Positions 1-34,429 of a DNA stretch of 34,429 bases are shown here, piece after piece. Under the pieces are notes generated by a model. The model worked only from the letters and a program-made list of their open reading frames with translations, had not been told where the DNA came from and made no database searches. Each line of letters starts with the position of its first letter. Position 1 is the first letter of the stretch. Position numbers and translations under genes: made by a program. This stretch comes from Sulfurovum sp. (GTDB lineage Bacteria; Campylobacterota; Campylobacteria; Campylobacterales; Sulfurovaceae): the NCBI GenBank assembly GCA_030949325.1, contig JAUZSQ010000111.1, positions 1 through 34,429 on the forward strand. Reading direction: 5' to 3'.

Positions 1-155
1 GATATGAACATTGGGATTTGATGGTGTTGAAGCACTATGTCTGAGTTTATCTGTAGTATCTTATAGTATCATTGGAATATCCTCACACCCTTACAACGAT
101 TCTTAATCACAAATAAGATAAAATAAATGAAATTATAACGCAAGGTTTTATACAG
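1..155. other. Upstream region of aroB; possible tail of an upstream gene
   Basis: No complete gene is visible. In frame 3 the first bases read YEHWDLMVLKHYV and then stop at 42-44, which could be the C-terminus of a gene starting outside the window, but 13 residues are too few to identify it. A -10-like GATAAAAT lies near 117-124, and an AAGG at 142-145 sits 10 bases before the aroB ATG. Everything else here is unassigned. Confidence 0.3.
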
Positions 156-1207
156 ATGATTGTTCCTATTGCATTGGCTCAGAGCAAAGAGCTTACTTAT
201 AGTATCCATATTGATAGCTTACCTACATTGACTTTTGATACTTCTGTGGTGGTAGTGACCAATCCTACAGTTGCAGGGTATCATTTGGATACTCTCATGT
301 CCAAGCTTTCTGCGACGGCTTTGCATGTGGTGAGTGTGCCTGATGGTGAGGGGTATAAGACTTTGGAGACGGTGGAGCAGATACTCAATGAGTGTTTTGA
401 ATACAAGCTTGATAGAAAGTCACTTTTGATTGCTTTTGGTGGAGGGGTGATAGGGGATATGACGGGGTTTACGGCTTCTTTGTATCAACGAGGGATAGAC
501 TTTATACAAATACCTACAACACTGTTGAGTCAAGTTGATGCCAGTGTCGGAGGCAAGACAGGGGTGAATAACCGTTATGGCAAGAATCTGATAGGGGCAT
601 TTTATCAGCCTAAGGCTGTATATATTGACCCTACTTTCTTGGAAACGCTTCCTCCTCGTGAATTCTGCAGCAGGGATTGCTGAAGTGGTCAAGATGGCAG
701 TCATGTTTGACAAGGCATTTTTTGTGTATTTGCAAGGTGCTGATTTTACGCAGGTAGAGACAGTCAAAGAGATTATTGGTAAATCGGTGACACTCAAGGC
801 CTCGGTAGTGAGTCAAGATGAAAAAGAAGCAGGGATTAGGGCGGTATTAAATTATGGTCATACTTTTGGTCATGTGGTAGAAAATGAGACAGCCTATACC
901 ACCTATTTACATGGTGAAGCTGTGGCTATTGGTATCGTGATGGCAAATGCTTTGGCGATAGAGTTAGGACTCTTTAGTGCAGGCTGATGCCCAAGAAGTC
1001 AAAGACCTTTTAGCACGTGCTTCTTTGCCGACTTCGTATGTCATCAAAGATGTAGATGCTTTTTATGAGCATTTCTTTTTGGACAAAAAATCTGCTAGAG
1101 GGCGTATTACCTTTATCTTGCCTCAGGGGATGGGGAATTATAAAATGGTCTCTGATATTGATGCCTCTGTAGTCAAAAAAGTCTTAGCCACTTTTGGAGA
1201 GTCATAA
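156..1207 (+). pseudogene. aroB: 3-dehydroquinate synthase AroB, frameshifted twice (probably intact in the organism)
   Basis: AroB converts DAHP to 3-dehydroquinate, the second step of the shikimate pathway, in the cytoplasm with NAD+ and a divalent metal. The first frame shows the NAD-binding [11 protein letters not shown] (residues 95-105) and the [19 protein letters not shown] segment (120-138). The second frame carries GIAEVVK and the metal-binding GHTFGHVVE. The third frame supplies the C-terminus. The frames join at about 663-667 (LPPREF into AAGIAEVVK) and at 976-980 (GLFS into QADAQEVK), each explained by one extra base. Corrected length is about 350 residues, normal for the family. 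The stop shares one base with the ATG of the next gene. Because the enzyme is usually essential and conservation is good on both sides of each break, sequence error is more likely than true loss. Confidence 0.9.
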
Positions 1208-2850
1208 TGCGTCTAAAGACAATAGTACTTCTGGTAGTATTTTGGCTCAGTACCGTAGTGCTATGGGCAGAATATAATACTACTTCGGTATCTGTGGAGC
1301 GTCAAACCTTGATTGCAGGGTTGGTAGAAAAGCGAGAGCGTATAGAAAAAGAGTTAACCGAAAATAATATTTGGTCAAAGGTATATAGTAACTATCATAT
1401 CTATAAAGAGTTAGAAAAGCAAAAAGTCTTGCTTTTGGTTCGTATTAAAAATATAGAAGAAAAGTTAAGACTTTCCAAAGAAGAAGAAGAAGATTTAAAA
1501 CATAAGCATGTAGACTTGGATACGATTTCAGGGAAACTACTCTTACTCAAAGAGTATGAAGAAGACCCTTTTAAGAAATTTTTGACCCCTCCTCATATTG
1601 ATATTATTCCCAAAGTACAAAATCCTTTTGCCGTCATTTCTGCACTTTCTTATAAAGAAAACCTTGAATCAGACCAAGAAGAATATATGGCAAGGTATAT
1701 CTCTTTACAGCAGATTATGGAAAAGTTTCAAGAGTTACAAATTGTGGTACAAAAACTCATCATTTTTTATCCTAGTAGTCACGTCTATCAAGCAGAATTA
1801 GAAGATACGAAGAGTCAAATAGAAACCTTTACCCCTGTGATTGATATATTTAAGACGACCAAAAATGTCTATAGTAAGAAGATTGATGAGATTCAACATA
1901 ATTTGAGATTAGAAGTGCAACGTGAGATAGAGCGTAGTATCGTGATAGGAGGGATTATTGTCTTTTTTGTCTTTCTCTTGTTTTTGAGCAAATATTTAGT
2001 CAAGCGTTATATGTCTGATAATGACCGTTTTTATACGATTAACAAGGCACTAACACTGAGTTTTTTTACGATATTAATTTTTACGCTACTTCTGGCTTAT
2101 ATCGAAAATGTCTCCTATTTGGTGACTATTTTGGGCTTTGCCTCAGCAGGGATTGCTATTGCGATGAAAGATTGGTTTATGTCTTTGATGGGATGGATGA
2201 CCATTGTACTTGGTGGGTCTATTCATGTAGGAGATAGGCTCAAATTTGTACGAGATGGTGTAGAATATGTCGGTGATATTGTTGATATTTCTATGCTTCG
2301 TATGACGATGCACGAAGATGTGACGTTGACGAGTTATATGATTAACCGACGTTCAGGACGTATTGTCTTTATTCCCAATAACTTTATCTTTACTGATATG
2401 ATAGCCAACTATTCTCACGCAGGACTCAAAACGGTGTGGGATGGTATAGACTTTATGATTACCTTTGATTCAGATATCCAAAAGGCGTCTTCTATTGGCA
2501 AAGAAGTGGCACGGAAATATTCTAAGGGTTATACCGATATGACGAGAAAACAGCTCAATAAACTCAGAAGTCAATATGGTATTCGTAATACCAATGTCGA
2601 GCCTCGTGTATGGACATTGATAGAGCCGTATGGGATGAAAATATCGGTATGGTATCTGACCAATTCTTTTGCTACCTTGACCTTACGAAGTACGATTTCT
2701 GCTGAAATTATTCGCCGTATCAATGAAGAAGAGAGTATTAAACTAGCCTTTCCTTCACAGTCTATTTATATTGACCAATCTGTCCCAAAACCTATGCCCC
2801 AAGAACCCAAAATGCCTATAAATGAGGAAAAACCCTATGCAAATACCTGA
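1207..2850 (+). CDS. MscS-family mechanosensitive ion channel with long N-terminal periplasmic coiled-coil region
   Basis: Likely a membrane channel that opens on membrane tension and releases solutes during osmotic downshock. A signal peptide is visible at residues 1-21 (ends VVLWA). It is followed by about 220 residues rich in Glu, Lys and Leu, predicted to form coiled coils in the periplasm. Transmembrane segments lie near 244-264 and 281-299, and the pore-lining MscS helix near 303-338 contains GFASAGIAIAMKDW. The cytoplasmic beta domain follows (GGSIHVGDRLKF at 336-347; IPNNFIFTDMIANYS). At 547 residues it is longer than E. coli MscS and resembles the larger MscS-like proteins. The start ATG shares one base with the aroB stop (TAATG), so translation is probably coupled. 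The neighbourhood aroB-MscS-mtaB is, from memory, conserved in Helicobacter. Confidence 0.88.
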   Translation: MRLKTIVLLVVFWLSTVVLWAEYNTTSVSVERQTLIAGLVEKRERIEKELTENNIWSKVYSNYHIYKELEKQKVLLLVRIKNIEEKLRLSKEEEEDLKHKHVDLDTISGKLLLLKEYEEDPFKKFLTPPHIDIIPKVQNPFAVISALSYKENLESDQEEYMARYISLQQIMEKFQELQIVVQKLIIFYPSSHVYQAELEDTKSQIETFTPVIDIFKTTKNVYSKKIDEIQHNLRLEVQREIERSIVIGGIIVFFVFLLFLSKYLVKRYMSDNDRFYTINKALTLSFFTILIFTLLLAYIENVSYLVTILGFASAGIAIAMKDWFMSLMGWMTIVLGGSIHVGDRLKFVRDGVEYVGDIVDISMLRMTMHEDVTLTSYMINRRSGRIVFIPNNFIFTDMIANYSHAGLKTVWDGIDFMITFDSDIQKASSIGKEVARKYSKGYTDMTRKQLNKLRSQYGIRNTNVEPRVWTLIEPYGMKISVWYLTNSFATLTLRSTISAEIIRRINEEESIKLAFPSQSIYIDQSVPKPMPQEPKMPINEEKPYANT

Positions 2851-4093
2851 AAAAGTCTATTTTAAAACCTTTGGTTGTCGTACCAATCAATTTGATACCC
2901 AAGTGATGATGTCTAAGCTCAATGATTATGAACTGACACAAAATGAATTAGAATCTGATTTTATTGTAGTCAATTCTTGTACGGTAACCAATGGAGCAGA
3001 TTCTTCTGTGCGTCATTATATTGCTTCTATGAAACGCAAAAACCCTGATGCCAAAGTGATATTGGCAGGCTGTGGTTCACATTCTAAAGGAGAGAGTCTC
3101 TTTGCCGATAAAAAGGTCTTTGGTGTCATTGGACATTCTGAAAAAGAAGATATTAATAGTATTTTAAAAAATGAGAAGCCTTTTTATCAAATAGGGGATT
3201 TGGAGCATATAGATTCGACGATTGTAGAAGAATTTATAGGCAAGAGTAGGGCATTTATCAAGATACAAGAGGGTTGTAATTTTGCCTGTTCTTATTGTAT
3301 TATCCCTCAGGTTAGAGGTAAGGCACGTTCACATTCGCAAGAGACTATCTTAGCACAGATTGATACACTAGCCTCCAATGGTTTTGGTGAATTTATTTTA
3401 ACAGGTACGAATGTAGGTTCGTATGGACAAGACCACAATACTTCAATGGCAAAACTGCTCAAAAAGATGAGTCAAATCCGTGGGGTACGACGCATACGCA
3501 TTGGAAGCCTAGAGCCTATTCAGATAGATGATGAATTTTTGGAACTCTTAGACGAACCGTGGATGGCGAAGCAATTGCATATCGCATTACAGCATACGTC
3601 TGATAAGATGCTTCAAGTGATGAATAGACGTAATACGCATGCAACAGATATAGTGCTTTTTGATAAAATTGCTTCTAAGGGTTATGCTTTGGGAACAGAT
3701 TTTATCGTAGGACATCCAGGAGAAGATGAGCAGGTATGGCAAGAGGCTATTGCACGAGTCAAAGATTTACCTCTGACGCATGTTCATGCTTTTTCGTATT
3801 CTAAGCGTGACAACACTGTATCCGCAACGCTCAAACCAGAAATACGAGGTAATATCGCCAAAGAGCGTCATAAAGAACTCACAGGAATCATCAAAGCCAA
3901 GAATTTGGACTTTAGACAGAAGCATAGCAGTGGATTAGAAGTACTTTTGGAGAGTGGCAAAGAAGGTGTGTATCAAGGGTTTGACCAATACTTTAATAAA
4001 GTGACGGTTAAAAGTGAAGAAGACTTAAGTTCAAATTGGGTATTTTTAAATGATGTGGAGGTCGCAGATGCAGGAAATAAAGCAACAGTTTAA
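2837..4093 (+). CDS. mtaB: tRNA (N6-threonylcarbamoyladenosine(37)-C2)-methylthiotransferase MtaB
   Basis: Radical-SAM enzyme that methylthiolates t6A37 to ms2t6A in ANN-decoding tRNAs. The UPF0004 domain has its three cluster cysteines in TFGCRTNQFD, NSCTVTNGAD and LAGCGSHS. The radical SAM motif CNFACSYC (CxxxCxxC) follows, then a TRAM-like C-terminus. Product is 418 residues. I chose the ATG at 2837 rather than the one at 2822, because GAGG at 2824-2827 lies nine bases upstream of it. The longer form would add only five residues (MRKNP). The gene overlaps the end of the MscS gene by 14 bases and overlaps the next gene, so it belongs to the aroB operon. MtaB is preferred over MiaB or RimO because of the GCRTNQ motif. 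Confidence 0.92.
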   Translation: MQIPEKVYFKTFGCRTNQFDTQVMMSKLNDYELTQNELESDFIVVNSCTVTNGADSSVRHYIASMKRKNPDAKVILAGCGSHSKGESLFADKKVFGVIGHSEKEDINSILKNEKPFYQIGDLEHIDSTIVEEFIGKSRAFIKIQEGCNFACSYCIIPQVRGKARSHSQETILAQIDTLASNGFGEFILTGTNVGSYGQDHNTSMAKLLKKMSQIRGVRRIRIGSLEPIQIDDEFLELLDEPWMAKQLHIALQHTSDKMLQVMNRRNTHATDIVLFDKIASKGYALGTDFIVGHPGEDEQVWQEAIARVKDLPLTHVHAFSYSKRDNTVSATLKPEIRGNIAKERHKELTGIIKAKNLDFRQKHSSGLEVLLESGKEGVYQGFDQYFNKVTVKSEEDLSSNWVFLNDVEVADAGNKATV

Positions 4094-5753
4094 AGTAGAG
4101 ATAGCAAATAAGAAAAAGCAAAGAACCATAGCCGTACTGCTTCTTCTCGTAGTCATATTATTGACTTTCAATATGCTAAGAGACAGTGATACGCTTATTA
4201 CACACAATCAAGCCAATGCTTTGTATGCAAAAAATACGATTACGCAAGTGATTGTAGATGGCGATTTTATCCGTTTACTTACCGAAGAAGAAGGCTATAA
4301 GATTTATAAAGGGGCTATCAATAAAACAGCTTTTTATCAAAAATATCCTGTGCAAGTACGTTCTGATAATACTTATTTGTATGATATTTTTGTCCTCTTA
4401 TTGTGTATTTTGGGTTTTGTTTTTATCTATCGTATGATACAAAAAAATAAAAGGGAACAGCAAGAACAGCAAGAAAAAAGAGCATCTATGCTCAAAATAG
4501 AAGAAGCATCCAAAATTCAAACAGTAGAAGCATTGACTTCTACTGTGACCTTTGCTGATGTGGCAGGGATTCATGATGTCAAAGAAGAGTTAGAAGAGAT
4601 TATTGACTTCCTAAGAGAGCCTAAGAGGTATCATGATTTAGGTATTCGTTTACCTAAAGGTGTACTCTTAGTAGGTCCTCCAGGGGTAGGAAAGACCTTG
4701 ATTTCCAAGGCAGTAGCGGGAGAAGCGAATGTGCCATTTTTCTATCAAAGTGGTGCTAGTTTTGTACATATTTATGTAGGGATGGGTGCAAAGCGTGTGT
4801 CTGAACTCTTTCAAAAAGCCAAACAAATGGCTCCTAGTATTATCTTTATTGATGAAATAGATGCTGTAGGCAAGAGCCGTGGAGGGATGAGGAATGATGA
4901 GAGAGAAGCCACACTCAATCAGCTTTTGACCGAAATGGATGGTTTTGAAGACAGTGCAGGTGTCATCGTTATAGGGGCTACAAATAAAATAGAAATGCTA
5001 GATGACGCTTTGTTACGTGCAGGTCGTTTTGATAGACGCATACATATTGACTTACCAGATTTAGCAGATAGAGTTAAGATATTGGAACTCTATCTTTTGA
5101 ACAAGCCCAATATGGTCAATATCGAAGAAGTGGCACAGATGACCATTGGGTTTAGTGCAGCTGCTTTGGATACGCTCACCAATGAAGCAGCATTATATGC
5201 AATGAAAGCCCAAGGACCGATGATAGAAACATCTGATTTTGAAGCAGTCAAAGATAAAGTATTGTTAGGAAAGCGAAAATTACGTCCTCTCAATCAAGAA
5301 GAACGTGAAATACAAGCTGTCTATCAAGGGGCAAAAGCCTTGGTATCGACATGGTTGGCTGTAGAATTTGATAAGATAAGTATGCTCAATACACAAGTCT
5401 TGATACAAGAACAAGAAATCGTCTCCAAGAGTAAGTTACTTTCCTATATTAAAGTGTATCTTGCAGGAAGTCTTGCTACGAAAAAACGCTATAAAGAACA
5501 GTTTACCAATGGAGCAAAAGATATTGCACAAGCCAAAGAGATATTGGGCAAGTTGGTAGTTGAGTATGCTATGGGAGATAACTTTTTAGTCACATCGAAG
5601 CAAGAAGAAATCTTTTTACGAGAGTCTGTGTCTGAGGTCAATACGCTATTAGAGACACTTGATGAAGCATTAACTGAAGTCGTGGCACATCTTTTGAAGT
5701 ATGAGAATATTACAGAAGATGAATGTAGAGATATTTTACGGAAGATATTTTAG
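4068..5753 (+). CDS. FtsH-like membrane AAA+ ATPase lacking the zinc protease site
   Basis: Residue numbers here count from the alternative ATG at 4050; subtract six for the chosen start. Two transmembrane segments (about 26-43 and 111-129) flank a short periplasmic loop, as in FtsH. The AAA+ module is complete: Walker A GPPGVGKT (209-216), Walker B IIFIDEID (264-271), and the second region of homology with LLRAGRFDRR (321-330). Where FtsH has the zinc-binding HEAGH, this protein has YQGAK (425-429, context AVYQGAKALV), so both metal His and the catalytic Glu are absent. The usual AAEE stretch is also replaced (LATKKRY). It is therefore predicted to be an unfoldase or chaperone, not a protease. 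GGAGG at 4057-4061, six bases before the ATG at 4068, decides the start. It overlaps mtaB by 26 bases. From memory H. pylori has an FtsH-like gene (HP0286) in the same place. Confidence 0.88.
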   Translation: MQEIKQQFKVEIANKKKQRTIAVLLLLVVILLTFNMLRDSDTLITHNQANALYAKNTITQVIVDGDFIRLLTEEEGYKIYKGAINKTAFYQKYPVQVRSDNTYLYDIFVLLLCILGFVFIYRMIQKNKREQQEQQEKRASMLKIEEASKIQTVEALTSTVTFADVAGIHDVKEELEEIIDFLREPKRYHDLGIRLPKGVLLVGPPGVGKTLISKAVAGEANVPFFYQSGASFVHIYVGMGAKRVSELFQKAKQMAPSIIFIDEIDAVGKSRGGMRNDEREATLNQLLTEMDGFEDSAGVIVIGATNKIEMLDDALLRAGRFDRRIHIDLPDLADRVKILELYLLNKPNMVNIEEVAQMTIGFSAAALDTLTNEAALYAMKAQGPMIETSDFEAVKDKVLLGKRKLRPLNQEEREIQAVYQGAKALVSTWLAVEFDKISMLNTQVLIQEQEIVSKSKLLSYIKVYLAGSLATKKRYKEQFTNGAKDIAQAKEILGKLVVEYAMGDNFLVTSKQEEIFLRESVSEVNTLLETLDEALTEVVAHLLKYENITEDECRDILRKIF

Positions 5754-5762
5754 GTTCTTATC

Positions 5763-6275
5763 ATGAAGTATTTTAATGGATTTTGTCTCAAAGGTGAGGA
5801 AGAACTCTTTGAGCCTTATCTTCGTCGGGATGAGTTTACGGTTTGTGGATTTTCTTATGGGGCACAAAAAGCCTTGGAATATGTGTATCATACTGATAGA
5901 AGGGTAGAGAGACTGATACTGCTGTCTCCTGCTTTTTTTCAGAGTGAAAAAGCCAGTTTTGTTCGTACGCAAGTGCGTTATTTTGACGCAGGTAAAGAGG
6001 CGTATATTCAACAATTTTTAGCCAATGTAGCCTATCCTCGGGTGACGTCTTTGTCTGCTTATCTCACTGTAGGAGATAAGTCTGAATTAGAGTCATTACT
6101 AGGTTATATTTGGGAGGACAAAAAGCTAGAGGCTATTGTGGCTAGAGGTACGGTTATCGAAGTATTTATAGGGAAAAAAGATAAAATACTCAAAATAGAA
6201 GATACCTTAAGATTTTTTAATAGAGTGTGTACGACATATTGTATCAAAGAATCAGGACATTTATTGGAGGGTTAA
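5763..6275 (+). CDS. bioV: Pimeloyl-ACP methyl ester esterase BioV
   Basis: BioV frees pimeloyl-ACP from its methyl ester, closing the early fatty-acid-like stage of biotin synthesis and replacing BioH in Helicobacter and relatives. The product is a small alpha/beta hydrolase of 170 residues. The nucleophile elbow is GFSYG at 29-33 (Ser31), a candidate acid is Asp140 in IGKKDKIL, and the catalytic His is probably His166 in KESGHLLEG near the C-terminus. The N-terminus MKYFNGFCLKGEEELF is typical of BioV as I remember the family. Spacing to the FtsH-like gene is 9 bases and to the next gene 1 base, so it sits in the same operon. The ribosome binding site is weak. Identification is by family resemblance; a generic small esterase is the alternative. 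Confidence 0.75.
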   Translation: MKYFNGFCLKGEEELFEPYLRRDEFTVCGFSYGAQKALEYVYHTDRRVERLILLSPAFFQSEKASFVRTQVRYFDAGKEAYIQQFLANVAYPRVTSLSAYLTVGDKSELESLLGYIWEDKKLEAIVARGTVIEVFIGKKDKILKIEDTLRFFNRVCTTYCIKESGHLLEG

Positions 6276-6276
6276 G

Positions 6277-7065
6277 ATGACAAATATTATTATTACGGGT
6301 TGTTCTACAGGCATAGGACTCGCTACTGCTGTATATCTCAAAGAACGAGGTATCAAGGTGTATCCTACAGCCCGAAAAGCCGAAGATGTAGCCGTACTCA
6401 TTGCTATGGGTTTTGAGAATGCTATGACCTTAGATGTGAGAAATGCACAGCATATTAGAGAGGTTATCGTCTCTGTAATGGTACAAGATGGACATATTGA
6501 TGTATGGTTCAACAATGCAGGATTTGGACAAGCTGGAGCTTTAGAAGACCTCTCTACAGAGGCACTCAAAGCACAGTTTGATACCAATGTCTTTGGGTTA
6601 TATGAATGTACACTTCAAGTGATACCTCTTATGCGTGAACAAGGGTATGGAAAGATTATTCAACATTCTTCTGTATTGGGATTGATTTCTCTCTTTGGTA
6701 GAGGGGCATATAATGCCAGTAAATATGCTGTAGAAGGGTTGAGTGATACGTTTAGACTAGAACTTCAAGGAAGTAATGTCTTTATGTCTTTACTCAATAC
6801 AGGTCCTATTGAGAGTAATTTTAGTAAAAATGCTATCATGAAGTTACAAGAACATGTAAATATCGATACGTCTATTTTTCAAGAAAAATATCTCAAAAGT
6901 ATAGCAGGAACTAGCAGTAAAGTACCCTTCAAAGAAGAAGCCACTGCTGTAGCAAAGGTTGTGCATACGATTATGATGAGCAAAAAGCCTAAGCCACGCT
7001 ATTACATTACGAAGGCTACCTATATTTTAGGCTACCTAAAGAGAATGTTAGTACAAGACTATTAG
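6277..7065 (+). CDS. Short-chain dehydrogenase/reductase (classical SDR)
   Basis: NAD(P)-dependent oxidoreductase with a Rossmann fold; substrate unknown. Visible motifs are the cofactor glycine motif TGCSTGIG (7-14), NNAG (79-82), a catalytic Ser in QHSSVLG (131-132), and the YNASK pair with Tyr145 and Lys149. It has 262 residues, the normal size for a classical SDR. A strong GGAGG lies just upstream, overlapping the end of bioV, and only one base separates the bioV stop from this ATG. The two are therefore co-transcribed. A link to fatty-acid or biotin metabolism is possible from context but cannot be shown from sequence. The C-terminal region is basic (KPKPRYYITKATYILGYLKRM), common in SDRs of the YqjQ or retinol-dehydrogenase-like type. 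Confidence 0.85.
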   Translation: MTNIIITGCSTGIGLATAVYLKERGIKVYPTARKAEDVAVLIAMGFENAMTLDVRNAQHIREVIVSVMVQDGHIDVWFNNAGFGQAGALEDLSTEALKAQFDTNVFGLYECTLQVIPLMREQGYGKIIQHSSVLGLISLFGRGAYNASKYAVEGLSDTFRLELQGSNVFMSLLNTGPIESNFSKNAIMKLQEHVNIDTSIFQEKYLKSIAGTSSKVPFKEEATAVAKVVHTIMMSKKPKPRYYITKATYILGYLKRMLVQDY

Positions 7066-7093
7066 ATAAAATACTTTTAAAGGTAGGATAAAG

Positions 7094-7627
7094 ATGGATA
7101 CAATTAAAATTGGTGTAGTCACCACGAGTGATAGGGCTTCGCAGGGGATTTATGAAGATATCTCAGGTGTGGCAATTATGGATACAATGAAAGCGTATTT
7201 ACGTAATGAATGTGAATATGTTTACCGATGTATTCCCGATGAGCAAAGTCTCATAGAGACTACACTCATACAGTTAGCACGAGATATCAAATGTGATATT
7301 ATCATTACCACAGGAGGCACGGGTCCTGCGATAAGAGATGTCACTACAGAGGCTACGCACAATGTATGTCAAAAGATTTTACCTGGTTTTGGTGAGCAAA
7401 TGAGGGCTGTGAGTTTACAATATGTGCCTACAGCTATTTTGTCACGTCAAACAGCAGGGATTTGTGATGGGGCATTGATACTCAATCTCCCTGGCAAACC
7501 TAAGTCTATTAGAGAGTGTTTGGATGCTGTATTTCCTGCTATCCCTTATTGTATTGACCTCATTGGTGGGGCATATATGGAAGCTGATGAATCTGTCATC
7601 AAAATATTTAGACCCAAAGCCAAGTAG
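7094..7627 (+). CDS. mog: Molybdopterin adenylyltransferase (MogA-like)
   Basis: MogA adenylates molybdopterin before molybdate insertion, in the last stage of molybdenum cofactor synthesis. The sequence begins IGVVTTSDRASQGIYEDISG, the typical MogA opening. It carries the substrate-binding TTGGTGPAIRDVT (72-84) and a C-terminal NLPGKPKSIRECL. Length is 177 residues, as expected for a single-domain MogA, not a MoeA fusion. A -10-like GATAAAAT and an AGGTAGGA ribosome binding site lie in the 28-base gap after the SDR gene, so it may have its own promoter. MoaB is the main alternative and shares the same fold and motifs; the DRASQG opening favours MogA. Confidence 0.85.
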   Translation: MDTIKIGVVTTSDRASQGIYEDISGVAIMDTMKAYLRNECEYVYRCIPDEQSLIETTLIQLARDIKCDIIITTGGTGPAIRDVTTEATHNVCQKILPGFGEQMRAVSLQYVPTAILSRQTAGICDGALILNLPGKPKSIRECLDAVFPAIPYCIDLIGGAYMEADESVIKIFRPKAK

Positions 7628-7634
7628 TCTGAGT

Positions 7635-7844
7635 ATGAATATACCTTTTATAGAAAGCAAACTCAATGAGATTATTGCAGAATTAGAAAAAGAAGTGATG
7701 TCAGTATTGATGGATGAGAGTTTGGATAAAAAGCATACCAATCTACATATGAAGCCTCTAAGCACAACCAAAAAGATACTCACTAATGCTTTGGAGAGTA
7801 TCAAAATGGTCGATACCCTAGCTAAAGAAGAATTAAAAAAATGA
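7635..7844 (+). CDS. Small hypothetical protein, 69 residues, helical and charged
   Basis: I do not recognise this family. An open frame begins MNIPFIESKLNEIIAELEKEV and ends LAKEELKK. It is rich in Glu, Lys and Leu, with a predicted amphipathic helical character and no signal peptide. The reading frame is open further upstream inside the mog gene, but the ATG at 7635, seven bases after the mog stop, is the plausible start. The stop TGA overlaps the ATG of the next small gene (ATGA at 7841-7844), which suggests translational coupling and supports both ORFs being real. The ribosome binding site is poor (CTGAG). Function unknown. Confidence 0.6.
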   Translation: MNIPFIESKLNEIIAELEKEVMSVLMDESLDKKHTNLHMKPLSTTKKILTNALESIKMVDTLAKEELKK

Positions 7845-7990
7845 GTAATCTCGTTATATTAGCACTTTTTACTCTAAGTGTGATACTCTTTTTTTGGGGT
7901 ATTTATAAGGCACTCAAGACACAAAAGACGCTCTATACTCTAGCACTTTTGCCTTTTGTTCTTTTGATATTGGCGATGTTTTTACTCTAA
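7841..7990 (+). CDS. Small membrane protein, 49 residues, two predicted TM helices
   Basis: The reading frame opens MSNLVILALFTLSVILFF, then WGIYKALKTQKT, and ends in a second hydrophobic stretch LYTLALLPFVLLILAMFLL. This is a helical hairpin with a short basic loop, so an inner-membrane protein with two helices is likely. No family is recognised. It is supported by the 4-base ATGA overlap with the preceding ORF and by its clear membrane-protein composition. The stop at 7988-7990 lies 5 bases before the stop of the convergent NYN gene. Confidence 0.6.
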   Translation: MSNLVILALFTLSVILFFWGIYKALKTQKTLYTLALLPFVLLILAMFLL

Positions 7991-7994
7991 GAGA

Positions 7995-8756
7995 CTATTC
8001 GTCTCTTTCTCTAATGCTCATCATCTTCGTTTCTCTATCGAGATATACATCAAAAATATCTATGGTATCAATAAGGTTTGAAAGCTTTTTGTAACCATAG
8101 TTAATGGGTGAGAATGAAGTAGAATTGTTGATATATTTTCCTATACTTGCCAAGTTTGCCCAACCATCTTCGTCCATGGTCTGCTCTAGTGCTGTTTGTA
8201 ATACATTGACAAGCCATGCATCATTACGCATTTCTTCTCCTGATTGCCTGATAAGGGTTTCTCTGTGGTTCTTGGTGACGCTAAGTGACCCTTCTTTGAC
8301 TTCTTTAGTTGCACGTGTTCCCATGAGCTTTTCGGTAAAGATAAACTGTGAACATGCAGCCATAAAGGGCTTGGGAGTCTTCTTTTCACCAAAGCCAAAG
8401 ACTTTGATACCTTCTGCTTGGACACGCATCACCACAGGGGTAAAGTCTGAATCTGAAGTGGCAAAGGCAAAGGCATCAATATCTTTGGTATGGAGTAAAT
8501 CAATCGCATCAATGGTCATGAGTATATCCGTGGCATTTTTGTTTTTGGAATAATCAAATTGCTGTATAGGCTTGATAGCGTACTCCAAGAGTCGTGCTTC
8601 CCAGTTCTTGAGGTTGTCTTTTGTCCAATTTCCATAGGCTTGTCGAATATTAACGATACCATATTTACTTAGCTCATTAATAATCCCTTCGATAGAACGG
8701 TAGGAAATATTGTCACAATCAATAAATAGGGCGATATGGTCTTCTTTTTTAGTCAT
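7995..8756 (-). CDS. NYN-domain (PIN-like) putative ribonuclease with C-terminal LOTUS/OST-HTH domain
   Basis: The N-terminal NYN domain (LabA/DUF88-like, PIN fold) has its acidic metal-binding residues: Asp13 and Asp15 in FIDCDN, Asp77 in KNATDILM, and Asp102/Asp104 in TSDSDF. NYN proteins are predicted or shown RNases. Residues about 170-245 form an OST-HTH/LOTUS domain (DEDGWANLASIGKYIN, NYGYKKLSNLI), which in known proteins binds RNA. At 253 residues this matches the common bacterial NYN-LOTUS architecture. The gene ends 5 bases from the convergent small ORF. On the minus strand, a TAAAAT lies upstream of the ATG. The ribosome binding site is weak. The RNA target is unknown. Confidence 0.85.
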   Translation of the reverse strand: MTKKEDHIALFIDCDNISYRSIEGIINELSKYGIVNIRQAYGNWTKDNLKNWEARLLEYAIKPIQQFDYSKNKNATDILMTIDAIDLLHTKDIDAFAFATSDSDFTPVVMRVQAEGIKVFGFGEKKTPKPFMAACSQFIFTEKLMGTRATKEVKEGSLSVTKNHRETLIRQSGEEMRNDAWLVNVLQTALEQTMDEDGWANLASIGKYINNSTSFSPINYGYKKLSNLIDTIDIFDVYLDRETKMMSIRERDE

Positions 8757-8821
8757 GATTTTTCTTTATATTTTAGGTAGAATCATTTTAGCCAAAAGAG
8801 TTAAATAAAGCAGTAGATACT

Positions 8822-9922
8822 TCAAATAATCAAGGCAATTTCTGCTTGTGACCCTAGACGCATAGGAGGACCCCAAAATCCAATACCTGAATTGACATAG
8901 ATATGGCTACCGTTAGGGAGTAAATGTAGTCCTTTGACATAGGGTTGCTGGAGTTTTACGAGATGTGCAAACGGCCATATCTGTCCCCCATGTGTATGTC
9001 CTGAGAGTATGAGTTGAGGTGTATGTTTGCCTAAGTCTTCTATAAACTTAGGTTGGTGTGCGAGAAGTATCGTTTGATACTCAGGATGACAGTCTTGGAA
9101 TGCTGTATCAATATCAGGTACAAGTATATTCATACGGTAGCCTATACGGTCTGTGACACCCACGATATTAAGATGCAGTGCGTCTATTTGCACGGATTGG
9201 TTGAGTAGCAAGGTAATAGAGGTATTTTGGATAAATTTGATAATCTTCATAGGCTCATGAAAGTATTCATGGTTACCCAAAATATAATAGACACCATGTG
9301 TGGCTTTGATATGTGTGAGTTCTAAAACAATCGCTTCGATGCTGTCTAGCTTGGTATCTATCAAATCACCTGTAATACAAACGATATCAGGGGCTAAGGC
9401 ATTGATTTTCTCGACAGCTTCTTTGACAAAATCATGGTCTATAAGTCCTCCTATATGCAAATCACTGATTTGTACAATAGAAAAGTCAAATTGATTGAAT
9501 TCTACAATATTGACGATAGGTGCTTTCATCCCTTGATAGGTAGCCATACCTACATAAGAGGTTGCGAGGGCTAACATCGTGCCATCTGCCCCTTTTTTGA
9601 TGAATCTTCGTTTACTTTCATCTAAGGGTTTGAGTGTTTTATGAAAAAGGTTGAGTATTTCATGTAGGACAAGATACAAAAAGAGTACCAAAGTCACACC
9701 AATAGATAGCGAAAAGAGGTAATAGAGTGTAGAGGGGATACTATTGCTATAGCGACCTAGGACATACAGTAGGGTAAAGATAAAGTTGAGACCCACGAAT
9801 ACGGTCAAGACTTTTCTGACACGTTTAGAGAGCAGAAGCTTTTTGATGACACGAGAATAAAAGAGGTAGTGTAGAGAGAAAAAGAGTAAAACAAAGAGTG
9901 TAAAAAAGAGATACACTCTCAC
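8822..9922 (-). CDS. Membrane-anchored metallophosphoesterase (YkuE/YaeI-like)
   Basis: Calcineurin-like phosphoesterase. The N-terminal third (about residues 1-95) has three to four hydrophobic helices, a further hydrophobic segment follows near 112-130, and then comes the catalytic domain. Metal-site motifs in order: SDLHIGG (Asp154, His156), TGDLID (185-186), GNHEY (216-219), AHQP (His289) and SGHTHGG (308-312). Homologues such as YkuE and YaeI act on phosphodiester or lipid-linked substrates (YaeI on UDP-diacylglucosamine); the substrate here is unknown. The start is GTG (9920-9922), preceded by GAGG eight bases upstream and only three bases after the apt stop, so it is the last gene of the folD-lepB-rpiB-apt run. 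SRRFIKKGA near 104-112 resembles a twin-arginine motif but lies after transmembrane helices, so I do not call a Tat signal. Confidence 0.85.
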   Translation of the reverse strand: MRVYLFFTLFVLLFFSLHYLFYSRVIKKLLLSKRVRKVLTVFVGLNFIFTLLYVLGRYSNSIPSTLYYLFSLSIGVTLVLFLYLVLHEILNLFHKTLKPLDESKRRFIKKGADGTMLALATSYVGMATYQGMKAPIVNIVEFNQFDFSIVQISDLHIGGLIDHDFVKEAVEKINALAPDIVCITGDLIDTKLDSIEAIVLELTHIKATHGVYYILGNHEYFHEPMKIIKFIQNTSITLLLNQSVQIDALHLNIVGVTDRIGYRMNILVPDIDTAFQDCHPEYQTILLAHQPKFIEDLGKHTPQLILSGHTHGGQIWPFAHLVKLQQPYVKGLHLLPNGSHIYVNSGIGFWGPPMRLGSQAEIALII

Positions 9923-9925
9923 GTC

Positions 9926-10480
9926 TTAGTCCTCAACCAAGACAGAATATACAGGCATGTCAAAGGCATCTCTACCATGCAAGAAAGCCAGTTCCATGAT
10001 GAAGCAGACTTCGACACACTCTGCTCCGACTTTTTCTATGAGATGAGACGCTGCTTTGGCTGTGCCTCCTGTGGCGATGAGGTCATCAATGAGTAAGACC
10101 TTTGCTCCTTTGGTTTTACGCTCATATTCAAAGGCATCAATATGTACTTCTATTTCATCTTCCCCATATTCTAGGGCATACTTTTCAGATACGGTGCTAA
10201 AGGGGAGTTTGCCTTTTTTACGAATAGGTACAAATCCAATCCCCAATCTATCAGCAAGTACAGCCCCAAAAATAAACCCTCGTGCATCTATTCCTGCAAT
10301 ATAGTCTAGGTTATAAGACGCGTAACGCTTTTCGAGGTGATTCATAAGGGTTTGGAAGGCTTGGCTATTGGAGAGGAGGGTGCTTATATCTTTGAAAATA
10401 ATACCTTCTTTGGGAAAATCGGGAATATTTCTGATACTTTGGAGTAAAATGTTTTTGTCTTCTGTGCTAAGTGTATGCAT
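9926..10480 (-). CDS. apt: Adenine phosphoribosyltransferase
   Basis: Salvages adenine to AMP using PRPP, in the cytoplasm. The PRPP-binding loop [14 protein letters not shown] is at residues 128-141. [13 protein letters not shown] (about 61-73) and the N-terminal [12 protein letters not shown] are characteristic of Apt. Length is 184 residues, as usual. AAAAGG lies six bases before the ATG. The gene overlaps rpiB by 14 bases and is followed within three bases by the metallophosphoesterase GTG, so it is part of a compact operon. Confidence 0.93.
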
Positions 10481-10955
10481 AATGAACCTTTTTATGTATT
10501 ATTCTATTGACTGAACCAAAGGCACAGGCTTCTATCTTGGCGACACGTCCTGCGTGTCTGCCACCTTCAAACTCGGTAGAGGCAAAGACTTCTATCATAT
10601 CTTCGATGATACCTTTGCCGACGACACGTTCACCAAAACAAAGGATATTGGCATCATTGTGCTGTCTTGTGAGTTTGGCTGTATAGCTATCATGGCAAAG
10701 GGCAGCTCTGATACCTGTAATCTTGTTGGCTGCCATGGAGATACCAATACCTGTACCACAGATTAAGATACCAAAGCTTCCTTCATCCAAGAGTACGGCA
10801 TTGGCACATTTGTGTGCAAAGTCTGGATAATCAACACGGTCTGCTGAATCGGGACCTAAATCGACGATTTCATAGCCTAATTCTTGGACGAAGTCTTTGA
10901 CATAGGCTTTGAGTGCATATCCTGCGTGGTCTGTAGCAATATAAAACTTTTTCAC
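10467..10955 (-). CDS. rpiB: Ribose 5-phosphate isomerase B
   Basis: Interconverts ribose 5-phosphate and ribulose 5-phosphate. It supplies ribose 5-phosphate for PRPP, which fits the apt gene that overlaps it. Key residues are Asp9-His10 in IATDHAGY, the active Cys66 in LICGTGIG, and His99 in RQHNDANI. The C-terminus has [12 protein letters not shown]. The protein is 162 residues, slightly longer than E. coli RpiB, with a basic tail. The start codon is GTG (10953-10955), with GGAAG about five bases upstream. Nine bases separate it from the lepB stop. Confidence 0.92.
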
Positions 10956-10964
10956 TGTGCTTCC

Positions 10965-11910
10965 TTATTCTATAGGGGCTTCTTGTTCGAGAGAGGTAAT
11001 GAGTCTTCCGACACGTCCCCAACGGATAGTATAACGTTGTTTGTTCCATAGTGTTTCACATTCGCTAGAGGCAATATCCATCTTAGGACAGATACGGTAG
11101 AGTTTATCATGGTCTCTACCTCCACCAATGCCTTCAGACACTTGTTCATACGAACGGAACTCAAGACTCATATAGATAAGCCATGGTTGACCTACAATGA
11201 GTTTATACGGTACAGAACCCCAAAAACGGCTGTCATTGGAGTTATCACGGTTGTCTCCTACCATATAAAAGTGGTCTGCCTCTACTTTTTTGTAAAATAG
11301 ATGCTCTTCTTTGCCATTGGGATGGACGATACGTTTGATACTCATATCTATGTCTTTGTTATAATTATACGCAGAAGTGAGGTATTCATAGCCTGTATTA
11401 CCCTCAGGGACATATTGGATACCTTTGTACTTGCTCATGTACGGATTAATCACCCAAAGTTTATCATAGAGTTTGATAATTTTATCTTGAGGGTAATTTG
11501 CTTTGATATAGGCATCGCCTTCATGAAAATGTATCATAAGCTTCTTCTCGCCATAGAGTATTTCATCTCCTCCAATAGCTACACAGCGTTTGACATAGTG
11601 TATTTTGTTGTTTTGAGGATAACGGAAGATAACAATATCTGCCCTTTGGGGTCTAGGACCTTCAATGAGATGTCCATTGTCATTAAAATCAGGCACAAGA
11701 GGGATTTCTAGCCAAGGCAAATGAGGAATAGGGATACCGTAAGAGAACTTCTTGGCAAAAAAGAAAATCACCGATGAGTTGCGTACGTTTCATAGACCCC
11801 GAAGGAATGACAAATGATTGTGCGACAAAAAAGATAAGAAAGAGTACAATAATCACTGTACCTGTCCACGAACTAGCAAAACGCCCAAAGGCGTGTAAAA
11901 ATTTCTTCAT
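10965..11910 (-). pseudogene. lepB: Signal peptidase I LepB, one frameshift (probably intact in the organism)
   Basis: Membrane serine protease that removes signal peptides from exported proteins. The N-terminal part has one transmembrane helix (TVIIVLFLIFFVAQSF) followed by FVIPSGSM with the nucleophile Ser39. The second frame holds the general-base Lys in YVKRCVAIGGD and the GDNRDNSNDSRFWG box. The frames join inside an A6 run at 11757-11762 (plus strand). Removing one A restores GDFLFAKKFSYG without interruption. Corrected length is about 314 residues. The ATG shares one base with the folD stop. LepB is normally essential and everything around the break is conserved, so I read it as a homopolymer error. 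The gap after the GDNRDNS box down to the C-terminus is long, as in other Campylobacterota LepB. Confidence 0.9.
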
Positions 11911-12755
11911 TATATTCTTTCCTTGGCTGATTTGACGGTGTTAGAAAGTAGCATGGCTATAGTCATAGGACCTACACCCCCAGGGACGGGAGTGATATAG
12001 GCACACTTGGGACTGACATTGGCAAAATCTACATCTCCTACGAGTGAACCATCTTCCATACGGTTGATACCAATATCAATGACAATCGCACCTTCTTTAA
12101 TCATATCTGCTTTGATAAGCAAAGGCACACCTACACCCACTACAACAATATCAGCCCTAATGGTATGAGAGGCTAAGTCTTTGGTATGAATATGTGTGAC
12201 AGTCACCGTCGCATGGGCATTGAGAAGCAAGGCAGACATAGGCTTTCCTACAATGTTACTAGCTCCCACGATACAGACATCTTTACCTTTGAGGTCTATT
12301 TCATACTCTTCAAACATTTTCATCACTCCCAAGGGGGTACAAGCGACAAAAGCATCTAGGTTGGTAACGAGACGACCTACATTATAAGCATGAAATCCAT
12401 CGACATCTTTGCTAGGGTCTATGACTTCGAGTATTTTATCGGTATCAATATGAGAAGGTAAGGGAAGTTGTACCAAAATACCATCAATACGAGGATTGGC
12501 ATTCATCATTTCAATCGTGGCAATAATCTCATCTTGACTAATGGAGTCTGGCATACTATGTGTGATGGAGTAAAATCCTACCTTTTCACAGGCTTTGGCT
12601 TTCATTTTGACATAGGCATGACTGGCTGGGTCGTCTCCTATGAGTATGACAGCCAAACCAGGAACAATGTTTTTTTCTTGTTTGAGTTGTTCGACTTGGG
12701 TGGCTATAGTAGTTTGGACTTTCTTGGATAACGCTTTACCATCAATCACTTGCAT
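11910..12755 (-). CDS. folD: Bifunctional methylenetetrahydrofolate dehydrogenase/cyclohydrolase FolD
   Basis: Converts 5,10-methylene-THF to 10-formyl-THF with NADP+, feeding purine and formyl-Met synthesis. The signature substrate region is SHAYVKMKAKAC, with the active Lys at 52. DGILVQLPLP (91-100) and KDVDGFHAYNVG follow, then the cofactor-binding GASNIVGKPM and the C-terminal PVPGGVGPMTIAMLL. Length 281 residues. The ATG at 12755 is preceded by AAGGG six bases upstream, which lies inside a perfect inverted repeat. It is the first gene of the minus-strand run folD-lepB-rpiB-apt-phosphoesterase. I recall folD next to lepB in Campylobacter jejuni too. Confidence 0.94.
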   Translation of the reverse strand: MQVIDGKALSKKVQTTIATQVEQLKQEKNIVPGLAVILIGDDPASHAYVKMKAKACEKVGFYSITHSMPDSISQDEIIATIEMMNANPRIDGILVQLPLPSHIDTDKILEVIDPSKDVDGFHAYNVGRLVTNLDAFVACTPLGVMKMFEEYEIDLKGKDVCIVGASNIVGKPMSALLLNAHATVTVTHIHTKDLASHTIRADIVVVGVGVPLLIKADMIKEGAIVIDIGINRMEDGSLVGDVDFANVSPKCAYITPVPGGVGPMTIAMLLSNTVKSAKERI

Positions 12756-12785
12756 ATAATACCCTTATATTTTTTAGGGTATTAT
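12756..12785. repeat. Perfect 10-bp inverted repeat between folD and the cytochrome gene
   Basis: ATAATACCCT at 12756-12765 and AGGGTATTAT at 12776-12785 are exact reverse complements with a 10-base AT spacer. The left arm contains the folD ribosome binding site (read on minus as AAGGG). The right arm overlaps a minus-strand TATAAT (rc of 12781-12786) that may be the folD -10 box. It is either an operator, a 5' leader hairpin, or a chance product of two promoter-like elements. Confidence 0.6.
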
Positions 12786-12815
12786 ATCAAAAATACTTTA
12801 GGAGCGTACTAACAG

Positions 12816-13148
12816 ATGAAACTATTATGGATATTATTGCCTTTTTCTCTTTTGGCACAAGAGGCTTTTATTAGCTATGCGGAGTACGGAGAGATGTTGT
12901 ATGAAAATCCTAGAGGGGTAAGTTGTTTGGAGTGTCATGGTAAATATGGCGAAGGAAAGATTATTTTGGAGTATGATGATGTCAAAGGGAAGCAGGTACT
13001 CAAAGGGGCGGATATTCGCAAGACGACACTAGACAAAATGGTCTATGCACTCAATACGTATCATAAAGTGATGCCACGGTATTATCTAACAGACAAAGAA
13101 ATAAAAGCGATTTATGATTATATAGGGTTGAAGAATAGTTTAAATTAA
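12816..13148 (+). CDS. Small periplasmic c-type cytochrome
   Basis: Monohaem class I-like cytochrome c of 110 residues. A signal peptide covers about residues 1-15 (LLWILLPFSLLAQ). The haem-binding motif CLECH is at 37-41, and a likely axial Met86 lies in YHKVMPRYYLTDKEI, the usual place near the C-terminal helix. Such small cytochromes shuttle electrons in the periplasm; the partner is unknown. AGGAG at about 12801-12805 precedes the ATG by roughly 10 bases. It is monocistronic and divergent from folD. Confidence 0.82.
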   Translation: MKLLWILLPFSLLAQEAFISYAEYGEMLYENPRGVSCLECHGKYGEGKIILEYDDVKGKQVLKGADIRKTTLDKMVYALNTYHKVMPRYYLTDKEIKAIYDYIGLKNSLN

Positions 13149-13174
13149 GTGTAAAAAAATCTAAGAGGAAGGAA

Positions 13175-13197
13175 CATATAGGTAAAATACCTATATG
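13175..13197. terminator. Perfect 10-bp hairpin between convergent cytochrome and cold-shock genes
   Basis: CATATAGGTA (13175-13184), a three-base loop, then TACCTATATG (13188-13197). It lies between two convergent stop codons, where a bidirectional terminator is expected. There is no good T-run directly after the stem on the plus strand; on the minus strand pyrimidine-rich sequence follows and a T7 run comes later, so terminator function is inferred from position. Confidence 0.5.
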
Positions 13198-13204
13198 CTG
13201 AGAA

Positions 13205-13420
13205 TTAACACGCTGTTACGTTTTCAGCTTGAGGGCCTTTTTGACCTTCGCCTACTTCAAAAGTGACTGCTTGACCTTCGTTCAATGTAACACGACCACC
13301 ACTTGGGTTGTTTACTTGACGAAAATGTACAAATACATCGTCTCCACTCTCTTGTTGAATAAATCCATAACCTTTTTCATCGTTGAACCATTTAACAGTT
13401 CCGTTTACTAATGTTGCCAT
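13205..13420 (-). CDS. Cold-shock domain protein (CspA family)
   Basis: Single OB-fold nucleic-acid chaperone of 71 residues that binds single-stranded RNA/DNA. It begins [17 protein letters not shown] (RNP1 KGYGFI) and has RNP2 in DVFVHF. It ends [12 protein letters not shown], where many Csp proteins end AENV. AAAAGG lies seven bases before the ATG. A long untranslated leader (see next entry) is typical of csp mRNAs. Confidence 0.93.
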
Positions 13421-13560
13421 TTTTGTACCTTTTGGTAATAATTTTCACTTAATTAAAAGTGGAATCCAAATCAGAGAGAAGTCTTTCGGGGGTCTAGCAA
13501 TAACACTTAACACACGATAGATGAAACTCGAAACTCATCTTTCATCAAGGATATTGTAGC
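13421..13560 (-). promoter_or_regulatory. Probable csp promoter and about 125-base structured 5' leader
   Basis: Read on the minus strand, a TACAAT -10 box lies at 13558-13553, placing a start near 13546, roughly 126 bases before the csp ATG. The leader contains competing inverted repeats around 13519-13547 (GATGAAA with TTTCATC, and GATGAGTTTCGAG pairing alternatives) and CACTTTTAATTAAGTG nearer the gene. Long leaders with alternative folds control translation of csp mRNAs in E. coli; the same is inferred here. No other gene is seen in 13421-13604. Confidence 0.5.
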
Positions 13561-13604
13561 TTATTTTCTAATGGTACACCTTACAAAAATATAAATAATA
13601 CAAA

Positions 13605-14090
13605 TTAATCAATATATTTGATAAAATAGGCTTCTAGTTCCTCTTGTTGCTTGGCTTCTATGGCACTTTTGGGAATGACATTAAACTGGTGGGAGTTCGT
13701 ATAGAGTAGATAATAATGCTCATTTTGTTTCCACGAGGTAAAAAGTGACCACGGTAGCGTGTTACTTTTATGGTTTTTATCTTGCTTGATACCTTTGCCT
13801 GAGATGCGTAAGCTTGTCTCATAAGAGAGTAAGGGGCTTTTATCGTATATTTTTTTGGCTTGGTAGCTTGTAATCATACGGGTAAAAAGGATATAGAAAG
13901 AGAGTGCAAAAAAGGTAATGAGTATATTGTTGACCACTTCTTGTGTCTGTGAGAAATCTGTACCGACTAACATCGTAAAGGTAGCAAGAGTCAAGAAGAG
14001 TGCTACAAAGAGGGGACGTTTGCCTGTTTTGTAGTGTACATTGACAGCTTCTTGGTATTGATTGAGTGAGAGTTGGTAGCTAAGTTGCAT
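13605..14090 (-). CDS. YcxB-like membrane protein
   Basis: 161 residues. Two transmembrane segments, about 27-44 (PLFVALFLTLATFTMLVG) and 55-70, are followed by a cytoplasmic domain with ISGKGIKQDKNHKSNTLPWS, then a WKQNEHYYLLYT motif. This arrangement (two helices, then a small beta domain with a conserved W-x-x-L-Y pattern) matches the YcxB-like C-terminal domain family, whose function is unknown. AAAAGG lies six bases before the ATG. The divergent partner is pyrF. Confidence 0.65.
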   Translation of the reverse strand: MQLSYQLSLNQYQEAVNVHYKTGKRPLFVALFLTLATFTMLVGTDFSQTQEVVNNILITFFALSFYILFTRMITSYQAKKIYDKSPLLSYETSLRISGKGIKQDKNHKSNTLPWSLFTSWKQNEHYYLLYTNSHQFNVIPKSAIEAKQQEELEAYFIKYID

Positions 14091-14118
14091 GTGGTGCCTT
14101 TTCTCTAGGTAAATTAGG

Positions 14119-14128
14119 TATGATTATA
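14119..14128. promoter_or_regulatory. Overlapping divergent -10 boxes for pyrF and the YcxB-like gene
   Basis: On the plus strand TATGAT (14119-14124) is placed correctly for pyrF. On the minus strand TATAAT (rc of 14123-14128) faces the YcxB-like gene. The two hexamers overlap by two bases, so the two promoters probably compete for polymerase. Confidence 0.5.
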
Positions 14129-14153
14129 CCCATATTTGTTTAGGGAGTAGAGA

Positions 14154-14846
14154 ATGGAATTATGTGTAGCACTAGATTTACCATCACAAAAAGAGAATTT
14201 GGCACTAGCAGAGTCACTAAAGGGCTATGATATTTGGATGAAAGTAGGGTTTCGTGCCTATATTCGTGATGGTAAGGCATTTATCCAAGCCCTCAAAGCA
14301 ATCAATCCAAAATTCAAGATATTTTTGGATTTAAAGCTTTATGATATACCCAACACCATGGCAGACGCTTCCGAAGAGATAGCCAAGCTAGGGGTAGATA
14401 TGTTTAATATTCATGCAAGTGCAGGGTCTGTGGCTATGAAAACAGTGATGGATAGACTCTCTTCTTATGAGAATCGTCCGTTGGTATTGGCTGTGACGGC
14501 ATTGACTTCTTTTGATGAAAGCCATTTTAAAGAGGTTTATGAAAAGGGTATCCAGAGTAAAGCAGAACAGTTTGCCAAGATGTCTTATGCACAAGGTTTA
14601 GATGGTGTGGTCTGTTCTACCTTTGAGAGTCGTGCTATCAAAGAGGCTACTTCACAGAAGTTCCTGACACTCTGTCCTGCGATTCGTCCTTTTGGAGAGG
14701 AGGCAGGAGACCAAGAACGTGTGGCTACTTTGGAATTGGCAGAGCAAGAAGGGGTAGATTATCCTGTGATAGGTCGTCCTATATATAATGATAGTCATCC
14801 AGCACAAAAAGTAGCAGAGATACTCAAAGTACTTTCTACCTTGTAA
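14154..14846 (+). CDS. pyrF: Orotidine 5'-phosphate decarboxylase
   Basis: Last step of UMP synthesis. Substrate and catalytic residues are visible: Asp8 in CVALDLP, Lys30 in WMKVGF, and the DLKLYDIPNT signature (59-68) with Asp59, Lys61 and Asp64. GRPIYN near the C-terminus binds phosphate. Length is 230 residues, normal for the bacterial family. AGGGAG lies a few bases before the ATG. It stands alone; the downstream neighbour on the opposite strand overlaps its 3' end by 11 bases. Confidence 0.94.
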   Translation: MELCVALDLPSQKENLALAESLKGYDIWMKVGFRAYIRDGKAFIQALKAINPKFKIFLDLKLYDIPNTMADASEEIAKLGVDMFNIHASAGSVAMKTVMDRLSSYENRPLVLAVTALTSFDESHFKEVYEKGIQSKAEQFAKMSYAQGLDGVVCSTFESRAIKEATSQKFLTLCPAIRPFGEEAGDQERVATLELAEQEGVDYPVIGRPIYNDSHPAQKVAEILKVLSTL

Positions 14847-14955
14847 TCTCATGTTTGTTCTTGGTCATATCGACAGCATTGTCCATACCTGTCATCATAA
14901 AGTACATTCCTGTCATAAAAACGGCTAGGATGAGTAAAGGGGTAATTTTTTGCAT
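14836..14955 (-). CDS. Met-rich 39-residue small membrane protein
   Basis: A short open frame, MQKITPLLILAVFMTGMYF then MMTGMDNAVDMTKNKHEITR, with seven Met in 39 residues and one predicted transmembrane helix (about residues 5-22) followed by a short polar tail. I do not recognise it. Support is good for such a short gene: AAAGGAAG (rc of 14961-14968) sits five bases before the ATG, and a TATAAT (rc of 14983-14988) lies 27 bases upstream of the ATG. It overlaps the last 11 bases of pyrF on the other strand. Confidence 0.55.
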   Translation of the reverse strand: MQKITPLLILAVFMTGMYFMMTGMDNAVDMTKNKHEITR

Positions 14956-15002
14956 AAGTGCTTCCTTTGAAATAATATGATAATTATATCACTAATTTTA
15001 GA

Positions 15003-15031
15003 TAGAATACTTTTTTAAGAGCTAGAGGAGG
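15003..15031 (+). promoter_or_regulatory. Promoter and strong ribosome binding site of the coiled-coil/GTPase operon
   Basis: A TAGAAT hexamer at 15003-15008 is followed by AGAGGAGG with GGAGG at 15027-15031, eight bases before the ATG at 15040. This is the only clear promoter-like element in front of the four-gene run 15040-19204, apart from a GATAAAAT near 17528-17535 before the GTPase. Confidence 0.45.
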
Positions 15032-15039
15032 ATTTAGAT

Positions 15040-15615
15040 ATGAATGGACAAATGAGAGAAGTACAAGATAGTATTAATACCGCCAAAAATGTTGAACAAA
15101 TTAGAGATATTATTTTTGGGACACAGACCAAAGAATTTGATACACGGATTACACAACTAAGTGACAATCTAAATGAGCTAGAGACTAAGTTAACCAAAAT
15201 GATTTATGATTCGCATATGAAACTCAAAACAGACAGTGAACGCTCTTTTACGATGCTAGAGAAGACAGTAGAAAATATACGAATGACCATAGCCAAAGAC
15301 AGTATTTCTATGAAAGAGCAGAGTAATCTAAGAGAGCTTAACTTACAAAATAAGATGACAGCACAGAATCAATTACTCGTACGGAAACTCAACAACCTGA
15401 AGCATTTGATTGATGAAGAAAAACGGACTAATCAGGAGAACCTCTATCGTATCAAAGACGAAATCCAAACAACGTTAGACTTAGAGCTACAAAGTCTTTC
15501 TGATAATAAGCTCTCTCGCAATAAAATGGCAGAAATGTTTTTGGATATTGCCATGCGTTTACAAGGAGAGACCCCGACTCAGATTTTGGATGAAGGGATA
15601 CAAACTGGAAACTAA
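15040..15615 (+). CDS. Coiled-coil cytoplasmic protein, first gene of GTPase operon
   Basis: 191 residues, almost wholly predicted helical with heptad-like Leu/Ile spacing (TRITQLSDNLNELETKLTKM; LVRKLNNLKHLIDEEKRTN). No signal peptide or membrane segment. The C-terminus LSRNKMAEMFLDIAMRLQGE resembles the tail of a little-described proteobacterial family found next to OmpA-like/GTPase genes, as far as I remember. GGAGG eight bases upstream gives a firm start. It ends 26 bases inside the next gene, which suggests coupled translation. Role unknown; a scaffold or regulator of the neighbouring membrane protein or GTPase is an inference from context only. Confidence 0.75.
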   Translation: MNGQMREVQDSINTAKNVEQIRDIIFGTQTKEFDTRITQLSDNLNELETKLTKMIYDSHMKLKTDSERSFTMLEKTVENIRMTIAKDSISMKEQSNLRELNLQNKMTAQNQLLVRKLNNLKHLIDEEKRTNQENLYRIKDEIQTTLDLELQSLSDNKLSRNKMAEMFLDIAMRLQGETPTQILDEGIQTGN

Positions 15616-16654
15616 AAACTCAGAACTAGAACAATTAAAAGTTTTACTTTTAAGTACTGAACTCCATCAACTCAAAGACTTAGAAACGAAATATCACAGC
15701 CTTGAAGAGGCTACGTATACACAAAAAAATATCGTGGATAAGGTAGTACTTTTATTTAATGAAGTCTTAGAGAAACGCTTTGAGGAAGAGGGTGAAGAGA
15801 CGGTCAAAATTTTCTCTAAGCATCTTCCCAAAATGATAGCCCAAACGTATAAGGACTCTCCTGCCCAACTGAGTTCTGTACTCAAAGAAACGATTGCCGA
15901 ATCTATCGCAGTAGGTATCGAAAACAACAAAGGGGTAATGGTAGATTCTCTTTATCCTATCATGGGTGGGATGGTCTCAAAGTATGTGAGTCAAGCCATT
16001 AAAGAGCTGATGCAAACTATCAATGCCAAGATAGACAATGGTCTCTCCATAGATAAGTATAAGCGTAAGATAAAGTCTAAAATCACAGGTGTGAGTGAGA
16101 TAGAACTTTTACTCAAAGAAGGTGGGGAAGCGAATATCTCTTCTTTGCTCATCATACAAAAAGAGAGTGGATTACTCATTGCCGAAGCACAAGTAGAAGA
16201 TAACCAAGCCTATGACCCCCACATGGTAGCCTCAATGGCTAGTGCTATCAAAGATTTTATCAATGATTGGATACAACAAAACCAAAGTCAAGATGAGGTG
16301 CAAACATTGACCTATGGGGATGCTACTTTATATATTGAGAGTGCAGGGTCTGTGTATATTATTGCCTTCTTAGACAAAGACCCAGAGTATGAACATCGTA
16401 GAGAAATCAATAGTTTTTTTGCCACTATTGTAAAAGAATATGCACCTTTTTTCCGTATTTTTGCTGGGGATGATTCGGCTACGCAGATTGTGAAGATAAC
16501 AGAAAAGATGCAGGATTATCTATCACTTCAAAATACTACAGCCAAGCCTAAGAAAAAGAAAAACTATGCAAAATACTTTTTAACTCTATTAGTATTGAGT
16601 TATATGGGGTATTTAGGATACAAAGCTGTCATTTTTATAGAGAATCTAGTGTAG
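15590..16654 (+). CDS. N-terminal part of OmpA-family protein: cytoplasmic longin/roadblock-like region and TM helix (split by an indel)
   Basis: About 354 residues in this frame. An N-terminal helical region (to about 120: LEQLKVLLLSTELHQLKDLE, VEEE-like stretches) precedes a domain beginning SSLLIIQKESGLLIAEAQVED and ending FFATIVKEYAPFF. I read this as a roadblock/longin-like fold, the kind that regulates small GTPases. A Lys-rich stretch (PKKKKN) and one transmembrane helix (YFLTLLVLSYMGYLGYKAV) follow, oriented so the domain is cytoplasmic. The ORF then stops, but adding one T to the T5 run at 16632-16636 joins it to the next ORF as IFYRESSVERKIMEETGQKVEV. The two ORFs are therefore one gene of about 640 residues. 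The ATG at 15590 lacks a good ribosome binding site; a TTG at 15548 is possible. Confidence 0.75.
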   Translation: MKGYKLETKNSELEQLKVLLLSTELHQLKDLETKYHSLEEATYTQKNIVDKVVLLFNEVLEKRFEEEGEETVKIFSKHLPKMIAQTYKDSPAQLSSVLKETIAESIAVGIENNKGVMVDSLYPIMGGMVSKYVSQAIKELMQTINAKIDNGLSIDKYKRKIKSKITGVSEIELLLKEGGEANISSLLIIQKESGLLIAEAQVEDNQAYDPHMVASMASAIKDFINDWIQQNQSQDEVQTLTYGDATLYIESAGSVYIIAFLDKDPEYEHRREINSFFATIVKEYAPFFRIFAGDDSATQIVKITEKMQDYLSLQNTTAKPKKKKNYAKYFLTLLVLSYMGYLGYKAVIFIENLV

Positions 16655-16665
16655 AGCGTAAGATT

Positions 16666-17508
16666 ATGGAGGAGACAGGACAAAAAGTAGAGGTACATTA
16701 TCAAGATGGGCATATCAGATTGGAAGGGTATGTAGCCGATATTGCACAGCTGAGTCAAATAGAGGCTATTACCGCAAGAGAAGAACCGTATCCTATTTCC
16801 AATTATCTCAGTATCCCTCAAAAATATTTGATAGATACTGAGATAACAGAGCTGAAAAATACCCTTCTTATACTTGATAAATCTTCTAAAGAAAGAGATA
16901 ATTTACTACTTTTGGAGAATCAAGTATTGAATGTAGAGTTGGCAGAGACTATTAAGGTACTCCATAAGATAAAACAAAATATCAATGAAGAAGTAGAATC
17001 TTTTGCCAAACAGAGTACTAGCATAAAAAATAAAATGGCCTCTAGCTTAGAGAAGGTTTTTTCCCAAAGTACTTTTTATCAGGAGACATCTTACTCTTTA
17101 AGCTTTGAAAGTCTCAATCTCTTTGTAGGTGGCAAGGCTAAGTATGAAGCTAAGGCAATGAAAATAATACAACGAAATTTTAATAAATATATAGAAGTAT
17201 TAGAAGCCTATAGTCCGTATATAGAGAGTATTATCATAGAAGGACATGCTGACAGTCGTGGTGATGAATTGGCTAATATGACACTATCGAAACAAAGGGC
17301 ATTGGCTGTGAGGCGTATTTTACTGCAATCGCCTACGCTCAAATTTTACAATATGCAAGGACTACTAGATATAGAAGTATTAGGTAGTCACGAGGTCATT
17401 AGTAAGGATGGGATAGAAGACCCTATCGCTTCTAGGCGTATAGAAATTCATTTTGAACTGAAAAGTAATAAAGCATTAGATAAACTTAAGAAAATAATAA
17501 GAGAATAG
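16666..17508 (+). CDS. C-terminal part of the same OmpA-family protein: BON-like and OmpA-like periplasmic domains
   Basis: 280 residues in this frame, but it very probably continues the preceding ORF after a one-base homopolymer loss. It opens with a BON-like stretch (VEVHYQDGHIRLEGYVAD), then a long helical linker (about 60-120). An OmpA-like peptidoglycan-binding domain follows: LNLFVGGKAKYEAKAMKIIQ, IIIEGHADSRGDELANMTLS with the conserved GHAD and a following Arg, and ASRRIEIHFEL at the end. In OmpA, MotB and Pal this fold holds diaminopimelate in peptidoglycan. With the upstream half, the protein would link the cell wall to a cytoplasmic regulatory domain. The local ATG at 16666 has no convincing ribosome binding site, which also argues for the fusion. 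Confidence 0.8.
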   Translation: MEETGQKVEVHYQDGHIRLEGYVADIAQLSQIEAITAREEPYPISNYLSIPQKYLIDTEITELKNTLLILDKSSKERDNLLLLENQVLNVELAETIKVLHKIKQNINEEVESFAKQSTSIKNKMASSLEKVFSQSTFYQETSYSLSFESLNLFVGGKAKYEAKAMKIIQRNFNKYIEVLEAYSPYIESIIIEGHADSRGDELANMTLSKQRALAVRRILLQSPTLKFYNMQGLLDIEVLGSHEVISKDGIEDPIASRRIEIHFELKSNKALDKLKKIIRE

Positions 17509-17570
17509 AATATCTTAAGTTTTAACAGATAAAATAGCCTAAGATGAATAATAAAGGATACTTAAAAGAA

Positions 17571-18047
17571 ATGATTAGAAAAAAAATACTGCTACTAGGT
17601 GATTTTTCAGTAGGTAAAACAAGTTTAGTAAGAAGATATGTAGATGGTGCATTTGATGATAAGTACCTTACGACTATAGGGGTCAAAATTGCCAAAAAAT
17701 ATTTTGAGGTAGCAGGGGTAGAATATGAGATGATTATTTGGGATGTAGAAGGTTCAACCCCTAGTAAGAAAATTGCCTTAGGCTATTACAAGGGTGCAAG
17801 TGGAGCTATTTGTGTGGCAGATAGCAGTAGAGAAGAGACGATAAAGGGACTAGAAAGACATAAAGAAATATTTTTACTCGAAAACCCCAAAGGAAAGATA
17901 GTCACAGCATATAACAAAATTGACCTCTTGGATGAAGCATCAAAAGCCAAGATACTCTTAGATGAGAATACCTTTTTAACTTCGGCAAAAGATGATGATT
18001 GTGTCGAAGAAGTCTTTCTACAACTGATGAGGCAAATGGTAGTATGA
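17571..18047 (+). CDS. Ras-like small GTPase
   Basis: Single-domain GTPase with all five G motifs: P-loop GDFSVGKTS, switch I Thr in YLTTIGVKI, DVEG (WDVEGS, with Ser where Ras has Gln61), NKID (AYNKIDLL) and SAK (TSAKDDD). It resembles the proteobacterial Rab/Ras-like family that opens MIRKKI-L-LLG and is found beside OmpA-like genes. I chose the ATG at 17571 because it gives this canonical N-terminus; an ATG at 17544 would add nine residues. A GATAAAAT lies near 17528-17535. The TGA overlaps the ATG of the next gene (ATGA, 18044-18047). Lack of the catalytic Gln suggests slow intrinsic hydrolysis and dependence on a partner GAP, as with MglA and MglB; that is inference. Confidence 0.88.
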   Translation: MIRKKILLLGDFSVGKTSLVRRYVDGAFDDKYLTTIGVKIAKKYFEVAGVEYEMIIWDVEGSTPSKKIALGYYKGASGAICVADSSREETIKGLERHKEIFLLENPKGKIVTAYNKIDLLDEASKAKILLDENTFLTSAKDDDCVEEVFLQLMRQMVV

Positions 18048-19204
18048 AAGATATACAAGCGATACTGAATATAGTCTTTAAGAAAGATTTATTTGAGTAT
18101 GTTCAAATAGATAAAGACTTTAATGTAGTGAATACTTCTTCAAATATTTGTAAATATGTAGAAGATATCCCCCAAAGAGGCTTACCTGTCTTTGATTACT
18201 TCCCTGAATTGGTAGGTATAGAAGAAGAGATGCATAATCTCTTTATTCATACAGAGGAAACATATTCTTTGGAATCAGTGTGCAAGAAAGCCTATTATGT
18301 CAATATGACGATTGACTATTATGATGAAAACAACCTCTTTATCTTACTTCATGATATTACAAGTATGACCGTTTCTAGTCAGAAGATTTTACAATATAGC
18401 AATGAATCTATTTTGGTTAACAATAGGTTACAAAAGATATTAAACAGTCAAAATGCACTCTTGTTTTGTACTTATGAAAATGATATATTATATAGTAATG
18501 CACAGTTTGAAGATTACTTTTGTACAGATATTATGATTGATTATGATATAAAAAAGTTAAATATCTATCAATATGTAGATGTACCCCTTGATGATTATAA
18601 TAGTCTATTTGACTATGTAAGCACAAAAGAAGAGTATATCTATATCAACGAGGATACGTTTATCCTACAAGCTACATCTATTAATCACAGTCATAAGCTT
18701 TTTACCCTCACTAAAGTGACTAAACTCACAGATAAAATGCATATAGACTTACTTACAGGAGCCTACAACAAATCTTATTTTGATATGCGACTCAAAAGGA
18801 TGATGCAAGAAGAGGGTGATTTTGTGGTAGTAGTCCTTGATTTTGATAATTTTAAAATGATTAATGATAGCTATGGACATCAAGTAGGGGATAGTGTGTT
18901 GAAAGAATGTTCTTCCTTGATAAAAGACAATATGAGAAAAGAAGATATTTTTGCAAGGTGGGGTGGAGAAGAATTTCTTTTGTTGTTGGAGTATCAAAAT
19001 ATGAGTGATATTATGGGCAAGATAGAAAGGGTACGCGAAATCATTGCCAAGCATACTTTTGCATCGATAGAGCGTTTGACTGTTAGTTTTGGTGTCTCAG
19101 CAAGACAAGAAGAAGATGATATAGATACCTTACTCAAAAGGGCAGATGAAGCACTTTACGAAGCCAAAGAGAGTGGTAAAAATAAAGTGATTTTTAAAAA
19201 GTAA
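18044..19204 (+). CDS. Sensor diguanylate cyclase (PAS-like region plus GGDEF domain)
   Basis: 386 residues. The N-terminal 220 residues appear to hold two PAS-like units (FEYVQIDKDFNVVNTSSN...; NALLFCTYENDILYSNAQFEDYF); there is no transmembrane segment. The C-terminal GGDEF domain begins DLLTGAYNKSYF, has the metal-binding VLDFDNFKMINDSYGH, an active GGEEF (RWGGEEF) and an inhibitory RxxD site (RKED) five residues before it. It should therefore make c-di-GMP and be product-inhibited. ATGA overlap with the GTPase gene indicates coupled translation, so the GTPase and the cyclase are probably one functional unit. Confidence 0.88.
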   Translation: MKDIQAILNIVFKKDLFEYVQIDKDFNVVNTSSNICKYVEDIPQRGLPVFDYFPELVGIEEEMHNLFIHTEETYSLESVCKKAYYVNMTIDYYDENNLFILLHDITSMTVSSQKILQYSNESILVNNRLQKILNSQNALLFCTYENDILYSNAQFEDYFCTDIMIDYDIKKLNIYQYVDVPLDDYNSLFDYVSTKEEYIYINEDTFILQATSINHSHKLFTLTKVTKLTDKMHIDLLTGAYNKSYFDMRLKRMMQEEGDFVVVVLDFDNFKMINDSYGHQVGDSVLKECSSLIKDNMRKEDIFARWGGEEFLLLLEYQNMSDIMGKIERVREIIAKHTFASIERLTVSFGVSARQEEDDIDTLLKRADEALYEAKESGKNKVIFKK

Positions 19205-19235
19205 TAAATTAAGCTTCTATTTAAGACTAATCTAC

Positions 19236-19241
19236 TATAAT
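19236..19241 (+). promoter_or_regulatory. -10 box of tRNA-Ser
   Basis: A perfect TATAAT sits 18 bases before the first base of the tRNA, as expected for a transcription start shortly upstream of the mature 5' end. Confidence 0.6.
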
Positions 19242-19259
19242 TTTATCCACAAAACATAC

Positions 19260-19350
19260 GGAGAGTTGGGAGAGTTGGTTTAATCCGCGCCCCTGCTAAG
19301 GGTGTGTAGCTTCACGGTTACCGAGGGTTCGAATCCCTCACTCTCCGCCA
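19260..19350 (+). tRNA. tRNA-Ser(GCT)
   Basis: Acceptor stem GGAGAGT pairs with ACTCTCC, followed by discriminator G and an encoded CCA. The anticodon loop CTGCTAA has anticodon GCT at 19295-19297, reading AGC and AGU. The anticodon stem is CGCCC/GGGTG. A long variable arm (GTAGCTTCACGGTTAC) is typical of class II serine tRNAs, and the T arm contains GGTTCGAATCC. It lies between the GGDEF gene and the 3' end of the convergent helicase gene. Confidence 0.96.
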
Positions 19351-19366
19351 TTTAATCCTAAAATTC

Positions 19367-22217
19367 CTACAGTAGAATACTCATAATTAACTCCTTCGAC
19401 TTCGACGAAAACCCCCCTCTTGTATTGCTAGTACTGCTATATCCTCGTTTGTTTTTGGAATGGCAAGTGTCACAGATGCTAAAACGATACGAGAAGTCTA
19501 AGGGTTTTTTACATTTACGGCATTGTTTGGTGAAGTGTCCTTGGCGTAAGGAGTTTTCTATATATTGATTGAGTCTAACTCTCGCTTCTAGGGCTTTGTC
19601 GGTATCTTGAAAAATATCAGGGAATTTAAAACTAAGCCATAGGTAAAGCGAAATTTCACGGACACGGTCTTCGGCGTTGAGTAACATATCGTTGGTTTGG
19701 GCAAACTCTGGCAGGTCTCTTGGAGGGATATAGAGGACTTGTCCACCTGCTTCTATTTGCTTGATGTAGCGATGAAAGGTGGCTTCTATATAAGGAGAAT
19801 GGATACTAGCAGGGGCACAGCTAAGAAAATACCGTGTTTTGAGTTCTAGGTGATACTCATCTACAATAGAAGCTATCTCTAGCATAGAGTCAATATTCGC
19901 AGCCACAAAAGGACCTTCAAATTCCATATTATCAGCAAAGAATCCCAAGATAGTACTGACATTGTCTGTCTCTAGTATCTCTCCTATGAGTAAGACATGT
20001 TCCAAACTTGCCATCACTGAGACAGGCAGTTTAATAGTAGGCAATGGGGCATAAAAGCAAGAAGTAATCGTTTCTAAGGCTTGGGCTTCTAGTGTGCCGA
20101 CATAGCCTTCTTCTTCAAAGCCATATCTTCCTGCTCGACCTGCGATTTGAGAGACTTCGCTGGGCAAGAGTTCGCGTCTGCGTAAGCCATCAAACTTGTT
20201 GTCTTTGGCAAAAAGCAGGGTTTTGATAGGGAGATTTAGCCCCATGGCAATGGCATCGGTGGAGACGAGGATTTGGCTTTGTCCATTTCTAAAACGCTTG
20301 GCTTCTTCACGCCTAACTTCAGGGGATAGATTCCCATAGATGACGGAGACACTGTACTGTTGGGAGAGTTGTTGTTTCAAAGAGAGTACGTCACGGCGAC
20401 TAAAGGCTACTATGGCAGTTTGTGGACTAATATCTTTTAAGGGAGTAGGCTCTTTCATCATGCTGAGGGTATTTTTACGCTCAAAATGGACAATCTCCAA
20501 AGGCTCATTGAGATAGGTACAAAGTTCTTGTACTGCTTCTAAGGCATTGGTAGAGCCTGTGAGTATCAGAGTCTTTGCAGGTATGCCCATGAGTGCATTT
20601 GCCCAAGCCCATCCACGGTCACGGTCACTTATCATTTGTATTTCATCAATCACACAGACATCCACATCTACAGAAGAGTTCATCATTTCAATTGTAGAAG
20701 AGATATGGGTAGATTCTTCATCAATAATCTCTTCTTCTCCTGTAATCAAAGAGACAGAAACACCACTTTTTTTGTAGGTTTTCATAGCCTTCCAAAGCCA
20801 AGAGACGTAAGGGTGCTAGATAATATCCTGTGGTGGCACTTTTGAGTGCTTCCATCGCTGTATAGGTTTTACCTGAATTCGTAGGGCCTACATGAAAGAT
20901 AATTTTACGTTTGAGTTGTCGTGCTAGAGGAAAAAGATTTTTGAAATCACGAATGGTTTTGGCGAGTAGTTCTTCACGTTTTTGCTTGGCTTGTAGGGGT
21001 TTAATATATTCTTGAAAATGAAATAAAATACGTCTTTTACTCTTTTCTTTGACTTTGAGTACAGCAGAAGCTTCGACTTGAGGGACAATGAATCGTACGA
21101 TAAAGTCTTCTAAGATACTTGTCTCTATCATCAATTTTCTATTTTGTTCTTGCATATCTTGGAACACTTCTTCTACAGCCCCTTCAAAGTGAGCGATGAG
21201 TTCATCAGTGACCCTGTCCATATCGCTTTGGACGGGCAAAGGGCTATGACTCCAAATGAGGTGATAGATAAAAGGCTTTTCATAGGAGACAGCACTAATA
21301 TATTCTACATTTTGCCCAAAGAGTGTATAGTGTTTGCTCTGTTCTACAATAAAGTGGTCGCTACTTTCAAAGAGTGTGTATTTGTCACTGATGGTATTGA
21401 GTAAATCTTCTATAATAAAGAGGTCAATAGGTGCATGGCTAAGGCTAGACTCACGAGGCATCGCTTTGAGAGAGCTATAGATATGCTTTTGGCTTAGATA
21501 GGGATGATTCTCTTGGCTAAGAGGGGTCAAAAATCTCTCAATTTCAAGTGACTTTTTTACAATACTTTCTGCTTTGATAACTTTTAACTGTACTATAATC
21601 TCTTCATCACTACTTTCCCACATATCATTGAGACTCAAAGAAGGGGTTTTACATAAAAGAAGTTTAGTAAAATCATATTGTTTTAACGCAAAAGTAAAGC
21701 TATGATAAAACTCCATTTCATTGCTGGTATTGCATTGTGCATCTAAGGCAGATTCCAAGGTCTTGAGTCTTTGAGAGAGACGCATATATTGTAGCTTGTT
21801 GAGTACTTTGTCCGAGGTAATTTTACTACTAGAGACATTGATAAATGCATCCAAAATGAGATTTTCTTCCTGCTGTGTATGGGGAGTCTCTTCTAGGAGT
21901 ATCAGTATTTTATCTACTTTATCGGTGACACGCTTGGGTTTGTCACTCTTGCTTGTATGCACAGACTTGTAGCTTTGGGTGAGATAAGAGACAATGAGTT
22001 CACGCGTACCTGCACCTTCTTCACTCCAAATACGACGTAAAGCCCGTACCATATCATCATGTGTATGAGAAGAGAGATTACGTTGAAGTAGCATAATAAG
22101 CTCTATGAGTTTATCATCATCTACACCTGCAATGCCTTCATCGAAAGCTTGTCCATTAAAATAGTTTCGTATTTTATTATTGAGTTTTATAAGATATTTT
22201 TGCTTTTTTTTTGCCAT
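19367..22217 (-). pseudogene. SUV3-like ATP-dependent RNA helicase, one frameshift (probably intact in the organism)
   Basis: Superfamily 2 helicase related to mitochondrial SUV3, which unwinds RNA for degradation. An N-terminal region of about 435 residues, helical and without known motifs, precedes Walker A GPTNSGKT (444-451), motif Ia [15 protein letters not shown] (motif II, as in SUV3), LTGSTNALEAV, and the C-lobe IAGRAGRYG. The C-terminus has a zinc-ribbon-like CRKCKK...CDTCHS and a short Gly/Ser/Arg tail. The two frames join in a T7 run at 20767-20773 (plus strand); removing one base gives [19 protein letters not shown] and a 949-residue protein. The ATG (22215-22217) has no ribosome binding site; a TATACT (rc of 22224-22229) is only six bases upstream, so the mRNA may be leaderless. 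Confidence 0.85.
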
Positions 22218-22283
22218 AACGATAGTATAGCCAATTTTTATGTTAAAATTTAGAGAGTGTTTCTAATTTATAAGGAAAATAAG

Positions 22284-22829
22284 ATGAAAAAGATACAAAA
22301 AATATTTTTTATGTTGTTACTTGTAGCGAGTAACTCGGAGGCTAAAGTAGTTTTGATTCCTATGGGTGAATTACTCATTCCTATTGTGATAGAAGAGACA
22401 AGAACAAGTTCTTTGGTAGAGGGAGAAGTCGTCTTAGACCAAGCTTTATTACTCTCTTTGGTCAATGAAGCCCGTACAGGAGGGTATTTTTGTGGGAGTA
22501 CATTTTATCCAGCAGTAAGCCCTATTGTTTGGAGTCCTACCGTTGAGTCTGCGACACGGATTCATAGTGATGATATGTATCGTAATGACTTTTTTGAGCA
22601 TACAGGTAGTGACGGTTCTTCGGCAGGAGATAGGCTGTCTCGTGTGGGATATAACTGGCAAACGTATGGTGAAAATATCGCACTAGGATATACTTCCGAA
22701 GCCTCTGTGATAGCAGGATGGTTAGGCAGTGCAGGGCATTGTAGCAATATTATGAGTCCAACATTCCAAGAAATGGGATTGTCTAGGGTAGGGTCTTATT
22801 GGACGCAGTGTTTTGCTACGTCGTTTTAA
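22284..22829 (+). CDS. Secreted CAP/SCP-domain protein
   Basis: 181 residues. Signal peptide MKKIQKIFFMLLLVASNSEA, then a linker and a CAP (cysteine-rich secretory/SCP) domain: LVNEARTGG, ESATRIHSDDMYRNDFFEHTG, RVGYNWQTYGENIALGYTS, and GHCSNIMSP with the His and Glu typical of the CAP cavity. Bacterial CAP proteins are extracellular or periplasmic; activity is mostly unknown. The start at 22284 is set by AAGGA about seven bases upstream and by the signal peptide. It is divergent from the helicase. Confidence 0.88.
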   Translation: MKKIQKIFFMLLLVASNSEAKVVLIPMGELLIPIVIEETRTSSLVEGEVVLDQALLLSLVNEARTGGYFCGSTFYPAVSPIVWSPTVESATRIHSDDMYRNDFFEHTGSDGSSAGDRLSRVGYNWQTYGENIALGYTSEASVIAGWLGSAGHCSNIMSPTFQEMGLSRVGSYWTQCFATSF

Positions 22830-22848
22830 GTATGGATTTTACTATGCC

Positions 22849-24432
22849 TTAGACATTGGTGGCTACTTTATAGGTAGGGTCATCTTCTTCATAGGTACAA
22901 AAAGGTCCTGCGGAGTGTAGGGTCTTTTTGCAATCTGCTGAGAGGTGTCGGAGGGTAAGCTTCTTCCCTGCTTTTTTGTATTTATCGGTCAATACATCAA
23001 TGGCTTCTGCACCTGAGCTGTCCATCACTCTGGCTTTCTTAAAATCAATAATCACTTCACTAGGGTCATTTTCTATATCAAACTGTTCGTTAAAGGAAGT
23101 CACCGAAGCAAAGAAGAGAGGACCTTCTAACGTATAGACTTTTTTGCCTTCGTCATCAGTAGAAGTACGTGCCAATATCTTGGCATGTTCCCAAGCAAAG
23201 ACTAACGCCGAGATAATAATACCTGCGATGACAGCCACTGCCAAGTCTTCAAGTACGGTAATAATAGTCACGACTATCAGCACAAAAGCATCAGAGCGAG
23301 GCATGTGCTTGATACGTTGGAGCGAAGAAAATTCAAATGTCCCAATACTCACCATAAACATAATCCCTACCAATACAGCCACTGGAATCACAGCAATCAC
23401 TTCAGAAAAGCTCACCACCAAGATAATGAGTAACACGGCCGCGGTAAAAGAAGAGAGACGACCCAGTCCTCCTGAGGTAAAGTTGATAACAGATTGCCCA
23501 ATCATCGCACATCCTGCCATACCACCAAAGAGTCCAGAGGTGGTATTTCCTACACCCAAGGCGATACATTCTTTGTTTCCTGAACCACGTTTGCCACCCA
23601 TCTCATCAAGTACTGAGAGCGTAAGCAGAGATTCGATAAGACCTACGAGTGCTACAATGAGTGCCACAGGCAAGATAATAGCCATCGCTTCCCATGTAAA
23701 CAATGAAGACAGAGGCAAGATAAAGCTTGGCATAGAGACATTGGAAAGGTCTGCTAAGTCACCGACTACTTTGGTATCAATATGCAATAAGTACGTCACT
23801 AAAGTAATCACAATAATAGCAATGAGTCCAGCAGGAACAGCTTTGGAGAACTTGGGTAAAAAGTGCATCGTTGCCATAGTAAGGATAATAATCACATACA
23901 TAAGATAATTTTCACTCAAAGACGCTGAGACGATTGCCATCCATCCTTGATATTGTTCCATATTGGCAGGAGCGAGAAAAGGAAGCTGTGCAAGGGCTAT
24001 CACAATTGCCAAACCATTGACAAAACCAAAGAGGGCAGGTTGTGGTACTAGACGGATAAATTTACCCATCTTCATCAGCCCAATACTAAGCTGTATCAAT
24101 CCTGCAATGATGGAAGTGAGTAATATATAGTGTAGTATCATAGTAGAGAGTGCTTCTTTGCCTAATTCTGGATACATCTGTACTACAGAAATCCCAAGGG
24201 CTACAAAGACAATAGCCACCGAACCCGTAGCCCCAGAAATCATCCCTGGTTTACCCCCAAACAGTGCCGTAATAAGCCCAATAATAAAAGCCCCATACAG
24301 ACCTACAACAGGAGAAACTCCCGCGATAAATGAAAAGGCTATCGCCTCTGGTACAAGAGCCACAGAGACCAACGCACCTGAGAGAATATCGTTTTTAATG
24401 TTTTGTTTTGAATAGTTTTGAATATCAAACAA
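22849..24432 (-). CDS. SulP/SLC26-family anion transporter with STAS domain
   Basis: Inner-membrane secondary transporter of 527 residues with about 12-14 hydrophobic helices. The N-terminal signature (ILSGALVSVALVPEAIAFSF, then GLYGAFIIGLITALFGGKPG) marks the SulP family. A C-terminal STAS domain starts near 440 (PSEVIIDFKKARVMDSSGAEAID). Substrates in the family are sulfate, bicarbonate or other anions; BicA-like bicarbonate uptake would suit a CO2-fixing Campylobacterota but cannot be decided here. The start is TTG at 24430-24432, supported by AAGGAA seven bases upstream; no in-frame ATG occurs for about 60 codons. Its stop lies 19 bases from the convergent CAP gene. Confidence 0.9.
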   Translation of the reverse strand: MFDIQNYSKQNIKNDILSGALVSVALVPEAIAFSFIAGVSPVVGLYGAFIIGLITALFGGKPGMISGATGSVAIVFVALGISVVQMYPELGKEALSTMILHYILLTSIIAGLIQLSIGLMKMGKFIRLVPQPALFGFVNGLAIVIALAQLPFLAPANMEQYQGWMAIVSASLSENYLMYVIIILTMATMHFLPKFSKAVPAGLIAIIVITLVTYLLHIDTKVVGDLADLSNVSMPSFILPLSSLFTWEAMAIILPVALIVALVGLIESLLTLSVLDEMGGKRGSGNKECIALGVGNTTSGLFGGMAGCAMIGQSVINFTSGGLGRLSSFTAAVLLIILVVSFSEVIAVIPVAVLVGIMFMVSIGTFEFSSLQRIKHMPRSDAFVLIVVTIITVLEDLAVAVIAGIIISALVFAWEHAKILARTSTDDEGKKVYTLEGPLFFASVTSFNEQFDIENDPSEVIIDFKKARVMDSSGAEAIDVLTDKYKKAGKKLTLRHLSADCKKTLHSAGPFCTYEEDDPTYKVATNV

Positions 24433-24519
24433 GGTATTTCCTTACAGAAGTATTTTATGCGTGGAATTTTACCATAATAGTTTATATAACCTACTGTAAG
24501 CGTAGGGCATGAATCAGAT

Positions 24520-25185
24520 TTAATTTAACTGATAGATGCGTCCAAAATTATAACCATCAATGAGCAATTTATCTCCATCGGAAAATATAGTATTAGCTCC
24601 TGTAGGCATGGGTTCACGACCTATTACGACATGTGCTTTAGCCTTTCTAGTAGGAAATATTTGAGCAAGACGTAGGTTAGCTACACCTAACAAGACAAGG
24701 TTTTATGTAAAAATATAAAGATTTCTTTCATCATTAGAATGTGTTGATGAAATACGCTGTGGAGCAAAAAACTTATATGAATAATCTGTTGGAACAGATA
24801 TACCTGCTTTCGAGATTGCAGACAGTAATTTTGGTACTTTAATACGTAGACGACAGCCATAAGTATCTTTGCAAAAACCTCTAATACCTAATATAGTGTG
24901 TAGTGATAGATTAGCTGATGAAGTCACTTCTATAAGACTATTACCTTGAGCCAATAATTTAAAATGAATATCTGATTGAGGTTCTGGTGCAGGTGAAGGA
25001 ATGGGTATATCAAAACTCACGAATTTATTCTGTAAGTTATCAGTGCTTTGAAATATTGAGACCAATAATGGAGAATCAATCATAGATTGATTCATATATT
25101 TACTTGCTACCAAAGTATAAGTGAACTTCTCCTTTGGGCAAGAAAGAATGTTTGAGAGAAAAAGTATAAATAGTATGAGTCGCAT
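24520..25185 (-). pseudogene. Putative lipoprotein with an in-frame TAA
   Basis: The gene starts at ATG 25183-25185: AAAGGATAGCT precedes it, and a TATAAT (rc of 25210-25215) lies upstream. The N-terminus MRLILFILFLSNILSCPKEKFTY has a lipobox-like ILSC. The frame stops at TAA 24703-24705, after 160 residues (ending NERNLYIFT-like), but the same frame continues open for 60 codons to a second TAA at 24520-24522. The extension has protein-like composition: NLVLLGVANLRLAQIFPTRK, then VVIGREPMPTGANTIF. A single substitution would join them. Whether the stop is real, an error, or the natural end is open. Function unknown; I recognise no domain. A longer start at 25278 would lie upstream of the promoter and is not used. 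Confidence 0.5.
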
Positions 25186-25268
25186 AGCTATCCTTTGTGA
25201 TGAAGCCATATTATACCGTAGCCCCATAGTTAAGACTACTAAGGAGTAAAATATAAATAACTTCCAAA

Positions 25269-25333
25269 GGGCAACCACAAGGGATTGCCCCTACACGATG
25301 TTATTTCGTAGGGGTATCCCCTTGTGGGTACCC
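25269..25333. repeat. 65-bp imperfect palindrome, REP/MITE-like
   Basis: The left arm (25269-25294) and right arm (25308-25333), 26 bases each, are reverse complements at 21 positions, with a 13-base spacer. Each arm is itself partly palindromic (GGGCAA with TTGCCC; GGGTACCC). The outer bases are GGG...CCC and the inner ends GCCCCTAC and GTAGGGG. Sequences of this general look (GTAGGGGC...) recur in many bacterial genomes as small mobile palindromes; this copy sits at the left edge of the IS-rich patch. Confidence 0.6.
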
Positions 25334-25491
25334 TAAAAGTTGGTTTTAATTTACTTCTATTCCTAAAAGCATAGACTTTGATCATACCTTTCTACACAAC
25401 TAACTCAAAAGAAAAAGTGCTATTATTCAAGTAAAAGAAAAGACATGAATCAAAGACTAAAAAAAGATATCAGAAGTTAGTAAGAGGTGAG

Positions 25492-26286
25492 ATGAATACA
25501 AAACATAAAAGCCAAAGTGGAATGAACCTAGTATTGGAGACAGATGGATGGAGTCAAGTCCAAGCGTCATGGCGATTTTATAATAATGAAGAAGTAACAA
25601 TTCCCTCACTCAATGACCCAATCATAGAAGAAGTGGTAGAGCAAAGTAACAAAAGAGTAGGTAACTATACCTTGGTAGCCTATGATTGGTCACATTTGGA
25701 CTATAAAAAGCATACAAAGAAACAGGAACTTGTGACTAAGAATAAGAAAGGGAATGCGAAACAAATAGGCTATGATTTGCAAGCTTCATTGGCAATGGAT
25801 GAGAAAGGAAATCCTTTGGGTGCCTTAGCCCAAAACTTGGCAACAAGTGAGAAGATATACTCCACTTATGATAGCAATATTGATACAAACTTAACGCATT
25901 TAGAGGAGTTGGTTCAAAGAACTAAATACATACGAGAAAATTATAAGTTTGAAAAAGAGTTGGTTGATATTATTGACCGAGAAGGAGATAGTGTAGCCTT
26001 AATGAGAGAGTATGAAGCCAATGGTTGGTGCTATCTGATTCGAGCTAAATCAAATCACAAAGTTTACCTGCCTGACGAGGATAGAGAGGTAAAACAAGGA
26101 GATTTGGCAAAAGAATTAACGCTAGGAAGCTACCTTAAAACCATTAAATATAAAGTGGATAAAAAGATGCAAAAAGTGAAGATATTTGTCAATGAAATAG
26201 AGGTAACTATAAAAAGAGATGCCACCAAATCAGTACTTGACGAGGACGGTAAGCGAAAAACTATCTTCACAGCAGGAAAAATGTAA
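25492..26286 (+). pseudogene. Truncated IS4/Tn5-like transposase
   Basis: 264 residues of a DDE transposase resembling the Tn5 group. VAYDWSHLDY carries the first Asp region (Tn5: IEDTTSLSY). DIIDREGDSVALM carries the second Asp (Tn5: VCDREADIHAYL). It continues through YLIRAKSNHK and the beta region to KRKTIFTAGKM, but the part with the catalytic Glu (YREK-like) is missing. The frame ends where the sequence changes to GTAACCCCCATAATAACC, which I read as the end of an IS66 element. The TAA stop is supplied by that sequence. N-terminal DNA-binding region is also short, so the gene is a non-functional remnant. Confidence 0.7.
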
Positions 26287-27776
26287 CCCCCATAATAACC
26301 CCACCAACCCCTAAGAAATCCTAACTACCCCATCATCACTTACATTCCAAGGTAACAACGCTTCAATATCTCTACCATCCCTTTGGTAATAAGGAAACTC
26401 AGTCATAAGATACTTCAAATAGTGATATGGTTCCAATCCATTCGCCTTTGCAGTTTCAATAATAGTATACCAAGTAGCAATAGCCTCAGCACCTTTAACA
26501 GATGTAGCAAATAACCAATTCTTCCTACCAAGTACCATAGGTCTTATATGGTTCTCTGCTCCATTGTTATCTATATTGAGTCTGCCATCGGTGAGATAGA
26601 CTTCTAACTTAGCAAATTGATTATTAAGATACACAAATGCTTTAGCAATAGCCCCAGCAAGTTCTTGTGCTTTATAGAACTTTGTGTTAATCCATTCTCT
26701 TATGGTGTTGATGATAGCTTGAGATTTCTCTTTTCTGATGAGTAGTTTTTTATCAGGAGGGTCATCTTTGATTTCTCTTTCTATTTTATAGAGTTTTTTG
26801 TATAAGTATTATGGCTTCTTGTGCATAACGCTTACTTTCTAGGTCACTGACTCCTGATTTGACTATATCTGCAAACTTTCTCCTCGCGTGAGTCCAACAC
26901 GCTAAATGTGTCATATCATTTGTTTGGACTGTAGCATTATATCCAGCATATCCATCTGTTTGGAGATAGCCATTAAAACCTTTAAAGAGTTCAAGAGGCT
27001 ACTACGGCACTTCTATTGTTGGCATAGTGCATATAGACTACTTTATATTTATCCATTCCTACACCTAGCCATATATAGGATTTCTTCGTTGCTTTGCTTT
27101 TGTGTGCATTCACCACTTGTAGTGTAGTCTCATCTGCTTGTATATATTCATTCTCTAAGAGTCTCTCTTTAAGTCTCTGCTTAAAAGGTTTGAGTTTCTC
27201 AGAAGCTTTTATCATCCAATTGGAGAGTGTAGTATCACTAAATGGAACCCCAAATCTATTTTTAAATATTTTGGCTTGTCTATACAGTGGCAATGCATCT
27301 TCAAATTTTTGTACGGCAATAGTTGCTAAGAATGAAGCAGTTACTTGTGTCTTTGGGAGTATGAATGGGGCTAATGCTGTGGTCACTGGTTTTCTCCACA
27401 TCTACAGCCATATACGAACCGAACATTTTCTATGACTTGGAACTTTGCAGGTACGATATCGTATTGTTCTGATATTATCTCTTTTACTCTATGCATTGTG
27501 TCACCACAACTACACACTTTCTCTTCATCACCTATATCGTGTTCTACTCTTACTCTTGGTAACTCTTTAGGTGGTGAAGTTCTTCCACCTTTCTTTCGTT
27601 TAAATGTTATTTCAATCTCTTCATCTTCTATTACTTCGATTGTCTCTTTAGTATCTTCGAACTAGACTTGGTTGGTTAGGGTTTAGTTTTTCACTTTTGG
27701 AGGTAAATTGTTGGCGTATGAGGTAATCTATCTTTTCTTTTAGGTAATTTATTGTCCTAGTCACGCTAGTCAAAAC
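26284..27776 (-). pseudogene. IS66-family transposase TnpC remnant, several frameshifts
   Basis: Read on the minus strand the pieces follow TnpC order. The N-terminal helical part is TINYLKEKIDYLIRQQF (near 27720-27773). The zinc-finger region has KVCSCGDTMH and VYGCRCGE (near 27390-27530). The central part 27401-26991 has PVTTALAPFILPKTQVTASF and ADETTLQV (catalytic Asp). QTDGYAGYNATV and CWTHARRKFAD follow in the gap 26640-26990. The C-terminal piece 26634-26311 begins NNGAENHIRPMVLGRKNWLF, with the Glu-containing motif. Frames change at about 27390 (A4 run), 27663 and 26800-26990. TnpA and TnpB, usual IS66 partners, are not seen. The extreme N-terminus appears cut where the IS200-like element begins near 27776. 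Confidence 0.75.
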
Positions 27777-28345
27777 TATGCACTTTAGTGCAAGGCTTTA
27801 GCTTCTAGGAATGTGTTAAAAGTTAGAATGTGGAATGAGAAATGGAAATCACACAATAAGCCAAATACAAGTACATATAGTATGGGTAACAAAATATAGG
27901 TATGGAGTTTTGAAAGGTGATATACAAAAGCGATGCAGAGATAATTATACAAATATGTGATGCCGAAGATATTAGAATATTAAAGGGAGTGGTAAGTAAA
28001 GACCATGTCCATATGCATATAGAGTATCCTCCAAAAGTGTCAGTGAGTGATATAGTAAAGAAGTTAAAAGGACGAAGTTCAAGAAAGTTACAGGAAGAGT
28101 TTAAAGAACTATCAAAACAATATTGGGGAAAGCATTTTTGGGCGATAGGATATGGAGACATGGAGTACGGGAAATGTAAGTCAAGAGATGGTTAATGAGT
28201 ATCTTGAACATCATAGAAATCCATCAAATAAAGATTTAGCTAATATGATATTGGAATAAGAGAGGAAAGTAATCTACGCGTCAGCTAGGACTTTCAGTCC
28301 GTTACACTCAACCTATGTACTTTTAGTGCATAGGTTGAGTTGCCA
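27776..28345 (+). mobile_element. IS200/IS605-type element with decayed ends
   Basis: A TnpA reading frame is bracketed by similar hairpins. The left one is TGCACTTTAGTGCA at 27779-27792. The right one has arms ACTCAACCTATG (28306-28317) and CATAGGTTGAGT (28329-28340), with the loop region reading GTACTTTTAGTG. The shared core CTATG-ACTTT-AGTGCA suggests left and right ends recognised by the same TnpA. A second small stem (GGACTTTCAGTCC) lies at about 28289-28301. The element interrupts an IS66 tnpC on one side and the TPR-ATPase gene on the other. Ends are approximate. Confidence 0.55.
27835..28259 (+). pseudogene. tnpA: IS200/IS605-family Y1 transposase TnpA, frameshifted
   Basis: HUH/Y1 single-strand transposase. 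The N-terminal frame (27835 on) reads QVHIVWVTKYRYGVLKGDI. The main open part (27917-28195) has SKDHVHMHIEYPPKVSVSD, with the HxH metal site of the HUH motif, and KKLKGRSSRKLQ. The C-terminal frame reads VWSTGNVSQEMVNEYLEHH and then ends at TAA 28257-28259. Frames break at about 27938-27945 (loss of two bases) and 28157-28162 (one extra base). The catalytic Tyr would lie in YLEHH-type helix. Inactive as read here. Confidence 0.75.
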
Positions 28346-29678
28346 AATAAATATGCCCCATATTAAACTTAGTAGCACACCATCCTGATTTATCTCCTAT
28401 CTCCACTTGTATCTTTAAAGACTTTTCTAAATACTCCAAGGCTTTGGGTAACTCGCCTCTTCTTTTATAAATTATAGCAATTTGATTTAAGATTAAGCCT
28501 TTGACTCTTAACTCTTTCTTTTCCTCTTTATCTTCTTCTAACTCTCCCTCTTCAAACAACCACTCTCTTAGCTTATTTGTTAAATTAGTCTCTTCTAATG
28601 CTTCAAAGGCTATATATCCTTGTGTCAAGGTTTTTCTATGGTTTTTGAGTAGATAGAGTTGAAAAAGAGAGGCTTTTTCTTTGAGTTTTAGATTGGGTAC
28701 TATCTCTGTTTTGATATATTCATAGACTAGGCTAGAGAGTTGGTATTGGGCTACTTTTTTATCGTTGTGATAGTGCAGACTCTCTTCTATGAGGGAAAAA
28801 GAGACCAATATGTCCAAGTCTTCTTTGGGTAAGTCCAATGCGATGGCTCTTATTCCTTCTCTTGGTATGCTTGTGTGGTACTGTGGTATTCTGTGCAGTA
28901 GTGCTATTTGTTTGGGGGTTCGTCTTGATAATATTTGCTCTAATGCCATATATGTGAAGATATATTCTTTGGCTTCTTTTTTAGCTTTTATCACTTTGAT
29001 TATAAATTCATTTTCTTCTTCTTTATTTAATCCTTTGAGTGCCTCAAAAAAGTAGTTCGTCGCCTCATAATTTGCACCAAAAATATCAAAAGCACTCTCT
29101 ATCTGCTCTATAGGGATAGTATGGTAGTTGCGAATAGCATAATGTAAAAAGTCTGATTTGAGAGGAGAGAGTAAATGTATGGAGGATTTGCAAGTATCCC
29201 ATTTCCAACGAGAGGTCATCAGTAAGATAATATCTTCTCTGTCTTTGAGGACTTCTATCCACATTCTAATCGTCGGATTTTCTATCTCTTTGGTATCCAT
29301 ATTTTGTATTGATTCCAAGTTGTCAAAAATAAAGACGATTTTATTATCGTGTGCTTTAGATAAGGCTTCTAATATCTTCTTAAATTTAGCTCTATCGTCT
29401 GTGATGCTCTCATGCTCTTTATCTTTGAGAGAAGATGTGATACTTTGCATAAAATTAATGAGAGGCTCATGACTCTTAAAAGACAAATCAAAGACTTTAT
29501 AACCCTTTCGCAAAAGCTCCAAAGCAAAACTACCTACGATAGCACTCTTCCCCATTCCTCCCTCGCCATAGATGAGTAGATTGGAGAGTTTGTTATCATA
29601 GAGTTTGTCATAAAAAGCCCTAAACTCTTTTTGTCTTCCTATCAATTGACTAGGAAAAATGGGCATCCTCCCAAACAA
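28323..29678 (-). pseudogene. STAND/NB-ARC-like ATPase with TPRs, truncated at the 3' end by an IS200 element
   Basis: 451 residues remain. The N-terminal MPIFPSQLIGRQKEF leads into a P-loop GEGGMGKSAI (38-47). Walker B is IVFIFDNLES (Asp119), a sensor Arg lies in MTSRWKW, and winged-helix and helical regions follow. A TPR begins at about 400 (NQIAIIYKRRGELPKALEYLEKSL), and a second repeat breaks off at NMGHIYLA, followed by TQPMH and stop encoded by the IS200 right-end hairpin. The protein therefore lost most of its sensor repeats. STAND ATPases of this plan are used in signalling and defence, usually with an N-terminal effector; none is present here. The start is uncertain: TTG 29678 (GGGAAG upstream) or ATG 29666. 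Confidence 0.65.
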
Positions 29679-29799
29679 CTACACACTTCCCAATAAATTC
29701 AATAAAAATTAGCATAAATGAAAGAAAAGAAGTAAAATAAGAGACTCACTCAACAAAAGCAATGTATTGAGTGAAATAAATACCGTAAGAGGTAAAAAG
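29679..29799. other. Gap between the STAND ATPase and the DDE transposase
   Basis: No gene is visible. An exact 8-base inverted repeat, TCACTCAA (29746-29753) and TTGAGTGA (29767-29774), lies just upstream of the transposase start and could belong to its end or operator. No matching terminal repeat was found at the right side by eye. Confidence 0.35.
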
Positions 29800-31368
29800 A
29801 TGATACTAAAAAAAACTTTATAGAACTCTTAAACTACTACGCAATCAAGTATGCAAGAAGAGCTGATTTAACGCCAGAAATAAGATTAGATATTTCCTAT
29901 CAAGCATATGAAGCACAAAAAGCAAAAGAGTATGGAGCTATCACAGAATTAGCTATAGAGTACAACATTTCTAGGAGATTTGTCTATATGCTCATAGAGA
30001 GATTACAACGTTTACTCCCTTTGGTATTTACTACATATCAAACAATGAAGAAACTCAGTAAAAAAGAAATCTTTTCAAAGATATTAAGCTACAGATTTGA
30101 AGGAGCTTCTAGTCTTGGAGCTATCTCTACAATGATGAAGCGTGAGAAGTTGGATTATTCTGGTGCTAGTACTATCGGTAGAAGTTTATCAGCGATGGGT
30201 GCATTAATCCCAAGTATAGAATCCATACCTATGGATAAAAGCTTTCAAATCACAGCGCTTCTTGATGAGATATTTATAGGTTCAACTCCGATTCTTATAA
30301 TGGTTGAGCCTAAAAGTACCGCGATACTCAATATACAATTGGCTGAGGATAGAAGTGCTAAGACTTGGTCAAAACATATTAACTATTTGACATCTAACCG
30401 AGATATAGAAATCAATAATACAGTAAGTGACCAAGGAACAGGATTACTTACAGGAATCAAAGATAGCTTGATTGGGGTTCACCGACAGCCTGATACATTT
30501 CATGCCCTCTCCCATAGATTAGGTGACTTTGTACGGATATTTAGGGCAAAGGCTTATGGCTCTATAGCAAGTGAATACGAGCGTGAAGAGGTATGTTTAT
30601 CCAGAATAAGCCAAAAAGTATTTGATGAAAAAGCAAAGCTATACGATGAGGCTTGTGTGAAGACAATTGAAGCGATTGAATTGTATGAAAACTTTAGCTA
30701 TTTATACAAATATGCGATAAAACAACTTAATCCCTTTCACTCCAATGGAGAGATTCGTGATGCTAATTGGGCAAGAGGAGAGATAGAGACAGCCATTGAA
30801 CTGATGGAACTCTTAGAACATACAAAGGTAAATAAAGAGGTTAAGAGTATCAAAAAGATTCTTCCTGATTTGCTAGACTACTTTGAGCAGACGAAAGAGG
30901 CTATAAAAGTCTGCAAAGCATTAGGGGTAAGTAATGATGCGATAAAGAATCTTAGCTTAGAGTGGCAATGGAATAAGGCTGTTATCAAAGCTAAAAAGAG
31001 TGATAGAAAGAGAAGAGCAAAAGAGAAAAGAGCTATATATGCTGAAAATTCTAAGCAAATCTTAGGTGATACATATGAGGATATTAAAGAAAAAGTATTT
31101 AATGAGCTAGATAATATCATTCAAGCTTCATCTATAGTTGAGAACATCAACTCTATCTTACGCCCCTATTTAGACCGAGCAAGAAATCAGGTGACCCCAG
31201 AGTTTCTCAACCTTTTTGCATTTTATCATAATCATGAGACGATATGTTCAGGGCAAACGAAAAGGTAAAACACCGATGGAGATACTCACCCATAAAAAGC
31301 AAGATAAAGATTGGATAGAGCTTTTGACTGAGGCTATTGAGAGTAAAAATAAAGATTTCTTTCTTTAG
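29800..31368 (+). pseudogene. DDE-type transposase of unidentified family, two frameshifts
   Basis: About 520 residues when joined. From ATG 29800 (GAGGT upstream) the A8 run at 29808-29815 must gain one base to stay in frame with IELLNYYAIKYARRADLTPE, followed by a helix-turn-helix (AITELAIEYNISRRFVYML). The central open part has candidate catalytic residues LLDEIF, SDQGTGL and VENINSILRPYLD (Asp, Asp, Glu) and HALSHRLGDF. At about 31231 one extra base shifts the frame to RRYVQGKRKGKTPMEIL and on to the stop at 31366-31368. The C-terminal block ending in KGKTP-EIL is common in DDE transposases. I cannot assign an IS family. Confidence 0.6.
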
Positions 31369-31437
31369 TTAGATAGTTGCTTTTAGAATAGATTATTGTT
31401 AATTTTTTAGATTTCCTCTGGTACTTAGGGGGGAGGT
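31369..31437. other. Spacer after the DDE transposase
   Basis: AT-rich sequence of 69 bases with no ORF, ending in a G-rich GGGGGGAGG directly before the next ATG. It may include the right end of the transposon, but no terminal inverted repeat is clear. Confidence 0.3.
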
Positions 31438-32387
31438 ATGGTCTATTTTAAGTGTGCACTACTTTTAGGGGGTTGGGGAGGATGCCATTTTTTACTAGAA
31501 TTTTATACCTATAAACTACAAAATATAGATAAGAGTTCTTCTGAATATATGAAGGCTAGACAAGAGAAACATATAATCCTTCTTCAAAGGTTTAAATTTC
31601 CTGTAGAGACTTATTCAAAAAAATTACCTAAAAATAAGCGTCCAATTACAGATACTAATAAGCCTACAATCTTTCAACTAGGACTAAAGAAGTATAAAAA
31701 AAATGATGTCTTAGAAATTTCCTATAGTCCATTTTCTATTGAAGATATAGGTTATAATACTTATTTTGGCGATAGATTAACACTTTTAGAAACACAGCTA
31801 GAGCTTAAAAAAAATAATATCTCATTGATAAAATTAGATTTAATTAAAATTAGACGATTAAAGACCAATACCTTCGCCAAAATGAAAATGAGCATATTTT
31901 GAAAAGTTCAAACCCCGTAAATAGGAGGGTTAGAGAAGAAGAAAATAGCTATTTTTTAGTAAAAATACAAATTGGCTAAGGTATTGTAAAGACAGAAGAG
32001 TTTTCTTTTGATATTGAAGCTCCATGGTCTTGGAGTTTACATATTGGGACTCTAAAGCAAGAGAAACGAGATTATTTTGGAAGTGTAGGCATAGGTTATA
32101 CATGGAAAGTATTTGAAAACTATAAATTCTATTCTATGATAAATGCATCCTTACATTCACAAAATCAACATCAGCGTCTTTATCCTCATATAGGTTTATT
32201 TGCAGATTTTAATCAGTTAAAATTTAATATAGAATATGGTAGAGAAAATATTTTTCAGAATACCATTACAGATGAAAAAATAGAGTTAAGGTTGCAATAT
32301 CAAATATACGATGATAATGCTTTTTTTATAGCATTATCAAAACATGAAATAAATGCTCTATCTATAGGCTTGAAATGGTATTTTTAA
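31438..32387 (+). pseudogene. C-terminal part of a DUF4105 (Lnb-like)-type protein, N-terminus missing and frameshifted
   Basis: Three joined pieces read as the C-terminal half of DUF4105 proteins. Piece one is FYTYKLQNIDKSSSEYMKAR, then QLGLKKYKKNDVLEISYSPF and GDRLTLLETQLELKKNNI. Piece two is NENEHILKSSNPVNRRVREE, with an in-frame TAA near 31977-31979. Piece three is WSWSLHIGTLKQEKRDYFG, then a beta-rich barrel-like end VGIGYTWKVFENYKFYSMIN and LSIGLKWYF. The family is usually around 600 residues with an N-terminal catalytic region; that region is absent, and the first 18 residues (MVYFKCALLLGGWGG) look unrelated. It may have been cut by the upstream transposon. The stop overlaps the ATG of the S41 peptidase gene. 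The family call rests on pattern memory, so moderate confidence. Confidence 0.5.
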
Positions 32388-33157
32388 GCCTTAGAAATAT
32401 ACAAAGAGTTCCCCTATTACTTTCTTTAGTTATTTTTCTATCTGCTTGTGTCAAGACGAATCCTAAAAAAGTAGATTTAGTTGATAGTCTTATAGAAAAA
32501 TACTATATTCAAAGTCATCAATCACAAAATACTTTAGATAAATATAGTTGTTTATTAGACAAATCAAAAAGTACAGAATTAAAAAATAAATTAAAAGGAA
32601 ACTATAAATCAACCTATTTTTTATCCCTAAAAGACAATATTCTCTATATCAAAATACGATTCTTTGATATAACTGTTGTTTCTAGTATAAGAAGAATATT
32701 AAAAACCCATGATAAGAGACCTCATAGTATTATCTTAGACCTAAGAAATAATACGGGAGGTCTATTGGAAGAATCTATTAAATTGGTTGATTTATTTATA
32801 GAAAAAGGAATCATTCTTTATGAAAAGGATAGATTCAAAACCTATACTTATCATGCACATAAAAAAACAATATTTCCAAATATACCTTTAGTAATATTGG
32901 TTAATTCGCTTAGTGCATCAGCTAGTGAGATTGTAGCAGGTTCATTACAACTCCATCAAAGAGCTATTCTCATAGGTACAAAAACTTTTGGTAAAAGTGC
33001 AATACAAGATGTGATACCTATAGACAAAGATGAAGTAATTAAACTCACTGTCTCAAAATACCTTCTATCAGATAAAAAAGATATTGAGAATGAGGGTATT
33101 CAACCTGATTTTTCTTTTAAAAATTCTCAATTAATATTAAATTCTAATAAAAAATAA
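32375..33157 (+). CDS. Lipoprotein S41 (C-terminal processing) peptidase, PDZ-less
   Basis: 260 residues. Signal peptide with lipobox FLSAC (Cys25), so it is probably membrane-anchored in the periplasm or outer membrane. About 80 residues without a recognisable PDZ domain precede the S41 core: ILDLRNNTGGLLEESIKLVD, the nucleophile in NSLSASASEIVAGSL, and the Lys in GTKTFGKSAIQ. The end GIQPDFSF matches the family pattern (GI-PD). CtpA-type proteases carry a PDZ domain here, so this is a reduced form. The start ATG overlaps the upstream gene by 13 bases; no strong ribosome binding site is seen, which fits translational coupling. Confidence 0.75.
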   Translation: MVFLSLRNIQRVPLLLSLVIFLSACVKTNPKKVDLVDSLIEKYYIQSHQSQNTLDKYSCLLDKSKSTELKNKLKGNYKSTYFLSLKDNILYIKIRFFDITVVSSIRRILKTHDKRPHSIILDLRNNTGGLLEESIKLVDLFIEKGIILYEKDRFKTYTYHAHKKTIFPNIPLVILVNSLSASASEIVAGSLQLHQRAILIGTKTFGKSAIQDVIPIDKDEVIKLTVSKYLLSDKKDIENEGIQPDFSFKNSQLILNSNKK

Positions 33158-33473
33158 ACCAAAATATATCTATCAAAAAATATATGATTCAAAGCCTTAC
33201 TTCAAATATAATACAAGTGTTGATAATATTTTAAATTTAGCTGTCTATATTTTAAAGTTGTGAGTTTGAGTTTGTGAGTTATATTAGGGTCAGTCGCCAC
33301 GCTAACAAACTACAAATAAAGTAGTAACGATACGCACCAATAAGAATATTGTTGAGATATATAATGTTCTCCCCTTGTATTTTTTATTATATCAATATAT
33401 AAGAGTAATTGGCTTTGGCTAAGGTATTTCGCTATAATGTCGGAATTTTAATATTATAAGCAAAGGCTTTTAA
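33158..33473. other. 316-base AT-rich intergenic region before gcvT
   Basis: No ORF of note. It contains the gcvT promoter at the right end (next entry) and no clear hairpin or terminator. GCTAACAAACTACAAATAAAG and similar AT-rich sequence fill the middle. I checked for a glycine riboswitch because gcvT follows and see none of its conserved GGA-containing double-aptamer core, though by eye this is not conclusive. Confidence 0.4.
33433..33438 (+). promoter_or_regulatory. -10 box of gcvT
   Basis: TATAAT at 33433-33438 in GCTATAATG context, with AAAGG at 33462-33466 seven bases before the ATG at 33474. A TTGGCT at about 33411 lies in the right zone for a weak -35. Confidence 0.6.
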
Positions 33474-34429
33474 ATGCAAGAACTACTAAAAACCCCACTG
33501 TATGAGAGACAACAAGCACTAAAAACAAAAAATGTGAGTTTTTGTGGTTGGGATATGCCTATACAATTTGATGGGATTATCGCAGAACATGGTCACTGTA
33601 GAAATGATGTGGCATTATTTGACACTTCTCATATGGGAGAGTTTTTCTTTAAGGGTGACATTGTGACCTCTGGTATGAATGAAGCTACTTCTGTAAATAT
33701 TGAAGCATTGGCGATTGGTAAATGTAAATATGGTTTTTTGCTCAACGAAGCAGGTGGGGTCATTGATGATTTGATTATTTATAGATTAAGCGATGATGAG
33801 TTGATGATTGTTGTTAATGCTTCAACGAGAGAAAATGATTTAAAAGTCTTAAAAGAAAGAATCTCTAACGCAACACTCGAAGATAAATCTATGGCGTATG
33901 CCAAACTTGATGTGCAAGGACCTAAATCTAAAGAGATTTTAGCCAAGTATTTTGATGTTGATTTAGACAGCTTAGGCTTTTTCTCATTTGTGCAAACTAA
34001 AGTATTTGACAGTGAGTGTTTACTTAGTCGTACTGGATATACAGGGGAACTGGGTTATGAGCTTTATATTGATGCAGAAACATCAGTAAAGCTTTGGGAT
34101 GCTTTACTGGCTGACGGAGCAAAACCAGCAGGACTGGGTTCAAGAGATATTTTGAGACTTGAAATGGGTTTATAGCCTTTATGGTAATGATTTGAGTGAA
34201 AACGATTAGCACCCTCTTGAAGCCAATCTAGGAAAGTTTGTGAATCTCAAAAGAGAGTATTTTGGAAAAGATGCTTTAGCCAAACAAAGAGAGTGAGGGT
34301 TTAACAAGAATCTTATTGCCTTTTAAAACCACGACAAGAAGAAGTGCAAGAAAAGACTTTGAAGTGTATCAAAAATGACAAAAAGTAGGTTTTGTCACTT
34401 CGGGTGCATTTTCACCTATTTTAAATGTA
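33474..34429 (+). pseudogene. gcvT: Aminomethyltransferase GcvT (glycine cleavage T protein), 3' end frameshifted and cut by the window
   Basis: T protein of the glycine cleavage system; it releases ammonia and passes the methylene group to tetrahydrofolate. The N-terminal 230 residues are clean: TPLYERQQALKTKNVSFCGW, DTSHMGEFFF, the folate region GGVIDDLIIYRL, and RTGYTGELGYELY, then GLGSRDILRLEMG. At 34169-34171 a T3 should be T2, and at 34199-34202 an A4 should be A3. Further indels follow near 34210, 34290 and 34370, after which the other frames read PLEANLGKFVNLK, GLTRILLPFKTTTRR and KVGFVTSGAFSP, as expected for GcvT. Homology is thus intact but the reading frame is not. Several errors in about 220 bases at the window edge suggest poor consensus. 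Confidence 0.9.

Follow-up and report, generated by a model that had tools for sequence, protein, structure and literature searches.

The bacterial small GTPases reported to be most similar to the eukaryotic Rab, Ran, Ras and Rho proteins belong to Group 1 of the Rup family, which Wuichet and Søgaard-Andersen described from genome comparison in 2014 (PMC4316618). According to the available text of that paper, three neighbours of the Group 1 GTPases are conserved: a coiled-coil protein, a protein consisting of a conserved domain, a membrane helix and an OmpA part, and an output protein. Typical outputs are fusions of a diguanylate cyclase with a phosphodiesterase, or histidine kinases, and their N-terminal region contains an invariant Gln. 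The Gln of the G3 motif is absent from the GTPase, and the authors speculated that a partner supplies it. In the same text, the domain of the partner protein is left unnamed, no link is drawn between Rup and MglB homologs, and it is stated that no member of the Rup family had been characterised by experiment as of 2014. We found no functional study of a Group 1 Rup system after 2014 among the papers listed from the open-licence literature. In the accessible portions of two further papers, the Longin/Roadblock fold is recorded as present in bacteria generally (PMC4917890), and eukaryotic longins were proposed in 2012 to stem from MglB-type domains (PMC3521125).

The window analysed here is a stretch of 34,429 nucleotides (contig JAUZSQ010000111.1) from the 2.53 Mb draft genome of a Sulfurovum sp., which consists of 115 contigs. 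Five plus-strand ORFs lie between pyrF (14154–14846) and a tRNA-Ser(GCT) gene (19260–19350). An earlier note on this DNA had described four genes and considered them the best candidate in the window for an undescribed system. The coiled-coil, GTPase and GGDEF genes are present as it described them, but the anchor protein is divided: its OmpA part is an ORF of its own in another frame, so that there are five ORFs as sequenced. Nor is the system undescribed, since a set of the same kind was presented in 2014, as far as the available text of that paper goes (PMC4316618). The coiled-coil gene was confirmed as the ORF at 15040–15615, which encodes a coiled-coil-like cytosolic protein of 191 residues. 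An upstream ORF of 90–260 residues is found in 71 of 79 related loci, and residues G27 and R22 are conserved in 71 and 69 of the 72 aligned rows, respectively. (A Gasdermin match to this protein, at 2.5e-4, fell below the cut-off and was dismissed as composition noise.) At the other end of the set, the ATG of the cyclase at 18044 does overlap the GTPase stop codon, as ATGA, and the same four-base overlap recurs in 25 of the 63 related loci that have both a GTPase and an output ORF.

The GTPase ORF (17544–18047, plus strand) matched Pfam Ras (5.6e-22) and Roc (5.3e-20), in agreement with its earlier description as Ras-like. The protein probably starts at 17571 rather than at 17544, because the alignment with the ORFs of its relatives begins at residue 10 of the longest reading. 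The best 60 of the 219 PDB sequences matched at E ≤ 1e-10 were Rabs, Ran and similar proteins, with no MglA among those 60. In an alignment of 67 GTPases, the Asp and Gly of G3 are invariant (67/67) and the residue preceding the Gly is Glu in 66, while a Gln at the catalytic position in G3 occurs in none (0/67). By sequence comparison, the GTPase is a Rab-like Rup protein and not an MglA. Membership in the MglA/MglB family was rejected because the GTPase is Rab-like and no Robl_LC7 protein occurs in the whole genome.

The output protein (18044–19204, plus strand) consists of a conserved N-terminal domain and a GGDEF diguanylate cyclase. Of the PAS-GGDEF architecture assigned to it previously, the GGDEF domain was clearly recovered (1.9e-41), but PAS had no match at E ≤ 1 in the window protein. 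Nine related outputs were checked singly: a PAS match lies between residues 129 and 261 in eight of them, and none of the nine has a Pfam match before residue 129, which points to a shared N-terminal domain that has no Pfam name. Within it, residues E55 and G58 (window numbering) are found in 64 of 64 outputs and Q117 (codon at 18392–18394) in 63; when eight independently found outputs were added, Q117 was present in 70 of 72 and N120 in 71. Scanning the 64 outputs gave matches to HATPase_c (31), HisKA (29), GGDEF (25), response regulator (23), Hpt (20), class III nucleotide cyclase (3) and sigma-54 activator (2) domains; there was no EAL phosphodiesterase among the 25 of 26 families listed for them. 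Judging by these matches, the enzyme part of the output is swapped freely between relatives. A homolog search with the N-terminal region returned 13 proteins of cyclase length; the kinase outputs were thus not reached by this search, and are known from gene context.

The first anchor ORF (15590–16654, plus strand) encodes long helices, a cytosolic domain and a terminal membrane helix at residues 332–350 (16583–16639) by hydropathy, or 326–353 in the predicted model. The second (16666–17508, plus strand) encodes the periplasmic OmpA-like peptidoglycan-binding part, with matches to Pfam OmpA (1e-11), PADLOC ZorB1 (7.6e-25) and the family's own profile (2.3e-62). The earlier note placed both the membrane span and the OmpA-like end in the product of 15590–16654; the span is there, but the OmpA part falls to the second ORF, whose frame differs. 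Most relatives of full length have both parts in one protein. A BON domain, also proposed for the periplasmic end, is a mere hint, with an E-value of 0.12 in the window and matches at E ≤ 0.1 in 15 of 84 relatives. The anchor of one genome (G019), whose DNA aligns with the window across the whole set at 75%, is a single ORF of 591 residues. Because this anchor is continuous and the OmpA ORF in the window is open over 280 codons and high-scoring, the frame break is either recent or a draft error. A Suv3-like helicase in the window is also split, into two overlapping ORFs with neighbouring pieces of one domain, and the sequence evidence therefore leans towards an assembly error over a real break. 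The OmpA end is absent by the family profile in some relatives (L041, L054, L060 and others), as is an OmpA match from many cyanobacterial anchors, for which the profile may be too narrow; wall anchoring is therefore not universal. Residue R159 is found in 80 of 80 aligned anchors, and in at least 90% of a wider set. (A UppS match of the anchor scored 20.3 bits, where the cut-off is 109.55, and was rejected as composition noise.)

The guess that the cytosolic region has a Roadblock/longin fold was borne out at the level of predicted structure, by AlphaFold models and structure comparison, for residues 182–315 (16133–16534). The model of the first anchor ORF had a pLDDT of 67.6 and a pTM of 0.42, and that of the domain alone 77.9 and 0.72, and the similarity to the Roadblock/longin fold spans the whole domain. 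When the whole ORF was compared, longin-fold proteins were matched, with no MglB-type protein among the 50 matches listed; for the domain alone, MglB entries tied with longins. Pfam Roadblock/LC7 (PF03259) had no match in the window product, nor did it appear among the 25 families listed when 53 such domains were scanned at E ≤ 10. A profile comparison with 37 Robl_LC7 domains gave probabilities of 17–25% (local) and 6% (global), suggestive at most, and searching the PDB sequences with this domain yielded nothing credible (best E 0.32). Structure comparison also found the longin/Roadblock fold in SNAREs and adaptor subunits, which are not GTPase regulators. Going by the predicted fold, the domain may be a GAP, like MglB, an exchange factor, like TRAPP or Mon1-Ccz1, or a plain dock. 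The papers listed on bacterial longins contained nothing on this anchor family.

A search with an anchor profile, keeping the best 80 of 133 matches, gave 79 named loci, distributed over Campylobacterota (41), Cyanobacteria (35), Chlorobi (1), Ignavibacteriae (1) and Bdellovibrionales (1). Conservation of the gene order was observed, so that, with the fold predicted as well, neither of the two outcomes that the earlier note had named as refuting came about: seven of ten fully read loci are complete, and the other three are cut by contig ends. The GTPase is directly downstream of the anchor in 65 of the 79 loci, with a median spacing of 5 bases. By these counts, the order is conserved far beyond chance. 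The remaining 14 loci have no adjacent GTPase. Nine of their genomes were searched (leaving out L052, L087, L089, L098 and L111), and the GTPase was found elsewhere in eight; the ninth (G529) had an anchor and no GTPase at the threshold used. In each of the eight, the gene immediately after the GTPase encodes an output that carries the shared N-terminal domain (E ≤ 1e-36). Two loci (L047 and L050) retain the coiled-coil and anchor genes at the position between pyrF and tRNA-Ser, with the GTPase–output pair elsewhere. The set therefore comprises two separable halves, one of the coiled coil and the anchor, the other of the switch and its output, which are kept together within a genome. Among 397 sampled genomes of the phylum, 18 have the GTPase and at least 17 the anchor, counted as matches that start before profile position 30, leaving out generic OmpA matches; all 17 are among the 18, with anchor and GTPase close by on the same contig. 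In the remaining genome (G407), the GTPase match is itself short and weak. In the genus near the window, GTPase and anchor are each found in 7 of 25 genomes, six of them in common; in the other two genomes, a contig end interrupts the set.

Within the genus, the set occupies a site that is often empty. Of 55 genomes searched, 51 had matches, and the pyrF loci of 30 of these were compared. In 22 of the 30, pyrF is followed by tRNA-Ser(GCT) at a distance of 214–352 bases; in six, the start of the gene set follows pyrF, and in two neither was found within the sequence available. In 21 of 22 comparisons with relatives that lack the cassette, homology is regained at 19209, five bases past the stop codon of the cyclase. 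On the left, the longest alignments end between about 14904 and 14971, so that the cassette extends approximately over 14972–19208 (plus strand), with an uncertain left edge. The tRNA-Ser gene is also found on the far side of the set in 7 of 41 loci scanned. In two genomes (G024 and G015), the pyrF site is empty and the set lies at another place in that contig. Loci at the pyrF site are spread over the anchor tree, a pattern that fits an old site from which the set was repeatedly lost or moved or, equally, repeated insertion. No integrase or transposase match was found among the five ORFs of the set.

We consider it probable, at about 0.6, that the set is a Group 1 Rup signalling system in which a wall-anchored sensing half is joined to a Rab-like switch and output half. 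The sensing or docking half would consist of the coiled-coil protein and the inner-membrane protein, with its Roadblock/longin domain, helix and wall-bound periplasmic OmpA part, and the signalling half of the GTPase and a closely coupled output protein. The state of the wall or envelope, felt through the OmpA tether, would alter the way in which the Roadblock/longin domain retains, loads or resets the GTPase. Once charged with GTP, the switch would bind the output at its conserved N-terminal domain and set the activity of the attached enzyme, here a diguanylate cyclase, and the conserved Gln of the output might complete GTP hydrolysis and end the signal. The route from wall to GTPase to c-di-GMP suggested earlier is plausible and consistent with these findings. 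The computed support comprises gene content, order and co-occurrence, the persistence of the halves apart, the missing GTPase Gln, the output Gln and the predicted fold. Points against it are the broken anchor gene in the window, the G529 anchor without a GTPase, the missing OmpA match in L041, L054, L060 and others, the lack of a Roadblock model among the families listed for 53 domains together with the low profile-comparison probability, and the presence of the fold in non-regulators such as SNAREs.

Since the GTPase has no Gln of its own, its partners may supply catalysis; the conserved candidates are Q117 (output), R159 (anchor) and R22 (coiled-coil protein). A split Arg/Gln pair recalls the dual-finger Rab GAPs. 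Tentatively, and with the odds against it, the set might form a complete bacterial Rab-and-longin switch, in which a wall-anchored longin/Roadblock protein acts as exchange factor or dock, as TRAPP or Mon1-Ccz1 does, and hydrolysis is completed in trans by Q117, perhaps with R159 or R22. Engaging the output would then itself be the off-switch, and Rab–longin pairs would occur beyond the eukaryotes and Asgard archaea. Should the domain work as a Roadblock/longin regulator, ordinary bacteria that can be cultured, such as Nostoc, would possess a Rab-like switch together with a eukaryote-like partner. The MglB-type origin of longins proposed in the accessible text of the 2012 paper (PMC3521125) is a question on which such a bacterial pair of longin and Rab-like GTPase bears directly.

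Three other explanations were weighed against the Rup signalling system. The set might be decaying in this genome, with a real break, a lost anchor and at most the GTPase and cyclase still cooperating, which would be compatible with Rup signalling in the family as a whole. The first ORF stops just past the membrane helix, the OmpA ORF begins without an export signal, and the set is absent or relocated in many members of the genus; yet the OmpA ORF has stayed open and scores highly over its 280 codons, the other genes are open, and the split helicase fits errors in a 115-contig draft. We regard decay as unlikely on balance, but as a serious contender. It is rather doubtful that the set is a polarity or localisation switch, in which the anchor would mark a place on the wall (pole, septum or new wall) and the GTPase would mainly recruit an output whose enzyme activity is not regulated by GTP. 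MglA-type systems do act in polarity, according to the available text of PMC9481161 and other papers, the long predicted helices and coiled-coil partner would suit a scaffold, and the free swapping of the output enzyme also speaks for this reading; the near-invariant QxxN in the N-terminal domain of the output, however, suggests more than recruitment. Most improbable is a Zorya-like defence or motor–stator complex, with an OmpA protein of the ZorB/MotB kind and action against phage. The ZorB1 match covers residues 98–278 of the OmpA ORF, NCBIfam ZorB2 scores 34 bits, and the distribution is patchy. However, the ZorB2 cut-off is 400 bits, ZorA and further Zorya proteins are missing from the other four ORFs of the set, and neither the predicted cytosolic Roadblock/longin domain nor the Rab-like GTPase and signalling-enzyme outputs fit such a complex. 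Zorya was thus rejected as the identity of the set, although the OmpA part still resembles ZorB.

Compared with Group 1 Rup as described in the available text of PMC4316618, the set seen here agrees in its four components, in lacking the Gln of G3 and in having a conserved Gln in the output, for which Q117 is the candidate counterpart. The coiled-coil neighbour is the product of 15040–15615, and the neighbour with domain, helix and OmpA part is found across the relatives, though split into two ORFs here. The output in the window has GGDEF alone, with no phosphodiesterase match, unlike the cyclase/phosphodiesterase fusion or kinase typical of the group. That text places Group 1 in the Bacteroidetes, Chloroflexi, Cyanobacteria and γ-Proteobacteria, and names the ε-Proteobacteria for the Rup family at large only. 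The predicted Roadblock/longin fold, the separable halves and the cassette site go beyond the 2014 paper. MglA–MglB differs in both partners: the GTPase here keeps the G3 Asp (67/67) and is Rab-like, and its partner is membrane- and wall-anchored with no Robl_LC7 model match. The actinobacterial conservon (CvnA–D) is likewise a small-GTPase set tied to a membrane signalling enzyme, again from the accessible text of PMC4316618, but has a membrane histidine kinase, a separate MglB-type protein and an MglA-family GTPase. TRAPP, Mon1-Ccz1 and Fuzzy–Inturned resemble the set in pairing a Rab-like GTPase with a longin-fold protein, a likeness that carries no claim of common origin; here, the pairing is instead bacterial, with a single wall-anchored protein feeding a signalling enzyme.

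The GTPases of the signalling cassette carry the G3 motif in the form D-x-E-G, as seen in 67 aligned rows. The glutamate directly preceding the G3 glycine is present in 66 of the 67 aligned sequences, and corresponds to residue 69 of the Rab-like GTPase in the window. In L025 and L048 (genome G009), two related loci found with the anchor profile, the GTPase and its output are immediately followed by another pair of matching types, so that one anchor is succeeded by two switches.

Flanking the cassette on the right, on the minus strand, a Suv3-like helicase (19367–22217) is divided between ORFs of 472 and 498 aa that overlap each other. Profile matching assigned these ORFs to adjoining parts of a single helicase domain (profile positions 57–153 and 3–64). 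This split may be another frame break, in addition to that in the anchor gene. On the other side, between pyrF and the cassette, a short reading frame on the minus strand, 37 codons long or more (about 14844–14955), is predicted to encode a short membrane protein; comparable small ORFs occupy the same position in several relatives that lack the cassette.

The OmpA ORF of the split anchor (16666–17508) is closer to ZorB, a component of Zorya defence (PADLOC ZorB1, 7.6e-25), than to generic OmpA models. A PADLOC search of the other four ORFs of the set, which lie next to it, gave no match to ZorA.
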